From assembly GCF_000421285.1 (NCBI RefSeq), contig NZ_ATWO01000002.1, positions 1 through 64,000 of the forward strand: a stretch of 64,000 nucleotides of DNA, in the 5' to 3' direction. The position numbers were made by a program, and so were the translations under genes. The DNA is from Desulfotignum balticum DSM 7044. Its GTDB lineage: Bacteria; Desulfobacterota; Desulfobacteria; Desulfobacterales; Desulfobacteraceae. Below are positions 1-64,000 of the stretch, one piece after another. Below the pieces are notes generated by a model. It saw only the letters and a list, made by a program, of their open reading frames with translations, did no database searches and was not told the origin of the DNA. Numbering within the stretch: the stretch's first letter is position 1; every line of letters begins with the position of its first letter.

Positions 1-450
1 CTGCTTCCGAAAACGACCGAACTCGTTCATCAGTACATTGCAGAATACCGCAGCCGTCCCTCGCCTGTTTTTAAAAAGAGTTTGTTCATCAACCAAAGAG
101 GATCTGCACTGACACGCCATGGTATCAACCGCATCTGCAAGCGGTGCCTTGAACAGGCTTTACCTTCCAAACGGCTGTCTCTCATGCATCCTGTTCATAG
201 CTTCCGGCACTCATGCGCCGTCCGGATGGTATCGGAAGGCAAACCCCTGTCTGAAATCAAAAATCGTCTGGGACATGCCAATGTTCAATCTACAATGGTC
301 TATCTGCAACTGGACCTGAATCAGAAGAGACAAATACAGGAAGATTTTATCCACTTCACACGGCAGCAACTTAAATCCGATCCCAAAATAGATGAACTGA
401 TCCAATGGGAAAACAAACAAAATGTCCTTGAATGGCTGGACAGCCTTTGA
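1..450 (+). CDS. Tyrosine recombinase (integrase), C-terminal part only
   Basis: The frame is open from base 1, so the N-terminal core-binding part lies outside the window; 149 residues of the catalytic domain remain. Visible active-site elements are the H-x-x-R box (HSFRHS, bases 196-207), the LGH box, and the presumed nucleophilic Tyr in TMVYLQL (bases 301-303). The reading frame ends naturally, with a roughly 45-residue tail after the Tyr. Such enzymes cut and join DNA through a 3'-phosphotyrosine link to integrate or excise mobile elements. It precedes the probable defence module and may belong to the element that brought it. The subfamily (phage, conjugative element or solitary recombinase) cannot be told from this fragment. 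Confidence 0.85.
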   Translation: MLPKTTELVHQYIAEYRSRPSPVFKKSLFINQRGSALTRHGINRICKRCLEQALPSKRLSLMHPVHSFRHSCAVRMVSEGKPLSEIKNRLGHANVQSTMVYLQLDLNQKRQIQEDFIHFTRQQLKSDPKIDELIQWENKQNVLEWLDSL

Positions 451-911
451 GAATACTCAAGGGTGGTCGAAGGCACCCTGAAGTAGGGGCAGGAGTCAAT
501 TGTTATGTTGCATATTTTTTTACAAAGTTGTAGTATCCTTGACAACTTGTTGTATTTAATGGGGATATTTATTTGCATGCCCAATATTGGAAAACGCCCG
601 GTTATCAAAGCTCAGGGGCAACTCGCAACATAATTGCAAGATGGTTGAGGTTTATAATCTGGACTTCCAGGGGAGATTATGAAATATATTGTTGAGTGAA
701 TTTTTGCATCGTACGTTTGGTAGGTGGATTTTAAGTGGTTAACAGAATTCAACATCTCACACTGTTTTGTATTTATCAAATACATATCTAAAATTAGCAT
801 ATTCACAAGGGGGTTTCTTTAGTTGATGACAGCATACAAAGGTTCTGATACCAAAACAGATCATTAATCGATTACTGAAACCCAGATGATCTAAAAATAT
901 TTGAGGAGATC
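451..911. other. AT-rich intergenic region before the ATPase gene
   Basis: No convincing gene is visible in these 461 bases. The stretch is AT-rich compared with most of the window. A TTGACA hexamer lies at 539-544, but no good -10 box follows at 16-18 bases, so it is a weak promoter candidate. TTATGTTGC (503-511) is repeated in inverted form at 625-633, too far apart to interpret. A strong ribosome-binding sequence (GAGGAGAT, about 903-910) stands directly before the ATG at 912. Confidence 0.5.
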
Positions 912-3449
912 ATGATACAACGGAACCCGCCATGGTCAAAAGAAGAACTCATCCTGACGCTTGAACTTTATTCCAGGCTTGAAGGAATAATCCCGGATGT
1001 CAGGCATCCTCTGATCATTTCCCTGGCAGCGGAGCTGTCCGAACTCAGTGCCCTCGATGATAAATCCGAAGGCCACCCCGGCCGGAGCAGGGCAGCGGTA
1101 ATATTTAAACTAAGCAATTTCCGGGCAATTGATCCGGATGCAAAGGCTGCCGGTAAAAAAGGTCTGATCAGAGGAGGCAGTACCGATCAGAAAGTCTGGG
1201 ACAAATTCGCAGGGAAACCCAAAGCCCTGAGATCCGCAGCGGACAAGATCAGACAAAAAATCAAATCAGGTCATGGGGAACTGGAACCTCTCAAAGCAAA
1301 CCTTCATATCCTCAGGTTGCTGGGTGATGAACTAATCGGCAGTGAGCGCCTGGCCATTTTTGAACTTGTCAAAAATGCCTACGACGCCGATGCGGAATCA
1401 GTAACCGTACGACTTGATATAGACGATGAGAACGCATCAGTTAACATAACCGATAACGGATGCGGTATGTCTCTTGAGCAGATCCGGGACGGATGGCTGA
1501 ATATCGGCGGCCCGTCCAAAAGAACCGATAAAATGTTCCGGACCCCGAAATTCAACAGAATGCCCCTGGGAGAAAAAGGGGTAGGAAGACTTGCGGCATT
1601 CAAAATCGGGAACAGACTTGAAATGATAACCAGGAAATCAGGCGGAACGGAATACAAGCTGATAATGGACCTGGAAACCCTGCTTTCCGGAAACAGCAAA
1701 GATCAAACAAGTTCAGTAGAAGACGTAAGGATACGGGTACAGCCGGTATCACCGCCAACCGTTTTTCCTGGGAAACATGACCATGGAACCAAAATCAGAA
1801 TCACAAAACTAAGGCCGGATTCCGAATGGACTAGAGGAGAACTGAGAAAACTAAAAAGATTGATAGATAGCCTTTCAAGCCCTTTTGACAAAACAGGGGA
1901 ATTCAGACCAGCCCTTGAAGTACCGGGCCATGGAAGCGAACTAACGAATCTTCCTGATATTGATCAGGTTATTGAACGGGCAATTTGGAAATTTCTTTTC
2001 ACTCTTGAAGATGACGGTAGTTTCCACTGGCATTTCAGCTTTAATCCGCCACCTGTTTTTAGGGGACTGAATCCACGCGAATTGAAATCCGGTGGAAAAG
2101 ACTACCCCGAACGCCTTGAAATAAAAGCCAGTAGTGATGAAGATGAGACCCTTATTCCGGGCCGCCCTCCAAGGGGCCGGCTTTTTTATAATTCAGAAGA
2201 TCTCAAAGGAATCGGTAAAGTTGCCGGCCGTTTTTATGTTTACGATCTCAGACCTAATTTTCTTAAACATTTAGGCGGATCCGGGCAAATTAAAGGTATT
2301 CTGAAAAATCAGGGTGGGATGAGGGTGTACCGTGACGGTATAAGAGTCTTCAATTACGGAGAACCCGGCGATGATTGGCTGGACTTAAACATAAAAAGAG
2401 TAAATGATCCGGGAAAAACACTGGCAACCAACTCATTTATCGGGGCACTTCACCTTTCACTGGACAGCAGTCAGGATTTGAAGGAAAAGACCAACCGTGA
2501 AGGATTCGATGAAAACACAACCTATAAAAGATTCAGGGGAATGATACAGAGTATCGTCGCACATCTGAATCTTATAAGGCGGCCTGACAGGGAAGAGATG
2601 GATCGTATCCTGAAGGGAGATCCCATTAAAGAGGATGCACCTGTACGGTTCCAGAAAAATATCCAGGAAATCCTTGATATTGCCTCGGCAAATAAGGATC
2701 TTCATCAAAAAATTATTAAACCTGTAGAGAAAATCAAAAAAGAATATGAGACCCTGAGGGATGTTGTCGCATCGTCCGGGGCAGGCCTGAATCTCGCCAT
2801 CGTATTCCATGAAGTTGAAAGGGAGGTAAGAGCCCTTGCAAAAGGTCTCAGAAAAGGAGAGGAAATAAGCGAACTGAACAGCAGGGCAGAAAACCTGATT
2901 ACAATACTGGACGGTTTCGGAACCCTCCTTAAAAGTGCCTCAAAAAAAACCATACCTGTGAGCAAACTTGTGGAACGTGCTGTCCAGCTTAATCAGGGGC
3001 GCTTCAGTGCCCATAAGATTATTTTCAGTTGCCCGCTCCTTAATGGCGAAGAAAAAGACTTCAATATATCTGGGGCATTTAATTTTTACCTTCAGGTGGT
3101 GATGAACATGATAGATAACGCTATTTACTGGGTCAGGAAGAGAGCTGAGGCTGAAGGTAAAAAATTCAAACGGGCCATCCAGATTCGTACCCTGCATGAC
3201 TGGGCGGCAGAAGGACCGTGTCTGGCTATTCTTGATAACGGACCCGGTTTTTCAATTACACCGGAACAGGCGATGAGTCCCTATGCGAGTACACGACCGG
3301 GAGGCATGGGCCTTGGCCTATATTTTGCCAGAACTGCAATGGATTCAAACGGAGGAGAACTACTGATCCCTCCGGATATAGACGACTTAGACATTGATAC
3401 CGGGCTTGATGGCGCAGCAGTGGTAATGAGATTCAGGAGGGTTAAATGA
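912..3449 (+). CDS. Two-ATPase GHKL protein with HNH-nuclease-type N-terminal head
   Basis: This 845-residue protein has three visible parts. Residues 1 to about 115 resemble the head domain at the N-terminus of many HNH restriction-type nucleases (NPPWSKEELILTLELY, SRAAVIFKLSNFRAIDP), probably for DNA recognition. Residues about 125-320 are a GHKL ATPase of the MutL/MORC/HSP90 type: N-box ELVKNAYDAD (Asn155), DNGCGM (from Asp181) and the GEKGVGRLAAF lid. The C-terminus is a histidine-kinase-like unit: FHEVEREV (His633), NMIDNAIYW (Asn736), LDNGPGFS and GGMGLGLYFAR. The start has a strong ribosome-binding sequence. The next gene overlaps by four bases (ATGA), implying coupled translation. I infer phage defence from the neighbouring receiver-like protein, Dcm and Vsr. 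Whether His633 is phosphorylated is unknown. Confidence 0.8.
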   Translation: MIQRNPPWSKEELILTLELYSRLEGIIPDVRHPLIISLAAELSELSALDDKSEGHPGRSRAAVIFKLSNFRAIDPDAKAAGKKGLIRGGSTDQKVWDKFAGKPKALRSAADKIRQKIKSGHGELEPLKANLHILRLLGDELIGSERLAIFELVKNAYDADAESVTVRLDIDDENASVNITDNGCGMSLEQIRDGWLNIGGPSKRTDKMFRTPKFNRMPLGEKGVGRLAAFKIGNRLEMITRKSGGTEYKLIMDLETLLSGNSKDQTSSVEDVRIRVQPVSPPTVFPGKHDHGTKIRITKLRPDSEWTRGELRKLKRLIDSLSSPFDKTGEFRPALEVPGHGSELTNLPDIDQVIERAIWKFLFTLEDDGSFHWHFSFNPPPVFRGLNPRELKSGGKDYPERLEIKASSDEDETLIPGRPPRGRLFYNSEDLKGIGKVAGRFYVYDLRPNFLKHLGGSGQIKGILKNQGGMRVYRDGIRVFNYGEPGDDWLDLNIKRVNDPGKTLATNSFIGALHLSLDSSQDLKEKTNREGFDENTTYKRFRGMIQSIVAHLNLIRRPDREEMDRILKGDPIKEDAPVRFQKNIQEILDIASANKDLHQKIIKPVEKIKKEYETLRDVVASSGAGLNLAIVFHEVEREVRALAKGLRKGEEISELNSRAENLITILDGFGTLLKSASKKTIPVSKLVERAVQLNQGRFSAHKIIFSCPLLNGEEKDFNISGAFNFYLQVVMNMIDNAIYWVRKRAEAEGKKFKRAIQIRTLHDWAAEGPCLAILDNGPGFSITPEQAMSPYASTRPGGMGLGLYFARTAMDSNGGELLIPPDIDDLDIDTGLDGAAVVMRFRRVK

Positions 3450-4822
3450 TGGATAAACAGGAAGAAATATCTTTTCTGCCGTGCCCCAAGATAATTGCCG
3501 TGGATAATAAAAAAGAGCATCTTGAACTTATTATCAAGGCTCTGTTAAAAGTGGGGCTACCTGCGCTTCCTTTGATATATAGCATAGCAGATGGAATAAG
3601 CCCCCCAGAAATTTTTGAACCCGGCAGAGCACGCATATTGTTTCTCGATCTGAACCTGGGAGAGATAGAAAATTTGAGTAGCACAAGCCAGGTGGCCTCT
3701 TTATTAGAAGAAATCCTGGTGAAGCTGTCACCGTCTGGTCCTTTCATCATTGTGTTCTGGACACAGCATCCGAAAGAAGTTGAGCCGGTAATCTCCCATA
3801 TTGCGAAATATGCCGAACAAAGAAAAACCCCTTTACCGATAGAATATTTTGTTATTGAGAAAGCCCTTTTTATAGATAAACAAACGCCCTCCGCGGAGCT
3901 GTTAAAAGCAATCTCAACACTTCTTCACAAGAATAAACTATTTCTTTCATTGCTCGCGTGGGAATATGAAATTGAAAAGGCTTGTGCAAAAACCCTTCAG
4001 ACAATCACCGGTCTGATTAAAAAACCGCAAACAAAAGGCACCTGCCTCGATCAGAAGGACCTTATCGATATACTCAGAGCTTTGGGGAAAGGCGCATTCG
4101 GACAAAAAAATACTCAGGATAATCCGGGCAGGGCTATAACTAAAGGCCTGTCACCGCTTCTTTTGGACCACATAGATGGCATACCGATCAACCGGAAATA
4201 TTTGGATTTATGGAAAGAGAGTATTCAAGGGGGATGGAAAAGGGGACTGCCCAAAACCGTCTCTCCTGCTGCTCTGAATTCAAAATGTATAGTTGACCTG
4301 AATAATCACTCCCTTGATATGCGGGGTGTATGGTACCAGTTCAATGAGCAGGCTATCCGCAAAAGAGCTTTTTGGAAAAAATATTTCGGACTTGATAGAA
4401 AAGGCATTCTGGAGGAATTCATAAACCCTTCTGCCATTGACAATGAAAAGGCTGTGAGGGACTCTGTAAAACCCGGTCTTCTGGAATGCACCGCTGCCTG
4501 CGATTTTATGAACGGAAAGGTTCCTCTCAAAAGATTTGTTCTTTGTGCCATGGTTCCTTCTGATAAAAGCGAATATTTCATCTGGCCTAACAGAAAATTC
4601 AGACATGACGCAATTTACGAGGCAAAAAGTATACTTTTTGATGATGGTAAAGAGTACTATCTGTTTATTGATTTTAAATTTTCAGTATCCTTACCATCCA
4701 ACAATGAACTTCTTTCGGAAGAGTTCACAACAAGGATTCTCAGAGTCAGAAACGGACTACTGACCGATATAATAGCCAGGTTTGCAAGTCATACAACGAG
4801 ACCCGGTTATTTCTCCATGTAA
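3446..4822 (+). CDS. Receiver-like protein with large unknown C-terminal domain
   Basis: This is a 458-residue protein. Residues about 8-140 look like a divergent receiver domain: IIAVDNKKEHLELI as strand 1, ILFLDLNLGE with a possible phospho-acceptor Asp68, and FIIVFWTQHP where the Thr/Ser strand should be. The usual acidic pair of strand 1 is reduced to a single Asp, and no clear Lys motif is seen. The remaining 310 or so residues match no family I recognise; they are charged, with a Trp-rich stretch near 290-310 and no nuclease motif I can see. The start overlaps the stop of the ATPase gene (ATGA) behind AGGAGGG. The coupling suggests that the ATPase controls this protein, perhaps as effector. 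It ends 11 bases before the convergent methyltransferase gene. Confidence 0.65.
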   Translation: MMDKQEEISFLPCPKIIAVDNKKEHLELIIKALLKVGLPALPLIYSIADGISPPEIFEPGRARILFLDLNLGEIENLSSTSQVASLLEEILVKLSPSGPFIIVFWTQHPKEVEPVISHIAKYAEQRKTPLPIEYFVIEKALFIDKQTPSAELLKAISTLLHKNKLFLSLLAWEYEIEKACAKTLQTITGLIKKPQTKGTCLDQKDLIDILRALGKGAFGQKNTQDNPGRAITKGLSPLLLDHIDGIPINRKYLDLWKESIQGGWKRGLPKTVSPAALNSKCIVDLNNHSLDMRGVWYQFNEQAIRKRAFWKKYFGLDRKGILEEFINPSAIDNEKAVRDSVKPGLLECTAACDFMNGKVPLKRFVLCAMVPSDKSEYFIWPNRKFRHDAIYEAKSILFDDGKEYYLFIDFKFSVSLPSNNELLSEEFTTRILRVRNGLLTDIIARFASHTTRPGYFSM

Positions 4823-4833
4823 TAAGGAACTGA

Positions 4834-6075
4834 TCAGGGAGTCTTCAGACAAAGCATTTTTTTGATTTTATTGGCGATTTTTTCTGCCATCAGAGGTGGC
4901 ACAGCATTGCCGATCTGTTGGAAGGCCGGCCCCAAGAACTCCCCCTCGAGAACACCCTCAAAAAAGTAATTGTCCGGAAAAGACTGTATCCTGGCAGCTT
5001 CACGCACAGAAATCGAACGTAACTGTCTGATATCCGGATGGATGTAATGATGGCCGTCTTTTGCGATATGTGCAATCATTGTATGAGGTTCGGGTCCGAC
5101 AACTTTGAATCTGTCCAGAAAATCAGTTACGTTTTTCTGGGTGCGCATTTCATCAGGGATTCCGTCATTCCGGATCAGGATTCCTTGCTCAAACTGCTCT
5201 ATTGCGAATCTATATATTACCAGATCCCTCTGATTATGCGATCTGGTAATATGCTGGGTGACAAAACCGGAATCGTCCCGGATACCATACCGGCGCAAGT
5301 ACTCGTTTGAGCCGTTATAATATTTAATAAACCGTCTTTTTTCATTAATCCCGACAGGGGGGAGGTCAGAAAATATATCATCCCGGCAGAATTTTTTCTC
5401 TGACACAGGGAAATCGGGATAGTTGAAATCAATGGACTTCTTCCACCCCACTATGATGACCCGTACCCTTCTCTGAATGACACTGTAGTCAAATGCATTA
5501 TGGATACCTGCTTCAAGACAGTAACCAAGCCTTCTGAAATACATTTTGAGGTTTTTGAAATAAGTTCCTCCGGCAACGGAAAGGAGCCCCGGAACATTTT
5601 CAAATACAAAAATGTCCGGCTGATATTTTTTCAGGAATCTTCCGTACTGGATATAAAGCTTTGTACGCGGGTCATCTTTCTTATGCTTAAGCGGCGCCCT
5701 TCCGACTTTGGAATATGCCTGACAGGGAGGGCCGCCGATTATCAGATCAATCTTCCGGCCTTCCGCCAGCCTGTCAATTGATTCAAAAATCCGATCATTG
5801 TCTTTCCCAATTTCCGCATTGATGACGCTGTCGAAAATTTTCTCTGGGATATATGAATACAGTTCCTTTCGGTTTATCTTTCCCTTGAGGTAATCTCTGT
5901 AGATTTCAATCTGTTGTGCTGCACTAAGATAATGATAAGCAGCGCGGGTTCTGAGAGTAAAACAGGCCGCTTTGTTGATTTCGATATGGGCAACGGGGTT
6001 AAAACCATGACGTAGAAAGCCTTCAGAGAAACCGCCTGACCCTGCAAAGACATCAATGTAATTCAGCTCATTCAC
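4834..6075 (-). CDS. dcm: DNA (cytosine-5-)-methyltransferase, Dcm type
   Basis: The 413-residue enzyme transfers a methyl group from S-adenosylmethionine to C5 of cytosine within a recognition sequence. All main motifs are readable: I (DVFAGSGGFSEGF), IV with the catalytic Cys (GGPPCQAYSKVGR), VI (FENVPGLL), VIII (QRRVRVIIVGW), IX (SVREAARIQSFPDNY) and X (GNAVPPLMAEKIA). The target-recognition region between VIII and IX is about 120 residues, so the enzyme appears complete. It starts inside the end of vsr (8-base overlap), making a vsr-dcm transcription unit. No classical restriction endonuclease gene lies beside it, so it may protect host DNA from the ATPase/receiver module rather than form a simple type II system. 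The target sequence cannot be read from the gene. Confidence 0.93.
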   Translation of the reverse strand: MNELNYIDVFAGSGGFSEGFLRHGFNPVAHIEINKAACFTLRTRAAYHYLSAAQQIEIYRDYLKGKINRKELYSYIPEKIFDSVINAEIGKDNDRIFESIDRLAEGRKIDLIIGGPPCQAYSKVGRAPLKHKKDDPRTKLYIQYGRFLKKYQPDIFVFENVPGLLSVAGGTYFKNLKMYFRRLGYCLEAGIHNAFDYSVIQRRVRVIIVGWKKSIDFNYPDFPVSEKKFCRDDIFSDLPPVGINEKRRFIKYYNGSNEYLRRYGIRDDSGFVTQHITRSHNQRDLVIYRFAIEQFEQGILIRNDGIPDEMRTQKNVTDFLDRFKVVGPEPHTMIAHIAKDGHHYIHPDIRQLRSISVREAARIQSFPDNYFFEGVLEGEFLGPAFQQIGNAVPPLMAEKIANKIKKMLCLKTP

Positions 6076-6493
6076 CGTTTTTTATTAAACTTTCAGCTAT
6101 AGATTTCAGAGTTTCATTTTTTTTATCAGGTTTGAGCTGACATTCCCAGATAATAATCGGGGTCCAGCCCATTTTTTTCAGTATTCCAATATTTCTTTCG
6201 TCGCGTTTCTTATTCTCCCCGATTTTATCAGTCCACCATTCGGTATTCGTCTTCGGCGGACTGTAGTAACGGCAGTTTTCATGTCCGTGCCAGTAGCAGC
6301 CATGGACAAAAATCACTTTTCTGAATTTCGGGAAAACAAGGTCGGGTTTTCCTGGAAGTTTTTTGTCATGAAGTCGATACCTGAAACCCTTTGAAAAAAG
6401 AAATCGCCTGACAATCATTTCAGGTTTAGTGTCTTCGGATCTGATCCGGCTCATATTGTAACTGCGTATTTTTTTTGAATGAACGTCTGTCAT
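6068..6493 (-). CDS. vsr: Very short patch repair endonuclease (Vsr)
   Basis: Vsr nicks DNA beside T:G mismatches that arise when 5-methylcytosine deaminates, so it normally accompanies a Dcm enzyme, as here. From ATG 6493 the protein has 141 residues, close to the family length. Key elements are SYNMSRIRSEDTKPE near the N-terminus, the metal-binding Asp in LPGKPDLVF, the zinc and active-site region FVHGCYWHGHENC, and IIIWECQL near the end. I chose 6493 because MTDVHSKK lines up with the start of E. coli Vsr; an in-frame ATG at 6499 is an alternative, and no strong ribosome-binding site decides. Vsr-like nucleases also act as the cutting subunit in some restriction systems with MutL/MORC-type ATPases, so a role beyond repair is possible. 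Confidence 0.92.
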   Translation of the reverse strand: MTDVHSKKIRSYNMSRIRSEDTKPEMIVRRFLFSKGFRYRLHDKKLPGKPDLVFPKFRKVIFVHGCYWHGHENCRYYSPPKTNTEWWTDKIGENKKRDERNIGILKKMGWTPIIIWECQLKPDKKNETLKSIAESLIKNGE

Positions 6494-6905
6494 GTCCATG
6501 AACAACCGTATTAGTTTTTAAGGTATTAGGATAGAAAATCCTTTTTTGTCAAGTAAAGTATAAAAATTATCAGAGTCCTTAAAATATAATCCCTGTCAGG
6601 GATGACTTTGCAAAAAAGATCAAGCATGGGTTTTATTGCATAACTCGTTGCTGTAGTGTGTAATTTGTCTATTATCTAATGTCAAAACCCATCCCTCAAA
6701 GGTGTTGACTTCTTTTGGCATTAATCTGTGTTTTGGATGGTCTACACCCTATAAAATTAAATATCGCACTTAAATGATAATTATCCCATGGATAACAATT
6801 TCCAGGGTCATTTATTTTGGGATACCATTAGAATTCAAAACCTGATAAGGTCATTTTTTCAAACAGATAAAGACAGTCGGCAACAATGAGGCAGGGGAAA
6901 AACAT
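6494..6905. other. Intergenic region upstream of vsr-dcm
   Basis: These 412 bases hold no gene I can support. On the minus strand a TTGACA box at 6547-6552 with a weak TAATAC at 6523-6528 (18-base spacing) could be the promoter of vsr-dcm. A small interrupted palindrome, ATCCC-N5-GGGAT, lies near 6589-6603. The region is AT-rich like the defence module and unlike the sequence downstream. Confidence 0.45.
6523..6552 (-). promoter_or_regulatory. Candidate promoter for vsr-dcm
   Basis: On the minus strand there is a perfect -35 hexamer TTGACA (6547-6552) and, 18 bases on, TAATAC (6523-6528), which matches the -10 consensus at only three of six positions. It sits 30 bases before the proposed vsr start, which is suitable spacing. 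The -10 match is weak. Confidence 0.35.
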
Positions 6906-8085
6906 GTGCTATCAGTTCATCCATCAAGATATAAAATTTTGATCACCCGAATTCCGGCGGCAATCCTTTTATTATTTGCGATTGTCTTTATTGAAGTCGG
7001 AACCTCTGATGCTTCAGAAAAAATCGTCCTGCAGCTTGCCTGGAAACACCAGTTCCAGTTTGCCGGATATTATGCCGCCCTGCACAAGGGCTATTACAGG
7101 CAGGCAGGCTTAGACGTAACCATTGTCGAGGGTGGAAACGGAAAATTTGCACGGGAGGAAGTTCTCAGCGGCCGGGCTCAATACGGGGTTGCATGCGTTT
7201 TTAGATGCCTCGCTGCTTGGGTGGGAATATGCCATGACCCATACCCAGGAAATAATCGACCTGCTTATCGAAGCATATGGCGTGAAAAAACAGACAGACC
7301 ATTTGTCTTACGAGGCTGAAGCCATACGAAAGATGATACGTCCCGAGCTGGTGCAAATCGGGCATATGAATCCAGGCAGATGGCGGCATATCGCAGGGGT
7401 TTATCAGAAACTGGGAATTTTGGATGCCGACGTTTCCCTGGAAGGTTTTTTATATGATCCTGGATCACAAAATCACTTTCCCTGGCTGAACCGGACTTTC
7501 TTTGCCGCCATATTTGTCATTGTGCTGCTGGCCATCGGCACAGGGTTTCTGTTTGTTTTCAACAGAAAGCTGAGATGGGAGATTCATGAGCGCAAACAGG
7601 CTGAAGAAGAGATTATCAGGCGCGAATTGACGTTGAATAAAATATTTGACGTGCTGCCAATTGGATTGTGGTTTACCGACAAAAACGGCAGGTTGCTCAG
7701 GGGCAATGCCGCTGGTGTGGCCCATGATTTCAACAACATGCTGGAGGTGATTCTGGGGCATACTGAACTGGCACTGTTGAAGATGGATGGAAATAACGAT
7801 CTGCTTTCCGACCTGAAAGAAATTCAAACCGCAGCAACGCGTTCGGCGGATATCACCAAGCAGCTGCTGGCTTTTGCCAGAAAACAGGTCATCGCGCCAA
7901 GACTGCTGGATTTGAACGATACAGTAGAAAGCATGCTGAACATGCTGCGCCGGCTCATCGGGGAAGATATTGACCTGGTCTGGCAGCCGGCTGCCCATCT
8001 GTGGCCCGTGAAAATGGATCCATCCCAGATCGACCAGATCCTTGCCAATCTCTGTGTGAATGCCAGAGATGCCATTCCCGGTTGT
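6906..8085 (+). pseudogene. Decayed NMT1/THI5-like periplasmic-domain sensor kinase
   Basis: This is a wreck of a large sensor kinase. It begins (GTG 6906) with a signal-like segment and the start of an NMT1/THI5-type substrate-binding domain (LQLAWKHQFQFAGYYAA). Near 7190-7200 the frame shifts and the middle of that domain is missing; the new frame resumes at [13 protein letters not shown] and continues through a membrane segment ([20 protein letters not shown]). The PAS domain breaks off after about 20 residues ([12 protein letters not shown]) and jumps straight into the histidine box (VAHDFNNML). The kinase then stops after [10 protein letters not shown] near 8082, so the ATP-binding G-boxes are gone. 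The remaining kinase part resembles the intact hybrid kinase at 21079-23184. The open frame running on to 8439 is antisense to rlmN and is not part of the gene. Confidence 0.85.
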
Positions 8086-8142
8086 AATTTGGCTCAACCG
8101 GAAGACGATGTTTTTGCGCCACAATGCCATAACAGCGGTCTA

Positions 8143-9165
8143 TTAGCAGGAACGACCCAGCTGGCCGCATCCGGCAGACACGGACCTGCCCTTGCTCCAG
8201 CGGCGGATCACAAATATGCCCTGTTTCACCAGGTGCTGGGAAAATTGGTTCATCTGTTCATCGGAAGGACTTTCAAATCCCAATCCCGGCACAGGATTGC
8301 AGGGGATCAGGTTGAGACGGACCGGGAGAGGATGGATGAATGCCGCGAGCTGTTCCGCGTGAGCCGGGGAGTCATTCACCCCTTTGATGAGAATGTATTC
8401 AAACAAAAATGTGCCTTTATGGGGCAGGGGAAACCGTGACAGAGCGGTTTTGAGGGTTTCCAGGGGCCAGGCCCGGTTCACCGGCATCAGCCGGGATCTT
8501 GTCTCGTTGTCCGGGGCATTGATGGAAACAGCCAGGCGGATGCCCGGCAGGTTCTGTTTGGCCAGTTTTTCAATGCCCGGCACCAGGCCGGCCGTGGAAA
8601 GGGTCATGTGCCGCAACGCGATGTCAAACCCCTGCTGTTCATTCATGATCTGAACGGCGGCCATGACGAATTTAAAATTGTCCAGCGGTTCTCCCATGCC
8701 CATAAACACCATATTTTTCACCGGTTTTTTCAGTGTGTGCCGGGCATTGTAAAGCTGGCCCGTGATTTCGTGCACATCCAGGTGCCGTTTCAGGCCCATG
8801 CGCCCGGTTTCACAGAAGGTGCATCCCATGCGGCATCCCACCTGGGTAGACACACACAGGGTGTTGTACCGGTTCATGGGAACGATGACCGATTCGATCT
8901 CCAGACCGTCGGACAGCCGGGTGATAAATTTGGTCAGATCCCCTTCTTCAAAGATATCCACCACTTTTCCCGGAGCCAGCACCAGGGCCTGTTCAAGGGA
9001 TCGGGCCAGGGCACCCGATGCGGCAAACTCCGGCGCCTTGAACGGCACAGTGTTGCCGTGTTTAAATATTTCTCTGTACAGGGCCCGGGCATGAAACCGG
9101 CCTTTGCCATAATCGGTTTCAAAGATGCGGACCAGCTGATTCAGGGTCAATGCCAGTATATTCAT
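8143..9165 (-). CDS. rlmN: 23S rRNA/tRNA adenine-C2 methyltransferase RlmN
   Basis: RlmN is a radical SAM enzyme that methylates C2 of adenosine in 23S rRNA and some tRNAs. The iron-sulfur cluster motif is CRMGCTFC, preceded by [15 protein letters not shown] and [10 protein letters not shown] follow, and the C-terminal GCGQL holds the methyl-carrying Cys. From ATG 9165 the length is 340 residues, a little short but normal for the family. I chose this ATG because the in-frame extension upstream is encoded by the TTTTGGG repeat and gives a Lys/Pro-rich sequence unlike the family; a TTG one codon earlier is possible, and no clear ribosome-binding site is present. The paralogue Cfr, which gives antibiotic resistance, is less likely on overall pattern. 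Confidence 0.93.
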
Positions 9166-9179
9166 CAAAAATGCATATT

Positions 9180-9214
9180 TTTTGGGTTTTGGGTTTTGGG
9201 TTTTGGGTTTTGGG
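9180..9214 (+). repeat. Five tandem TTTTGGG units (G-quadruplex candidate)
   Basis: Five perfect copies of TTTTGGG run without interruption. On the plus strand this gives five GGG runs with four-base T loops, which fits the usual rule for an intramolecular G-quadruplex. It lies 15 bases upstream of the rlmN start codon, with the G-rich strand being the non-template strand for the rightward sensor-kinase gene and the template strand for rlmN. Confidence 0.95.
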
Positions 9215-9288
9215 AAATCTATCCCAGCGGACACCGCCTGTCAACCTGAACATGTTTCATCCGGATCCCGGGTATTCTGCACAGCGGA

Positions 9289-9371
9289 GTCCCCGGAGGG
9301 GTGGCTTGCTGACGGACTGTCGGAGCCACTCCGTGGATTCCAGGCCGGCAGTGAGCCACCCCTCCGGGGAC
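9289..9371. repeat. Long inverted repeat with perfect 18-bp arms
   Basis: GTCCCCGGAGGGGTGGCT (9289-9306) is repeated exactly in inverted form at 9354-9371, with a 47-base centre that has further partial pairing. The element lies between two divergent genes (rlmN and the sensor kinase), so a simple terminator role is unlikely. It could be a mobile palindromic element or an mRNA leader structure of the kinase gene. Confidence 0.9.
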
Positions 9372-9463
9372 GGCACTCTGCCGAACACGTCACTTTTCTG
9401 GCGCACAGACCTTCCCTGGAAAACCGGTTGACCCCGGCCGGACACTGTCGTATTACAGCAGAT

Positions 9464-11380
9464 ATGAAATCAATTTTCCAATGGTCAAAAAATCTCAACA
9501 TCCGGACCAAGCTGCTGGGAGGCCACACTTTGGTGATCGTTCTGGCCGTGCTGGCGGGCGGCGGCTTCATCCTCTCACGGGTCCAGACCACCATTGAAAC
9601 CCATATTGAAAGCGAACTCACCAATGCCACGGCCGGGATCCGCCATATGGTACGCACGGCGGCTGCCACCTCCATCAAAAATCATTTGCGGGCCGTGGCG
9701 GAAAAAAACCTGGAAATCATCCAGGCAGTGTATCAGGAGTTTGAACAGGGAAAAATCACGGAACATGAGGCCAAAGATCTGTGCCGGAAAATCCTGTTCA
9801 GCCAGACCATCGGCAGGACCGGCTATATTTTCTGTGCCAACACCCAAGGCATTGCAGCAGAACACCCCAATCCCGGGGTGACCGGCAAGCGCTTCATGGA
9901 CCGGTCGTTTGTCCGGGACCTGTGTGAAAAAAAGAGCGGAAAGGCTGTATATTCCTGGAAAAATCCCGGCGAAGCCGAGGCCCGGGAAAAACTGGTGATC
10001 TTCAACTATATCCCGGAATATGACTGGATTGTGGCATCGGCCAGCTACCTGGACGAGATCTATGCCCCTTTGAACACGGTCTCATCCATTGTCATGGGAA
10101 TTGTGGCCCTTATTTTTCTTTTGATAACAGGATCTTACCTGTGGGTGAACCGGTCGGTGATCACGCCTTTGCAGTCGTTGATGAAACGGTTTGACCAGGG
10201 CGCGGCCGGTGATTTTTCCGTGCGAATGCCCGTGACCACCACGGATGAAATCGGGCAGCTGGCCGGATATTTCAACCGGTTCATGGACAAGCTGGATGTA
10301 TCCCGCCGGAAGCTGGAGTCGGAAATCCGTATGCGGAAAAAAAACGAGCAGGCCCTGCGCCTGTCCGACGAAATGTTTTCCAAAGCGTTTCGAAGCAACC
10401 CGGCCGGCATGTTCATTGCCGTGCTGTCCGACAGCCGGATCATCAACGCCAATGACAGTTTCCTGAACATCACGGGCTACAATTTGATGGATCTTCTGGG
10501 CAGAGAAATTCTCACCCTTGATTTTTTCACCCCCCGTCAGGAAGGGCGGTGGCTGTTCACGGAAATCAGGGAGCGCCGGCCTGTGAAAAACAAAGAGATC
10601 GTTTTTTGGAACCGTGCCAAAGAACGCCGCCAGGGGATCATTTCCGCCGAGCGGGTGATGGTCTGGGGAGAAGCCTGTCTTCTGGCAGCCATGGAAGATA
10701 TAACAGACGCCCGGCGCCTGGAACAGGAAATTTTAAAAATCGGTCTCCGGGAACGTCAGAACATTGCCATATCCCTGCATGATGATTTGTGCCCCCAGCT
10801 CATTGGTATCGAGGTCATGGTCAAGATGCTGCATCAGCATCTTGACAACGCCCCGGCCCGAAATACTCTGGCCGGGGAAATCGGGCGGACAAAAAAAATC
10901 AGAGCCGTTGTTCAGGATGCTATTCACAAAACCCGGACCCTGTCCCGGGGCCTTGAGCCGGTCAACCTGGCGGACCGGGGATTTGATGTGTCTCTGGCAT
11001 CCCTTGCCGACTATGTCCGGGAGGTGTTTTCCATTGCCTGCTTCCTGGACTGGCAACTGGATCAACCCCCTTTTACCGATGATACCGAAGCCACTCATGC
11101 CTATTACATTGTTCACGAAGCCGTGCACAATGCAGCCAAACATGCCCAGGCCACCCGGATCGACATGGTTCTGACCCGTGATTCAGAAAACATCCGCATG
11201 GAAATCTTTGACAACGGCAACGGATTTGATTTTTCAACCAAAACCCGGGGTATGGGGATCCGGATCATGACCTGGCGGGCTGCCCGCATCCGTGCCACCC
11301 TGGCCTTTGAACCCATGTCACCCGGCGGTACCCGGGTGACCCTGAAGATTGCCCGACATCCTTTTGACAGGAACGCCTGA
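9464..11380 (+). CDS. Cache-HAMP-PAS sensor histidine kinase, NarL type
   Basis: From ATG 9464 the protein has 638 residues. Order: a membrane segment near residues 20-40, a single periplasmic Cache domain (GRTGYIFCANTQG, PEYDWIVASASY), a second membrane segment (VMGIVALIFLLITGSYLW), HAMP, a PAS domain (FRSNPAGMFIAVLSDSRI), then a HisKA_3-type dimerisation helix with the phospho-accepting His439 in SLHDDLCPQL, and an ATP-binding domain ending in TRGMGIRIM. It senses a small periplasmic ligand and phosphorylates the regulator encoded two bases downstream. The frame stays open upstream through the palindrome and the G-repeat, but that part is low-complexity and I exclude it. The Cache type often binds carboxylates or similar small acids; the ligand here is unknown. 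Confidence 0.9.
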   Translation: MKSIFQWSKNLNIRTKLLGGHTLVIVLAVLAGGGFILSRVQTTIETHIESELTNATAGIRHMVRTAAATSIKNHLRAVAEKNLEIIQAVYQEFEQGKITEHEAKDLCRKILFSQTIGRTGYIFCANTQGIAAEHPNPGVTGKRFMDRSFVRDLCEKKSGKAVYSWKNPGEAEAREKLVIFNYIPEYDWIVASASYLDEIYAPLNTVSSIVMGIVALIFLLITGSYLWVNRSVITPLQSLMKRFDQGAAGDFSVRMPVTTTDEIGQLAGYFNRFMDKLDVSRRKLESEIRMRKKNEQALRLSDEMFSKAFRSNPAGMFIAVLSDSRIINANDSFLNITGYNLMDLLGREILTLDFFTPRQEGRWLFTEIRERRPVKNKEIVFWNRAKERRQGIISAERVMVWGEACLLAAMEDITDARRLEQEILKIGLRERQNIAISLHDDLCPQLIGIEVMVKMLHQHLDNAPARNTLAGEIGRTKKIRAVVQDAIHKTRTLSRGLEPVNLADRGFDVSLASLADYVREVFSIACFLDWQLDQPPFTDDTEATHAYYIVHEAVHNAAKHAQATRIDMVLTRDSENIRMEIFDNGNGFDFSTKTRGMGIRIMTWRAARIRATLAFEPMSPGGTRVTLKIARHPFDRNA

Positions 11381-11382
11381 CC

Positions 11383-12054
11383 ATGAAAAAAATTGCCATT
11401 CTCATTGTTGAAGATCACCCCATTTTCCGGATGGGGATCAAGGACATGATCGATCATGAGCCGGATATGCAGGTCTGCGGTGAAGCCGAAGATGTGGACA
11501 CCGCCATCGACCAGATCCAGTCCCTGAAGCCGGATCTGGTCATCGTGGATCTGTCTTTAAAGAACAGCACGGGCGTGGATCTGATCAAAGAGATCCATGA
11601 CCGATTTCCATCCTGTGCCGCCCTGGTCCTGTCCATGCACGATGAATCCCTGCATGCGGAACGCTGCCTTCAGGCCGGTGCCAAAGGGTACATCATGAAA
11701 CAGGAAGCTTCGGAATCCGTGGTGGAAGCCATCCGCAACATCATGGCCGGACACATTCACGTCAGCCGGAAAATCATGAATCATCTTTTGACCATCTACC
11801 AGAACCAGCCGGCCACGGCCCATGAATCCCCTTTGAAACGGATTTCAGACAGGGAACTTCAGATCTTCAGGCTTATCGGCCTAGGACTTTCCTCCAAGCA
11901 GATCGCCGTGCAGCTGAACCTCAGCATCAAAACCGTGGGCACCTACCAGGAACGCATCAAGGAAAAACTGAATCTGAAAACCGCCCGGGAGCTGCTCCGG
12001 CATGCCGTGATCTGGGTGGAAACCGGGCACATGGACCCTTTTGACCGCCTGTAG
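11383..12054 (+). CDS. NarL/FixJ-family response regulator
   Basis: The 223-residue protein has a receiver domain (VEDHPIFRMG, phospho-acceptor Asp56 in VIVDLSLKN, Lys in GYIMKQEA) and a LuxR-type helix-turn-helix (SDRELQIFRLIGLG, SSKQIAVQLNLSIKTVGTY). It starts two bases after the stop of the sensor kinase, its evident partner. Phosphorylation should favour DNA binding as a dimer. The acyl-CoA synthetase gene begins 113 bases downstream on the same strand, behind a C-rich stretch at 12060-12100, so that gene is a plausible target. This link is an inference from position only. Confidence 0.93.
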   Translation: MKKIAILIVEDHPIFRMGIKDMIDHEPDMQVCGEAEDVDTAIDQIQSLKPDLVIVDLSLKNSTGVDLIKEIHDRFPSCAALVLSMHDESLHAERCLQAGAKGYIMKQEASESVVEAIRNIMAGHIHVSRKIMNHLLTIYQNQPATAHESPLKRISDRELQIFRLIGLGLSSKQIAVQLNLSIKTVGTYQERIKEKLNLKTARELLRHAVIWVETGHMDPFDRL

Positions 12055-12167
12055 GCATTTCCCCTACACCCTTTTGGGTATCCCCCCTATTTTATTTCCT
12101 TGAAAACCGGTCTATGAATACAATCCATCGGTTTGTTCATTAAAACATCACATACCAAGGAGGCTTC

Positions 12168-13814
12168 ATGAAAACCAGACTGATCACTCCCACACCCAGT
12201 GCCCATGCCTATCCATTGCTTATCAAGAACCTGCTGGACACGCCGTTGATCTATTCCCCGGACCAGGAGATCGTTTACCGGGACCAGCACCGGTATACCT
12301 ATAAAACCTTCAGCCGGCGGGTCAAACAGCTGGCTGCCATGCTGGAAAACTCAGGCGTTCGCCCCGGAGACACCGTGGCCGTCATGGACTGGGATTCCCA
12401 CCGGTACCTGGAATGTTTTTTTGCCGTGCCCATGATGGGGGCCGTACTGCACACCATCAACATCCGGCTGACCCCGGAACAGCTGATTTACACCATCAAC
12501 CATGCCGAAGATGACGTGATCCTGGTGAACACGGAATTTGTGCCGCTTCTGGCATCCGTGAAAGACCGGTTCGACACTGTCAAAAAAGTGGTGGTGCTGT
12601 CCGATACCGGAGAAATCCCGGAATCGGATCTTGACTTTGCCGGAGAATACGAAGCCCTTATGGCAGACACGGCCCCTGCCTATGAATTTGCCGAGTTTGA
12701 TGAAAACACCATGGCCACCACGTTTTACACCACCGGCACCACCGGGTTGCCCAAGGGGGTATTTTTCAGCCACCGCCAGATCTTGCTGCACACCTATGCC
12801 ACCCTGTCCGTGCTGTGCGGCTATGCCCACCAGGCCAACATCACCTCCAACGACGTGTACATGCCCATGACCCCCATGTTCCATGTCCATGCCTGGGGCA
12901 TGCCGTATCTGATGACGCTGTTAGGGGCCAAACAGGTGTATCCCGGCCGGTATGAACCGGAAATGCTGCTCAAGCTGATTCTCACGGAAAACGTCACCTA
13001 TTCCCACTGCGTGCCCACCATCATGAACATGCTGGTCACAAGCCCTGCCATCAACCAGGTGGATCTGACAGGGTGGAAGGTGATCATCGGCGGATCAGCC
13101 CTGTCCAGGGGATTGTGCGCCCAGGCGTTGAAACACGGTATCAACCTGTATACGGGGTACGGCATGTCCGAAACCTGTCCCGTGCTGAGCCTGGCCATGA
13201 TCAAGCCCCATCTCATGGAAACGGATCAGGATGAACAGGTGGCCATCCGGTGCATGACGGGCCTGCCGATTCCCCATGTCCAGATGAAAATCGTGGACAT
13301 GAAGGGCAATGCACTGCCCCATGACGGCAAAACCGCGGGCGAGGTGGTGGTCAGGGCGCCCTGGCTGACCCAGGGATACATCAAATCCGAAGAAAAAAGC
13401 GAAGAACTGTGGGCGGATGGCTGGCTTCACACAGGCGACATTGGTGTCATCGATGCCCAAGGGTATCTTAGAATCACAGACCGGCTCAAGGATGTGATCA
13501 AAACCGGCGGGGAATGGATCTCCTCCCTGGAACTGGAAGATATCATCAGCCGGCATGACGCGGTCAGTGAAGTGGCCGTGGTGGGGGTTGCCGATGACAA
13601 ATGGGGGGAACGGCCGCTTGCCATGGTGGTGATCAAGGACGCGTTCCGTGGCAAAGTCAGTGAAAAAGATATCCAGGACCACTGCATGGGGTTTGTGGAA
13701 AAAGGGCAGATCCCCAAGTACGGGGTTCCGACCCGGATCATTCTGGATGCGGACATCCCCAAGACCTCCGTGGGAAAAATCAGCAAAAAAGATATCCGGT
13801 CCCAGTACCAATGA
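12168..13814 (+). CDS. Fatty/medium-chain acyl-CoA synthetase (AMP-forming)
   Basis: The 548-residue enzyme activates a carboxylic acid to its CoA thioester with ATP, through an acyl-adenylate. Signature motifs are the AMP-binding loop TTFYTTGTTGLPKGV, GYGMSETCP, WLHTGDIGVI and DRLKDVIKTGGEWI, and the C-terminal catalytic Lys region KTSVGKISKKD. It resembles the AlkK-like medium- and long-chain fatty acid ligases more than acetate or benzoate ligases, but the substrate cannot be fixed by eye. AAGGAGG precedes the ATG at good spacing. The gene ends at a strong bidirectional terminator and faces an enoyl-CoA isomerase-like gene, which fits a role in acyl-CoA breakdown. Confidence 0.92.
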   Translation: MKTRLITPTPSAHAYPLLIKNLLDTPLIYSPDQEIVYRDQHRYTYKTFSRRVKQLAAMLENSGVRPGDTVAVMDWDSHRYLECFFAVPMMGAVLHTINIRLTPEQLIYTINHAEDDVILVNTEFVPLLASVKDRFDTVKKVVVLSDTGEIPESDLDFAGEYEALMADTAPAYEFAEFDENTMATTFYTTGTTGLPKGVFFSHRQILLHTYATLSVLCGYAHQANITSNDVYMPMTPMFHVHAWGMPYLMTLLGAKQVYPGRYEPEMLLKLILTENVTYSHCVPTIMNMLVTSPAINQVDLTGWKVIIGGSALSRGLCAQALKHGINLYTGYGMSETCPVLSLAMIKPHLMETDQDEQVAIRCMTGLPIPHVQMKIVDMKGNALPHDGKTAGEVVVRAPWLTQGYIKSEEKSEELWADGWLHTGDIGVIDAQGYLRITDRLKDVIKTGGEWISSLELEDIISRHDAVSEVAVVGVADDKWGERPLAMVVIKDAFRGKVSEKDIQDHCMGFVEKGQIPKYGVPTRIILDADIPKTSVGKISKKDIRSQYQ

Positions 13815-13842
13815 TCCCGGCAGTCTGACGCGTGATCCCGAT

Positions 13843-13886
13843 GATTTTCAGTTGCGGCCAAAGACTTTCGGCCGCAACTGAAAATC
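13843..13886. terminator. Bidirectional terminator
   Basis: GATTTTCAGTTGCGGCC (13843-13859) pairs perfectly with 13870-13886 around a 10-base loop. The stem base is AT-rich, giving a T-run on both strands. It separates the convergent acyl-CoA synthetase and crotonase genes. Confidence 0.88.
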
Positions 13887-13948
13887 CCCTGTCCGGCGTT
13901 ATTGTCCGGTTCAGCTGCCGGGTTCAACCGCCCGTTTCAATCCCTGGA

Positions 13949-14671
13949 TCAATCCGCCACAAACAGGTTGATGGGCTCGATATACACCGGGTCTTCATCA
14001 TCCAGGACCTGAATCAGGTCTTTGTGCATGCGCTGTTTCAATTCCCTGAAAATACCCCGTTTTTTGTCAAACGCTGCGGCAAAGGCCAGGGCCTCGGTCA
14101 TGAGGTGATCCTGGTCGTCGCAGGCCTTGACGATCACACCATTTGCTTCAAGTTCCTGGGCCGTCATGCGCTGACCCGACAGAAGCATCCGGTTGAACAG
14201 CGGTTCCGGCACGGCCTTGCGCACAAACGCAATCATGCCGGGCAGAAACGGAATTCCCACATCCACTTCGGGAAAACAGAAAAATCCTCTGTCCTTTTTC
14301 ATGAACCTGAAATCACAGGCACAGGAAACAATGGCACCATTGCCGAATGCATGGCCGTTGATGGCCGCGATCACGGGCACGGGAAACAGCAGCAGGCGCT
14401 TGAAGATCCGGTTCATGTCATACATGAACGCTTTGACCGTGTCATGGTCTTTGTCCTGGATCTTTTTGCCGATCCATTCCACATCGATGCCCTGGGAAAA
14501 ATTTTTTTCATCCGTCGATGTCAGGACCACGGCCCGGACATCGGCATCCTCCTCGATCTGATCCAGACAGGCGTTCAATTCTTGAGAAAATATCCGGTTC
14601 ATCCGGTTGGGGCCGTTGCACATTGTCAACACCGCCGTTCGGTTGTCTTTTTTCCATGTCACCACCGGCAT
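13949..14671 (-). CDS. Crotonase-family protein, enoyl-CoA delta-isomerase-like
   Basis: A 240-residue crotonase fold protein. The oxyanion-hole region is AAINGHAFGNGAIVS and the second acid region is FFCFPEVDVGIPFLPG. Compared with enoyl-CoA hydratase, the first catalytic Glu (144 in the rat enzyme) is Ile here, while the second (Glu164 in the PE motif) is kept. One Glu with a PEVDxGxP pattern is typical of delta3-delta2-enoyl-CoA isomerases, which move the double bond of unsaturated acyl-CoA. It converges on the acyl-CoA synthetase gene across a shared terminator. The precise substrate is not readable. Confidence 0.8.
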   Translation of the reverse strand: MPVVTWKKDNRTAVLTMCNGPNRMNRIFSQELNACLDQIEEDADVRAVVLTSTDEKNFSQGIDVEWIGKKIQDKDHDTVKAFMYDMNRIFKRLLLFPVPVIAAINGHAFGNGAIVSCACDFRFMKKDRGFFCFPEVDVGIPFLPGMIAFVRKAVPEPLFNRMLLSGQRMTAQELEANGVIVKACDDQDHLMTEALAFAAAFDKKRGIFRELKQRMHKDLIQVLDDEDPVYIEPINLFVAD

Positions 14672-14778
14672 ATCGTCTTGCTCCTTGTGTGGTTAAAGGT
14701 TAATTTGCCGGCCCGCAAAATGAGGCCGATGATTCTATTTATATGGTGTACGCCCTGACATCAAGATCTTTTCATGAA

Positions 14779-15879
14779 TCAGTTTTGCGATCCCTTGTAA
14801 AACGGTCCGTTCCCGCACCCGCCCCGGTTGATCTCCTCCCAGTTCCGAAAGGATGCATATGCGTCCGGATCAATGGGGTAATCCCAGGAACCGGCCCGGT
14901 GAACGACCCGTCCCCCGAATCCGGTTTTGAACCGGTACAGCCCGAAAAAAGGATGATCCGGAAAACAGGCCGGCGAGACCGCCCCCATGTCATAGGTTTT
15001 GCAGTTCAGGGATTTGGCGTACCGGATCGTTTCCCAGTGAAGGGCATAACTGGCCATGAAATTCCGTTTCTTCATGGTGGACGCCCCATACAGAAAATAT
15101 GCGGTTTGTTCCGTGACAGCGACAATGGCCCCGGCCAGCACATCTTTGCCGTGAACCGCCAGCATCAGCTTGACCTCACAGGGATCAACGTTTTCTTTTT
15201 GTGAAGCAAACAGGGTTTCAAAATAGGGATACTCCCTGACCAGAAATCCTTTCCGTTTGGCCGTTTCCAGGTGAAGCCGGTGAAAAACAGGCAAAGCTCT
15301 GGTGGAAGCGGCATACACCCTCACCCCTTTTCTTTCGGCCAGTTTGATGTTGTACCGTGTTTTGCTTTTCATACACGACAGCATCCTGTCTTCAGTATCA
15401 TGGATATCGATGACGTATGAATCCGCCACCGTCATATCCACGGGCGTTTTTCTGAAATTCCAGTGTCGGGTTCCGAAATTCATGCGGATTTCCCGGATTC
15501 TTTCTTCGGGAACCTCATGGGCCGGATTTTGATCCAAAATGTCTGTGTATGGGGATTCCCAGGGCAGGTCATATCGAATGAACGCCACATCTGAATTCAT
15601 CTGATTCACAATGGATTCCGACAACGATTCAAGATACGGCCCATAGTTTTCCCGGCAAGGCCCGAATTCAGGTCCCTGGGGAATATATGCGGCATACATC
15701 CCGTCTTTCAACGGTTTGAACAGCACCAGCATATCTTTTCCGGACTCCCGGTCCTCGATATCATAGGCACACGGCTGCCATCCCAGCCGGGCTTTGACTT
15801 CTGCCCAGTATCCGGTTTGAAAAATAATGTCTGTGGGCAACAGATGGGTCACTTTTTTGGGTGTCACGGACAACTGCAT
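14779..15879 (-). CDS. FemAB-family peptidyl/aminoacyl transferase
   Basis: The 366-residue protein has the two-GNAT-fold pattern of the FemABX family: SYVIDIHDTEDRMLSCMKSKTR with the typical KxRYNIKLAERKGV segment, LAGAIVAVTEQTAYFLYGAS, and the C-terminal FKTGFGGRVVHRAGSWDYP. Members add amino acids from aminoacyl-tRNA to peptidoglycan precursors or modify other acceptors; in Gram-negative bacteria the substrate is usually unknown. It stands alone between a crotonase on the same strand and the divergent met operon. No signal peptide is seen, so it should act in the cytoplasm on lipid-linked or soluble acceptors. Confidence 0.82.
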   Translation of the reverse strand: MQLSVTPKKVTHLLPTDIIFQTGYWAEVKARLGWQPCAYDIEDRESGKDMLVLFKPLKDGMYAAYIPQGPEFGPCRENYGPYLESLSESIVNQMNSDVAFIRYDLPWESPYTDILDQNPAHEVPEERIREIRMNFGTRHWNFRKTPVDMTVADSYVIDIHDTEDRMLSCMKSKTRYNIKLAERKGVRVYAASTRALPVFHRLHLETAKRKGFLVREYPYFETLFASQKENVDPCEVKLMLAVHGKDVLAGAIVAVTEQTAYFLYGASTMKKRNFMASYALHWETIRYAKSLNCKTYDMGAVSPACFPDHPFFGLYRFKTGFGGRVVHRAGSWDYPIDPDAYASFRNWEEINRGGCGNGPFYKGSQN

Positions 15880-15949
15880 TCATGGTCACCTTTGTATGTC
15901 ATTTTTATGTCATCTTTGATTATGCGGCACAGAGAGTAACAATTAAATC

Positions 15950-15978
15950 TTGACATTTAAATACCACAAGGTGATATT
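15950..15978 (+). promoter_or_regulatory. Candidate sigma-70 promoter for metYXW
   Basis: A perfect -35 box TTGACA (15950-15955) is followed after 17 bases by GATATT (15973-15978), four of six matches to the -10 consensus. Transcription would start about 34 bases before the metY ATG, leaving no room for a SAM riboswitch. Confidence 0.55.
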
Positions 15979-16018
15979 AATTTTTTTCAATCCATGACCA
16001 ATCTGTGATGAGGAAACC

Positions 16019-17266
16019 ATGAACCAACCACTTCATTTTGATACCCGGGCCATTCACGAAGGGATCAAAGACCATGACTGGGAAGGGGCCACATTGCCGC
16101 CCATTTTCCAGACAGCGGCCCATTTTCATGACACGGCCGCCGATCTGGGCCAGACCTTTGCCGGAGAGCGGTCCGACCATATCTACATGCGCCTGACCAA
16201 CCCCACCAACCGGTTTCTGGAGGAAAAACTGGCCTCCCTGGAATCAGGACAAGCCGCCGTGGTCACGGCATCGGGCATGGCCGCCATCAGCAACGCCTGC
16301 ATGACGCTTCTGCGGGCCGGCGATGAATTTGTGGCATCGTCTTCTTTGTTCATGTCCACCTATGCCCTGTTTACCAATATCTTTAAAAAATACGGCATCA
16401 CCGTGCGCCTGGCCGATCCGTTGAACCTGGAGGACATGGCTGCACAGATCACGGACAAGACCCGGTTCATCTATATGGAAACCATCACCAACCCGGGCAT
16501 GGAAATCCCGGACCTCAGACAGGTGGCAAACCTGGCCCATGAAAACGGAATTCCTCTGATGGTGGACAACACCCTGGCCTCCCCGTGGCTGTGCCGGCCC
16601 ATTGAGTTGGGGGCGGACATTGTGGTGCACTCCACCACCAAATATTTTTCAGGCCATGGCGCAGCCTTAGGGGGCGTGGTGGTGGATGCCGGAAACTTTG
16701 ACTGGCACACGGACCGGTTTGCCGATTTTGCCCCTTTTGTAGCGCAGAAAGGCAACCTGGCGTTCCTCCACCGCCTGTTCAAGGAGCACCATGTCAATTT
16801 CGGCACCACCGCAGCCCCGTTTCACTCGTTTCTGACGGTGCTGGGTCTGTCCACCATGGGGGTGCGCATGGAACGGCACATGACAAACACCGTTCAGGCG
16901 GCAACATTTCTGAGAAAACACCCCAAAGTGACATGGGTCAATTTTGTGGGATTTCCCGATCATCCCTGCCATGAGATGGCCAAAAAGCAATTTGGCGACA
17001 AAGGATTCGGCACCATGCTGACATTCGGCCTGGCAGATCAGGATGCCTGTTTCCGGCTGGTGGACCACCTGTCCATGATCCTGAACCTGGCCAATTTAGG
17101 CGACTGCAAAACCCTGATCATTCATCCTTACTCGTCCCAGTATGTCTCGTTTCCCCGGGAATTGAAAGACCGGCTGGCTGATCCCTGCCTGCTGCGGTTT
17201 TCCGTGGGCATCGAGCACATCGATGACATCTGCGGGGACTTGGCGGCGGCCCTTGAAACGGTGTAA
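16019..17266 (+). CDS. metY: O-acetylhomoserine sulfhydrylase / PLP enzyme MetY
   Basis: This 415-residue PLP enzyme of the Cys/Met metabolism family should replace the acetyl group of O-acetyl-L-homoserine with sulfide to give homocysteine. The PLP-binding Lys208 lies in HSTTKYFSGHG; other family marks are YMRLTNPTNRFLEEKLASLE, ASGMAAISNA and VDNTLASPWL. The length fits MetY, slightly shorter than many bacterial versions. GAGGA precedes the start. The next gene, metX, makes its substrate and begins two bases after its stop. In a sulfide-producing anaerobe direct sulfhydrylation is the expected route. A cystathionine gamma-synthase role is less likely because of the metX partner. Confidence 0.92.
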   Translation: MNQPLHFDTRAIHEGIKDHDWEGATLPPIFQTAAHFHDTAADLGQTFAGERSDHIYMRLTNPTNRFLEEKLASLESGQAAVVTASGMAAISNACMTLLRAGDEFVASSSLFMSTYALFTNIFKKYGITVRLADPLNLEDMAAQITDKTRFIYMETITNPGMEIPDLRQVANLAHENGIPLMVDNTLASPWLCRPIELGADIVVHSTTKYFSGHGAALGGVVVDAGNFDWHTDRFADFAPFVAQKGNLAFLHRLFKEHHVNFGTTAAPFHSFLTVLGLSTMGVRMERHMTNTVQAATFLRKHPKVTWVNFVGFPDHPCHEMAKKQFGDKGFGTMLTFGLADQDACFRLVDHLSMILNLANLGDCKTLIIHPYSSQYVSFPRELKDRLADPCLLRFSVGIEHIDDICGDLAAALETV

Positions 17267-17268
17267 CC

Positions 17269-18444
17269 ATGAGTGAATATATCGGTCATGATCACAACGG
17301 CACTACGGTGGGGCAGGTGGAAAAACAGTTTTTCACCTTTGCCGGCAAAGAGGACCCGTTCCTCCTGGAAAGCGGGGCTGAGATCCATCCGGTCACCCTG
17401 GCCTATGAAACCTGCGGCATCCTGAATGAGGACCGCTCCAATGCCGTGCTGATCCTCCATGCCCTGTCCGGGGACTCCCATGTGGCCGGGTATTACACCC
17501 CGGAGGACCCCAAACCCGGGTGGTGGGACATCATGGTGGGGCCGGGCAAGGGTATTGACACGGACCGGTATTTCGTAATCTGCACCAATATCCTGGGGTC
17601 GTGCATGGGATCCACCGGACCGGCCTCCGTCAACCCCAAAACCGGGATCCCCTATGGCACGGATTTTCCTTTGATCACCATCGGGGATATGGTCCGGGCC
17701 CAGAAAATGCTGATGGATCATCTGGGCATCCAAAAGCTGCTGGCCGTGGTGGGGGGATCGGTCGGGGGCATGCAGGTGCTCGAATGGTGTGTGCGGTATC
17801 CGGACAATGTGGCCTCTGCCGTAGCCCTGGCCACCACCTGCCGGCATTCCGCTCTGGCCATTGCGTTCAACGAGGTGGCCAGGCAGTCCATCATGGCGGA
17901 TCCCAACTGGTGCAGCGGCCATTATTACGGCAAAGCCAAACCCGGCATGGGGCTGGCCATCGCCCGGATGATCGGGCATATCACTTATCTGTCCGATGAA
18001 TCCATGCGCCTGAAGTTCGGACGAAGGCTCCAGAACAAAAGCGCCTTAAGTTTCGAGTTCGGGGCCGAGTTCCAGGTGGAATCCTATCTCCAGTACCAGG
18101 GCAGAAAATTCATCGAGCGGTTTGATGCCAACTCATTTCTCTATATCACCAAGGCGGCGGATTATTTCGACCTGGCCCGGGAACACGGCAAAGGCTCCCT
18201 GGTCAAGGCGTTTTCAAAATGCCGGGCCCGGTTTCTGGTGGTGTCCTACACCTCGGACTGGCTGTATCCCACCTATCAATCCAGAGAAATGGTTAAGGCC
18301 ATGAAAAAAAACAACCTGGATGTCAGCTTCTGTGAAATCCAGGCCCAGTGGGGCCATGATGCATTTCTACTGCCCAATGACAAACTGGATCATCTCATGA
18401 AAGGATTTTTAAACCGTGTGGCCCATGAATCCGCTCCGGTATGA
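17269..18444 (+). CDS. metX: Homoserine O-acetyltransferase MetX
   Basis: MetX transfers acetyl from acetyl-CoA to L-homoserine, the committed step of methionine synthesis. The 391-residue protein is an alpha/beta hydrolase with nucleophile Ser164 in VVGGSVGGMQVLEW, the early ALSGDSHVAGYY motif, and the catalytic His in WGHDAFLL near the C-terminus. Some MetX proteins use succinyl-CoA instead; the residues that decide this were not assessed. It lies between metY and metW in a tight operon, overlapping metW by 20 bases. Confidence 0.94.
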   Translation: MSEYIGHDHNGTTVGQVEKQFFTFAGKEDPFLLESGAEIHPVTLAYETCGILNEDRSNAVLILHALSGDSHVAGYYTPEDPKPGWWDIMVGPGKGIDTDRYFVICTNILGSCMGSTGPASVNPKTGIPYGTDFPLITIGDMVRAQKMLMDHLGIQKLLAVVGGSVGGMQVLEWCVRYPDNVASAVALATTCRHSALAIAFNEVARQSIMADPNWCSGHYYGKAKPGMGLAIARMIGHITYLSDESMRLKFGRRLQNKSALSFEFGAEFQVESYLQYQGRKFIERFDANSFLYITKAADYFDLAREHGKGSLVKAFSKCRARFLVVSYTSDWLYPTYQSREMVKAMKKNNLDVSFCEIQAQWGHDAFLLPNDKLDHLMKGFLNRVAHESAPV

Positions 18445-19033
18445 TTTACAGATCATCGCCTCCTGGATCGCCCCGGCAGCCAAGGTCCTGGAGCTTGGCT
18501 GCGGCGAAGGGGATCTGCTGCTGTGGCTCCGGCAGAACCGTCAGGTCAAGGAACGGGGCATTGAAATCAAGGAATCCAAAGTGGTCAAATGCATTGAAAA
18601 AGGCATTTCCGTGCTCCAGGGGGATATCAACACAGAGATCATGGATTATCCGGACCAGGCCTTTGATTTTGCCATCTGCTCCCAGACATTGCAGCAGGTG
18701 TATGACCCGGTGTTTCTGATTCAGTCCATGCTCCGGGTGGCGGACCAATGCGTGGTGAGTTTCCCCAATTTCGGGCATTACAAAACCCGGATCCAGCTGA
18801 TGTTCACCGGGTGCGCCCCGGTCACCAAAGAACTGCCCTATGAGTGGTATGACACCCCCAATATCCGGGTATTAAGCCTCAGGGATTTTGAAAATTTTAC
18901 CCGTCAGGCCGGATTCCGGATTCTGAAAAAAGCGGCCATCAACACGAAAAATCACCAGATGGAGGGAAAAATCGTCACATTTTTACCCAATCTGTCCGCC
19001 ACTTATGGTATCTTTCTGATCGGGCATCAATGA
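18425..19033 (+). CDS. metW: Methionine biosynthesis protein MetW
   Basis: MetW is a small class I SAM-dependent methyltransferase-fold protein found with metX and needed for full homoserine acetyltransferase activity in some bacteria. The 202-residue protein shows motif I VLELGCGEGDLLLWL, GDINTEIM, and the family pattern FPNFGHYKTRIQL with LPYEWYDTPNIRVLS. I take ATG 18425 as start because it gives the usual MNPLRYDLQII beginning; it lies within the end of metX, which implies translational coupling. Confidence 0.93.
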   Translation: MNPLRYDLQIIASWIAPAAKVLELGCGEGDLLLWLRQNRQVKERGIEIKESKVVKCIEKGISVLQGDINTEIMDYPDQAFDFAICSQTLQQVYDPVFLIQSMLRVADQCVVSFPNFGHYKTRIQLMFTGCAPVTKELPYEWYDTPNIRVLSLRDFENFTRQAGFRILKKAAINTKNHQMEGKIVTFLPNLSATYGIFLIGHQ

Positions 19034-19085
19034 CAGTGCCCGACATTCGTGAAAATCATCATAACCTTTTGACAAGGAGACCGCC

Positions 19086-19865
19086 ATGGCATTTCAAGAC
19101 ATTCTGGTAACCACCCCGGCCGATCATGTGGGAACCATCACGTTGAACCGGCCCGAGCAGATGAACACCTTCAGCACGGGCATGGCCCGGGAGCTGAACC
19201 GGGCACTGCTGGATCTGGATGCAGATCCTAAAATCCGGGTGATCCTGATAAAAGGAGCGGGCAAGGCGTTCTGCGCCGGCATCGATGTCACGGAACTGGC
19301 CGGCAAGTCTCCTCTGGAATACCAGGCATGGATCGAGACCATGGAACAGCCTCTGGTGACCATCTCAAAACTCAACAAACCCGTCATCGCCCAGGTGCAC
19401 GGCGTGGCCGTGGCCAACGGCATGGGCCTTGCCGCGGCAGCGGATCTGGTCATGGCGGCGGACACCGTGCGCATGGGGCTGACCGCCATCAATGTGGGCC
19501 TCAACTGCGTGGGGCCCATCATTCCGGTGTCCCGGTGCGTGGGCCGGAAAAAAGCCCTGGAGCTGCTGCTGTACGGCGACCTGATCAAGGCCCCGGAAGC
19601 CCTGTCTTTAGGCCTGGTGAACAAACTGGTTCCCAAAGAGGACCTGGAGGATGAGGCCCTGGCCTGGGCCGCTGAGCTGGCAAAAAAGAGTCCCATCGCG
19701 GTGCGCATCGCCAAAACTGCGTTTTACCGGTCCGAAGACCTGCATTACGAAGCCCGGTTCGCCTATATGAACGAAGCCTTTGCCCGGCTGTGCTCCACAG
19801 ATGATGCCAAGGAAGGGGTGAGCGCATTTTTTGAAAAACGGCCGCCCCAGTGGCAGGAAAAATGA
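19086..19865 (+). CDS. Crotonase-family protein lacking both catalytic Glu
   Basis: A 259-residue crotonase-fold protein with the expected pattern (GTITLNRPEQMNTFS, KAFCAGIDVTELAG, AQVHGVAVANGMGLAAAADL, INVGLNCVGPIIPV). Against rat enoyl-CoA hydratase, Glu144 is replaced by Gly and Glu164 by Ala, so normal water addition is unlikely. The CoA-binding and oxyanion-hole framework looks intact, so it may be an isomerase, thioesterase or decarboxylase variant. It follows the met operon after 52 bases behind a good ribosome-binding site (AAGGAG), and may or may not share its transcript. I cannot name the substrate. Confidence 0.8.
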   Translation: MAFQDILVTTPADHVGTITLNRPEQMNTFSTGMARELNRALLDLDADPKIRVILIKGAGKAFCAGIDVTELAGKSPLEYQAWIETMEQPLVTISKLNKPVIAQVHGVAVANGMGLAAAADLVMAADTVRMGLTAINVGLNCVGPIIPVSRCVGRKKALELLLYGDLIKAPEALSLGLVNKLVPKEDLEDEALAWAAELAKKSPIAVRIAKTAFYRSEDLHYEARFAYMNEAFARLCSTDDAKEGVSAFFEKRPPQWQEK

Positions 19866-19902
19866 CCGGACAGGTCTATCGGTGAGGTGCTGATTTTTTT
19901 TA

Positions 19903-20034
19903 ACCACGAAGGACACGAAGAACACGAAGTATGGGATTTGTTCTTGAAGTCCATGGTGAAACAGGAAAGGAACTTGAAAATGGGATCAAGCGATTCATTC
20001 AATAAATCTTCGTGCCCTTCGTGCTCTTCGTGGT
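19903..20034. repeat. CACGAAG hairpin element, copy 1 (long spacer)
   Basis: The left arm (19903-19929) contains three CACGAAG units spaced nine bases apart; the right arm (20008-20034) is its inverted form, matching at 23 of 27 positions, with mismatches only in the two-base linkers. A 78-base spacer separates the arms. A related element with a 9-base loop lies at 27518-27562. The right arm is translated as part of the next gene. Confidence 0.88.
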
Positions 20035-21053
20035 GCGACACCTCAGCGACACATACAAAAGGCTGGCATCCCGGCACCCTGCTGGAGTTGTCCGGATATT
20101 ACTGGAAAACCTGCACCCTTCACGCGGCCGTGAAACTGGATATCTTCACTTTCATCGGTAAAGATACCCTGACCGCCCCGGAAATAGCCCAGAAAACAGG
20201 GTGGGATGCCCGGGGCACCACCATGCTTCTGGATGCCCTGGCCGCCATGGCACTTTTGACCAAAACGTCTTCGGGTTATGCCAACACCCAGGCAGCCGCT
20301 GATTTTCTGTCAAAAGATTCTAATCAATACATCGGGTACATGATCCAGCACCACCACCACCTGGCCGACTCCTGGGTCCGCATGGACGAGGCTGTCACCC
20401 GGGGCGGCCCCATCCGGGAGCAGTCATCCGTTTCTTCGGACCAATGGCGGGAGGCGTTTTTAATGGGCATGTTCAACAATGCCATGGCCACGGCACCCGT
20501 TGTGGCTCAATCTTTGGATCTGTCCGGGTGTTCCCGCCTGCTGGATATGGGGGGCGGTCCGGGCACCTATGCCATTCATTTCTGCCGGTCCAACCCCGAT
20601 CTGATCGCGGTGGTATTCGATCTTGCCACCACCCGGCCCTTTGCCGAAAAAACCATCCAGCAGTTCGGCCTGTCAGACCGGATTCAGTTTACCGAGGGTG
20701 ATTACACCACCGGAGACGTTCCCCTGGCACAGGCGTTTGATGCGGCCTGGCTGTCCCATGTGCTCCACGGCGAAGGACCGGACAAGGCCGCCGAAATCGT
20801 GGCCCATGCCGCCAAAACACTGGTGCCCGGCGGACACCTGCTCATCCATGACTTCATCCTGGCAGACACCCGGGACCGCCCCGAATTTGCGGCCCTGTTT
20901 TCTTTGAACATGCTGCTGGGTACGGATTCCGGGCAATCCTACAGTGAATCGGAAATCCGGGAAATGATGATCGCCGCCGGCCTGACGGATATCGTGCGTC
21001 TGGATTATTCCGGCCCCACCCAGTCCGGCATTCTCAAGGGAATAAAGCCGTAA
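19980..21053 (+). CDS. Class I methyltransferase, O-methyltransferase (ASMT-like) family
   Basis: A winged-helix dimerisation domain (TLLELSGYYWKTCTLHAAVKL, TAPEIAQKTGWDARGTTMLL) is followed by a SAM-binding domain (LLDMGGGPGTYAIHF, GDYTTGDVP, AWLSHVLHGEG, LVPGGHLLIHDF). This is the plan of the plant and microbial O-methyltransferases that act on small hydroxylated molecules; the acceptor is unknown. I choose ATG 19980 because AAGGA stands eight bases before it. That start lies inside the CACGAAG element, so about 20 N-terminal residues, including a Cys/Ser-rich run, are encoded by the right arm. The true family N-terminus begins near GWHPGTLLELSG. The element may have displaced the original start. 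Confidence 0.82.
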   Translation: MGSSDSFNKSSCPSCSSWCDTSATHTKGWHPGTLLELSGYYWKTCTLHAAVKLDIFTFIGKDTLTAPEIAQKTGWDARGTTMLLDALAAMALLTKTSSGYANTQAAADFLSKDSNQYIGYMIQHHHHLADSWVRMDEAVTRGGPIREQSSVSSDQWREAFLMGMFNNAMATAPVVAQSLDLSGCSRLLDMGGGPGTYAIHFCRSNPDLIAVVFDLATTRPFAEKTIQQFGLSDRIQFTEGDYTTGDVPLAQAFDAAWLSHVLHGEGPDKAAEIVAHAAKTLVPGGHLLIHDFILADTRDRPEFAALFSLNMLLGTDSGQSYSESEIREMMIAAGLTDIVRLDYSGPTQSGILKGIKP

Positions 21054-21078
21054 ATTCAAACCAGACAGGAACTAGCGC

Positions 21079-23184
21079 ATGCAGCCCATTACTGAGGCAG
21101 AACTCCGGACGGAGATTGAACAGCTCCGCAAACGCATCGGCGAACTGGAAGCCCAGGCCAGGGAAACGGATCGGATATTACATGAAAACACCCTGCGGCA
21201 GGAGAAAGAATGGTCCCAGAAGATCATCGACAATGCCCCGAACATCATCTTGGGGTTGCTGGAAAACTCAAAAATCGTGGTGTTCAACAGGTTTGCGGAA
21301 CGACTGACCGGTTATAGGACCCAGGAGGTTGTCGGTAAAGAATGGATATCTACGTTCATACCCAAAGAAAAGCAAGGGTCCCTCTATCGGGTTTGGAACG
21401 AAATTTTAGACAACCAGCAGATGGATCATCCGTTTGAATGCGAGATTGTCACCAAATCCGGAGAACTGCGGCTGATCAAGTGGCACAACACAGTGCTCAC
21501 GGAAAACGATGAATTCCGAATGATCCTGTCCCTGGGCGAGGACATCACCAAGCAAAAAGAAACATATGCGGCCCTGCACCAGGCAAATAAACAATTGCGC
21601 ATGAACTACCGCAAAACACGCAGCATCCTGGAAGATCTGAAAGTGGAAGTCCAGGCCAGACAGGACAAGGAGGCCGAACTCCTGAAGGTGACCATGGCCG
21701 TAGAGCAGGCCGGAGAAGTAATCGTGATCACGGATCCGGCCGGAACGATCCAGTATGCCAACCCCGCCTTTGAAACGGTGACCGGATATTCCCGGAAAGA
21801 AATCCTCGGGCAGAATTTGCGCATCTTCAAAAGCGGCGACCAGGATGAGGCGTTTTACCGCGATCTGTGGGACCGTATTACTCGTGGACAAACCTGGAAA
21901 GGCCGCATGGTCAACAAACGCAAGGACGGCAGAAGATATACTGAGGAGGCAACCATTTCCCCGGTGTTCGACGCCGCCGACCAAATCATCAATTATGTGG
22001 CTGTCAAACGGGACATCACCGAACAGCTGGAATTGACGGCCCAGATCCAGCAGGCACAGAAACTGGAGTCCGTGGGCCGACTGGCCGGCGGTGTGGCCCA
22101 TGACTACAACAACATGCTCAGTATTATCATCGGATATGCCCAACTGGCCATGGATAAAGCCGGGGCCACGGATCCGCTGTATGCCCCTCTCCGGGAGATC
22201 GATAAAGCGGCCCAGCGCTCCACGGAGATCACCCGCAAATTGCTGGGTTTTGCCCGCAAACAGACAATTTGTCCCGTGGTACTGGATTTGAACACAGCCA
22301 TCGAGGGCATGCTCAAAATGCTTCGGCGACTGCTGCGGGAAGATCTCACCCTTTACTGGCACCCGGGAGCCGGGGTGTGGCAGATTTACATCGATCCATC
22401 CCAGATGGACCAGATCCTGATGAACCTGTGTATCAATGCCCGGGATGCCATCGAGGGCACCGGCGAGATCCTTATCGAAACAAGAAATGTGGTGTTTGAT
22501 CCGGACTATTGCGAGTTGCACAAAGGATTCACTCCGGGGGAGTATGTCATGGCAGCAATCAGTGACAACGGCTGCGGCATGGATCAAAACACCCTGGATC
22601 TTATTTTTGAACCCTTTTTTACCACCAAAAAGATAGGCCAGGGGACGGGACTGGGACTGGCCATGGTTTACGGCATCATAAAACAGAATAACGGTTTTAT
22701 AAATGTCTACAGTGAGCCGGGTCAGGGAACGACCTTGAAAATGTATTTTCCCCGGGACAAAACCGGTATCAACGGGGGAACAGAACCCAAGGAGAAAAAA
22801 CCGGACTCAGGCCGGGGCGAGACCATATTGCTGGTGGAGGATGAACCCACCCTTCTGACGCTGGCGACGCAGTTGCTGGAAAGCCTTAACTACACCGTTC
22901 TGGGCGCGTCCCATCCGGACGAGGCCCTGCATCTGGCTGAAAAACATGCAGGAAAGATTTGTCTGCTTTTGACCGATGTGGTCATGCCGGAGATGAACGG
23001 ACGGGAGCTGGCAGACCGGCTTTCTGCCCGTTATACGGACATGAAACTTCTTTTCATGTCCGGTTACACGGCTGACGTGATTGCCAGCCAGGGGATTCTG
23101 GACAAGGGGATGCATTTTATTCAAAAACCGGTAACACTCCATGCACTGGCCGCCAAAGTGCAGCAGGTCCTGGACAGTCAATAA
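21079..23184 (+). CDS. Hybrid PAS-PAS histidine kinase with C-terminal receiver
   Basis: The 701-residue protein has no membrane segment and should be cytoplasmic. It starts with a coiled coil (residues 1-45), then two PAS domains (about 55-160 and 205-325, each ending in the PAC pattern DITKQ or DITEQ), a HisKA helix with His341 in AHDYNNMLSI, an ATP-binding domain (MNLCINARDAIEG, DNGCGMD, GTGLGLAMVYG) and a receiver domain with Asp633 in LLLTDVVMPEMNG. The HDYNNM histidine box and terminal receiver are typical of kinases related to NtrB-like hybrids in deltaproteobacteria. It starts 25 bases after the methyltransferase. The pseudogene at 6906-8085 is a broken relative. Confidence 0.92.
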   Translation: MQPITEAELRTEIEQLRKRIGELEAQARETDRILHENTLRQEKEWSQKIIDNAPNIILGLLENSKIVVFNRFAERLTGYRTQEVVGKEWISTFIPKEKQGSLYRVWNEILDNQQMDHPFECEIVTKSGELRLIKWHNTVLTENDEFRMILSLGEDITKQKETYAALHQANKQLRMNYRKTRSILEDLKVEVQARQDKEAELLKVTMAVEQAGEVIVITDPAGTIQYANPAFETVTGYSRKEILGQNLRIFKSGDQDEAFYRDLWDRITRGQTWKGRMVNKRKDGRRYTEEATISPVFDAADQIINYVAVKRDITEQLELTAQIQQAQKLESVGRLAGGVAHDYNNMLSIIIGYAQLAMDKAGATDPLYAPLREIDKAAQRSTEITRKLLGFARKQTICPVVLDLNTAIEGMLKMLRRLLREDLTLYWHPGAGVWQIYIDPSQMDQILMNLCINARDAIEGTGEILIETRNVVFDPDYCELHKGFTPGEYVMAAISDNGCGMDQNTLDLIFEPFFTTKKIGQGTGLGLAMVYGIIKQNNGFINVYSEPGQGTTLKMYFPRDKTGINGGTEPKEKKPDSGRGETILLVEDEPTLLTLATQLLESLNYTVLGASHPDEALHLAEKHAGKICLLLTDVVMPEMNGRELADRLSARYTDMKLLFMSGYTADVIASQGILDKGMHFIQKPVTLHALAAKVQQVLDSQ

Positions 23185-23198
23185 AGGACACATTCGCC

Positions 23199-23550
23199 AT
23201 TTACCCAAAATGTTAGAATTTACCAAATGGGTAGACAGCGATTTTTTGAAAGATTTTTCCGTCCCGAAGGTGGTGCAGAAGCACGGCTGGCAAGGATCTC
23301 TGGTTTGGTAACCGCCGGTGGTAAATGCAAATGATTTTGACCGGTTCCAGGCACTTCAATGGGAAATCAAGGACGGCACCCGGCCGTCCTGAGGTCATCC
23401 GGCTCATGAAAAGCCTTTGGGCGCATCTGCTGCACAGGTCCCGATGCTGCGGGTGATACCGGCCGCTCTTTTAATGGAAGGTATCCGCGGCCCTCTCTCA
23501 AAATCGCAAAGGCTTGCCGGGGTAATTCCGAGGATCTTGGCAAACTCCTT
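23199..23550. repeat. Duplicated unit, copy A (rearranged)
   Basis: Bases 23199-23449 match 24305-24554, and 23441-23550 match 24871-24980. The two parts meet at CCGATGCTG, a 9-base sequence present once in the FmdB-like gene (24546-24554) and once in the antitoxin gene (24871-24879) of copy B. Copy A therefore looks like a duplicate that lost about 325 bases between these short repeats. Confidence 0.9.
23210..23392 (+). pseudogene. Remnant of an unrecognised 60-codon gene, copy A
   Basis: A frame of 61 codons begins MLEFTKWVDSDFLKDFS and ends with QWEIKDGTRPS before TGA. It is broken only by a TAA at codon 34. The other copy at 24316-24498 has exactly the same length but TGA in place of three Trp codons (7, 27 and 33) and an intact codon 34. 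Both copies therefore derive from one real reading frame. I do not recognise the family with confidence. The length fits either a small protein or the start of a larger one cut off at the duplication. Confidence 0.6.
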
Positions 23551-23583
23551 CCGTGTTCTTCCACCCATGGCCATGCCAATCAT
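23404..23583 (-). pseudogene. Chimera of an antitoxin HTH and the tail of an FmdB-like protein
   Basis: On the minus strand a frame of about 60 codons reads KEFAKILGITPASLCDFERG, nearly identical to the helix-turn-helix of the antitoxin at 24786-25100, then passes directly into TCAADAPKGFS, the last residues of the FmdB-like protein at 24509-24700. The join is at the 9-base CCGATGCTG repeat. Upstream of the HTH the sequence is not homologous to the antitoxin gene, and no toxin gene follows. It is probably a by-product of duplication and deletion. A start at 23583 exists, so a short DNA-binding peptide could still be made. Confidence 0.75.
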
Positions 23584-23627
23584 TTTTGAATCTTGCTTTA
23601 TCCCGTGATTATGATTAAAATAACCAT

Positions 23628-23714
23628 ATGAATACGACAGCCAACAATCAAAACGACTACGACAACCCCTGGAAAGAGGGCATGAAATTTTGCGTAAAGG
23701 CAGGCTCAGCATGA
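23628..23714 (+). pseudogene. Short frame, possible Rpn-type gene start or leader peptide
   Basis: A 28-residue frame (beginning MNTTANNQNDYDNPWKEG) ends in a TGA that overlaps the ATG of the antitoxin gene at 23711 (ATGA). YDNPWKE resembles the first residues of Rpn-family nuclease/transposase-like proteins, so it may be what is left of such a gene. It could also act as a leader that couples ribosomes to the antitoxin start. Both ideas are tentative. Confidence 0.35.
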
Positions 23715-23920
23715 ACACCACTATAGAAAAAATTCAAGACGACATATTGTCCCTGCCGGATACTGAAAGGCTTCGACTTTCTAAATGGTTTGCTGAACTG
23801 GAAGGAGAAGTTTGGGACAAAGAAATTGAAAACGATTTCAAGGAAGGCGGCAGAGGCATAGATCTGCTGAATCGGATAAAGTCAGATTTTATAGCCGGCA
23901 ACTGCATGAAATGGGATTAA
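23711..23920 (+). CDS. Antitoxin of a type II toxin-antitoxin pair
   Basis: The 69-residue acidic protein (MNTTIEKIQDDILSLPDTERL, then LSKWFAELEGEVWDKEIEND) looks like the addiction-module antitoxins that pair with RelE/ParE toxins: an N-terminal helical DNA-binding and dimer part and a C-terminal toxin-binding tail. Its last ten bases overlap the toxin gene, the usual antitoxin-first order with coupled translation. It should neutralise the toxin and repress its own promoter; no clear operator was found. The pair sits between the two copies of the duplicated unit. Confidence 0.75.
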   Translation: MNTTIEKIQDDILSLPDTERLRLSKWFAELEGEVWDKEIENDFKEGGRGIDLLNRIKSDFIAGNCMKWD

Positions 23921-24177
23921 GGTCTTTCACGCATTCGGATTTCTGGACATGCTACCATAGACTTCCCAAACAGATTCAGAATCTTGCTGACAAAAAATTT
24001 GAGCTTTTCAAACAAGACCATACCCACCCTTCACTGAATTTCAGCAAGAAAGGTTCCGTCTGGACAGTAAACATCGGTTATCATTACAGGGCTCTGGCTT
24101 ATAGGGAAGACATGAATGTTGTCTGGTTCTGGATCGGGTCCCATGAAGATTACAACAATCTCATGAACAGAGTTTAA
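23911..24177 (+). CDS. RelE/ParE-superfamily toxin
   Basis: The 88-residue protein has the compact RelE/ParE fold pattern: an N-terminal helix pair (FWTCYHRLPKQIQNLADKKFELF), then HPSLNFSKKGSVWTVNIGYHYRALAY and a C-terminal VVWFWIGSHEDYNNLM. The Arg in HYRALAY and the His in GSHEDYN are the common functional positions of mRNA-interferase-type members, which cut mRNA at the ribosome. Whether this one is an mRNA interferase or a gyrase poison is not decidable by eye. It overlaps its antitoxin by ten bases. Confidence 0.8.
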   Translation: MGLRSFTHSDFWTCYHRLPKQIQNLADKKFELFKQDHTHPSLNFSKKGSVWTVNIGYHYRALAYREDMNVVWFWIGSHEDYNNLMNRV

Positions 24178-24508
24178 ACGAAACGAAGAATTCAGGAGAA
24201 CCCTGCTGGATTCCGTCGGCGTGATCGTCGGGATCACCTGCGCCTCGCTAAATATCACCGGGCATTATCGTTATGTATTATATCAGAATATGAATCCTGA
24301 CGTTATTTACCCAAAATGTTAGAATTTACCAAATGAGTAAATAGAGCTTTTTTGAAAGATTTTTCCATCTCGCAGGTGACGCAGAAGCACGGCTGACAAG
24401 GATCTTTGGTTTGATCACAACCGATGGTAAATGCAAATGATTTTGACCGTTTCCAGGCACTTCAATGGGGAATCAAGGACGGCACCCGGCCGTCCTGAGT
24501 CAGCCGGC
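24178..24508. other. Spacer carrying the second duplicated unit
   Basis: After the toxin gene come about 125 bases with no recognisable gene, then the start of copy B of the duplicated unit at 24305. The plus-strand frame around 24188-24300 encodes some protein-like sequence (LLDSVGVIVGITCASLN) with no start or recognisable family; it could be another remnant. Confidence 0.4.
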
Positions 24509-24554
24509 TCATGAAAAGCCTTTGGGCGCATCTGCTGCACAGGTCCCGATGCTG
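24305..24554. repeat. Duplicated unit, copy B (unrearranged)
   Basis: This 250-base stretch is a diverged direct copy of 23199-23449. The last 55 bases are almost identical, whereas the gene remnant inside has many C-to-T and G-to-A differences. It runs directly into the complete FmdB-like gene, so it represents the original arrangement. Confidence 0.9.
24316..24498 (+). pseudogene. Remnant of an unrecognised 60-codon gene, copy B
   Basis: It is the same 61-codon frame as 23210-23392, here with TGA at codons 7, 27 and 33, each where copy A has TGG. The shared C-terminal part reads NANDFDRFQALQW. Three nonsense changes of one type, with no length change, point to decay by transitions rather than insertion or deletion. 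Confidence 0.6.
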
Positions 24555-24700
24555 GAACCCATAAAGCTGGCAGCACTCATCTTTTTGATGACTTCATGAC
24601 TATCGCATGCCGGGCAGGCGATATCCGGTTCATCTCCGGCAAACACCAGTTTTTCAAACTCATGGGAACAGGTATTGCACTGGTATTCAAAAATCGGCAT
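24509..24700 (-). CDS. FmdB-family small zinc-ribbon protein
   Basis: A 63-residue protein with the FmdB zinc-ribbon pattern: MPIFEYQCNTCSHEFEKLV followed by IACPACDSHEVIKKMSA, giving two CxxC pairs for one zinc. FmdB-like proteins are regulators or assembly factors of unknown mechanism, first noted beside formamidase genes. The start at 24700 has a strong GGAGGT ribosome-binding sequence. The C-terminal tail (TCAADAPKGFS) is the part that was captured in the chimera at 23404-23583. No functional partner gene is nearby. Confidence 0.88.
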   Translation of the reverse strand: MPIFEYQCNTCSHEFEKLVFAGDEPDIACPACDSHEVIKKMSAASFMGSSIGTCAADAPKGFS

Positions 24701-24785
24701 CTGGCACCTCCGGGGTTTTGAAAAATAATTATCCAGGTTGACAGTATCCTTGATACTCAAATTCCATGGTAATCATTTTTTGTTT

Positions 24786-25100
24786 TTATGCAACCGAAAC
24801 TGTATAATCCAGATCCGCGGCCCTGAGCATGTCCTGAATCGCAAGTTTGACCCAGGTTTTTTCCGGCATACCGATGCTGCGGGCGATACCGGCCGCTCTT
24901 TTAACGGAAGGTATCCGCCGCCCTCTCTCAAGATCGCAAAGGCTTGCCGGGGTAATTCCGAGGATCTTGGCAAACTCCTTCTGAGTCATCTCTTCACATT
25001 TTCTGTGGGACCACAACGCCCAGCCAAACGTCAGCTGGCCATACTCTTTTTCGATTTCCTTGAGGCCGTATTCATCTTTTTCGTTGTTTTCAATAGTCAT
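24786..25100 (-). CDS. HigA-like antitoxin with XRE helix-turn-helix
   Basis: The 104-residue protein contains an XRE-type helix-turn-helix (MTQKEFAKILGITPASLCDL, then ERGRRIPSVKRAAGIARSIG) after a 35-residue N-terminal stretch, which resembles HigA antitoxins. It overlaps the toxin gene upstream by 11 bases, in the toxin-first order typical of higBA. It should bind the toxin and repress the operon, most likely at the perfect palindrome 25370-25396. Its HTH is duplicated in the chimera at 23404-23583. Confidence 0.85.
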   Translation of the reverse strand: MTIENNEKDEYGLKEIEKEYGQLTFGWALWSHRKCEEMTQKEFAKILGITPASLCDLERGRRIPSVKRAAGIARSIGMPEKTWVKLAIQDMLRAADLDYTVSVA

Positions 25101-25362
25101 GTTTGTTCACCTCAATCACCTCAATTACAATTTTATCCTTCCGCTCAACATAAAAAGCCCGGTATGCCCTGGACAGCCGGATGGAGCGTTGTCCTTTCCT
25201 CGGGTGCCCCAGGGGCTCATCGTGATATCCAGGGACCCTTCGTATTTCGGCAATTCCGTGTTCTTCCACGTCTTTCATCCAAGTGATCAGTTTACCACGG
25301 ATGTAATTCGGTATTTTTTTTAATTGCCGCCGGGCTTTTTTATTTAATACCACGCAATTCAT
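25090..25362 (-). CDS. HigB-like toxin (RelE superfamily)
   Basis: The 90-residue protein has the RelE/HigB pattern: an N-terminal helical pair (NKKARRQLKKIPNYIRGKL), a basic central strand (PLGHPRKGQRSIRLSRAYRA) and a final strand pair ending VIEVIEVNKHDY, where the terminal His and Tyr match common catalytic positions in ribosome-dependent mRNA interferases. The gene lies first in the operon, before the HTH antitoxin, as in higBA. Its ATG is eight bases from a perfect palindrome that is the likely operator. Confidence 0.87.
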   Translation of the reverse strand: MNCVVLNKKARRQLKKIPNYIRGKLITWMKDVEEHGIAEIRRVPGYHDEPLGHPRKGQRSIRLSRAYRAFYVERKDKIVIEVIEVNKHDY

Positions 25363-25369
25363 GGCTTAT

Positions 25370-25396
25370 TTTTATACGTCATTTTGACGTATAAAA
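25370..25396. promoter_or_regulatory. Perfect palindrome, probable higBA operator
   Basis: TTTTATACGTCA (25370-25381) is repeated exactly in inverted form at 25385-25396 with a three-base centre. It lies eight bases upstream of the toxin start, within the promoter region, which is where HigA-type antitoxins bind to repress their own operon. Confidence 0.75.
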
Positions 25397-25499
25397 CAAT
25401 CAAAAAAAATCAGTAACCTTCTTTCTCTTGCGTTTTCAGCAGGATACATATTTGTTCAATGGGTATTGAATAAATTTATTCAGTGGCTGGAGAAACAGC

Positions 25500-25804
25500 A
25501 TGGATATTCGCTTTGCCCCCCACAACCTGCACCTGGAAAGCCCGGACCAGTTCTTTTCCCAGGATCCGCATTTGAAGGTTCTGAGCCGTCAGCCCCTGGT
25601 ATGGGAGTTTCCCCTGATCCTTGGGCTGTCGGTTCAAGTGCCCGGCATTTACACGGTCAGCGGCGGCCGCCAGGTCGGCAAGACCACCCTGCTCAAGCAA
25701 TGGATGGCCCATCTTCTGAAAACCGGGGTTCATCCCCATGCCATTGCCTTTTTACCGGAGAGTTGATCGATGACCAGCATGCCCTGGTTCGCCTGATAGG
25801 AGAC
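25500..25804 (+). pseudogene. AAA-type ATPase, N-terminal fragment with frameshift
   Basis: The frame starts MDIRFAPHNLHLESPDQF and contains a Walker A loop, SGGRQVGKTTLLKQWM, so it is the beginning of a P-loop ATPase of the type with C-terminal DUF4143-like parts. The frame stops after AIAFLPES at 25766, but one frame over the protein continues as TGELIDDQHALVRLIGDHL; loss of one T in a T-run near 25753 explains this. The homology ends near 25800, where an unrelated minus-strand gene fragment begins. At least 250 residues are missing. Confidence 0.75.
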
Positions 25805-26208
25805 CATTTGCAGCCGGCGGGTCAGGTTGTTGAATTCCTGATTCAACGACAGCCGCTGTTTTTGCATGCGCGCCAGTTCCCGGGCATCCAGACGGCCGAA
25901 AACCAGGATCCGGTTTTGTACCTGCTCAAAATAGAAATCATAGCTCTGGGGGGGGGTCCGGCTGCCGTTTTAATATTGAGAAGATGGGGGCCGTTGCGTG
26001 CCTGGACCAGGTCCGTAAGATTGAATGTGCCGGCAAAATCTACCACCCGGTCTGAAAAAGCGGTATCATTTTCCCGGCACCCGGTGAGAGACCGGACGGA
26101 TTCATTGGCTTCAAGGATACGCCCGTCACAAGACAGCACAAAAAACAGATCCTGTGATTGTCGGGTGACATAGCCGTATGCAGCCTGTTCTCGGGTCTCC
26201 CACATCAT
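25805..26208 (-). pseudogene. PAS-domain sensor fragment with C9 tract frameshift
   Basis: From ATG 26208 the minus strand encodes a PAS start (DLFFVLSCDGRILEANESVR, LTGCRENDTAF). The frame is thrown off at a run of nine C (G9 on the plus strand, 25948-25956). Ten or seven C would restore SYDFYFEQVQNRILVFGRL and a coiled-coil linker (LNQEFNNLTRRLQ), as in sensor kinases. The gene is then cut off near 25805 by the ATPase fragment, so no kinase domain remains. It starts four bases after the B12-binding gene and was evidently the third gene of that operon. The junction position is accurate to about 20 bases. Confidence 0.75.
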
Positions 26209-26212
26209 TTTT

Positions 26213-26857
26213 TTATGCTGTAATCAGTGAGGTGAGCCCGTCAAGGGATGGGACATACGTCGTTCCCGAATATTGTCTGGGGATCTCGGTGCCGCCCCAG
26301 TTGAATGCCTGCCCCCCCACCAGGATATCCAGATGCTGGAAATTTCCCCGGATGGCCGCCAACCCGGCTTTCAGTGCCGGCATGTTGAAATAAACGCTCA
26401 CAGACAATCCTACCAGATCCGGCTTTTCATCCTGGATATGGGCCAGCATGTGGTCCTCCGGGGTGTTGGCTCCTATAAACTGGCTGTCCCAGCCGTTGAG
26501 TTCAAACATATCCGCCACCATTTTGCCGCCGATCTGATGAAATTCATTGGCAGCACAGGAGATCACCATTTTTCTGGCATTGGAAAAATCAGGGGCGGCT
26601 CTGTCAAACAGCCGGGGATAGACCAGGTTCAGCAATCCTTCGGTGATGGCGGTCACCAGATGTTCCTTGGCCACGGATATTTTATTGAATTCCCATAAAC
26701 GGCCCACCTCATACAGGCTTTTTTGAAACAGGTCGGTATACAGCGCCTTTATCTCGATATTTTGGTCCAGCAGCTGCTGCACGATGCGGGCGCATTCCCG
26801 GCGGTTTCCGTCTAAGAGCCGGGTCAGGTATTCCTGGTACAGCGCTTTTGTGATCAT
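26213..26857 (-). CDS. Cobalamin-binding sensor protein (B12-binding_2 plus B12-binding)
   Basis: The 214-residue protein has the helical cap found in methionine synthase and in B12 photoreceptors (VGRLWEFNKISVAKEHLVT), then a Rossmann-type B12 domain. The His in NEFHQIGGKMVADMFELNGW would be the lower cobalt ligand, and GLSVSVYFN and ILVGGQAFNWGG are the usual later strands. There is no DNA-binding domain, so it may pass a B12 or light signal to a partner protein. It overlaps the preceding gene by four bases (ATGA) and is followed at once by a broken PAS sensor gene. A corrinoid methyltransferase partner is unlikely, because no substrate-specific methyltransferase is beside it. Confidence 0.88.
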   Translation of the reverse strand: MITKALYQEYLTRLLDGNRRECARIVQQLLDQNIEIKALYTDLFQKSLYEVGRLWEFNKISVAKEHLVTAITEGLLNLVYPRLFDRAAPDFSNARKMVISCAANEFHQIGGKMVADMFELNGWDSQFIGANTPEDHMLAHIQDEKPDLVGLSVSVYFNMPALKAGLAAIRGNFQHLDILVGGQAFNWGGTEIPRQYSGTTYVPSLDGLTSLITA

Positions 26858-27345
26858 TTCTGTGTTCCTGTCCCATGAAGGTGATCCGGGCTGTTTGAGA
26901 CAGACTCTGGCAGATCCGTGTCGGTAATGGCGGTAAACACCGGGATGTTGACAATCAGCCAGTTATAAAACGGATAAATTTGTTGCCACGCATCTTCGGA
27001 CAGCTCTTTTTGCAGCAGGTCCACCCAGATGTTGAGATTGGCGGCCCAGTATGTGGTTTGAAACCCATGGGACCGGTAGGCCCTGAATACCCAGAGCACG
27101 GTTTCCACAAACACGGCAGGCTGGTAATCGGAAAACAGGGATAACATGAACCGGGGAAAATTGCGGTTGTTATCTTCAGCCATTTTTTCATTGCCCCTGC
27201 CCACCAGTTTTGCAAGGTCCGGCCGCGCCATGAGCAGGCGGGTGCCTGTGGCGGCCATGTTTTCCCATTTGTCTGCAAACTCCCGGATGGCTGTTTCTCC
27301 CGGGGGTTCAAGTTTTTGTGCTTGGGTCAAAAGCGCGTCTTTCAT
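26854..27345 (-). CDS. Unknown protein in B12-sensor operon
   Basis: This 163-residue protein belongs to no family I recognise. It is helical and rich in aromatic residues (RFMLSLFSDYQPAVFVETVLW, split here as FMLSLFSDYQ and FVETVLWVF; also YWAANLNIWVDLL and IYPFYNWLIVNI), with no signal peptide or Cys motif; it could be a ligand-binding domain. The start at 27345 has AGAGGAGA before it. The stop overlaps the start of the B12-binding gene, so the two proteins are probably made together and may interact. Confidence 0.7.
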   Translation of the reverse strand: MKDALLTQAQKLEPPGETAIREFADKWENMAATGTRLLMARPDLAKLVGRGNEKMAEDNNRNFPRFMLSLFSDYQPAVFVETVLWVFRAYRSHGFQTTYWAANLNIWVDLLQKELSEDAWQQIYPFYNWLIVNIPVFTAITDTDLPESVSNSPDHLHGTGTQK

Positions 27346-27517
27346 GGTTTTTCTCCTCTGGGATGCGATGGGTTTACAGACAATTTTTTCTTGAATACCT
27401 CCATATACCGCCTTTTTGTCGCAGATGCAATGCGAAACCAGAACAAAGCCATTCTCAAAATTCAGCACCCCATGTCGGATGGCTTTACATTGATTTGATT
27501 TTTTTAAAACCACAAAG

Positions 27518-27562
27518 AACACGAAGCGCACGAAGGAATGGCTTCTTCGTGCGCTTCGTGGT
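27518..27562. repeat. CACGAAG hairpin element, copy 2 (short loop)
   Basis: AACACGAAGCGCACGAAG (27518-27535) pairs with 27545-27562 at 17 of 18 positions around a nine-base loop. Another related unit (ACCACAAAG) precedes the left arm at 27509. The unit sequence and spacing match the element at 19903-20034. It lies between the divergent unknown gene and crotonase gene. Confidence 0.88.
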
Positions 27563-27704
27563 AAAACAATTTGACAATCTTGAGGGCCTCAAACAGATGG
27601 CCGGTTGTATTGACATCCCATTGTGTCCGGCCCATGAAAATGGTATGTACCCGGCAGTTGCAAGGAAAACCGGACCCGTGTTTATTTCAAGGAGACAGAA
27701 AACA

Positions 27705-28526
27705 ATGCACAAAGATTCCCTGACAGCAGAACAAAGAACACAAAACAACAAACTGACAGTGGACACCCGGGGCCATGTGCTGTGCATGGGACTGAACCGA
27801 GCTGAAAAACGCAATGCCTTTGATCTGGATCTGTACCGGGAACTGAGCCGTGCCTATGGCGAGCTGCACCGCAATCCAAATCTGAGATGCGGGGTGGTGT
27901 ATGCCAAAGGGGATCATTTCACCGCCGGCCTGGATCTGCCGAAATGGGCACCCTGTTTTTCCAAAGGGCAGTTTCCTGAACTTCCTGAAGACGGGATGGA
28001 CCCTTTGGGCCTGGACCCGGTCAGACAGGTTGGCAAACCCGTGGTCATGGCGGTTCAGGGAATCTGTCTGACCATCGGTCTGGAGCTGCTGCTGGCCTGT
28101 GATATCCGGGTGGCGGCAGACACGGCCCGGTTCGGGCAGATCGAGATCAAGCGGGGCATCTACCCAGTGGGGGGTGCCACGGTCCGTCTTTTCCAGGAAG
28201 TGGGCTGGGGAAACGCCATGCGATATCTGTTGACGGGTGATGAAATCACAGCCAAAGAAGCGTTTCGCTTAGGTCTTGTCCAGGAGGTGACATCACCGGA
28301 TGCCTGCCTGGACACTGCCATTGAAATTGCTCAGACCATTTCAAAACAGGCCCCCTTAGGGGTTGCCGCTTCCCTGAAATCCAGCCGTCTGGCCCGGTCA
28401 CACGGAGACCAGGCAGCCATTGAGCGCCTGCTGCCCGACCTGATGCCGTTAATGAACTCCCGGGATGTTAAAGAGGGCCTGGCCTCTTTTATGGAACGAC
28501 GGGAAGCCCGGTTCAAAGGGGTCTGA
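27705..28526 (+). CDS. Enoyl-CoA hydratase-family protein with both catalytic Glu
   Basis: The 273-residue crotonase keeps both catalytic acids: Glu144-equivalent in TIGLELLLACD and Glu164-equivalent in FGQIEIKRGIYP. Other marks are MGLNRAEKRNAFDLDLYREL and KGDHFTAGLDLPKW. It should therefore be able to hydrate an enoyl-CoA or carry out a related reaction; the acyl chain is unknown. I chose ATG 27705 because AAGGAGA precedes it and the upstream frame is encoded by the hairpin element. It converges on an ABM-domain gene, with 21 bases between the stops. Confidence 0.87.
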   Translation: MHKDSLTAEQRTQNNKLTVDTRGHVLCMGLNRAEKRNAFDLDLYRELSRAYGELHRNPNLRCGVVYAKGDHFTAGLDLPKWAPCFSKGQFPELPEDGMDPLGLDPVRQVGKPVVMAVQGICLTIGLELLLACDIRVAADTARFGQIEIKRGIYPVGGATVRLFQEVGWGNAMRYLLTGDEITAKEAFRLGLVQEVTSPDACLDTAIEIAQTISKQAPLGVAASLKSSRLARSHGDQAAIERLLPDLMPLMNSRDVKEGLASFMERREARFKGV

Positions 28527-28547
28527 CAAAACCGGAAACACCCAGGA

Positions 28548-28874
28548 TCAGACTGCGGCTTCAAATCTTGGAATAATACCGCCCACCACCGGTTCATAGT
28601 AACGATACACGGTCTCTTCACCGATCAGTGCATTGATCTGTTTCTGGATGGATTGCCGTTGTTCACTGTTTTTCCAGTTATTCCAGGAATCCATGGAATC
28701 CCAGGTGCTGACAACCAGATATTCGCCTTCTGAATCCAGAGAAGCAAAGGATTGATCCGTGATATACCCGGGCTGGATGCTGGCCTGGGATCTCAGGCGG
28801 ACAATCAGAGGGGCCAGCTGGGATGCGATTTTTTTGTCTTCCACTTTTCTTTGGATAATAACACAGACTGACAT
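28548..28874 (-). CDS. ABM-domain (antibiotic biosynthesis monooxygenase-like) protein
   Basis: The 108-residue protein has the ferredoxin-like ABM pattern: SVCVIIQRKVEDKKI, IQPGYITDQSFASLD, EYLVVSTWDSMDSWNNW, with Trp residues in the usual place of the central strand. ABM proteins form dimers and include quinone-forming monooxygenases and heme-degrading enzymes; in an anaerobe the role is open. ATG 28874 follows AAGGAGGT at good spacing. The gene is single, convergent with the crotonase. Confidence 0.82.
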   Translation of the reverse strand: MSVCVIIQRKVEDKKIASQLAPLIVRLRSQASIQPGYITDQSFASLDSEGEYLVVSTWDSMDSWNNWKNSEQRQSIQKQINALIGEETVYRYYEPVVGGIIPRFEAAV

Positions 28875-28990
28875 CACGACCTCCTTTTTAATACGCCATG
28901 GGCGTTGTATGCAGAACGTTTTGTCCAGTAAACAAAAAATACCAGATTCAAACCATTGTGACAACTGGTTTTAAAATTCCCGGGTCCCCC

Positions 28991-29545
28991 TTACAGGATG
29001 GCATCGTTTTGATTTTTCCGCAGAGCCACTGGCTTGCCGATAATCTCGGCCCAGACCACGGCCTGCCGCAGGCTGGGCCGACGGCCATATGGGTGAAGGG
29101 TCGGCGGCGGCACCTCATCTGAAGAATGCGGGGTCTTTATTTCCCGGCCTTGAACCGGGCGTTCAGGTGCTATTTTCTGAATCGGATCCCTGGTTTGATT
29201 CCGGGTGGCGGCGCGCTTTTTTTCCGTTTCCTGTGCCGATGGCATCTGACGTTCTTCCTGAATCATCTCGTCTTCAGAAAGTTCATCCCAGAAAGTGGGG
29301 TCTGATGATTCCGGTTGCTGTTGCTGTTGCTGTCGTTGCTGTCGGGCCTGTTTTTCCAGTTCCTGCAACGATTCTTGTATCTGGTCTCTGATTTTGTGAA
29401 AAAAAGAAAACATGGCTGGCTTGGCCGTCTGTTTTTTCTTTGTCAACTTTTTTTTCTGCTGCCTGGCCTTGAGTCCCCTGACCAGGGTGGTAATAATCAG
29501 AAAGAAAAACACCAGAACCAGATTAATAAGGGTTTCCTGATCCAT
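28991..29545 (-). CDS. Small membrane-anchored protein linked to FloA module
   Basis: The 184-residue protein has one N-terminal membrane helix (INLVLVFFFLIITTLV), a Lys-rich cytoplasmic stretch, a Gln-rich coiled coil (QARQQRQQQQQQ), an acidic middle part, and a conserved-looking C-terminus (SLRQAVVWAEIIGKPVALR). I know no defined function. It follows floA on the same strand after 83 bases that include a stem-loop, which suggests a partner of the flotillin-like membrane scaffold. Confidence 0.7.
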   Translation of the reverse strand: MDQETLINLVLVFFFLIITTLVRGLKARQQKKKLTKKKQTAKPAMFSFFHKIRDQIQESLQELEKQARQQRQQQQQQPESSDPTFWDELSEDEMIQEERQMPSAQETEKKRAATRNQTRDPIQKIAPERPVQGREIKTPHSSDEVPPPTLHPYGRRPSLRQAVVWAEIIGKPVALRKNQNDAIL

Positions 29546-29565
29546 AAAAACTCCTTAGGTAAGAC

Positions 29566-29613
29566 GGCAGACTTTTCATACAGATATTTTTGTCTGTGTG
29601 AAAAGCCCGCCTT
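29566..29613 (-). other. Stem-loop between floA and the next gene
   Basis: GACTTTTCATACAGA and TCTGTGTGAAAAGCC pair imperfectly around an AT-rich loop. It sits just after the floA stop on the minus strand. No clean T-run follows, so it may protect the floA mRNA end or reduce downstream expression rather than terminate fully. Confidence 0.5.
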
Positions 29614-29628
29614 TTCTCACCTCAACGG

Positions 29629-30618
29629 TTACGTGGTTTGATCATCCTGGCCGGTACGGGTTTCTCCCTTGGAGATCTGGTCCCGCATCTTTGTGTCCGC
29701 GGCCACATTTTTCATTTTGTAATAATCCATGATGCCTAAATTGCCGCTTCTGAAGGCTTCTGCCATGGCCAGGGGCACCTGGGCTTCCGCCTCCACCACC
29801 TTGGCCTGCATCTCCTGGACCCGTGCCCGCATCTCCTGTTCCGTGGCAAATGCCATGGCCCGTTTTTCCTCTGCCTTGGCCTGGGCAATTTTCTTGTCTG
29901 CCTCGGCCCGGTCGGTTTCCAGTTCCGCGCCGATGTTTTTGCCCACATCCACATCCGCAATATCAATGGACAGAATTTCATAGGCAGTACCGGCATCCAG
30001 GCCTTTTTTAAGGACTGTCTTGGAAATCATATCCGGGTTTTCCAGCACCCGTTTGTGGGTCTCCGCAGACCCGATGGTGGTGACGATGCCTTCTCCCACC
30101 CGTGCCAGGATGGTTTCAGCACCGGCCCCGCCCACCAGGCGGTCAATATTGGCCCGGACAGTGACCCTTGAAATCGCCTTCAGCTGGATGCCGTCCTTGG
30201 CCATGGCTGCAACCAGCGGGGTTTCAATGACCTTGGGATTCACGGACATCTGCACCGCTTCCAGCACATCTCTGCCGGCCAGATCAATGGCGGCAGCCCG
30301 GTTAAAGGTCAGTTCAATATTGGCCTTGTCTGCGGCAATCAGGGCCTGGATCACCCGGGACACATTTCCGCCGGCCAGATAATGGGATTCCAGGCTGTCC
30401 GTGGGAATCTCCATGCCGGCTTTCACCGCCATGATCTTGGACTCCACAATCAGTTTGGGGGGTACTTTCCGAAACCGCATGAAAATAATATTGACCAGCC
30501 CGACCTTTGCCCCGGACACCAATGCCTGCAGCCACAAGGCTATATAGGCAAAAATAAAATAAAACAGGGCCACGCCGATAACACCGGCAATAATTAACAG
30601 GATATACATAAAATCCAT
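29629..30618 (-). CDS. floA: Flotillin-like protein FloA
   Basis: FloA forms membrane-associated assemblies that organise functional microdomains. The 329-residue protein has an N-terminal membrane hairpin ([21 protein letters not shown], shown as [15 protein letters not shown]), a PHB/SPFH-like core ([39 protein letters not shown]) and a long Ala/Glu-rich coiled coil ([20 protein letters not shown]) for oligomerisation. The length is typical of FloA. It lies directly downstream of two NfeD-family genes, its usual partners: 12 bases separate it from the small NfeD gene. Confidence 0.94.
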
Positions 30619-30630
30619 GTCTGCTTCTCC

Positions 30631-31107
30631 TTATTCGATTTTGTCAACCACGATTCTGTTTCCAGACACCAGGGTCACCACAACCGGTGTACCGGCATCC
30701 ACATATTCTCCGTCGGTTACCGCATCCAGGCGCTTTTTCTCTATCATGACCGTGCCTGAAGGCCGTAAATCCGTTATTGCTTCACCTTTTTTTCCCTTCC
30801 ACGACACCAGATCCGGGGCCTGGGAAGACACCCCCTCCCTGCTGGACAATTTTTTATGCAAAGACAAAGAAGAGGCCCCCAGGGCTTTGAATCCCAGAAC
30901 CAGAACAACCGGTATCATTAAAATATCCACGCCCAGAAACACCATGCCCGCGCTAAAGGAAATGGTGGTAAACACAAGATATAGGGAATAAAACAATATT
31001 CCAGCCGCTGTTACGGCCAGTATCCCCAGGGAAGGGACAAAGATCTCCACCACAATGACCACCAGCCCGAGCAACTGCAGTAATACAGGAAATAGATAGG
31101 ATGTCAT
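30631..31107 (-). CDS. Short NfeD-family membrane protein
   Basis: The 158-residue protein has three or four hydrophobic helices in the first 75 residues (LLQLLGLVVIVVEIFVP, GILAVTAAGILFYSLYLVF, GVDILMIPVVLVLGF) and a C-terminal OB-fold domain (GKKGEAITDLRPSGTVMIE, GTPVVVTLVSGNRIVVDKI). This is the short NfeD form without a protease domain. It overlaps the long NfeD gene by four bases and precedes floA, the standard order. Such proteins are thought to stabilise or anchor flotillin assemblies. Confidence 0.9.
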   Translation of the reverse strand: MTSYLFPVLLQLLGLVVIVVEIFVPSLGILAVTAAGILFYSLYLVFTTISFSAGMVFLGVDILMIPVVLVLGFKALGASSLSLHKKLSSREGVSSQAPDLVSWKGKKGEAITDLRPSGTVMIEKKRLDAVTDGEYVDAGTPVVVTLVSGNRIVVDKIE

Positions 31108-32624
31108 GATTCAGCCTTTCTGGATGAAGGGGTATTTGTATCTGCCGCTTTCACCACCACGTGGTTCTGTTCCAGCGCATCCACGGTCACAGGGCTGCCT
31201 GGATCAATAAATTCGCCCCGGGTGATGGCATCAATTTTCCGGGGTCCGATCCTGACTTTTCCCGAAGGCCGCAATGCAGTGACGGCCATGCCTGACTGCC
31301 CCACAGCCACGAACCCGGCCTCATCCGATCCCACCAGGGCTTCGCCAAGGGTGGCTTCCAGATACGGGCCTTTTATCAGCTTAGACACCCCGGGCAGTAC
31401 AAACCGGAGCATGACCAGAGAAAATACCAGGGCCCCGGCAAAAGCGCCCACAACCATGGCCAGATTCCGGATCAAAAGACGGCTTTCCCAGGGCATTTTG
31501 GGGTCCGGCACCACAAATCCCTGAAAGGAAAGCACCAGGCCGGCTCCCAGCACCAGGATCCCGGCAATGCCTGCCACACCGAACCCGGGCAGCACCAGGA
31601 TTTCCACGGCCATGAGCAGGGTGCCGATGAGCAGCAGCAGCAGTTCCGTGTAATCGGCCAGTCCCACCAGGTACTGGTTCAAAAATACCAGCCCCAGACA
31701 GACAATGCCGATGACCCCGAATATCCCGAATCCCGGCGCCTTTATTTCTGTATACAGGGCACCGATCCCCACCAGCATGAGGATGGGCAGCAGCGGCTGG
31801 AGAACCCGCACCAGGCTTTCAGACCAGGACTCTGTCATGTATTTCAGGGTATAATTTTCATGCCCCAGATGTGCCAGTGCCTGGTCCAGGTCAGTGACAC
31901 TGGCTCTGGAAAATCCCAGGTTCCGGGCTTCCACATCATCCATGGTCAAAAGTTCTCCCTCGGCCACCACCGTGCTCTTTTTTGTGATGCGCTCTTTTTC
32001 CTGTTCAGTCAGGTCATTGAACCTGATTTTGTCCATATACACGGTTTCGCCATCCAGAGTGACTTCATAGACCTCCATGCTTTTGGTAACCATGGATTCC
32101 GCCAGCACCTCGGGATAGTTATTTTTTTTGGCCAGGGTCCGGAACTGTGCCCGGAGCACGGTCTGGGTTTTTTCCCCCATCTCTTTCTGGCCTTCACTGG
32201 TCTGGATGATGGGGGCACAGTCCCCGATCAGGGTATTTTCTTTCATCACCAGCACATTACCGGCCAGGGCAATGAGGGCACCGGCAGAGATGGCCCGTTT
32301 TTCCACAAAAGAGATGGACTGTCCCATGGGAATGGATAACAGGGTCTCCACGATTTCCAGGGCCGCGTCCACCCGGCCCCCGAAGGAATCCAGCCTGAAC
32401 ACCATCAGGGCCTCCGGATCGGCAGAAAGAATCTCATCCACACTTCTTTTGATAAATGCTGCCATCCCCGGTTCCACCGTACCGGTCACAGGAATGACAT
32501 GAATGGTTTTACCTGCGGATGCTGCGGGAATTGGGTTCAAAAAAAAGAAAAGGGTTGCCAGAAGCAGAAGCAGATCAATCTTTTTTCGGCCGGTATTAAA
32601 ACGAGGGCACACATATTTTCCCAT
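31104..32624 (-). CDS. Long NfeD-family protein with ClpP-like serine protease domain
   Basis: From ATG 32624 the protein has 506 residues: a signal or membrane helix (LLLLLATLFFFLNPIPAASA), a periplasmic ClpP-like domain (VFRLDSFGGRVDAALEIVET, nucleophile Ser in KRAISAGALIALAG), four to five membrane helices (about residues 235-370) and a C-terminal OB-fold NfeD domain (GQSGMAVTALRPSGKVRIG). Members of this group cut stomatin or flotillin-type partners. I preferred 32624 over an upstream in-frame start because the signal sequence then lies at the N-terminus and AGAGGAC precedes it. The three genes form an operon with floA. Confidence 0.9.
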   Translation of the reverse strand: MGKYVCPRFNTGRKKIDLLLLLATLFFFLNPIPAASAGKTIHVIPVTGTVEPGMAAFIKRSVDEILSADPEALMVFRLDSFGGRVDAALEIVETLLSIPMGQSISFVEKRAISAGALIALAGNVLVMKENTLIGDCAPIIQTSEGQKEMGEKTQTVLRAQFRTLAKKNNYPEVLAESMVTKSMEVYEVTLDGETVYMDKIRFNDLTEQEKERITKKSTVVAEGELLTMDDVEARNLGFSRASVTDLDQALAHLGHENYTLKYMTESWSESLVRVLQPLLPILMLVGIGALYTEIKAPGFGIFGVIGIVCLGLVFLNQYLVGLADYTELLLLLIGTLLMAVEILVLPGFGVAGIAGILVLGAGLVLSFQGFVVPDPKMPWESRLLIRNLAMVVGAFAGALVFSLVMLRFVLPGVSKLIKGPYLEATLGEALVGSDEAGFVAVGQSGMAVTALRPSGKVRIGPRKIDAITRGEFIDPGSPVTVDALEQNHVVVKAADTNTPSSRKAES

Positions 32625-32799
32625 GAATCGTTGTCCTCTGTGATGTCGTCTCCGGTTTTGCCGGATCAGTAAATCTGTGATTGCCAAATCCGTGTTTTTT
32701 TTTTATAAATCAAGCTTGCCCGAGAGATCAGTTTTTTGGTTAATTGTAATTATAAATTTTATCACATTCTTTGTCATAAAAATATAAGGAAACCACCCC

Positions 32800-33174
32800 A
32801 TGGCTTCAACAGATGATAAAAAAATAAATTCCATTCTTTCTGAAGTGCATAAAACCCGGAAGGAGCGGGAGAAAACCTACCGGGAAAAAGCCCTTAAACT
32901 GTTTCCCTGGATCTGCGGCCATTGCGGACGTGAGTTTGAAGGCAAACGTCTGCGGGAATTAACGGTCCACCACAAGGACCACAACCATGACAACAATCCG
33001 CCGGACGGCAGCAACTGGGAATTGCTGTGTATTTACTGCCATGATAATGTGCACTCCCGGGATCAGGTGGCAGATGCCTATTCAGAAGGGCCGGATGACC
33101 GTTCTTCGGGAAAAGGGGGAACCGCCAATCCCTTTGCCGGACTGGGAGATTTACTGAAAGGCAAACTGGATTGA
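32800..33174 (+). CDS. yajD: YajD-family HNH nuclease
   Basis: The 124-residue protein has a zinc-bound HNH pattern: WICGHCGREF, LTVHHKDHNHDNNPPDGSNW and LLCIYCHDNVH, giving two CxxC pairs and the HH, N, H catalytic set. It matches the small YajD proteins of proteobacteria, whose natural role is unclear. A Gly/Ser-rich tail follows the domain. A ribosome-binding sequence (AAGGAA) lies 10 bases before the ATG. The gene stands alone between divergent nfeD and downstream amino-acid genes. Confidence 0.88.
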   Translation: MASTDDKKINSILSEVHKTRKEREKTYREKALKLFPWICGHCGREFEGKRLRELTVHHKDHNHDNNPPDGSNWELLCIYCHDNVHSRDQVADAYSEGPDDRSSGKGGTANPFAGLGDLLKGKLD

Positions 33175-33238
33175 AACATCCGGTTTAAAATAATGTCGAG
33201 AAACCAAATACAACCCATGCATTGAATCAGGAGGAAAC

Positions 33239-34822
33239 ATGAATCTACAAAGGCCCAATGCCAATGATGCCTTACAGACCAAAAACCGGTCCCGGAACGT
33301 GGCACCCCAATCAGGGATTTGCAGCCGGTGCATCGACGGATGCAAAGGCAACTGCGATCTTTTTCACGCCACGTTCAGAGGGCGGGAACTGCTGTACCCA
33401 GAACCCTTCGGCAGTATCACAGCCGGTGCGGACAAAGACTATCCCGTGGATTACTCCCACCTGAACATCATGGGATATGCCTTTGGCGCCAAAGGCATGG
33501 ATCCGGATCCGGACAAGGCCACGTTTCCGGCCGTGAACACGGAAACCCAATACGGGGTGACCGACAAGGTGAAAATGAAAGTGCCCATCTTCACCGGAGC
33601 TCTGGGCAGCACGGAAATCGCCCAGAAAAACTGGGAACATTTTGCCATTGGTGCGGCCATCAGCGGGATCACCCTGGTGTGCGGGGAAAATGTCTGCGGC
33701 ATCGATCCCCAGCTGGAACAAGACAAACACGGCAAAGTGACCCAATCTCCGGAAATGGACCGACGCATCCGGGAATACCGGCGATTTCATGACGGATACG
33801 GCGATATCCTGGTTCAGCTCAACGTGGAAGACACCCGTAACGGGGTGGCGGAATATGTCATTGAAAAACTGGGCGTGGAAACCATTGAACTCAAATGGGG
33901 GCAGGGAGCCAAATGCATCGGCGGCGAGATCAAGGTCAATTCCCTGAAACGGGCCCTTGAGCTTAAAAAACGGGGGTACATCGTCACCCCGGATCCGGAA
34001 GTACCGGCCTATCAGGCCGCGTTCAAGGCCGGTCCCCTCAAACAGTTCGAGCGTCACTCCCGCCTGGGATTCATTGATCAGGACGGTTTTATGAAAGAAG
34101 TGGCACGCTTGAGAAGTCTGGGTGCCAAACGGATCACCCTTAAAACCGGGGCCTATCCCATGCGGGAACTGGCCATGGCCATAAGGTGGTCATCCGATGC
34201 CAAGATCGATCTGCTCACCATTGACGGAGCCCCGGGCGGCACGGGCATGAGTCCGTGGCGGATGATGACCGAATGGGGGATTCCTTCCATTTATCTTCAC
34301 GCCATGACCCATGAACTGTGTGAACGCCTGGAAAAAAGAGGCCTGCCCGTGCCGGATATCGCCTTTGCCGGCGGATTTTCGTCCGAAGACCATGTGTTCA
34401 AGGCCCTGGCTTTAGGGGCTCCCTATTGCAAGGCCGTCTGCATGGGCCGGGCATTGATGATTCCGGGCATGGTGGGAAAAAACGCAGAGCGCTGGCTGAG
34501 AAATGAAGACGGGGGACTTCCTTCCACCGTGTCCAGGTACGGCACCACCAAAGATGAAATATTCATGAATTATGAGGTGCTCAGGGAAACATACGGCAAG
34601 GAGATCGACACCATGCCCTTAGGGGCCGTGGGTATATACAGTGCCGTGGACAAGATCAAAGTGGGACTTCAGCAGATCATGGCCGGCACCCGGAACTGGG
34701 CCGTGCCCCATATCAGCCGGCAGGATATTTTCGCTCTGACCGAAGAATGTGCCAAAATCACCCGGATCCCTTATGTCATGGATGCCTATCGGGAAGAAGC
34801 CCTGCAGATCATTGACGCGTGA
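33239..34822 (+). CDS. FMN-binding glutamate synthase-family protein
   Basis: The 527-residue protein is the stand-alone central/FMN half of glutamate synthase: FTGALGSTEIAQKNW, ELKWGQGAKCIGGEIK, ITLKTGAYPMRELAMAI, TIDGAPGGTGMSPW and VGIYSAVDKIKVGLQ. It has no glutamine amidotransferase domain. The Cys-rich segment that holds the 3Fe-4S cluster of classical GltB is missing, but an N-terminal CSRCIDGCKGNC could carry another cluster. It would therefore need an outside ammonia or amine donor. It is 17 bases from the glutamate-dehydrogenase-like gene, and the two appear co-transcribed. The true substrate is not known. Confidence 0.85.
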   Translation: MNLQRPNANDALQTKNRSRNVAPQSGICSRCIDGCKGNCDLFHATFRGRELLYPEPFGSITAGADKDYPVDYSHLNIMGYAFGAKGMDPDPDKATFPAVNTETQYGVTDKVKMKVPIFTGALGSTEIAQKNWEHFAIGAAISGITLVCGENVCGIDPQLEQDKHGKVTQSPEMDRRIREYRRFHDGYGDILVQLNVEDTRNGVAEYVIEKLGVETIELKWGQGAKCIGGEIKVNSLKRALELKKRGYIVTPDPEVPAYQAAFKAGPLKQFERHSRLGFIDQDGFMKEVARLRSLGAKRITLKTGAYPMRELAMAIRWSSDAKIDLLTIDGAPGGTGMSPWRMMTEWGIPSIYLHAMTHELCERLEKRGLPVPDIAFAGGFSSEDHVFKALALGAPYCKAVCMGRALMIPGMVGKNAERWLRNEDGGLPSTVSRYGTTKDEIFMNYEVLRETYGKEIDTMPLGAVGIYSAVDKIKVGLQQIMAGTRNWAVPHISRQDIFALTEECAKITRIPYVMDAYREEALQIIDA

Positions 34823-34839
34823 AAAAACAGGAGGAACAG

Positions 34840-36189
34840 ATGTCTGATATACGGTCTTTTGTAAAGACGAAAAATCCGGGGGAACATGAGTTCCATCAAG
34901 CCGTGGACAAGGTGCTGGCATCCGTGCAGCCGCTCATCGACCGGCATCCGGAGTATCGCCAGGAAGCGGTACTCAAACGGATCACGGAACCGGAAAAAGT
35001 ATTTATGTTCAGCGTTCCCTGGGTGGACGACCAGGGCCAGGTGCAGATCAACCGGGGATTCCGGGTGGGCATGAACAGTGCCATCGGTCCTTATGTGGGG
35101 GGGCTGCGGTTTCACCCGTCCGTCACGTTGAGCATCATGAAATTTCTGGCCTTTGAACAGGTGTTCAAAAACGCGCTCACCACCATGAATATGGGCGGGG
35201 CCTGCGGCGGGTCTGATTTCAATCCCAAGGGAAAATCCGACCGGGAAGTGATGCGGTTCTGCCAGAGCTTTATGGCGGAACTGCACGGCCACATCGGTCC
35301 GGACAAAGATATCCTGACCGCGGATATCGGTGTGGGTACCCGGGAAATCGGGTATTTGTTCGGCATGTACAAAAAGATCCACAGCAAATTTTCAGGGATT
35401 CTCACCGGAAAGAGCCTGACTTTGGGAGGCAGTCTGATTCGGCCCGAAGCCACGGGTTACGGCCTGGCGTATTTTGCCGGACAGATGCTCCAAACCCAAA
35501 ACCAGACCCTGGAAGGCAAAACCTGTCTGATTTCCGGGTCTGGGAATGTGGCCCAGCATGCCGCGGAAAAACTCATTGAAATGGGCGCAAAGGTTCTCAC
35601 CCTGTCGGATTCATCCGGATATATTTTTGATGAAGAGGGAATCGATGCCGGGAAACTGGATTATATCAAGCGGCTGAAAAATTTCCGGCGGGGACGGATC
35701 AAGGAATATGTCAACAAATACTCCGAAGCCCTGTATGTGGAACAAGATACCACCCTGGATCATCAGCCCATGTGGGATATCCCGGCTGACTGCGCGTTTC
35801 CCTGCGCCACCCAGAATGAACTCAACGCCAGGGATGCGCAACATCTTTTGAAAAACAAAGTCACGCTGGTGTGCGAAGGCGCAGACATGCCCTGTGAACC
35901 CGAGGCCATGGAATATTTTCTGGATGCAAAGATCCTGTATGCGCCGGGCAAGGCAGCCAATGCCGGCGGGGTCGCCGTGTCGGCCCTTGAAATGGCCCAG
36001 AACAGCATGCGGCTCAGCTGGCCCCGGCAGGAGGTGGATGACCGGCTGAAAACCATCATGAAAAACATCCACCAGACCTGTCTGGAAGCGGCCCAGGAGC
36101 ACGGATTTCCCGGAAATTACGTGGCCGGCGCCAACATCGCCGGATTTGTCAAAGTGGTGGATGCCATGCTGGACCAGGGGGTCATTTAA
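34840..36189 (+). CDS. Glutamate dehydrogenase homologue with altered active site
   Basis: The 449-residue protein is plainly of the hexameric NADP-GDH family (GLRFHPSVTLSIMKFL, TADIGVGTREIGYLFGM, SLIRPEATGYGLAYF, SGSGNVAQHAAEKL, NAGGVAVSALEMAQNSMRLSW). Numbered by Clostridium symbiosum GDH, Lys89, which holds the gamma-carboxylate, is Val86 here, and the catalytic Lys125 is Cys122 (GGACGGSDF). Lys113 (Lys110 here) and Asp165 (Asp162) are kept. An ordinary glutamate dehydrogenase reaction is hard to reconcile with this. I chose ATG 34840 because CAGGAGGA precedes it. Its partner is the glutamate-synthase-like gene just upstream. Possible roles: oxidation of another amino acid by a changed mechanism, or a non-catalytic NAD(P)H or amino-acid binding subunit. 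Confidence 0.88.
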   Translation: MSDIRSFVKTKNPGEHEFHQAVDKVLASVQPLIDRHPEYRQEAVLKRITEPEKVFMFSVPWVDDQGQVQINRGFRVGMNSAIGPYVGGLRFHPSVTLSIMKFLAFEQVFKNALTTMNMGGACGGSDFNPKGKSDREVMRFCQSFMAELHGHIGPDKDILTADIGVGTREIGYLFGMYKKIHSKFSGILTGKSLTLGGSLIRPEATGYGLAYFAGQMLQTQNQTLEGKTCLISGSGNVAQHAAEKLIEMGAKVLTLSDSSGYIFDEEGIDAGKLDYIKRLKNFRRGRIKEYVNKYSEALYVEQDTTLDHQPMWDIPADCAFPCATQNELNARDAQHLLKNKVTLVCEGADMPCEPEAMEYFLDAKILYAPGKAANAGGVAVSALEMAQNSMRLSWPRQEVDDRLKTIMKNIHQTCLEAAQEHGFPGNYVAGANIAGFVKVVDAMLDQGVI

Positions 36190-36218
36190 CCTGAAACACT
36201 TCTGACATCCAAACTCAA

Positions 36219-36258
36219 GGGGCCTGATCCACAGCGGACCGCTTCCGGTTCAGGCCCC
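36219..36258. terminator. Stem-loop between convergent genes
   Basis: GGGGCCTGA (36219-36227) pairs perfectly with TCAGGCCCC (36250-36258); an inner AGCGG/CCGCT pair extends the hairpin. It lies between the convergent GDH-like and phosphopantetheinyl transferase genes. T-runs are short on both sides, so it is an imperfect intrinsic terminator. Confidence 0.65.
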
Positions 36259-36264
36259 AAAAAA

Positions 36265-36993
36265 TCACTCCCAGACCCAGGGATGGACAGACAGGGTCAG
36301 GGGCGGGCCGGTCTTTTTGTTCACCGCCACAGCCGCCATGTATCCGGGCACGGGCGAAAACTGAAAAAACTGCCAGTGCCCGGAATCTTCCTGACTTGGG
36401 GAATGAAAAATCACCCGGATGTCAGGCCGGTCTAAAACAAAACTGAACTGATCGAGGCCATTGGCAAGCCCTCTGCCCGTTGCCTTGGCATAAGCTTCCT
36501 TCAATGTCCAGAACCGATAAAAAAGAGATTGCTTCAAAGAGGGATCTGCCTGGGCAATGGCCTGTGCCTCCTGGTTTGAAAGAAACCGGTCTGCAATGGA
36601 TAAATCTATGGAGCGCTGCATGTCTTCGATGTCCACACCGATGTCATATGTCAAGGTCAGGGCACAGACCACAACATGACCGCTGTGGGAAAGGTTGAAG
36701 CCAATGGGCAGATCGGTGATACCACCGGCCAGTGCGGGCTTGCCATATCTGTTTTCAGTGAAATGAATGGCATCTGTGGTTCTGCCGGTGCACCGGGCCA
36801 GGATCTGCTTCAAAAACACCCGCGCGGTCCGGCGGGCATGCCGGTCTTTTTCAAACACAAACCGGTTGATCTTCTGTTTTTCCTTTTCATTGAGCCGGTT
36901 TTCCAAAGATCGCACCTGCGCCGTATCCCGGGACGGACCGATACGGGTATAAAAAAAATGAACCTGCCCGGGTGTCAACGTCAATGGATCCAA
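36265..36993 (-). CDS. 4'-phosphopantetheinyl transferase, Sfp type
   Basis: The enzyme moves the phosphopantetheine arm of CoA to a Ser of a carrier protein. The 242-residue, two-fold pseudo-dimer length and motifs are those of the Sfp/Gsp group: KPALAGGITDLPIGFNLSHS, VGVD-type YDIGVDIEDM with metal-binding acids, and FWTLKEAYAKATGRGL. No carrier protein or polyketide/peptide synthase gene is in the window, so the target is unknown; it may serve polyunsaturated fatty acid or secondary metabolite synthases elsewhere, or act as the general one. Confidence 0.9.
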   Translation of the reverse strand: MDPLTLTPGQVHFFYTRIGPSRDTAQVRSLENRLNEKEKQKINRFVFEKDRHARRTARVFLKQILARCTGRTTDAIHFTENRYGKPALAGGITDLPIGFNLSHSGHVVVCALTLTYDIGVDIEDMQRSIDLSIADRFLSNQEAQAIAQADPSLKQSLFYRFWTLKEAYAKATGRGLANGLDQFSFVLDRPDIRVIFHSPSQEDSGHWQFFQFSPVPGYMAAVAVNKKTGPPLTLSVHPWVWE

Positions 36994-37103
36994 AAGATCT
37001 TCGCTCCATCAAATTTAAGTTTGCATCTGAAAAATACTTTGCGGAATATTAACATGATTGGTATGTTTTCACAGTATCGATTTGACACCTTGGAAAAAAT
37101 GCC

Positions 37104-39383
37104 ATGGCACTTTTGAAAACTATATTTGGGTATGATGATTTCCGGCCGTTGCAAAAGCAGATCATCGACCACATCCTGGCAAAAAAGGACACCCTGGTGG
37201 TGCTTCCCACGGGCGGCGGTAAATCGTTGTGTTTTCAGCTGCCGGCCCTGATGTTTGACGGACTCACCATTGTGGTGTCTCCCTTGATCTCTTTGATGAA
37301 GGACCAGGTGGACCAGCTGCAGGAAATGGGGGTTTCAGCCGTATGCCTGAACTCCAGCCTGCCGGCGGATCAGTACCGGCACCATGTGTCTCTGATCCGT
37401 CAGAACCGGGTCAAACTGCTGTATATCGCCCCGGAATCCCTGGTCCGGCCCCAGATCCTGGAGATGCTTGACGCCGTGACCGTGGACTGCCTGGCCATTG
37501 ACGAAGCCCACTGCATTTCCGCCTGGGGCCATGATTTCCGGCCGGAATACCGGCTTCTGGCACAGATCCGGCCCCGGTTCCCCGAAGCGGTCTGCGCCGC
37601 GTTCACGGCCACGGCCACCCCGGCAGTACAGAAAGACATCCAGGCCAGTCTGGGGTTTTCAGCGGATACCGGCTTCAAACCATTCATCGGCAGCTTTGAC
37701 CGGAAAAACCTGCGGATCCGGGTGATGTTCAAGGACAACCCGTTGCAGCAGACCCTGGGTTTTCTTGAAGCGCATAAACAGGATTCCGGTATCATCTACT
37801 GTTTGTCCAGAAAACAGGTGGATGCGTTGGCTGATCAACTGGCGGCACAAGGATTTTCCGTCCGGCCCTATCATGCCGGTCTGGATGACACGAAACGGAG
37901 CCGGTTTCAGACCGAATTCATCCGGGATGACGTCCGGATCATCGTGGCCACCATCGCATTTGGCATGGGCATTGACAAGCCCAATGTCCGGTTTGTGCTT
38001 CATTATGACCTGCCCAAAAGCGTTGAAAACTATTATCAGGAGATCGGCCGGGCCGGGCGGGACGGCCTGGAAGCCGAATGTCTGCTTTTGTTCTCCCATG
38101 CCGATATCCCTCGGTTAAAATCGCTTGTCTCCGGCCCGGATGAGCAGCAGAACCGGGCCGCCTGGTTTCACCTGGAGGACATGGTGCGGTTCGCAGAAGC
38201 CCAAGACTGCCGTAAAAAAAGGCTGCTGGCTTATTTCGGGGAAACCGCGGCAACCGATGACTGCGGCATGTGCGACAACTGCCTGGCACCGGCAGACCAG
38301 GTCCAGGACCTCACCATCGAAGCCCAGAAATTTCTGTCCTGTGTGAAACGCACGGGGGAACGGTTCGGGGCCGGCCATATTATTGACGTACTCCGGGGTG
38401 CGGAAACCAAAAAAATCTTTCAGTTCAGACACCACCTGCTGTCCACCTACGGCATTGGAAAAGAGGTGTCCAAAAAACAGTGGTTCTATCTTTCCCGGCA
38501 GTTTCAAAGCAAGGGGTTTGTCCAGAGGGAAGACAACTACGGCGGTCTGACCCTCACCCCGGAAGCCTGGGGGGTATTGAAAAAAGAAACCCGGGTGTCC
38601 GGATGGCTGGATCCCCGGCACCGGCTTTCCCAGTCAAGCGAGGCGGCAACCGGTACCGGACACGCCGAATCAACGCCCCACCCCCATCACCCGGACCTGT
38701 TCGAATTGCTGCGCCAGAAACGCAAAGAACTGGCGGATGAGGCCGGTGTGCCCCCCTATGCCGTGTTTCCCGACAAAACCCTGATGGAGCTGGCCACGTT
38801 TTTTCCCAGAACGGAAACCGAGTTTTTGAACACGTTTGGTGTAGGCAAAACCAAGCTGGAAAAATACGGCCCGGATTTCATGGCGCTCATCACAGAGTTC
38901 TGCACCACCCATGCCATTTCCGATGTGCCGGAACGAAAGCCCCCTGCTTTCACTGTCACAGAAAGCAATCCAAAAGAAAAACGCCATGTTCAGGTGGGCC
39001 GGCTGTATCATGACGGCATGTCTGTCAAGGATATCGCCGAACAGTTTCATGTGAAACAAATCACGATCATCCACCATCTGTTCCGGTATTTCCAGGATGG
39101 AAACCGGATCAAAGCCGGACATGTCATCGATGAATGCCCGGTGCCGCCCGATGCTCAGGAAAAAGTGCGCCAGGCCTTTGACACCCATGGATATCAATTC
39201 CTGAAACCGGTGTTTGAAGCCATGAACCGGGAAATCCCCTACGATGACCTGCATCTGCTGCGGATTCACTTTCTGTATGTGAACCAAATCAAGGCGCCGT
39301 CGGAAACGGATGCCGGCACAAACCCTGACCCGGGTCAGCAGGCCGGACATGGCCGTCGTTCATCTCCAATCACCACTGCCTGA
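37104..39383 (+). CDS. recQ: ATP-dependent DNA helicase RecQ
   Basis: RecQ unwinds DNA in the 3'-5' direction in recombination and fork repair. The 759-residue protein has Walker A LPTGGGKSLCFQLP, the DEAH-type box IDEAHCISAWGHDFRPEY, helicase C-terminal motifs (ATIAFGMGIDKPNVRFV, QEIGRAGRDG), a zinc-binding CGMCDNC region, a winged-helix RQC part, an HRDC domain (about 540-610) and an extra C-terminal helix-turn-helix region (DGMSVKDIAEQFHVKQ) found in many RecQ proteins outside E. coli. The start is ATG 37104 with only a weak ribosome-binding site. The gene is single and convergent with glnE, 17 bases apart. Confidence 0.95.
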   Translation: MALLKTIFGYDDFRPLQKQIIDHILAKKDTLVVLPTGGGKSLCFQLPALMFDGLTIVVSPLISLMKDQVDQLQEMGVSAVCLNSSLPADQYRHHVSLIRQNRVKLLYIAPESLVRPQILEMLDAVTVDCLAIDEAHCISAWGHDFRPEYRLLAQIRPRFPEAVCAAFTATATPAVQKDIQASLGFSADTGFKPFIGSFDRKNLRIRVMFKDNPLQQTLGFLEAHKQDSGIIYCLSRKQVDALADQLAAQGFSVRPYHAGLDDTKRSRFQTEFIRDDVRIIVATIAFGMGIDKPNVRFVLHYDLPKSVENYYQEIGRAGRDGLEAECLLLFSHADIPRLKSLVSGPDEQQNRAAWFHLEDMVRFAEAQDCRKKRLLAYFGETAATDDCGMCDNCLAPADQVQDLTIEAQKFLSCVKRTGERFGAGHIIDVLRGAETKKIFQFRHHLLSTYGIGKEVSKKQWFYLSRQFQSKGFVQREDNYGGLTLTPEAWGVLKKETRVSGWLDPRHRLSQSSEAATGTGHAESTPHPHHPDLFELLRQKRKELADEAGVPPYAVFPDKTLMELATFFPRTETEFLNTFGVGKTKLEKYGPDFMALITEFCTTHAISDVPERKPPAFTVTESNPKEKRHVQVGRLYHDGMSVKDIAEQFHVKQITIIHHLFRYFQDGNRIKAGHVIDECPVPPDAQEKVRQAFDTHGYQFLKPVFEAMNREIPYDDLHLLRIHFLYVNQIKAPSETDAGTNPDPGQQAGHGRRSSPITTA

Positions 39384-39400
39384 AGAATCCGGTTTTCTTC

Positions 39401-42301
39401 TTATGCCAGATATCGGTCATAAATCTCTTTGACCGCATCAGTCCGTTCCTTGAACCGATCAGCCGATACCTGTAACGGTTTTTCCTGCAGGGTCAGCCGG
39501 TGGACCACCTGGCGAAGGGTGACATAGGCTTTCTGAAGGGTGCCGCTTTCCTCTCCGGAAATCAGCCCTTCACAGCTCAATCCTTCCAAAAGCCGGACAT
39601 TGTCCGTCCACACCGTGACATCCGGATGATCGGCTCCGTGCTTCAACGTCAGATACTGCACCAGAAATTCGATATCCACGATGCCGCCGGATCCCTGTTT
39701 GAGGTCGAACATCCCGGTTTCAGACTTGAGTTTCTGACTGCGCATGCGCTCGCGCATCTCCCGGACCGCGTGTTTCAGTTCTTCGGTCGGCCGGGATCTG
39801 CACAGGATTTTCTGCCGGATCTCATCGAACCGGTCCATCAGAGACCGGTCTCCGGTAATGGGCCGGGCACGGATCAGGGCCTGGTGTTCCCAGGTCCAGG
39901 CCTGATGTTCCATATAATCTTCAAACGCGTCGATATGGGACACGATCATGCCGGCATCGCCCCCGGGCCGCAGGCGCATGTCCGCCCCGTAAAGCGTGCC
40001 GGCCGGGGTGTGCATGGTCAGGGCGTGAATGATGCGCTGTCCCAGATTGCCATAAAACCGGACCGTTTCAATGGACCGTTCCCCGCCTTGCGTATCCCCA
40101 TGTTCCCCCTGGTACAGAAACACCAGATCCAGGTCGGACTTGTACCCCATCTCCAGCCCACCCACCTTGCCGTAAGCCACAATGGCGAATCCGCAGTAAT
40201 CGATACCGTTCCCTGTCAGGTGCGGCGGAACCCCGTATCTGTTGGAAACAATGTGCCAGGCGATTTGCAGAATCCGGGTCAGAACGGTTTCCGCAATATA
40301 GGTAAGATGGTCGCTGACCTTCATCAACGGGTAATTCCCACTCACATCCGCTGCTGCCACCCGCAGGGTGTTGACCTGACGGAAAATGTTCAACTCCTCC
40401 AGCAGGTACTCCTGATCATGGGGATCGATCTTGGCCATCCGGACCGCCATTTCCTTTTCCAGGGCCGCTTTTTTCGGCAGGGCGTACAGGGAAGCCGGGT
40501 GCATGAGTTCATCCAGCAGCACGGGATGGCTGGCCAGAAACGTGATGATCCAGGGACTTTTTTCTGCCAGGGTGATCAGGGTATCCAGGGCCTGAAAATT
40601 CTCGATAAGCAAAGACAGATAAGTGGTCCGGCGCTCAATGGTGATGATCAGGTCCACCAGCCGGACCAGCACCGCCTCACTGTCTTTTGCCTGGCCCGCT
40701 TTTTTCAGCAAAACCGGCACCAGCCGGGCCAGTTTTTTGCGGCCCGCCGGGGTCAGGCGCAAGGTATTGGGATGACCGGCCAGGGAACGGAGCACGGACA
40801 GGACCCGGCCGGGATCTTCAAACCCGGCGACTTCGATGGCTTCCTGGGAAAACTGGGGATCATTGATATTGAGCCACATCTCCTTGAGTTCCCGGGCTGC
40901 CGAATTTCTGGCATCATCGGTATCTGTCACCAGCAGCTGGGAAAAATGACCGTGCACACAGGCCATGACCTGGTTCAGTTTTTCCTTGAACGCCCCAAAG
41001 GAGTCAAACCCCGTGGAAAGGGCCAGAATCATCTGCTGATCCGGATGGTCCGGAATATCATGGGTCTGCAGATCCTGGTATTCCTGAAGCCGGTTTTCCA
41101 CAGTGCGCAAAAACCGGTAGGACTGGATCAGATCATCCCGGGTGGCGGCATTGATACAGTCGTGCCCGGCCAGCAGGTGCAGGACCTGTAAAATCCCCGG
41201 TGCCTGCAATGAGGGTTCCACCCCGCCCCGGATAAGTTGAAACAGCTGGCCGAAAAACTCGATCTCCCGGATACCGCCGGCACCTAATTTGATATTGTTT
41301 TTCAGGCGGGCGTTTTTCACCTGCAACGTGATGCGCTGCTTCATATCCCTGAACGAATCGAATGATCCATAATCAAAATACCGGCGGTAAATAAATCCGT
41401 TGAGATTATGGAGCACCAGGCGGCCGGCGGCCAGATCCCCGGCCACGGGTGCGGCCTTGATCATGGCATACCGCTCCCATTCCCGGCCCTGGGTCTGAAA
41501 ATATTCCTCAAACGCATCCGCACTCATGACCAGGGGCCCGCTGTCACCAAAAGGCCGCAACCGGGTGTCCACCCGGTAAAAATGCTGTCCGCTGTCTGAA
41601 GCAAAAAATTTGAGGAACTGCTTGCACAACCGGGTGAAAAAATCCAGGTTCGAAGTGTTGATCCGGCCGTCCAGAAACGTGTTGCCCTCTTTGGGATACA
41701 CAAAGATCAGATCGATGTCCGAAGAAAAATTCAGCTCTTTGGCCCCCAGCTTTCCCATGCCCAGAACCACCATCTGCTGGGGATGGCCGTGCTGATCCAT
41801 GGGGGTGCCGTGGGTGATGCATTGTTTTTCATACAACACATCCAGCGCCTGATTTACACAGGCACTGGCCAGTTCCGACAGATCGGGCAAAGTTTCGGTC
41901 AGCTCGGCTTTGCCCGTTAAATCCCGCCAAGCAATGCGAATAATTTCCCGGCACTTGAAATCAATTAAAATTTTCTTTGCCTGGTCTGTATCCGCACCCG
42001 TGGTCTTTTGTATGGCCGAGTTTTGATACCACCCCGGATTCCGCTTTGTTTCCAGATCACCGGAATCAGCCAGATCGTGCAGCATTTTCGGATTTTTAGC
42101 CAGGCTGTCCGCCACAAAATCACTGAACAGAAGCACCCGGATCAGATCGGCCGGGTCCACACGACCAAGGTCCTGCCCCTGTCCGAATTTTTCAAGACCG
42201 CCATAAAACCGGTCCAGCCGGGTCATCAAAAGGGTTTTCAAGGAAGGAGTCAGGCCGGGAAATACGGTGTCGATCATCCGGGCATCGGGTTTGTCATCCA
42301 T
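39401..42301 (-). CDS. glnE: Glutamine synthetase adenylyltransferase/deadenylylase GlnE
   Basis: GlnE adds AMP to, or removes it from, glutamine synthetase in response to PII and glutamine. The 966-residue protein has two nucleotidyltransferase halves: the N-terminal deadenylylase with GMGKLGAKELNFSSDIDLIF and the C-terminal adenylylase with AYGKVGGLEMGYKSDLDLVF, each followed by a four-helix domain (MRLRPGGDAGMIVSH in the second). Both Asp-x-Asp metal sites are kept, so both activities should be possible. The gene stands alone; glnA and glnB are not in the window. Confidence 0.94.
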   Translation of the reverse strand: MDDKPDARMIDTVFPGLTPSLKTLLMTRLDRFYGGLEKFGQGQDLGRVDPADLIRVLLFSDFVADSLAKNPKMLHDLADSGDLETKRNPGWYQNSAIQKTTGADTDQAKKILIDFKCREIIRIAWRDLTGKAELTETLPDLSELASACVNQALDVLYEKQCITHGTPMDQHGHPQQMVVLGMGKLGAKELNFSSDIDLIFVYPKEGNTFLDGRINTSNLDFFTRLCKQFLKFFASDSGQHFYRVDTRLRPFGDSGPLVMSADAFEEYFQTQGREWERYAMIKAAPVAGDLAAGRLVLHNLNGFIYRRYFDYGSFDSFRDMKQRITLQVKNARLKNNIKLGAGGIREIEFFGQLFQLIRGGVEPSLQAPGILQVLHLLAGHDCINAATRDDLIQSYRFLRTVENRLQEYQDLQTHDIPDHPDQQMILALSTGFDSFGAFKEKLNQVMACVHGHFSQLLVTDTDDARNSAARELKEMWLNINDPQFSQEAIEVAGFEDPGRVLSVLRSLAGHPNTLRLTPAGRKKLARLVPVLLKKAGQAKDSEAVLVRLVDLIITIERRTTYLSLLIENFQALDTLITLAEKSPWIITFLASHPVLLDELMHPASLYALPKKAALEKEMAVRMAKIDPHDQEYLLEELNIFRQVNTLRVAAADVSGNYPLMKVSDHLTYIAETVLTRILQIAWHIVSNRYGVPPHLTGNGIDYCGFAIVAYGKVGGLEMGYKSDLDLVFLYQGEHGDTQGGERSIETVRFYGNLGQRIIHALTMHTPAGTLYGADMRLRPGGDAGMIVSHIDAFEDYMEHQAWTWEHQALIRARPITGDRSLMDRFDEIRQKILCRSRPTEELKHAVREMRERMRSQKLKSETGMFDLKQGSGGIVDIEFLVQYLTLKHGADHPDVTVWTDNVRLLEGLSCEGLISGEESGTLQKAYVTLRQVVHRLTLQEKPLQVSADRFKERTDAVKEIYDRYLA

Positions 42302-42517
42302 GGCACCGCCAAAAGTTTATGAGTTATCATTTTTCAAGCACACTGTTTTTTTGTTTTCATACATAATATCGGCTGCATATTTTATCAAGCCCTGAAGGTA
42401 TGGCCATCTTTTCCGCCCGGCATTAGAAATATTTGTTTTTTTCTTGTTTTCAATATAATTTAAATAATAACAGGTCGGCTGTATCTATAACTCGGGCAGA
42501 TGATCTCAGGAGATGAA

Positions 42518-42776
42518 ATGACGGAAAAAACCAAGGGTCAAATAGAGGTTGAAATCAGTGAGGCGGTCATAAAATTCGAAAAGGAATTCATGGGCCGGGG
42601 ACCTTCTGGAAACAAAGTCATACATCATTGATAACATGGTGCTGGTTCGGCTCAAGAACGTACTCACCCAGGCGGAACTGAAGCTTGCGGACATACATGA
42701 ACACAAGGATGGCAGAGAACTGGTGAAACGAATTCTGCCGGAAAAGGGTGTGCCGCACAATTCATCCGGAGGATGA
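42518..42776 (+). pseudogene. DUF2294-family gene, frameshifted and truncated
   Basis: A good ribosome-binding sequence (AGGAG) precedes ATG 42518, and the frame begins MTEKTKGQIEVEISEAVIKF, typical of DUF2294. After GRGP it runs out of frame; one frame over it continues LETKSYIIDNMVLVRLKNVL and HEHKDGRELVKRI, so one or two bases were gained near 42604. The frame then ends at 42776 in unrelated residues (PEKGVPHNSSGG), about 30 residues short of the usual 115-120. Function of the family is unknown; it is found in many soil and anaerobic bacteria. Confidence 0.82.
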
Positions 42777-42846
42777 GAGATAATGACAAAGTCTTAGCGT
42801 TGGAACGGGTCCTCTGGTATTTTTAAGAGGACGCAGGAAAAATATA

Positions 42847-42889
42847 AGGCCGATGTCTGTTCGAGAAGAACAGACATCGGCCTTTTTTT
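42847..42889 (+). terminator. Strong intrinsic terminator
   Basis: AGGCCGATGTCTGTTC (42847-42862) pairs perfectly with 42868-42883 around the loop GAGAA and is followed by a run of eight T on the plus strand (counting the last stem base). Another hairpin, GTCCTCT/AGAGGAC (42809-42832), precedes it. It ends any transcript coming through the broken DUF2294 gene. Confidence 0.93.
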
Positions 42890-43233
42890 GTGGTCATCAT
42901 GGAAGAATAATACAAAGCGCCATGAAATGACCATCGGAACGGGATTGGATCTGGACACAGTGATCTCCAAGACCGCTTTTAAAACCGGGGATCTTTTTCA
43001 GCCACTCTTTTCAGATTCGTCAATACTGCCTTGCTAAATCGTCGTGTTTTATGATATTTATGGGAGCTTCAACAAGGGGCGCTTGACCATGAAACATGAT
43101 CCGGACCGGCTTTCGGATCCTTTGATGACAACACCAGGCAACACAATCAACTGAACAGCGAACCCGCCGGGGCATTGCCCGGCACCAAACCCACAATCAA
43201 CTCAAATGAGTTGCTTAGAAGGTATACAAAAAA
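42890..43233 (+). other. Leader region before carA
   Basis: The 344 bases hold no clear gene. Features seen: GCCGGG/CCCGGC around a six-base loop near 43167-43184, and CAACTCA/TGAGTTG around AA at about 43199-43214, directly upstream of the carA ribosome-binding site. The sequence ACAATCAACT occurs twice (near 43140 and 43191). A 36-residue frame starts near 42927 and reads MTIGTGLDLDTVISKTAF, perhaps a remnant. The hairpin next to the start could control carA translation. Confidence 0.4.
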
Positions 43234-44376
43234 ATGAAAGCATTATTAGCCCTGGAAGACGGTAGAACCTTTCCGTGCAGAAGCTTTACTGGCTCCGGAG
43301 AAGCGGGTGGTGAAGCGGTGTTCAACACCAGCATGACCGGATACCAGGAAATCCTCACCGATCCGTCCTATTATGGGCAAATGGTGACCATGACCTATCC
43401 GCTCATCGGAAACTACGGCATCAGCCCTGAAGATGTGGAATCCAACCGGATCCAGGTGGCGGCATTCATTGTCAAGGAATACCAGGATTTTCCTTCCAAT
43501 TTCAGATCCAGAGGAACTTTGGCGGATTACCTGATCAAAAGCCACATATTAGGTGTGGAAGATCTGGATACCCGGGCGTTGACCCGGCATATCAGAAAAT
43601 CCGGTGCCATGCGGGCTGTGATCTCCACCTCGGACCTGAACCCGGATTCTCTGGTGGCAAAGGCTCGGCAGGTGCCTTCCATGACCGGCAGCGATCTGGT
43701 GCAGTATGTCACCACAAAGAAACCCTATTTCTGGAAATACAATCAGCCTGATTATGTACCGGCAGATTCTTTATCCAATGCCTTTGTCTGGCGGCACCGG
43801 GGGAAAAAACACTCGGTGGTGGCCCTGGATTTCGGCATCAAGTACAATATCATCCGAAGCCTGGAACGTGCCGGGTGCGAAGTGCTCACCGTGCCGGCAA
43901 AAACCCCTCCGGATGTCATCAAAGCGCTCCAGCCCGACGGCATTTTTCTGTCCAACGGCCCGGGAGATCCGGAGCCGTTGACTTATGCCGTGGACACCAT
44001 CCGGCAGTTGCTGGGATCAGTGCCGGTTTTCGGCATCTGTCTGGGCATGCAGCTTTTGGGACTGGCCATGGGCGGAAAAACCCATAAAATCAAATTCGGT
44101 CACCGGGGTGCCAACCAGCCGGTGAAAAACCTGGCCACGGGCAAGGTGGAGATCACTTCCCAGAACCATGGGTTTGCCGTGGACCTGAACAGCCTGAAAG
44201 ACCACTCTTCCGCATTGAGTCATATCAATCTCAATGAAGACTCCCTGGAAGGGATTCAGGATGATTCCCTGAAGGCGTTTGCCGTGCAGTACCATCCGGA
44301 AGCCTCTCCCGGCCCCCATGACGCGGCCTATCTTTTCACCCAGTTTGCCAAAGTGATGACCCATGCCAAAGCGTAA
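43234..44376 (+). CDS. carA: Carbamoyl-phosphate synthase small subunit
   Basis: CarA hydrolyses glutamine and channels ammonia to CarB for carbamoyl phosphate, used for pyrimidines and arginine. The 380-residue protein starts with the CPSase small-subunit domain ([34 protein letters not shown]) and ends with a class I amidotransferase domain: nucleophile Cys in [26 protein letters not shown], and the His-Glu pair in [13 protein letters not shown]. All catalytic residues are present. A hairpin lies just before the ribosome-binding site. The gene overlaps carB by 14 bases. Confidence 0.96.
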
Positions 44377-47300
44377 TGATATTAAAAAGATTCTGATCAT
44401 CGGAGCCGGTCCCATTATCATCAGCCAGGCCTGCGAATTTGACTATTCCGGGACCCAGGCCTGCAAGGCCCTGAAGGAAGAAGGGTTTGAGGTGATCCTC
44501 ATCAACTCCAATCCCGCCACCATCATGACCGATCCGGAAACTGCGGACCGGGTCTATATCGAACCGGTGACTCCGGACACCCTGTGCAAGGTGATCCGAG
44601 CGGAGCGGCCCGATGCAGTGCTGCCCACATTAGGGGGCCAGACCGCATTGAACACCGCTATTGAGGCCGCCAAAACCGGGATTTTTGAAGAATACAACGT
44701 GGAGCTGATCGGTGCGTCCATCGAGGCGATCCACAAGGCTGAAGACAGAGAGTTGTTCAGAGACGCCATGAACAAAATCGGTCTGCGGATTCCCAAAAGC
44801 GGGTTTGCCCACAATTTTGCCGAAGTGGAAGATGTGGCAAAAAAGATCGGATTCCCCCTGATTGTCCGGCCCAGCTTTACTTTAGGCGGCACCGGCGGCG
44901 GGGTGGCTTATAACATGGAAGAGTTGAACCGGGTGGCCAAATCCGGCCTGGATGCCTCTCTCATCAGCCAGATCCAGCTGGAGGAATCCGTGCTGGGATG
45001 GAAGGAATACGAACTGGAAGTGATGCGGGACCATGCCGACAACGTGGTCATCATCTGTTCCATCGAGAATGTGGATGCCATGGGGGTCCACACCGGGGAC
45101 TCCATTACCGTGGCCCCGGCCCAGACTTTGTCGGACAAGGAATACCAGGTGCTGCGGGACGCGTCCATTGCCATCATCCGGGAGATCGGCGTGGATACGG
45201 GCGGTTCCAATGTGCAGTTTGCCGTGAATCCGGAAAATGGGGATGTGATCGTGGTGGAAATGAACCCAAGGGTTTCCAGAAGTTCGGCCCTGGCCTCCAA
45301 GGCCACGGGGTTTCCCATTGCCAAGATCGCGGCCAAGCTGGCTGTGGGGTATACCCTGGATGAAATTCCCAATGATATCACCGGTGAGACCATGGCCTGT
45401 TTTGAACCCTCCATTGATTACTGTGTGGTGAAAATCCCCAGATGGACCTTTGAAAAATTTCCCGAGGCCCAGGATGTTCTCACCACAGCCATGAAATCCG
45501 TGGGAGAAACCATGGCCATCGGCCGGACCTTTAAGGAGGCGTTTCAAAAAGGGCTCCGATCCCTTGAGATTGGTCGGGCCGGATTCGGGGCCGACGGCAA
45601 GGATCTTCCGCCGGATTCCGTGGCCGGCACGGACCTGGAATATCATCTGTCCACCCCCAATTCCCAGCGCCTGTTCTACATTAAGTACGCTTTGAAACAC
45701 AACATGCCTATCACCATGCTGTATGATCTGACCCATATTGATCCCTGGTTTCTGCACCAGATGAAACAGATTGTGGATATGGAAAACCAGATCAAGCTGG
45801 CCGGCAAGAACCTGCCCAAAGACCTGCTGGAAAAAGCCAAAAAATACGGATTTTCCGACCGCCAGCTGGCTCATCTCACGCATCTGACCGAAAAACAGGT
45901 GGAACAGGAAAGAAAACTGCTGGGACTGGTGCCGGTTTACAAACTGGTGGACACCTGTGCCGCAGAATTCAGAGCGGTCACCCCTTATTATTATTCTACT
46001 TATGAAACCGAATGCGAGGCCCGGGTGAGCGACAGGAAAAAAGTGATCATCCTGGGGGGCGGTCCCAACCGTATCGGCCAGGGCATCGAATTTGACTACT
46101 GTTGTGTGCACGCCTCGTTTGCCCTGAAAGAAGAAGGGGTGGAATCCATCATGGTCAACTCCAACCCGGAAACCGTGTCCACAGACTATGACACCTCGGA
46201 CAAACTGTATTTCGAGCCCCTGACCCACGAGGATGTGCTTCACATCGTGGAAAAGGAAAAACCGTTCGGCGTGATCGTCCAGTTCGGCGGCCAGACCCCG
46301 CTGAACTTGGCCACCGGACTCCAGAAGGCCGGAGTTCCCATTATCGGTACCTCACCGGAAAGCATTGACCGGGCCGAGGACCGGGACCTGTTCCAGGCCA
46401 TGATGAACAAACTGGGACTGCGGCAGCCGGAAAACGGGATTGCCCATTCCTATGACGAAGCCCTGGCTGTGGCCAGAGACATCGGGTATCCGGTCATGGT
46501 ACGCCCGTCCTTTGTTTTAGGGGGCCGTGCCATGAAAATTGTGTATGACGAAAGTGATCTGGAAGCGTTTTTCGAGCTGGCGGTCCAGGCATCCCCGGAC
46601 AAGCCCGTGCTTATTGATAAATTTCTGGAAGAAGCGTTTGAGCTGGATGTGGATGCGATTTCAGACGGCGAAACCACGGTCATCGGCGGCATGATGGAAC
46701 ACATCGAGGAAGCGGGTATCCACTCGGGTGATTCCGCCTGTGTGCTGCCCCCGTATTCCATTGCCCCGCAACACATTGAGGAGATGGCCCGGGCAGCTGA
46801 AGCCATGGCAAAAGAACTCCAGGTCAAGGGATTGATGAACGTTCAGTTCGGTATCATGAACGACACTGTGTATGTCATTGAGGTCAATCCCCGGGCCTCC
46901 CGGACCATTCCCTTTGTATCCAAAGCCATCGGCGTCCCCCTGGCCAAACTGGCCACCCAGGTCATGCTGGGCAAAACCCTGAAAGAGCTGGGGTTCACCC
47001 AACAGGTGATCCCGCCCTACTATTGTGTCAAGGAAGCGGTGATGCCTTTTGACCGGTTTGAAAACGTGGACCCGGTCCTGGGGCCGGAGATGAAATCCAC
47101 GGGAGAGGTCATGGGGATCGACATGGACTTGGGCGCGGCCGTGGCCAAATCCCAGATTGCCGCCGGTCAGAAACTGCCGGAAACCGGTACCGTGTTCATA
47201 TCGGTCCAGGACAAGGACAAAGAGGCGGCCCTGCCCGTGGCAAAAGAGTTTCACGACATGGGGTTCACCATCATGGCCACCCGGGGAACGGCCGCGTTCC

Positions 47301-47587
47301 TGGAAGAACACCAGGTGCCGGCCACTCCGGTCAAAAAAGTGTCTGCCGGCCGGCCCCATGTGGTGGATGCGGTGAAAAACAAGGAGATTCAGCTGATTCT
47401 CAATACCGGCGCCACCAGCCAGACCCAGCGGGACGGGTATGAAATCCGCCGGGCCGCCATTAAATACAAAATCCCTTATGCCACCACCACCGACGGCACC
47501 CGGGCCATTTTAAGCGCCATCAAGGCCTTGAAAAAAGAATCTTTGTCCGTTAAACCCATCCAGGAGTATCATAAACAAAATGTCTGA
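44363..47587 (+). CDS. carB: Carbamoyl-phosphate synthase large subunit
   Basis: CarB makes carbamoyl phosphate from bicarbonate, ammonia and two ATP. The 1074-residue length is standard. Two homologous ATP-grasp halves are visible: the carboxyphosphate half with [19 protein letters not shown] and [19 protein letters not shown], and the carbamate half with [20 protein letters not shown] and [20 protein letters not shown]; the C-terminal MGS-like allosteric domain begins around residue 940 ([35 protein letters not shown]). It is coupled to carA (14-base overlap) and to purF (8-base overlap). Confidence 0.97.
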
Positions 47588-49013
47588 CCATCTGACGCTT
47601 CCTTTCAGTGAACGCCCCAAAGATGAATGCGGGGTATTCGGACTGTACCAGCATCCGGAAGCCGCAAAAATTACCTATTTCGGACTGTATGCCCTTCAGC
47701 ACCGGGGCCAGGAAAGTGCGGGGATCTCCGTGAACCGGGGCATCAACGACAAAATTTTTTCCCATAAAGGCATGGGCCTGGTGCCGGATATTTTTGATGT
47801 GGAGGACCTGGAACGGATCGAAGGCGGGTCCGCCATCGGTCATGTGCGGTACTCCACCACCGGGGATTCCGTACTGCTCAATGCCCAGCCCTTTGTGGTG
47901 AACCACCGCCACCGATCCTATGCCCTGGCCCACAACGGCAACCTGGTGAATGCCCATATTTTAAGACGGGAGCTGGAAGAACACGGCTCGATTTTCCAGA
48001 CCACCATGGATTCAGAGGTGTTTTTGCACCTGTTCATCAAAAACCTGGTCAAAGGCAACTATGAAAACGCCATTCTCAAGGCGGTTTCCAAAATCCAGGG
48101 GGCCTATTCCATGATCCTGCTCACCTGCAAGGGTGAGATCATCGGTATGAAAGACCCCAATGGGTTTAGGCCACTGGCGCTGGGAAAACTCAACGGCCAT
48201 TATGTGCTGGCCTCTGAAACCTGTGCCTTTGACCTGATCCAGGCGGAATTCATCCGGGAGCTGGACCCTGGAGAGATTGTGATCATCAATGAAGACGGGA
48301 TCAAGAGTCTCCGTCATCCCAAGGCTGCGGCCCACAAGAGCCTGTGCATTTTCGAGTATATCTATTTTGCCCGGCCCGACTCCACCATTGACGGCAAGAA
48401 CGTGTATGAAATGCGCAAAAATCATGGCCAAAGACTGGCCCAGGAAAGCCATGTGGACGCGGATCTGGTCATGCCGTTTCCCGATTCCGGCAACTATGCC
48501 GCCATCGGGTATGCCAGAGAATCGGGGATACCCTTTGAAATGGGCATGATCCGCAACCATTATGTGGGCCGAAGCTTTATCCAGCCCACCCAGTCCATGC
48601 GGGATTTTAGCGTACGCATCAAGCTCAATCCGGTCAGGGAACTGATCAAAGGCAAAGACATCATCATTATCGAAGACTCCATCATCCGGGGCACTACCGC
48701 CAAAACAAGAGTCAAGGCCCTGCGGGAACTGGGCGTCAAAAAAGTGCACATGCGCATTTCCTGCCCGCCCCACAAATTTCCCTGTTACTACGGCATTGAT
48801 TTTTCTTCCAAAGGGGAATTGATTGCAGCGGAAAAATCAGTAGAAGAACTGCGGGATTATCTGGGTCTGGATTCGCTGCACTATCTGTCCATTGAAGGGA
48901 TGCTGGAGGCCTCCGGCGTAAAGGATCCGGAGCTTAATTTCTGCAAAGCCTGTTATGACGGCGACTATCCGGTGCCGTTCGACCCTGAATTCACCAAGCA
49001 GTGCATGGGATAA
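47580..49013 (+). CDS. purF: Amidophosphoribosyltransferase
   Basis: PurF makes phosphoribosylamine from PRPP and glutamine, the first step of purine synthesis. The 477-residue protein is of the Bacillus-like type: a 16-residue propeptide before the Cys nucleophile ([10 protein letters not shown]), the glutaminase motif [13 protein letters not shown], the PRPP loop [17 protein letters not shown], and Cys residues for a 4Fe-4S cluster ([19 protein letters not shown]). It follows carB with overlap. Joining purF to carAB puts first-step glutamine-consuming enzymes of purine and pyrimidine synthesis on one transcript. Confidence 0.96.
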
Positions 49014-49016
49014 AAC

Positions 49017-50021
49017 ATGCAGAAAAAAACCGTTGCTTTTTCCAAAGACTCCTCCAATCTTTTTTTTCATATTCTTACCCGGTGCAACCTGTCCTGCGCC
49101 CACTGCTATATCAACCCGGACCAGCATGGCAGACAGACCCTTTCCATCGACACCATCCGGCAGTGGCTGGGCCTGTTTGCCCATAAAGCATCCCGGACCA
49201 ATCTGATTTTTTTAGGGGGCGAGCCGACGTTGCACAAGGATCTGCCGGCGGCTGTCAAATCAGCGCGACAGTTTCATTTCAAGTCCATTACCATTGACAC
49301 CAACGGGTTTCTGTTCCACGATATCCTTGAAAAAATCACACCCGAAGATGTGGATTTCATCTCATTTTCCCTGGATGGAGCCACCCCTGCCACCAATGAC
49401 GCCATTCGGGGGCAGGGCAGCTATGATGCGGTGATCTCAGGTATTCACCGGTCACGGAAGAAAGGGTTTTCCTGCGCCATGATCTATACGGTGTCTGACA
49501 AAAATTTGCATGAGCTGTCCCAAATGCCTGATCTGGTGTCATCTTTGGATATTCACCGATTTTTTATCCAGGTCATCGGCATGCGGGGCAAATCCGCTGC
49601 CGGCAGTACCGACACCCATCAGGTATCCAAGGACCTGTGGCTGTCAGTGATTCCTGAAGTGGCTCACACCATTGCTGAAACCGGCATCATTGTCACCTAT
49701 CCCAAAGTATTTCTGGAAAAAGGCGAGGCATTTACCTGTGCAGGCATTGTGGCGGACAACTATTTTGTGTTTCCCAACGGCCGGGTGTACCGGTGTCCTT
49801 TGTGCGAAGATTACCCGCTGCATGCCTTTACCATCCGGGACAACACCCTGGTGCCGTCTTTGCCCGTCAATGAAACCCAGCTGTTTGATCTGACCATCCC
49901 TGAAGGATGTGTCATGAACAAAATCATCCAGCCCGGCAATCTGGATTATCTGGCAGACGGCACACCCGCCCACAGAATCGCCTGCTGCATGCTCAAGCAG
50001 GAACTCAGCCGGACCGTTTAG
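49017..50021 (+). CDS. Radical SAM protein with SPASM-like C-terminus
   Basis: The 334-residue protein has the radical SAM cluster motif CNLSCAHCYINP, then FLGGEPTLHKDL and a late Cys set (FTCAGIVADNYF, RVYRCPLCEDYPL, ACCML) that suggests an additional cluster of SPASM or twitch type. These proteins often modify peptides or act in anaerobic maturation. No small precursor peptide is obvious beside it. It starts three bases after purF, so it is the last gene of the car-pur operon; its role there is unknown. Its end overlaps the end of the convergent rhlE gene by 17 bases. Confidence 0.87.
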   Translation: MQKKTVAFSKDSSNLFFHILTRCNLSCAHCYINPDQHGRQTLSIDTIRQWLGLFAHKASRTNLIFLGGEPTLHKDLPAAVKSARQFHFKSITIDTNGFLFHDILEKITPEDVDFISFSLDGATPATNDAIRGQGSYDAVISGIHRSRKKGFSCAMIYTVSDKNLHELSQMPDLVSSLDIHRFFIQVIGMRGKSAAGSTDTHQVSKDLWLSVIPEVAHTIAETGIIVTYPKVFLEKGEAFTCAGIVADNYFVFPNGRVYRCPLCEDYPLHAFTIRDNTLVPSLPVNETQLFDLTIPEGCVMNKIIQPGNLDYLADGTPAHRIACCMLKQELSRTV

Positions 50022-51258
50022 ATTTTTTTGGTTTTTTCCGTGATTTTTTGGGATCCCCGGCTTCATGGGTCAGAATCATCTGCCTGAGCCCTTCGGTATC
50101 TTTGGGGTCCAGAAGAATCTGGGCATACTCCTGGGGGGTGACCGGCTGAATGAGAATTTCTTCATTAATCAATGCCTGGATCTGATTCAGCAGTGTTTTT
50201 TCATTGGGGCTGCAAAATGAAAACGCCTGACCTTTGCGTGTGCCCCGGCCGGTCCGGCCCACCCGGTGCACATAGTTTTCCGGGTTGTCCGGCAGATCAT
50301 AGTTGATCACATAATCCAGATTGGGAATATCAATGCCCCGGGCAGACACATCCGTGGCAATGAGAATGGGTTCTTCTCCAGCCTTGAACCGGGCCAGCAC
50401 CCGGGTACGTTCCGCCTGATCCTTGTCCCCGTGAAGGGTGGCCGAAGCAATGTGATCCCTGTCAAGCGCCTTGGCCACCCGTTCCGCTCTGACTTTGGTT
50501 CTGACAAACACCAGGATGCGCTCGTTTTCATGATCCCGGATAAACCGCCGCAGAAAAAACCGCTTGTCATCCATCTCCATTTCCACCACCCAGTGGGAGA
50601 CATTTCTGGATACCGGAGAGTCCGGCGCAATCTGAATCCGGATGGCAGACGTTCTTACCTGGGAAAACGCCAGTTTCTTGATTTCTTTGTCAATGGTGGC
50701 GGAAAAAAACAGGGTCTGGTGCCGCTGGGGCAGTTTTTTCTTAATGGCCTGGATATCTTCCAGAAACCCTTGGGCCAGCATCCGGTCCGCTTCATCCAGC
50801 ACCAGGGTGTTCACCCGGGACAGAGAGATGGCGCCCTGGCTGATGAGATCAAACATACGTCCCGGCGTGGCCACCAGCACATCGATGCCGTCTTTCAGCC
50901 GGGCGATCTGCCGGTCCTGGTCCACGCCGCCGAAAACCGCAAACGGATTCACCCGGGTATGACTGGACAAGGTATTGAATACCGCGCCGATCTGACCTGC
51001 CAGCTCCCTTGTGGGAACCATGACAACACACTGGATCCCGGCACGGGCTCTGGATTGTTTGGACTTATGGATCCGATCGATAACGGGAATGGCAAAGGCA
51101 GCGGTTTTTCCCGTACCGGTCTGGGCCACGGCCAGCACGTCTTCTCCCTTGAGAATGCAGGGAATCGCCTTGAACTGGATATCGGTAGGCCGTTTAAATC
51201 CGGCGGCGGCCAGATTTCTTTTTATAGCGGCTGCGATTGGATAATTTTCAAATTTCAT
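50005..51258 (-). CDS. rhlE: DEAD-box RNA helicase, RhlE type
   Basis: The 417-residue helicase has the Q motif region (FKRPTDIQFKAIPCIL), Walker A AQTGTGKTAAFAIP, the DEAD box in TLVLDEADRMLAQGF, SAT in FFSATIDKE, and HRVGRTGRGTRKGQAFSF. A Lys/Arg-rich tail (KKSRKKPKKSKRSG) should bind RNA. The RhlE group works in ribosome assembly and RNA turnover. The gene is single and divergent from the riboswitch-controlled corrinoid genes. Confidence 0.93.
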   Translation of the reverse strand: MKFENYPIAAAIKRNLAAAGFKRPTDIQFKAIPCILKGEDVLAVAQTGTGKTAAFAIPVIDRIHKSKQSRARAGIQCVVMVPTRELAGQIGAVFNTLSSHTRVNPFAVFGGVDQDRQIARLKDGIDVLVATPGRMFDLISQGAISLSRVNTLVLDEADRMLAQGFLEDIQAIKKKLPQRHQTLFFSATIDKEIKKLAFSQVRTSAIRIQIAPDSPVSRNVSHWVVEMEMDDKRFFLRRFIRDHENERILVFVRTKVRAERVAKALDRDHIASATLHGDKDQAERTRVLARFKAGEEPILIATDVSARGIDIPNLDYVINYDLPDNPENYVHRVGRTGRGTRKGQAFSFCSPNEKTLLNQIQALINEEILIQPVTPQEYAQILLDPKDTEGLRQMILTHEAGDPKKSRKKPKKSKRSG

Positions 51259-51471
51259 AAATGCGTCTACACTTTCGGCAAGATACTGTTAATTGATGGG
51301 TTTTTATTTAAAATACAGATAATGGGCTTGAAACGCAAACGCATGCAACCCATTGAATGTCTTTATCGTATTGTTTGCCTGAGATGTCAATATATACAGA
51401 CAGTTCTACCCTTCCGGATACATATTTTATTCTTGACACTCCCAAGGCAAGCAGGTAAGGTGATTTATTGT

Positions 51472-51629
51472 TTCAGGTGCTGCCCACGCAGTTAAAAGGG
51501 AACCCTGTGAAAGTCAGGGACGGTCCCGCCGCTGTAACCGGGGATGAACGCCACACACAACCACTGATGAGACATACACGGGAAGGGGTGGCTGGTAAAA
51601 AGATCCGGAAGTCAGAAGACCTGCCTGAA
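51472..51629 (+). ncRNA. Cobalamin (B12) riboswitch aptamer
   Basis: The conserved core reads GTGAAAGTCAGGGACGGTCC, then CCGCTGTAACCGGGGA, GGGAAGG and CCGGAAGTCAGAAGACCTGCC, which are the diagnostic boxes of the class I cobalamin aptamer. The closing stem is TTCAGG (51472-51477) with CCTGAA (51624-51629). A downstream pair GTTGATC/GATCAAC (about 51632-51668) and a terminator at 51690-51720 form the expression platform. It should shut off the cobO-cobQ genes when B12 is ample. Confidence 0.95.
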
Positions 51630-51689
51630 CAGTTGATCGTATGCTAGCGAGGACTTGGAGTGATCAACAAAATGAGGATAAAAACGGTT

Positions 51690-51720
51690 CCCATATCAGT
51701 ACTGCTGATATGGGTTTTTT
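51690..51720 (+). terminator. Riboswitch-linked terminator
   Basis: CCCATATCAG (51690-51699) pairs perfectly with CTGATATGGG (51705-51714) around a five-base loop, followed by six T. It lies 61 bases after the aptamer and 240 bases before cobO, so it is the likely switching terminator. Confidence 0.9.
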
Positions 51721-51775
51721 AATGCCTTGACGACAGGATGACTCATGTTCTCCAGTATACCGGTTGCCATACCCG

Positions 51776-51813
51776 GAGGGAAAACAGGATATCTGGTGGT
51801 TCTGTTTTCCCTC
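51776..51813 (+). repeat. Perfect 12-bp hairpin in cobO leader
   Basis: GAGGGAAAACAG (51776-51787) pairs exactly with CTGTTTTCCCTC (51802-51813) around a 14-base loop, and outer CCCGG/CCGGG pairs extend it. It lies between the riboswitch terminator and cobO, in 240 bases where I see no convincing gene. Confidence 0.8.
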
Positions 51814-51860
51814 TTCCTTCCGGGGGTCGGCCCGATATCCCTGCCATGGGACTCAAAGAA

Positions 51861-51876
51861 TGTTTCACATGAAACA
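51861..51876. promoter_or_regulatory. parS-like site
   Basis: TGTTTCACATGAAACA differs at one position from the widely conserved parS sequence TGTTTCACGTGAAACA, to which ParB binds for chromosome segregation. The left half-site is perfect. It lies in the non-coding leader of cobO. A single chance palindrome remains possible. Confidence 0.45.
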
Positions 51877-51960
51877 CATCCATACATTCCATTTAACACC
51901 TTGGTTGATTTTCATACCACTTCGCTGTCATATGCTGACAAATAAAATTCAGGAGATGCC

Positions 51961-52473
51961 ATGAAAGGATATATACAAATATATACAGGAAACGGAAAAG
52001 GAAAAACCACGGCCGCGTTAGGGCTGGCCCTGCGGGGGGCCGGGGCCGGGCTTCAGGTGTTTGTGGGACAGTTCCTCAAGCAGGGACCCTATTCGGAAAT
52101 CAAGGCATTATCCTTATTTGAAAATGTGACCGTGGAACAGTTCGGCATGGGCAAATTTGTCAGAGGCATGCCGTCTGAAGATGAAAAAGCGGCGGCCCGA
52201 AAGGGATATGCCCGATTGTGCGGGATTTTGAAAGCCAATGCCCATGACCTGGTGATCGTGGACGAAGGCAATGTGGCGGTTACCTGCCAGCTGTTGACCG
52301 AGAATGAACTGCTGGGTTTCATGGATCTGAAACCGGATAATGTGGAACTGGTGATCACAGGCAGAGACGCATCCGCCGCAGTGATCACCCGAGCGGACCT
52401 GGTCACTGAGATGAAAGAGATTAAACACTATTATCATCAGGGAGTCACGGCCCGCAAAGGCATTGAAAAATGA
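51961..52473 (+). CDS. cobO: Cob(I)yrinic acid a,c-diamide adenosyltransferase
   Basis: This 170-residue enzyme of the CobO/CobA (BtuR) family adds the adenosyl group from ATP to reduced corrinoids. The P-loop is YTGNGKGKTTAALGLALRGA; QFLKQGPYSEIKAL, VIVDEGNVAVTCQLL and VELVITGRDASA are further family motifs. The E in VDEGN replaces the more common DELN pattern. AGGAGAT precedes the ATG. The gene overlaps cobQ by four bases and is the first gene after the cobalamin riboswitch. Confidence 0.94.
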   Translation: MKGYIQIYTGNGKGKTTAALGLALRGAGAGLQVFVGQFLKQGPYSEIKALSLFENVTVEQFGMGKFVRGMPSEDEKAAARKGYARLCGILKANAHDLVIVDEGNVAVTCQLLTENELLGFMDLKPDNVELVITGRDASAAVITRADLVTEMKEIKHYYHQGVTARKGIEK

Positions 52474-53936
52474 ACGCACCGAACATTGCCGTTCTGGGTA
52501 CAGGATCGGATGTGGGCAAAAGCATTATTGCTGCGGGCATCTGCCGGTATCTGGCGGACAAAGGTCAGCGGGTAGCGCCTTTCAAAGCCCAGAACATGTC
52601 CAATAATTCCGGCATCACCCCGGAAGGCCTGGAGATCGGCCGGGCACAGATCGTTCAGGCCGAGGCGGCCCGGATCGCACCCCATGTACACATGAATCCC
52701 ATTTTGTTGAAACCGTTTGGAGACAAACAATCTCAGGTCGTTCTGAACGGAAAGGTTCACGGCAACCACACAGCCATGGATTACCATACCAGAAAAGCAT
52801 TTTATTTTGAAAAAGCGTGTCAGGCGTTTGACGCCCTGGCTGCCGGATATGACCGCATCGTTCTGGAAGGGGCCGGATCCTGTGCCGAAGTCAACCTCAT
52901 GGACACGGACATTGTCAATTTCCCCATGGCCCGATATGCCGATGCCGATGTCATTTTAACCGCAGACATTCACCGGGGCGGGGTCTTCGCCCAGGTGGTG
53001 GGGACCCTGGCCTGCCTGCCGGATGATTATCGTGACATGGTCAAAGGGATCATTATCAACCGGTTCCGGGGAGATATCGATTTGTTCAGACAAGGCATGG
53101 CTTGGATTGAACAGCACACCGGCAAACCGGTTTTAGGGGTGTTGCCCTGGTATTCTCATTTTAAAATTGATGCCGAAGATTCGGTTGAAATAGAAAAAAT
53201 AAATGATTTCAAGTTATTAGAAAAAAACATTCCTGCTGTTGCTATCTTAAGACTGCCCCACATCGCCAATTTCACCGATTTTCATGCCCTGGCCAGAATC
53301 CATGGCCTGCAAACGGTTTTCATTGATTCGCCAAAACAGCTGGACCGGTTTACCGCCATCATCATTCCGGGTTCCAAAAATACCCGAAAAGACTTAACCT
53401 GGGTCATGGAACGGTTTGAAACTCCGCTGAATGACTATGTGCGCAAGGGCGGCCATGTTTTCGGCATCTGCGGCGGATACCAGATGCTGGGACAATGGGT
53501 AAAAGATCCAAACGGGCTGGAAGGTTCCCCGGGACAGACCCGGGGACTGGGACTGCTGCCGGTCCAAACCCTGCTGCAATCCCCCAAAACCACCACATTA
53601 AGCGAGTTCAGATGGGGCGATGCCTATGGCAGAGGATATGAAATTCACATGGGTGCCACGCAGCTGACCGGCGGCGTTCCGTTTATCCGCATTGTTTCCA
53701 GAAATGGCATCCCCGTAAAAGAAACCGACGGATGCCTGGCAGACAATGGTCAAGTGGCCGGTACTTATGTTCACGGATTTTTTGATTTCAACACCATTAT
53801 CAAAAAATGGTTTGATTTAATCGGATTGGCTCATCCTTTGGATTTTTCAATTGACGCAGCCATTGAAAAAGACAAGGATTACGATCATCTGAAAAAACAT
53901 ATGGAAACCTATCTGGATCTGGAAGCGCTGATTTAA
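52470..53936 (+). CDS. cobQ: Cobyric acid synthase
   Basis: CobQ/CbiP amidates four side chains of adenosyl-cobyrinic acid diamide with glutamine and ATP. The 488-residue protein has the N-terminal dethiobiotin-synthetase-like ATPase (VLGTGSDVGKSIIAAGICRY, FKAQNMSNNSGITPEGLEIG) and a C-terminal glutaminase with Cys in GHVFGICGGYQMLG. The length is standard. It is translationally coupled to cobO (ATGA overlap) and controlled by the same riboswitch. Only these two pathway genes are here, so the rest of corrinoid synthesis must be elsewhere. Confidence 0.95.
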   Translation: MNAPNIAVLGTGSDVGKSIIAAGICRYLADKGQRVAPFKAQNMSNNSGITPEGLEIGRAQIVQAEAARIAPHVHMNPILLKPFGDKQSQVVLNGKVHGNHTAMDYHTRKAFYFEKACQAFDALAAGYDRIVLEGAGSCAEVNLMDTDIVNFPMARYADADVILTADIHRGGVFAQVVGTLACLPDDYRDMVKGIIINRFRGDIDLFRQGMAWIEQHTGKPVLGVLPWYSHFKIDAEDSVEIEKINDFKLLEKNIPAVAILRLPHIANFTDFHALARIHGLQTVFIDSPKQLDRFTAIIIPGSKNTRKDLTWVMERFETPLNDYVRKGGHVFGICGGYQMLGQWVKDPNGLEGSPGQTRGLGLLPVQTLLQSPKTTTLSEFRWGDAYGRGYEIHMGATQLTGGVPFIRIVSRNGIPVKETDGCLADNGQVAGTYVHGFFDFNTIIKKWFDLIGLAHPLDFSIDAAIEKDKDYDHLKKHMETYLDLEALI

Positions 53937-53967
53937 AAAAACAGGGCAATACAATGACTTGATTGTT

Positions 53968-54549
53968 TCAATGATTCAACATGATCTGAAACAATGGAGA
54001 ATGCACCGCGCCTTGCGGTTGAAGCCGGCTTTTGTACAAGACAAGGCGGTTAACCGGAAACGCATGCGAAGAGTTGCTTTCAAAACGCTTGATCACAGAA
54101 ATCATATCATGCGGCCGGACCGGTTTTTTAATACGCGCCAGAGTAATATGCGGAAAAAATGGCCGGGATTGCGCCGGAATACCCATGGGGTGAAGCTTTT
54201 TTTCCAAATCCGTCACAACCTGCATCAGATGTTCTGTCTGTTCATGAATACTGATCCATACGATCCGGGCGTTTCTGACATTAGGAAAGACACCGATACC
54301 CCCGGCTGTCAGAGTAAATGCCGGATATGCGCCGGAAAATGCCGCCATGACAGATTGAAGGGGTATCAGCAACTCCCTGGGGATCGGACCTAAAAATTTC
54401 AGTGTCAAATGAAATCTCTCCGGATTGGGCCAGGCAGCAAGCCATCCGGCTGATTTAAGTTCCGACTGGATATCTGATAAAAACCGTTTGACAGCATCCG
54501 GCAACGGTATGGCAATAAACGTCCGGACAACATCTGACGATTCAGCCAT
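53968..54549 (-). CDS. thpR: RNA 2',3'-cyclic phosphodiesterase (ThpR/LigT)
   Basis: From ATG 54549 the protein has 193 residues with the two H-x-T/S-x motifs of the 2H phosphoesterase superfamily: FHLTLKFLG and PHITLARI. It hydrolyses 2',3'-cyclic phosphates on RNA ends and shows ligase activity in vitro. I take 54549 as start because the protein then begins MAESSDVVRTFIAIPLP, as in the family; it overlaps the preceding MoaD-like gene by eight bases. The ribosome-binding site is weak, so coupling to the upstream gene is likely. Confidence 0.9.
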   Translation of the reverse strand: MAESSDVVRTFIAIPLPDAVKRFLSDIQSELKSAGWLAAWPNPERFHLTLKFLGPIPRELLIPLQSVMAAFSGAYPAFTLTAGGIGVFPNVRNARIVWISIHEQTEHLMQVVTDLEKKLHPMGIPAQSRPFFPHITLARIKKPVRPHDMISVIKRFESNSSHAFPVNRLVLYKSRLQPQGAVHSPLFQIMLNH

Positions 54550-54829
54550 GACGCTTGTTTTTGAATCCCAGAAGCACCCGGTAGGGTCCCGGTGTTCCCT
54601 GGGGAACAAATGCCACACGATCCTGATCTTTGAGAACCGTTGAAAAAGGCTGGACACGGCCGTTCACAAACACCACTTCCACATCCTCGGGGGTCAGCTG
54701 CATCTGCTGCACCAGCATTTCAGCGGTGGTACCATCCGGAATGGACAATGAGACATTGGAAAAAGGCAGATTATTCTGCTGAAGTTTTTTTTGTAAAAAT
54801 GAAAATGCATTAAACGTAATTGTCGGCAT
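54542..54829 (-). CDS. MoaD/ThiS-fold protein without terminal Gly-Gly
   Basis: The 95-residue protein has the beta-grasp pattern of sulfur carriers: ITFNAFSFLQKKLQQNNLPF, SIPDGTTAEMLVQQMQLT, VEVVFVNGRVQPFST and LKDQDRVAFVPQGTPGPYRV. MoaD and ThiS end in Gly-Gly, which is adenylated and thiolated. Here the fold is followed by YRVLLGFKNKRHG and there is no such end, so it may not be a sulfur donor, or it may need trimming. It overlaps thpR. Its ATG is preceded by AAGGAGAAT on the minus strand. Confidence 0.78.
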   Translation of the reverse strand: MPTITFNAFSFLQKKLQQNNLPFSNVSLSIPDGTTAEMLVQQMQLTPEDVEVVFVNGRVQPFSTVLKDQDRVAFVPQGTPGPYRVLLGFKNKRHG

Positions 54830-54914
54830 GATTATTCTCCTTTTGATTCATTTTATCCAATGCCTGAAATATTCTCAATTGAAAAAATATGAAACTTCTG
54901 CCTATATGTAACAA

Positions 54915-57035
54915 ATGCGTCTTCGTTTGATCATAATGATTCTGGCAATCTTTGCTTTTTTATCCGTATCCACGGGAGGATGGCTGTTTTATTATTCGTT
55001 TCGTAAAGCCAGCATTCAGACCGGGGAAACCCAGGCGGTTGCACAGCTGAAACTGCTGACCGACCAGTTGGCGACGTCCCTGTCTGAACACATCAAATCC
55101 GTTCGTGTGCTGTCCCGGATCAAAGAACTGGAAACCGTTCTTGTGGACACAAACCTTGAAACCCTTTTCAAAGCCAACCAGATTCTGGATATGTTTACCC
55201 GATCCCTGGAACTGGATGTCAGCTATCTGATGGACCTGAAGGGCAATACCATCTGTTCGAGCAACCGGAATCAGTTCGACAGTTTTGTGGGCCATGATTT
55301 TTCTTTCAGACCCTATTTCACATCCGCCATCCAGGGGCAACCGGACAGTTACCTCGCCCTTGGCGTCACTTCCATGAAACGGGGGGTCTATTACAGCCAT
55401 CCGGTGTATCATCCCGAGAAACAGGAAATCATCGGAGTGGCCGTGATAAAATCTTCCATTGAGTTTCTGGAAACCACTTTGTTTTCCAACCCGGAACATC
55501 TGCTTTTCTTTGTCAGCCCCAATGGCATCATTTTCATCAGCAATCAATCCCGATACCGGTTTAAACTGCTGTGGCCTGTGGACAATGAAACAAAAGACCA
55601 GATTGTCCAGTCCCGTCAATTCGGCAACGGCCCCTGGGGCTGGTCCGGATTCCGCCGGACACAGACCAAAGACCGGGTCACGGATCAAAACAAAGAGGCA
55701 TATCTATATACCTCTTTGTCAGTACCCCGGTATCCTGACTGGCGCGTGGTGTCTTTGAAAAACAAAAAACTGCTTGAAAAGCAGTTCTCCGCCCCGTTCA
55801 TCAAAGGGATCGGCCCGGGGGTGATCTTTATTACCAGTCTGGCGGGCATCCTGGTTTTTTTTCTGTATCAACAGGCCGCCAAAGAAATCAGTCAGCGAAA
55901 AACAGCCGAGGAAAAACTGCGGATCAGTGAGGAGAGATATCGACATATTTACCATAAAACGCCGATCATGCTCCATTCCATTGATACCAAAGGAAGAATT
56001 ATCCGGGTGTCCGATCACTGGGTGGATGTCATGGGATATGATCGAGATGAGGTCATCGGCCGGCATTTGACGGATTTTTTCACTCCGGAATCCAAAAAAT
56101 TTGCCTTGTCAAAGGTCTTTCCCCAATTTTTCAACACCGGGTTTTTCAAAGATATCCCCTATACCTATGTGAAAAAAAGCAAAGATAAAATGGATATTCT
56201 TCTTTCCAGTTACGGGGTCAGAGATGAGACGGGCCGGGTAGTTCGTTCTTTGGCAGTAAGTGTGGATGTGACGGAAAAAAACCGAACCCAGAAAGATCTG
56301 GAACATGCCAAGGAAAAACTGGCCCGATACTCCCATGATCTGGAAAAACAGGTGCGCCTGAGAACGGCACAACTGGAAAAAGCCCAGAGCAGCCTGAAAA
56401 ATTTATCCAAAAACATCATTGCTTCCCAGGAACGGGAAAAAGAACAGGTGGCCCGGGAGCTTCATGACCATCTGGGGCAGGTATTGACCGCATTACGCAT
56501 CGATGTGATGTGGGTGAAAAACCATTTTACATCTTCTCCGGATCAGGCCGTGGACCGGGCCGAAAAAATGAGTCTGCTCATTGACAAAACCATTCAGGAC
56601 GTCAGGGATATGGCTTATCGGCTCCGCCCCAGGGTGCTGGATGACCTGGGCTTGTCAGATGCACTGGAATCTTTGGTATCTGATTTTGAAAAACGATCCA
56701 ATGTCTCCTGTGTCTTTCGCCGGGATGTCATCCCGCAGATCGATAAAACGCTGGCCACCGCCCTTTACCGAATCGGCCAGGAAGCGGTCACCAATGCCAT
56801 CCGCCATGCAAAAGCCACCACCATCATTGTTGAATTGAGAACCGATGCCAAAGGGCTGGTATTGACGGTGGAAGACAACGGTATCGGCTTTAATCCAGAC
56901 GAAAGCAGAACCGGCTTCGGACTGGAAGGCATGATGGAACGGGCCAATCTGGCAGGCGGATGGCTGGACATTACGTCGCAAATAGGCAGCGGAACCCGAA
57001 TCACCTGCAAGGTAAACGTGGAGGGATGGTCATGA
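54915..57035 (+). CDS. Double-Cache PAS sensor histidine kinase, NarL type
   Basis: The 706-residue protein has a first membrane helix (residues 4-27), a large periplasmic double-Cache domain to about 290 (YLMDLKGNTICSSNR, YFTSAIQGQPDSYLALGVTS, YSHPVYHPEKQEIIGVAVI) like those of C4-dicarboxylate sensors, a second helix (GVIFITSLAGILVFFLYQ), a PAS domain (about 335-460), a coiled coil and a HisKA_3 kinase with His517 in ELHDHLGQVL, DNGIGFNPDES and TGFGLEGMMERA. Its partner regulator overlaps its stop by four bases. A TRAP transporter of unknown substrate lies two genes further, so the sensor may detect the transported acid; this is inferred from position. Confidence 0.92.
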   Translation: MRLRLIIMILAIFAFLSVSTGGWLFYYSFRKASIQTGETQAVAQLKLLTDQLATSLSEHIKSVRVLSRIKELETVLVDTNLETLFKANQILDMFTRSLELDVSYLMDLKGNTICSSNRNQFDSFVGHDFSFRPYFTSAIQGQPDSYLALGVTSMKRGVYYSHPVYHPEKQEIIGVAVIKSSIEFLETTLFSNPEHLLFFVSPNGIIFISNQSRYRFKLLWPVDNETKDQIVQSRQFGNGPWGWSGFRRTQTKDRVTDQNKEAYLYTSLSVPRYPDWRVVSLKNKKLLEKQFSAPFIKGIGPGVIFITSLAGILVFFLYQQAAKEISQRKTAEEKLRISEERYRHIYHKTPIMLHSIDTKGRIIRVSDHWVDVMGYDRDEVIGRHLTDFFTPESKKFALSKVFPQFFNTGFFKDIPYTYVKKSKDKMDILLSSYGVRDETGRVVRSLAVSVDVTEKNRTQKDLEHAKEKLARYSHDLEKQVRLRTAQLEKAQSSLKNLSKNIIASQEREKEQVARELHDHLGQVLTALRIDVMWVKNHFTSSPDQAVDRAEKMSLLIDKTIQDVRDMAYRLRPRVLDDLGLSDALESLVSDFEKRSNVSCVFRRDVIPQIDKTLATALYRIGQEAVTNAIRHAKATTIIVELRTDAKGLVLTVEDNGIGFNPDESRTGFGLEGMMERANLAGGWLDITSQIGSGTRITCKVNVEGWS

Positions 57036-57670
57036 TCACTGTGTTGCTGGCCGACGATCACAGTATTGTCAGAGACGGATTGCGGCGGGTTCTGGAAGAC
57101 AGCTCCGACATCAAGGTCATTGCCGAAGCGTCCGATGGAGAAACCGCTTTTGATCTGGCCATGACAAAACAACCGGATGTGGCTGTTATCGACATATCCA
57201 TGCCCGGCATGGATGGGCTGGAAGTGGTGGCGCGCATGAACAGTTACTGCCCCAAAATCCCGGTACTTATTTTAACCATGCATGAGGAAGAACAATATGT
57301 GATCCGGGCCATGGAAGCCGGCGCCATGGGATATGTCACCAAACAGTCCGCACCCGAGCAGCTGGTGGCGGCAGTGAAAAAAATTCATTCCGGGGGTCGG
57401 TATCTGACGGAAAAAGCCAGTGAAGCCTTGGCCCTGCGTTTCATTCGGGGCGACAAAAACAAACACGCCATGGAATCTTTATCCATGCGCGAACTCCAGG
57501 TATTGCGCAAACTGGCCACGGGAAGTACGAACCGGGAAATTGCCATTACTTACAATATCAGTGTTAAAACCGTGGATACTTATCGGTCCAGGCTCTTGAA
57601 AAAACTGAACCTGAGAAACAACGCGGATCTGTCCAGATATGCCATACAGAATCGCCTGGTGGAATTTTAA
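57032..57670 (+). CDS. NarL/FixJ-family response regulator
   Basis: The 212-residue regulator has a receiver domain (LLADDHSIVRDGLRRVLE, phospho-acceptor Asp54 in VAVIDISMPGMDG, Lys in GYVTKQSAP) and a LuxR-type helix-turn-helix (SMRELQVLRKLATGSTNREI, NISVKTVDTYRSRLLKKL). ATG 57032 overlaps the kinase stop (ATGA) and has GGAGGG in front. The stop codon overlaps the stop of the convergent marR-type gene. Confidence 0.94.
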   Translation: MITVLLADDHSIVRDGLRRVLEDSSDIKVIAEASDGETAFDLAMTKQPDVAVIDISMPGMDGLEVVARMNSYCPKIPVLILTMHEEEQYVIRAMEAGAMGYVTKQSAPEQLVAAVKKIHSGGRYLTEKASEALALRFIRGDKNKHAMESLSMRELQVLRKLATGSTNREIAITYNISVKTVDTYRSRLLKKLNLRNNADLSRYAIQNRLVEF

Positions 57671-58182
57671 TCCGACAGATTCAGCCGGGAAAAATTGGTG
57701 AAGATTTTATTTAACGTGGATTTACACTGGGCCATCTCCTCGTGAGAAATCCCCTGTTCCGCTTCCACAAGCATCTCCATGACCATGGCAATTAAATCAT
57801 CCCGAAAAGATTTGGCTTTGTGTGTCAGATAAACCAGTTTGCTGCGCTTGTCGGACCGGTCCGGCACACGAAGCACGATATTCTTTTTTTCCAGCACATT
57901 GAGCAACCGGGTGATGGCTGCCTTGTCCTTGACCGACACGTTGGAAAGTTCCTGCTGGGTTTGTCCGTCTTTTCGGTATAAATGAACCAGAATGCTCCAT
58001 TGTTCATAACTGACATCAAATCCGGCATCTGCAAATTTTTTGGTCAGCCGTTTAATGATGGCCCGGGAAGTTCTGCCCACCAGATAGGCAATGGATGTGT
58101 CAATAACCCGTTCAAATGTTTCCAGTTCCAGCGTATCCGAAGGGGAAGCCGTAAATTCAGGTACCAATTGAGTCTGTTTCAT
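57667..58182 (-). CDS. MarR-family transcription regulator
   Basis: From ATG 58182 the 171-residue protein shows a long N-terminal helix region and the MarR winged helix: VSYEQWSILVHLYRKDGQTQ, ELSNVSVKDKAAITRLLNVL, EKKNIVLRVPDRSDKRSKLV with the wing Asp/Arg, and a C-terminal dimer helix. An upstream ATG at 58197 is possible, but it would place the palindrome 58196-58209 across the start, so I prefer 58182. It probably represses itself and perhaps the TRAP transporter genes, 190 bases downstream on the same strand. The ligand is unknown. Confidence 0.88.
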   Translation of the reverse strand: MKQTQLVPEFTASPSDTLELETFERVIDTSIAYLVGRTSRAIIKRLTKKFADAGFDVSYEQWSILVHLYRKDGQTQQELSNVSVKDKAAITRLLNVLEKKNIVLRVPDRSDKRSKLVYLTHKAKSFRDDLIAMVMEMLVEAEQGISHEEMAQCKSTLNKIFTNFSRLNLSD

Positions 58183-58195
58183 GTCTATTTTTTCC

Positions 58196-58209
58196 ATTAC
58201 CGTGGTAAT
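58196..58209. promoter_or_regulatory. Palindrome, candidate MarR-type operator
   Basis: ATTACC-GT-GGTAAT is a perfect six-base inverted repeat around a two-base centre. It lies 14 bases upstream of the marR-type start, in the expected operator position for autoregulation. Confidence 0.5.
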
Positions 58210-58296
58210 TGTCAGCGATTTTGGTAAGTTTGGACTTAATATGACTGAAAAAAGTTGATATGGCAACTAAATTTTGCTCGCCAGAACAATGGGCAT

Positions 58297-58349
58297 AAAA
58301 AAAGCCGCTTCCCCCGGAAGCATGGATCGCTCGAGGAAAACGGCTTTTT
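58297..58349 (-). terminator. Terminator of the TRAP permease gene
   Basis: AAAAAAAGCCG (58297-58307) pairs with CGGCTTTTT (58341-58349), and an inner CTTCC/GGAAG hairpin fills the centre. Read on the minus strand it ends in a run of seven T, 22 bases after the permease stop. Confidence 0.82.
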
Positions 58350-58370
58350 GCCGGACAAAAACAGGCCGGA

Positions 58371-60104
58371 TCAGGCAGCTGATTTTCTGGAAAACAGATT
58401 TTTCAAAGAAGAAATCCAGATTCCGCTGAGAAACCAGGAATAGATATATGTACCGATAATAATGGCAACAAACGCTTTGACAATGTCCATGGGGCTGCCG
58501 TCCAGGGAGAATCCGGGCACGTATCCGAAAAGAAGGGGGCCCAGATAAAGAAATTTGGCAAATTTAAAAGAGGTAAACGCGGTTTTCCACATATTGGCTT
58601 TAGCAATAGTGGCACCGGCAAACGCGGCAATGCACACCGGTGGGGTGATATTGGAATCCTGGGACAGCCAGTATACGATCATATGAGCCGCCAGCTCGTT
58701 CACGCCCAGGTGGGTCAGGGCCGGCACCGCCACCACGGCAGTCACCAGATACGCGGCCGTCACCGGAACCCCCATGCCCAGCACCAGAGAGGCCAGGGCC
58801 ACCAAAAGAATGGTGAGCAGCAAAGACCCGCCTGCCAGATCGATCATAATGTCGGCAAAGGTCAGAATCAGGCCGGAAAACGTCAATACCCCGATAATAA
58901 TCCCGATGACGCCCACGGTGGCACCGATTTTCAGACTGTTTTCTGTGCCTTCCCGGGCCGCTTCCACAAACCGCTTAGGGCCGATGCGGGTTTCCTTTCT
59001 CACCCATGAGATCGCAATACAGGTGATCAGACCCAGAATCGCGGAATAGGCCGGAGAAAATCCATACAGCATGAACACCGTGATAATCACCAGCGGCATA
59101 ATGTAAAACCACTGCTTCTTGAAAATTTCCATGGCACTGAATTTGGATTTTTCCCCCACCACGTTGTCTTTTTTGGCTTCATAATGCACCATGACAAACA
59201 CGGAAAAAAAATACATAAAAGCCGGAAATATGGCCACCAGCATGATGTGGGAATAAGGCAGCCCGGTCAGTTCCGCCATGATAAAACCGCCGGCCCCCAT
59301 GATGGGCGGCATGAACATCCCGCCGATTGACGCGGCCGGTTCGATAGCACCGGCCACATGGGGCCGGAATCCGGCTTTTTTCATCATGGGAATGGTGAAC
59401 ATGCCCGTGGACACGGTATTGGCAATGGCACTGCCGGAAATGGAGCCGAACAGGCCCGAAGCGATGACCGATACTTTTCCGGGACCTCCGATGCGGTGGC
59501 CCACCGCCGCCAGGGGCCAGTCAATGAAAAATTTCTGGGCCCCGGATTTTTCCAGAAACGCGCCGAACAGCACAAACAAGATCACATAAGTGGCCAGCAC
59601 ACTGGCCATGATCCCGAACACCCCATCACTTTTATAGAAGATACTGACACACAACTCCGTGAACGGGGCCCCGGCATGGGAGATCAGATCCGGGGCCTTG
59701 TATCCGTAAACCCCGTAAACCAGAAACACCACCCCCATGATGACAAACACGTTGCCCACCACCCGCCGGGCCAGCTCGATCCCGATAAGCACCCCCACAA
59801 TGGCGAAAACTGCATCCACCGGGGTTTCTGCCCCGGTCCGGTAGTTGATAGCCTCAAACATGATAATCCAGTATCCGACACAGACAACCGACAAAACAAT
59901 CAGAATATAGTCCAGAATCCGGCCAATCGTGGTTTTTGCCTTATAGAGCAGGAAGACCAGCACATACGTTATGATAACATACACACCCCGGTGATACTGA
60001 GTGGCCATGGGCTGGACCACGGCCGCCCATGCGTAGAACAGCACCAGTGTCACCGCACAGATATCAAAAAAAATTTTCTCGAATCGATTTAATTTATGGT
60101 ACAC
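58371..60104 (-). CDS. TRAP transporter permease, fused small and large subunits (TAXI type)
   Basis: The 577-residue membrane protein combines the DctQ-like and DctM-like parts. Many hydrophobic helices are evident (from FFDICAVTLVLFYAWAAVV onwards). Typical DctM patterns are SGSAIANTVSTGMFTIPMM, AAIEPAASIGGMFMPPIMG-like GAIEPAASIGGMFMPP, and GMGVPVTAAYLVTAVVAVPA. It uses the sodium gradient to import a substrate delivered by the TAXI binding protein encoded upstream. An intergenic terminator separates the two genes. Substrates of TAXI systems are often C4- or C5-dicarboxylates, but this is not readable here. Confidence 0.93.
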   Translation of the reverse strand: MYHKLNRFEKIFFDICAVTLVLFYAWAAVVQPMATQYHRGVYVIITYVLVFLLYKAKTTIGRILDYILIVLSVVCVGYWIIMFEAINYRTGAETPVDAVFAIVGVLIGIELARRVVGNVFVIMGVVFLVYGVYGYKAPDLISHAGAPFTELCVSIFYKSDGVFGIMASVLATYVILFVLFGAFLEKSGAQKFFIDWPLAAVGHRIGGPGKVSVIASGLFGSISGSAIANTVSTGMFTIPMMKKAGFRPHVAGAIEPAASIGGMFMPPIMGAGGFIMAELTGLPYSHIMLVAIFPAFMYFFSVFVMVHYEAKKDNVVGEKSKFSAMEIFKKQWFYIMPLVIITVFMLYGFSPAYSAILGLITCIAISWVRKETRIGPKRFVEAAREGTENSLKIGATVGVIGIIIGVLTFSGLILTFADIMIDLAGGSLLLTILLVALASLVLGMGVPVTAAYLVTAVVAVPALTHLGVNELAAHMIVYWLSQDSNITPPVCIAAFAGATIAKANMWKTAFTSFKFAKFLYLGPLLFGYVPGFSLDGSPMDIVKAFVAIIIGTYIYSWFLSGIWISSLKNLFSRKSAA

Positions 60105-60152
60105 AATCCGCTTTCCTATTTGCTGATATGGTTGTCACAGGCATACCGGTCC

Positions 60153-60196
60153 AAAAAAAATTACCGGACACCAGACGTCCTTGTCCCGTGTCCGGT
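60153..60196 (-). terminator. Intergenic terminator inside the TRAP operon
   Basis: On the minus strand ACCGGACAC (60188-60196) pairs perfectly with GTGTCCGGT (60163-60171), then AA and eight T follow (60153-60160). It lies between the binding-protein gene and the permease gene, so it probably lets only part of the transcripts reach the permease. Confidence 0.85.
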
Positions 60197-60226
60197 ATTT
60201 CTAATAAAAAGGGTCAGGCTGCTGTA

Positions 60227-61189
60227 TTACAAAACCCCTTTTTCTTTCCAGAATTTCTCAGCACCCGGATGAAACGGGGTGACGACGCCGGTGGGGCCGG
60301 ATTCAATAGACATGCTTTTAAACGTTTTTTTCTGGGAAACCATATGGGCCAGTCCCTCGTCGGTATAGATGAGAGACAGCATCTCATAGACGGCATCGGC
60401 AGACACATCTTTGTTGGCCACCCACAGTGCGGCATCCTGAAACGAACTCACATCATAGTCCACTCCTTTATAGGTGTTGGCAGGAATGGTGACCTTGGCA
60501 AAATATGGATATTCCTTGTAAAATCCGGAAGATACTGCATCCTTGTCCAGATCGACCATGTCAATGTCATTGGTCTGGGCCGCCATCATGACCGCGCCGG
60601 TGGGATATCCCACAAACAGCCAGAATGCATCCAGCTGGTTGTTGCCGAAAGCCTGGGCCGCATCGTTATACCCCATGGCATTTCTTTCAATTTTATCCCA
60701 GATCCCCATATGGGTGAAAAACAGCTCACAGTTGGCAAATGCACCGGATCCGGCATTACCCACACCCACTTTTTTGCCTTCCAGGTCTTTGACACTTTTA
60801 ATCCCTGACCCGGCTTTGACCACCAGCTGGGCCGGAGCGCCATACAGGAATGCCACAGCCATGACGTTTTCATATTTTTTGGGGTCATTTTTCATCTTGC
60901 CGTTCCGGCCCTGATACACATGGCCGGAATAGACCACGCTCATCTGCTGACGGCCGGCATCGGTTTTTCTCAAATTTTCCACAGAACCGGCGGAAGACTG
61001 GGCCTGAACCCGGATATCAGACAGTTCTTTGATGGGGTCATACACCTGGATGGCATTGGCCACCACCTGAAAGGTTCCGCCGGCAGGACCGCCGCCGAAC
61101 ACGATTCTTTCCTTGGCCAGCGCAGTCTGGGAACATACCATGGAAACGACTGCAATCATTCCAATGAATAAAAGATGCCTTGCTTTCAT
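60227..61189 (-). CDS. TAXI-family TRAP solute-binding protein
   Basis: The 320-residue protein has a signal peptide (MKARHLLFIGMIAVVSMVCS, cleavage likely after QTALA) and the TAXI binding-protein pattern: IVFGGGPAGGTFQVVANAI, VQAQSSAGSVENLRKT, KVGVGNAGSGAFANCELFF, and YDVSSFQDAALWVANKDV. It binds substrate in the periplasm and hands it to the permease encoded downstream. ATG 61189 is preceded by AAGGAGG. The 200 bases upstream hold no further gene. Confidence 0.94.
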   Translation of the reverse strand: MKARHLLFIGMIAVVSMVCSQTALAKERIVFGGGPAGGTFQVVANAIQVYDPIKELSDIRVQAQSSAGSVENLRKTDAGRQQMSVVYSGHVYQGRNGKMKNDPKKYENVMAVAFLYGAPAQLVVKAGSGIKSVKDLEGKKVGVGNAGSGAFANCELFFTHMGIWDKIERNAMGYNDAAQAFGNNQLDAFWLFVGYPTGAVMMAAQTNDIDMVDLDKDAVSSGFYKEYPYFAKVTIPANTYKGVDYDVSSFQDAALWVANKDVSADAVYEMLSLIYTDEGLAHMVSQKKTFKSMSIESGPTGVVTPFHPGAEKFWKEKGVL

Positions 61190-61387
61190 ACAATCCTCCT
61201 TGAATAATACGGGTTAAAAAAACGATCACATATTTTTTTATTCATACGACTCTATCAAGGGGAAAGTAAAGGATCAATTGGAAGATTTCTGATTATGCTG
61301 TAGTAATTTTTCTTACAATCTCAGGATATCAGACAGATCACGCGTGAACAGGGTAAGCCTCAGATTCCTGGAATGTATCAAAAGAAA

Positions 61388-62035
61388 TCAGGCGAACACC
61401 TGATCAATGCGAGAAAAAAGATGAGAAAAGCGCTGCCCGTTTCGAGAATGGGTTTTGTAATAATTCAAACAGGTTTCAACGGTTGCCACTACCTGGTCAT
61501 GGGAATGAAGGCCCGGCATTTCCATGGCCAGCCGGGGATGCCGGCCCAGCCGTCCCCCCAGCAAAATGCGGAATCCGGACTGAACCGGTTCAAGGGTTCG
61601 GCCCGGGCAGACATGAACACATTGGCCGCATCTCTGGCATAAATTCATATCAATGACCGGTGTTTTATTTCCATCTGATGTGTCTGTCAACCGAATCGCC
61701 CGGTCCGGACATTTTCGGACACAGGCGTTACAGCCGGTACATGCCGCATCTCCCACCCCCGGGACCACCGCACCGATGATACCGATATCTGCGATCTGGG
61801 GGCGGGAACAGGCATTGGGGCAATCACTGAGCACAATGCGTAATTCATGATGGGGCCGGATCTTCCCGTTGGTAGATGATTTTAGAAATCCCGGAATATC
61901 CGCCTGTGTCAACAAAAAGGTCAATTTCCTTGCCAGATCCGCTGTGGATAAAGCGACATGGGGACACCCTTTGCTGCCGAAACACACAGACACATCATAC
62001 CCGGTCACCGGCTTTTTTTGGCCGGTCTTTGTCAT
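61388..62035 (-). CDS. Small siroheme-type iron-sulfur protein with two ferredoxin clusters
   Basis: From ATG 62035 the 215-residue protein has the sulfite/nitrite reductase signature CFGSKGC ... CPNAC (C-x5-C and C-x3-C) in ALSDCPNACSRPQIADIGIIG-like context, which in full-size enzymes holds a 4Fe-4S cluster bridged to siroheme. Two ferredoxin motifs are inserted after it: CTGCNACVRKCP and CQRCGQCVHVCPG. It is far shorter than a normal sulfite reductase and resembles small siroheme-protein-like polypeptides of anaerobes. It overlaps the ferredoxin-type gene upstream by four bases (ATGA), so they are co-translated and probably exchange electrons. Confidence 0.85.
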   Translation of the reverse strand: MTKTGQKKPVTGYDVSVCFGSKGCPHVALSTADLARKLTFLLTQADIPGFLKSSTNGKIRPHHELRIVLSDCPNACSRPQIADIGIIGAVVPGVGDAACTGCNACVRKCPDRAIRLTDTSDGNKTPVIDMNLCQRCGQCVHVCPGRTLEPVQSGFRILLGGRLGRHPRLAMEMPGLHSHDQVVATVETCLNYYKTHSRNGQRFSHLFSRIDQVFA

Positions 62036-62778
62036 GAAAGGATCTCGCCCCGGGCGCTGATCGTTACCTGTGAAAAAGGGATATCCATGCCGCTGTTTTC
62101 CAGTGCTTTCTGAATAATATGAGGCAGTCCGGAACAACAGGGGACTTCCATGATCACGGCGGTAATGCTTTTAATGCCGGATTTTTTAAACACATCCGTC
62201 AATTTATCCACATATCCCTGGGTATCGTCAAATTTGGGACACCCGATCATCACTGCTTTGCCTGCCAGAAAATCCCTGTGAAACGACGGATAAGCCACGG
62301 GCACACAATCGGCGGCAATCACCAGGTCCGCATCTTTCAAAAACGGCGCGCCGGCCGGTACCAGGCGAATCTGAACCGGCCAGTGTCCCAGAGCGGAAGG
62401 ACCGCCGGAACCGGTCACCCGGGGCTGATTGGCACAGTCGCATGACGTGTCGGAAAAGGTTTTCAAGGCTGCGGACGGGCAGCCGCCGGTCATGGCCGGT
62501 TTTCTCTGACCTGTCGATTTTTCAGCCTGGGCCTGTTGTTTGAGCAGTTCATGAACCGCTGCCTCATCAAATTCTTCGGCTTCTCTTTCCACAATATGCA
62601 ATGCATCCCGGGGACATTCGCCCAGACAGGCCCCTAATCCGTCACAATACTTGTCTGAAATGACACGCGCTTTGCCGTTCACAATCTGAATGGCGCCTTC
62701 TGCACAAGACGGCACACAATTGCCGCACCCATCACATTTTTCATCATCGATTTCAATTATTTTTCTAAGTACTTTCAT
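62032..62778 (-). CDS. Iron-sulfur protein with N-terminal ferredoxin domain
   Basis: The 248-residue protein begins with a ferredoxin domain: CDGCGNCVPSC binds one 4Fe-4S cluster, while the second site reads CDGLGACLGECP with Leu in place of the second Cys, so a three-Cys or altered cluster is likely. A linker follows, then a domain with GGCPSAALK, LVIAADCVPVAYPSFH, VMIGCPKFDD and VPCCSGLP, Cys pairs that may hold another cluster. Similar proteins occur beside hybrid cluster proteins and anaerobic redox enzymes. It is coupled to the siroheme-type protein downstream. Confidence 0.82.
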   Translation of the reverse strand: MKVLRKIIEIDDEKCDGCGNCVPSCAEGAIQIVNGKARVISDKYCDGLGACLGECPRDALHIVEREAEEFDEAAVHELLKQQAQAEKSTGQRKPAMTGGCPSAALKTFSDTSCDCANQPRVTGSGGPSALGHWPVQIRLVPAGAPFLKDADLVIAADCVPVAYPSFHRDFLAGKAVMIGCPKFDDTQGYVDKLTDVFKKSGIKSITAVIMEVPCCSGLPHIIQKALENSGMDIPFSQVTISARGEILS

Positions 62779-62824
62779 GATTCTGTTCCTTTATAATTAT
62801 GTATCGGTTATACGCTGTGGATTA

Positions 62825-63559
62825 TCATCCTTTTTGAATCAAAATCTGGCGAGCCAGGTCTTTTCCCGCATCCGTCAGATAAATGCCATCGATTTTCCGG
62901 GCCAGGGTGTCTGCATCGATCTGCTCTTTTCCCCGGCAGTCTTCCATATTGGCCAGAATATCCGCATCATAGACCGTTTTAAAATTAATGGTTTCCGAAT
63001 TTTTGGGATGATGATGGTGTGAAATGATGTCACACACCTCGGTGATCAGCTTTTCCTTGGCTCCCAGATCTTCCAGAATTTTTCCGGCCACGGGCGGACC
63101 TTCGATGTGCTGATATTTTGCTTCGGCGGACCCATATTTTTTTTCCGCATTTTTGATGCCGATATCATGGAGATACGCGGCACAAAGCACCACCGCCAAA
63201 TTGGCTTTTTCTTTTTTACCAATTTTCTCCGCATACCGGGCCACCCGCCCGGCATGGCCGATCCGTTTGAAATCCGTACCAAAATACTGTTTCATCTTCA
63301 CCGCCACCCGATCTTTCAACAGATCTTCCTGCTGGGCCACAAACTCTTCCGGTAATGTGCCCAGGCATTGTTCAGCATACTTGCAATATGCCGCACACCC
63401 GAAATCCATTTTCGGATTCACAATTTTCTTGTGGCAGTGACCGCATCGCCGGGTGGCATCATCCTTGAAAAATTCCATGGGATGTCCGCATTCCGGACAT
63501 TGGGTTTCAAAAATCGCGTTCTGGTCCCAGTACTGGGTATCTTGTCCCGGACATTTCAT
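62825..63559 (-). CDS. HD-domain phosphohydrolase with N-terminal zinc ribbons
   Basis: The 244-residue protein has a Cys-rich N-terminus (FETQCPECGHPMEF, RRCGHCHKKI, CAAYCKYAEQCLG) and an HD domain: first His in IGHAGRVARYAEKIG, AAYLHDIGIKNAEK, HHHHPK and TVYDADILANMED. HD proteins of this kind cleave nucleotides or act in nucleic-acid metabolism. It starts 46 bases upstream of the ferredoxin gene on the same strand, so one operon is likely, controlled from the FNR box region at 63662-63675. Confidence 0.87.
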   Translation of the reverse strand: MKCPGQDTQYWDQNAIFETQCPECGHPMEFFKDDATRRCGHCHKKIVNPKMDFGCAAYCKYAEQCLGTLPEEFVAQQEDLLKDRVAVKMKQYFGTDFKRIGHAGRVARYAEKIGKKEKANLAVVLCAAYLHDIGIKNAEKKYGSAEAKYQHIEGPPVAGKILEDLGAKEKLITEVCDIISHHHHPKNSETINFKTVYDADILANMEDCRGKEQIDADTLARKIDGIYLTDAGKDLARQILIQKG

Positions 63560-63661
63560 ACGCCACCTTCCTTCTTATTATTGATTTGTTTATCGATTCA
63601 TTCATCCGGCAATCTGCTTTACAATCTGATGCAAACCTACTATAAAACGAAATGAAATACC

Positions 63662-63675
63662 TTGATCTGAATCAA
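63662..63675. promoter_or_regulatory. Perfect FNR box
   Basis: TTGATCTGAATCAA is an exact match to the FNR consensus TTGAT-N4-ATCAA. It lies between the divergent HD-domain gene and the Crp/Fnr-family gene, 75 bases before the start of the latter and 100 bases before the former, so it could control both. Confidence 0.85.
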
Positions 63676-63749
63676 GGGGATCATTTATTTTTGGCGATTT
63701 TTAAAAAAGTGTCAATGGCCGCGGATCGTTAATCAAAAATACAGGAGCT

Positions 63750-64000
63750 GTGACCGGTATCGATATTTTAAAGACCATTCCCCTTTTTTCCGGATTGTCC
63801 GATGATCAGTTGAAAATCCTATCCAGCATTGCCGTCCGACTGACTTTCAAACGTGGAGACATGATTTTTCACGACGGTGACAAAGGCGATGGCATCTATA
63901 TTGTCGAAACCGGAAAAATAAAAGTCTTCAAGCTGTCTTTGGATGGCAAAGAACAGATTCTCCATATTTTCGGCCCGGGTCACACGTTCGGAGAAGTGCC
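63750..64000 (+). CDS. Crp/Fnr-family regulator, N-terminal part
   Basis: The gene runs out of the window after 83 residues. The cyclic-nucleotide-binding-type sensor fold is clear: IPLFSGLSDDQLKILSSI, GDMIFHDGDKGDGIYIVETG, KIKVFKLSLDGKEQIL and the beginning of HTFGEV. The start is GTG 63750 with CAGGAGCT in front. No N-terminal Cys cluster of classical Fnr is visible, so it may sense another signal (for example nitric oxide or a redox ligand, as HcpR-type proteins do). It is probably autoregulated from the FNR box 75 bases upstream. Confidence 0.88.
   Translation, partial: MTGIDILKTIPLFSGLSDDQLKILSSIAVRLTFKRGDMIFHDGDKGDGIYIVETGKIKVFKLSLDGKEQILHIFGPGHTFGEV

Follow-up and report, generated by a model that had tools for sequence, protein, structure and literature searches.

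Glutamate dehydrogenase (GDH) is a textbook enzyme and its lysine chemistry is well worked out. A GDH homologue that lacks the catalytic lysine and lies directly behind a gene for a glutamate-synthase-like protein raises the question of whether its product is still an enzyme and, if not, what it is kept for. Such a gene is found in Desulfotignum balticum DSM 7044, within a stretch of 64,000 nucleotides (contig NZ_ATWO01000002.1, positions 1 to 64,000; hereafter the window). The gene, here designated GDH*, is an open frame on the forward strand at 34840-36189 and encodes a degenerate GDH homologue of 449 amino acids, recognised by Pfam, NCBIfam and alignments. PF02812 and PF00208 are both complete over the full length of the product (Pfam), and the match to the NCBIfam model of NADP-specific GDH (NF006929) reaches 695.8 bits against a cut-off of 536. 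The translation contains GPYVGG, FEQVFKNALTTMNMGGACGGSDF and ADIGVG, and also MNMGGACGGSDF. The intergenic gap between the stop codon of the upstream gene and the ATG at 34840 is 17 bases. This start is sound, since a Shine-Dalgarno sequence AGGAGG (34829-34834, forward strand) stands five bases before it.

The active-site residues of GDH* are named here by the numbers K89, K113, K125 and D165, which we take to be those of C. symbiosum GDH; the corresponding columns are visible in the alignments of GDH* to 5ijz and 5gud. The gamma-carboxylate lysine K89 is replaced by Val86 (35095-35097, codon GTG) and the catalytic lysine K125 by Cys122 (35203-35205, codon TGC), the latter by three base changes from AAR. 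Both replacements had been pointed out in the earlier note and are confirmed by the codons, as are the two retained residues that it named, Lys110 (K113; 35167-35169, codon AAA) and Asp162. The same note regarded the rest of the protein as well preserved and free of decay. The absence of decay is borne out by purifying selection, whereas the good preservation overlooked further changes: in alignment with intact GDHs, Ala163-Gly164 is replaced by Thr160-Ala161 just before the retained catalytic aspartate D165 (Thr160-Ala161-Asp162, 35317-35325), and the Asn of the EGANMP motif, the equivalent of E. coli N348, is replaced by Asp349 (35884-35886). This column holds Asn in all 55 GDHs that are intact at seven sites (K89, K113, K125, A163, D165, N349 and S380; hereafter the seven-site signature). 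A His240 (35557-35559), placed after the GSGNVA loop, is shared by 31 of 34 degenerate linked GDHs and by 1 of 55 intact ones. All these codons lie on the forward strand.

GDH* thus has the fold and both Pfam domains of an active enzyme together with the equivalents of K113, D165 and S380, but not K125, and the substrate-residue set K89, K113, D165, S380 and N349 is incomplete, with Val for K89 and Asp for N349. In E. coli GDH, K126 is the residue central to catalysis, the gamma-carboxylate is held by K92 and S380, and N348 makes contact with the substrate and, judged by its C. glutamicum equivalent, also with the coenzyme (PMC8784811). In the mechanism of plant GDH it is Lys102, the equivalent of K125, that acts (PMC7326016). 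GDH* is unlikely to have ordinary GDH activity.

The upstream gene, here called up, extends from 33239 to 34822 on the forward strand. Its product of 527 amino acids is a glutamate-synthase-like FMN-domain protein (PF01645) in which no match to an amidotransferase or GXGXG domain was found. PF01645 covers only residues 281-408 (E 4e-16, Pfam), and in NCBIfam no family lies above cut-off for this protein or for four relatives. The alignment of up contains QGAK and GGTGxSP-type motifs, which presumably resemble those of GltS. A four-Cys motif (Cys28, 31, 35 and 39; 33320-33355, forward strand) is invariant in 27 of 27 aligned sequences and may bind a metal or an Fe-S cluster. Searched as a sequence profile against solved structures, alignment A1 returned designed TIM barrels only, and the AlphaFold2 model obtained from two input sequences has a mean pLDDT of 39; alignments A1 and A3 include an up homologue from locus L035.

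Homologues of up were detected at E <= 1e-200 in 103 of 389 genomes of the order sample and at E <= 1e-240 in 56 of 395 genomes of the phylum sample. Linkage to a GDH gene is usual among those of about 80% identity or higher. Below 80% identity, a GDH lies within the fetched stretch, some of which are cut by contig ends, in 0 of 32 and 1 of 36 cases (two sets), and this single GDH is unlinked and on the opposite strand. Consequently, up is not always accompanied by GDH. At locus L281 of the distant genome G670, up is found near PII, an ammonium transporter and a sigma-54 activator, and glutamate-synthase-type genes are also present (PF01645 plus Fer4; GXGXG plus oxidoreductase); this neighbourhood would fit a role of up in nitrogen metabolism. 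A GAF-ANTAR regulator lies 5' of up in several genomes (L110:4050-4760 and L185:9878-10573, both on the reverse strand, by Pfam), and frames resembling it were recognised by sight in L103, L153 and L190. The genome of the window carries a second up paralogue (L117, G000:C1:800586-802040) that is 37% identical, and full-length paralogues of this type are present in 8 of the 13 genomes of the genus.

The GDH* variant lies directly 3' of up in 11 of the 13 genus genomes examined (G000-G012). Nine of these copies are full-length and two are cut by contig ends (G006 and G010); the two genomes without the pair are 77-78% complete. K89 is Val in all 11 copies, and the position of K125 holds Cys in nine of the ten copies that cover it and Ser in the remaining one (G005). 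The copy of G012 has, in addition, Arg at K113. The variant therefore recurs in the genus with several altered sites, which excludes a lone unconserved substitution. The occurrence of Cys or Ser at this site in ten genomes also speaks for the earlier opinion that a reading error is unlikely, and a sequencing or assembly error was rejected. In the order sample, a nucleotide motif scan matched 15 of 389 genomes, of which 10 belong to the genus. This is an undercount, as the pattern admits no codon with A at its second position (Gln, His) and requires a Met in front of GG.

The survey of the order comprised 95 distinct full-length GDHs: 36 directly behind up, 18 separated from it by one gene (up-mid-GDH operons) and 41 without up in the stretch. 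The survey was not blind, as the GDH rows come from loci fetched for GDH* or up; the rows retained have about 430 aligned residues or more, which excludes G006, G010, G039, G143, G202 and G321, among others. The protein between up and GDH, here called mid, has about 990 amino acids, with receiver and PPDK_N domains in the one that was scanned (L103:7624-10602); operons of this kind occur at L102, L103, L138, L139, L141-L145, L147, L148, L151, L154, L155 and others. The seven-site signature is intact in 2 of the 36 direct neighbours of up, in all 18 mid-operon GDHs and in 37 of the 41 without up, so that 34 of the 36 full-length GDHs directly behind up are degenerate. K125 itself is lost in 31 of 36 direct neighbours vs none of the 18 mid-operon GDHs, and is replaced by Gln (14), Cys (8), Arg (5), His (2), Ser (1) or Ile (1). 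The replacing residue is constant within subclades, as in the case of Gln. The Fisher test for the loss of K125 in 31 of 36 neighbours vs 4 of 59 others (41 unlinked and 18 mid-operon) gives p 1.4e-15, a value for the 95 full-length rows that ignores relatedness. A background count in another class gave 0 matches, but in only 10 genomes, and carries little weight.

The remaining direct neighbours show intermediate or intact states. The linked GDH of G100 keeps K125 and has lost D165, A163 and N349; that of G282 lacks both K89 and K113, and its A163 is replaced by Ser; that of G114 has lost A163 and N349. The linked GDHs of G103 and G212 are fully intact though directly behind up. The distribution of the changes along the protein was read against 201 positions with an invariance of 98% or more among the 56 GDHs that have K89, K113, K125 and D165 (G114 included). 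In 33 degenerate neighbours the least kept of these positions are A160 (1/33), K122, which corresponds to K125 (2/33), and N349 (2/33), whereas 108 of the 201 are kept in all 33. The active site has thus changed most, whereas the nucleotide loop and a large part of the fold persist. The GSGNVA and SDSSG-type loops are retained in the degenerate neighbours, and D165 is Gly in 16 of the 33 rows.

The degenerate linked genes are under purifying selection. The dN/dS values range from 0.041 to 0.136 in 13 degenerate pairs, from 0.027 to 0.076 in 6 pairs of intact paralogues and from 0.035 to 0.075 in 6 pairs of up. For the families outside the genus, the degenerate pairs give 0.041-0.136 and the pairs of intact paralogues of the same genomes 0.027-0.063. 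As the values are slightly above those of the intact paralogues, the degenerate genes are somewhat freer, yet clearly kept. Within the genus, GDH* has a value of 0.096 between G000 and G005, the intact paralogue 0.076 and up 0.063, and GDH* in general shows a dN/dS of about 0.1 over a dS of about 1. A pseudogene was rejected on the dN/dS values.

On the number of losses, the trees of GDH and up differ. In the GDH trees, 32 degenerate neighbours (G114 included) stand together (support 92 in the 95-row tree), and G180 and G282 stand apart. In G282 the loss of K89 and K113 is separate and occurred within an otherwise intact clade; this GDH also has His240, where its four closest intact relatives have Tyr. 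The up tree, in which some contig-cut cases are wrongly labelled as having no GDH, scatters the same degenerate pairs. With corrected labels and without G613 and G148, the grouping of the up sequences of 33 degenerate pairs as one clade is rejected (log-likelihood 115 lower, AU p 8e-11). The GDH data reject neither topology: joining the genus to the intact GDHs of family f22 gives p 0.40, and a single clade of all 32 gives p 0.74, with a likelihood 13 above that of the free tree. The loss thus occurred repeatedly, in several operons, or else degenerate GDH genes were transferred from one operon to another. The minimum number of changes at K125 is five between keeping and losing the lysine, or eight changes of state, in the 95-row tree, and three between keeping and losing in the 103-row tree. 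Phylogenetically independent and well-supported pairs number only 3 (about 2 agree, none oppose and 1 is without difference), and for this reason an effect of adjacency to up on degeneration is not statistically established.

The loss of the lysine is not exclusive to the neighbourhood of up, because a second lysine-less class occurs without it. K125 is Ala in 4 of the 41 unlinked full-length GDHs (G087, G100, G299 and G347), and 18 further unlinked GDHs or fragments that cover the site divide into 10 with Lys and 8 with Ala (G160, G282, G221, G177, G234, G241, G063 and G122). Altogether, 12 of 59 GDHs away from up have lost the lysine, in all 12 cases to Ala. The corresponding loci, in 12 genomes, are L106-L109, L290, L291, L296, L297, L302 and L305-L307. 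Neither up nor mid was found in any of the 12 fetched stretches, and no gene neighbour is common to most of them. In the 103-row tree, no main-clade neighbour of up falls among the Lys-to-Ala GDHs (98% support; ungrouped rows uncounted).

Other GDHs are frequent in the same genomes. The genome of the window has a second GDH at G000:C1:1143651-1144994, 65% identical to GDH* and intact at all seven sites. The cell consequently need not rely on GDH* for GDH activity. Another GDH intact at all sites read is present in 21 of the 25 genomes whose linked copy is degenerate, a count that includes partial genes in G042, G158 and G196 and leaves distant GDH types (about 30% identity) uncounted. In G206 and G088 (79-80% complete) the degenerate linked GDH is the sole match, and G100 (92% complete) and G160 (100% complete) have, apart from it, a Lys-to-Ala copy as their single further match. 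In G103 and G212, the intact linked GDH is the only match at E <= 1e-60 in the genome. These two genomes belong to genus g82 (L149 and L150), in which G173, G228 and G196 (L179, L181 and L182) have a degenerate copy behind up plus an intact one elsewhere, in fragments in G196; the pattern looks as if the up-GDH pair had been exchanged between genomes. At L162 of G204, beside the up-GDH* pair and in divergent orientation, what is left of another GDH carries two stop codons (6849-7610, reverse strand) and represents real decay for contrast.

The reading that we prefer, at a little less than even confidence, is that GDH* is a pseudoenzyme kept as a structural or sensing subunit, most likely of the up protein. 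We infer the lack of activity, the binding, the sensing and the reason for the loss. GDH* keeps the GDH fold and the nucleotide-binding loop but lacks the residues for the gamma-carboxylate (K89) and for the chemistry (K125), as well as those that hold substrate and nicotinamide, namely N349 and the part of the chain just before D165. Produced together with up, it would bind this protein lastingly as a structural or sensing subunit, and may sense NADP(H) or 2-oxoglutarate. A still-active GDH encoded in an up-linked operon may already have been a binding partner before the loss. Where another GDH supplied the activity, glutamate degradation beside the synthase might have become useless or harmful; the activity would then have been lost and the binding surface kept. 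On this reading, GDH* would form a complex with up, would bind ligands and not turn them over, and would affect up. A pseudoenzyme in the linked position is suggested by the 34 degenerate GDHs among 36 neighbours of up, set against 18 intact ones of 18 in mid-operons. The idea that the activity is covered elsewhere is supported by the 21 of 25 genomes with another intact GDH and by G103 and G212, whose intact copies are the sole ones. That another GDH must supply the activity is opposed by G100 and G160, which show no intact GDH of this kind. The separate loss in G282, accompanied by His240, and the up sequences of the pairs, which do not form one clade, also speak for this reading. The earlier note had offered a binding subunit for the upstream partner as one of its two readings. 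The pairing, the fold under purifying selection and the degenerate neighbours are consistent with it; the lysine-less class without up counts against it, as do the intact neighbours of up in G103 and G212, the up homologues under 80% identity with almost no GDH in the fetched stretch, and the constancy of the K125 replacements within subclades.

The same Lys-to-Ala class, 12 of 59, lowers the standing of the subunit of up and raises that of another, in itself unlikely, explanation, by which GDH* would be a catalytically inactive subunit that regulates the cell's own intact GDH. The two would form mixed hexamers, after the manner of GdhA with GdhB in Thermus thermophilus, and the place behind up would be a regulatory convenience only. 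An intact paralogue is available in the genome of the window (65% identity) and in 21 of 25 genomes, the Lys-to-Ala class is an instance of such GDHs in the absence of up, and Thermus GdhA provides a precedent for an inactive GDH subunit (PMC9570180). However, the lasting linkage is to up and not to the intact GDH gene, G206 and G088 hold only a degenerate GDH, and G100 and G160 hold degenerate ones only. The Lys-to-Ala class and the two genomes without intact GDH keep mixed hexamers open.

It is quite improbable that GDH* still acts as an enzyme, but on a new substrate or by a new chemistry, with Cys, Gln, Arg or His at K125 taking part in a different reaction, perhaps one feeding up. The replacements at K125 behind up are mostly polar, and a residue constant within a subclade could mean a new function of the site; the nucleotide loop is retained as well. 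The equivalent of K89 in E. coli, K92, binds the gamma-carboxylate (PMC8784811), and its loss would suggest a non-acidic side chain. Against this stand the variation of the residue at K125 from one subclade to another, and within the genus itself (Cys or Ser), the Gly found at D165 in 16 of 33 degenerate rows, and the loss of N349. A new chemistry, which the earlier note had offered as its other reading, is not supported in so far as it would depend on Cys: the position is Ser in one member of the genus and Gln, Arg, His or Ile behind up elsewhere. Since the replacing residue varies in this way, a Cys-specific mechanism is unlikely and was rejected. Finally, a slow but useful GDH, or a relic being lost, is very doubtful: of the intact-invariant positions, more than half are unchanged throughout the degenerate rows, and residual activity would for this reason be possible from the sequence, but the equivalent of K125 is catalytic in E. 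coli (K126, PMC8784811) and in plants (Lys102, PMC7326016), and a dN/dS of about 0.1 over a dS of about 1 in the genus is not that of decay, in contrast with the GDH remnant of G204 and its stop codons.

Beyond the subunit of up preferred for GDH*, a more general proposal can be made tentatively, and is on the whole rather doubtful. A lone glutamate-synthase-like flavoprotein would have evolved more than once with a dead GDH as its obligate sensing or scaffold subunit. In several lineages of one order, the GDH of the pair would have lost the catalytic residues and gained the shared Asp349 and His240; a counter-enzyme complex of synthase and dehydrogenase would thereby have reached a fixed end state. 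The Lys-to-Ala GDHs would have become pseudoenzymes by a second route that involves no partner. From operon-linked GDHs that lack the lysine but stay under purifying selection, one could learn how a metabolic enzyme becomes a regulatory or structural partner, and the presence of intact, half-lost and fully lost versions in one family makes a gene-by-gene comparison possible. If the pseudoenzyme reading of GDH* is right, a score above the NCBIfam cut-off for NADP-specific glutamate dehydrogenase need not mean an enzyme, which matters for metabolic models. The pairs would also provide a first handle on the large unnamed family of glutamate-synthase-like flavoproteins to which up belongs. At the level of literature listings and abstract openings, no report of lysine-less GDHs beside a glutamate-synthase-like gene was found.

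Several known systems can be compared with the pair. GDH* shares with NADP-specific GDHs (NF006929; 5ijz, 4fcc and 1bgv) the whole-length fold, the Rossmann loop, K113, D165 and S380, and differs from them at K89, K125, A163/G164 and N349. Changes of the K89 equivalent alter substrate specificity, and leucine, phenylalanine and valine dehydrogenases have a hydrophobic residue at this position and keep the catalytic lysine. GDH* has the hydrophobic Val86 but no lysine, and its NCBIfam match is to GDH. To our knowledge, all other ELFV dehydrogenases keep the catalytic lysine. The FMN domain of glutamate synthase (PF01645) and up are alike in their motifs and in the partial match, and up has an extra N-terminal four-Cys motif.

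The GdhA of Thermus thermophilus (PDB 3aoe) is an inactive GDH subunit that serves the activation by leucine (PMC9570180). GDH* is alike in being an apparently inactive GDH paralogue that may be kept for regulation, and an active-type GDH paralogue is present in the genome of the window. On the other hand, the partner in Thermus is the active GDH, and GdhA is distant from GDH* (3aoe_E, E 1.3e-39). A further parallel is the counter-enzyme complex of GltAB and GudB of B. subtilis, reportedly the subject of Jayaraman et al. in 2022, and the entries 7mfm and 7mft of the PDB are presumably this complex. GltAB binds and inactivates the GDH GudB (PMC10938345). The likeness lies in a GDH with a glutamate-synthase-type partner, a putative one here that is suggested by gene adjacency. 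The differences are that GudB is active and of another subfamily and that GltAB is a full synthase. Unlike in that complex, up is a lone FMN-type domain (partial PF01645), the two genes are adjacent and the GDH is degenerate.
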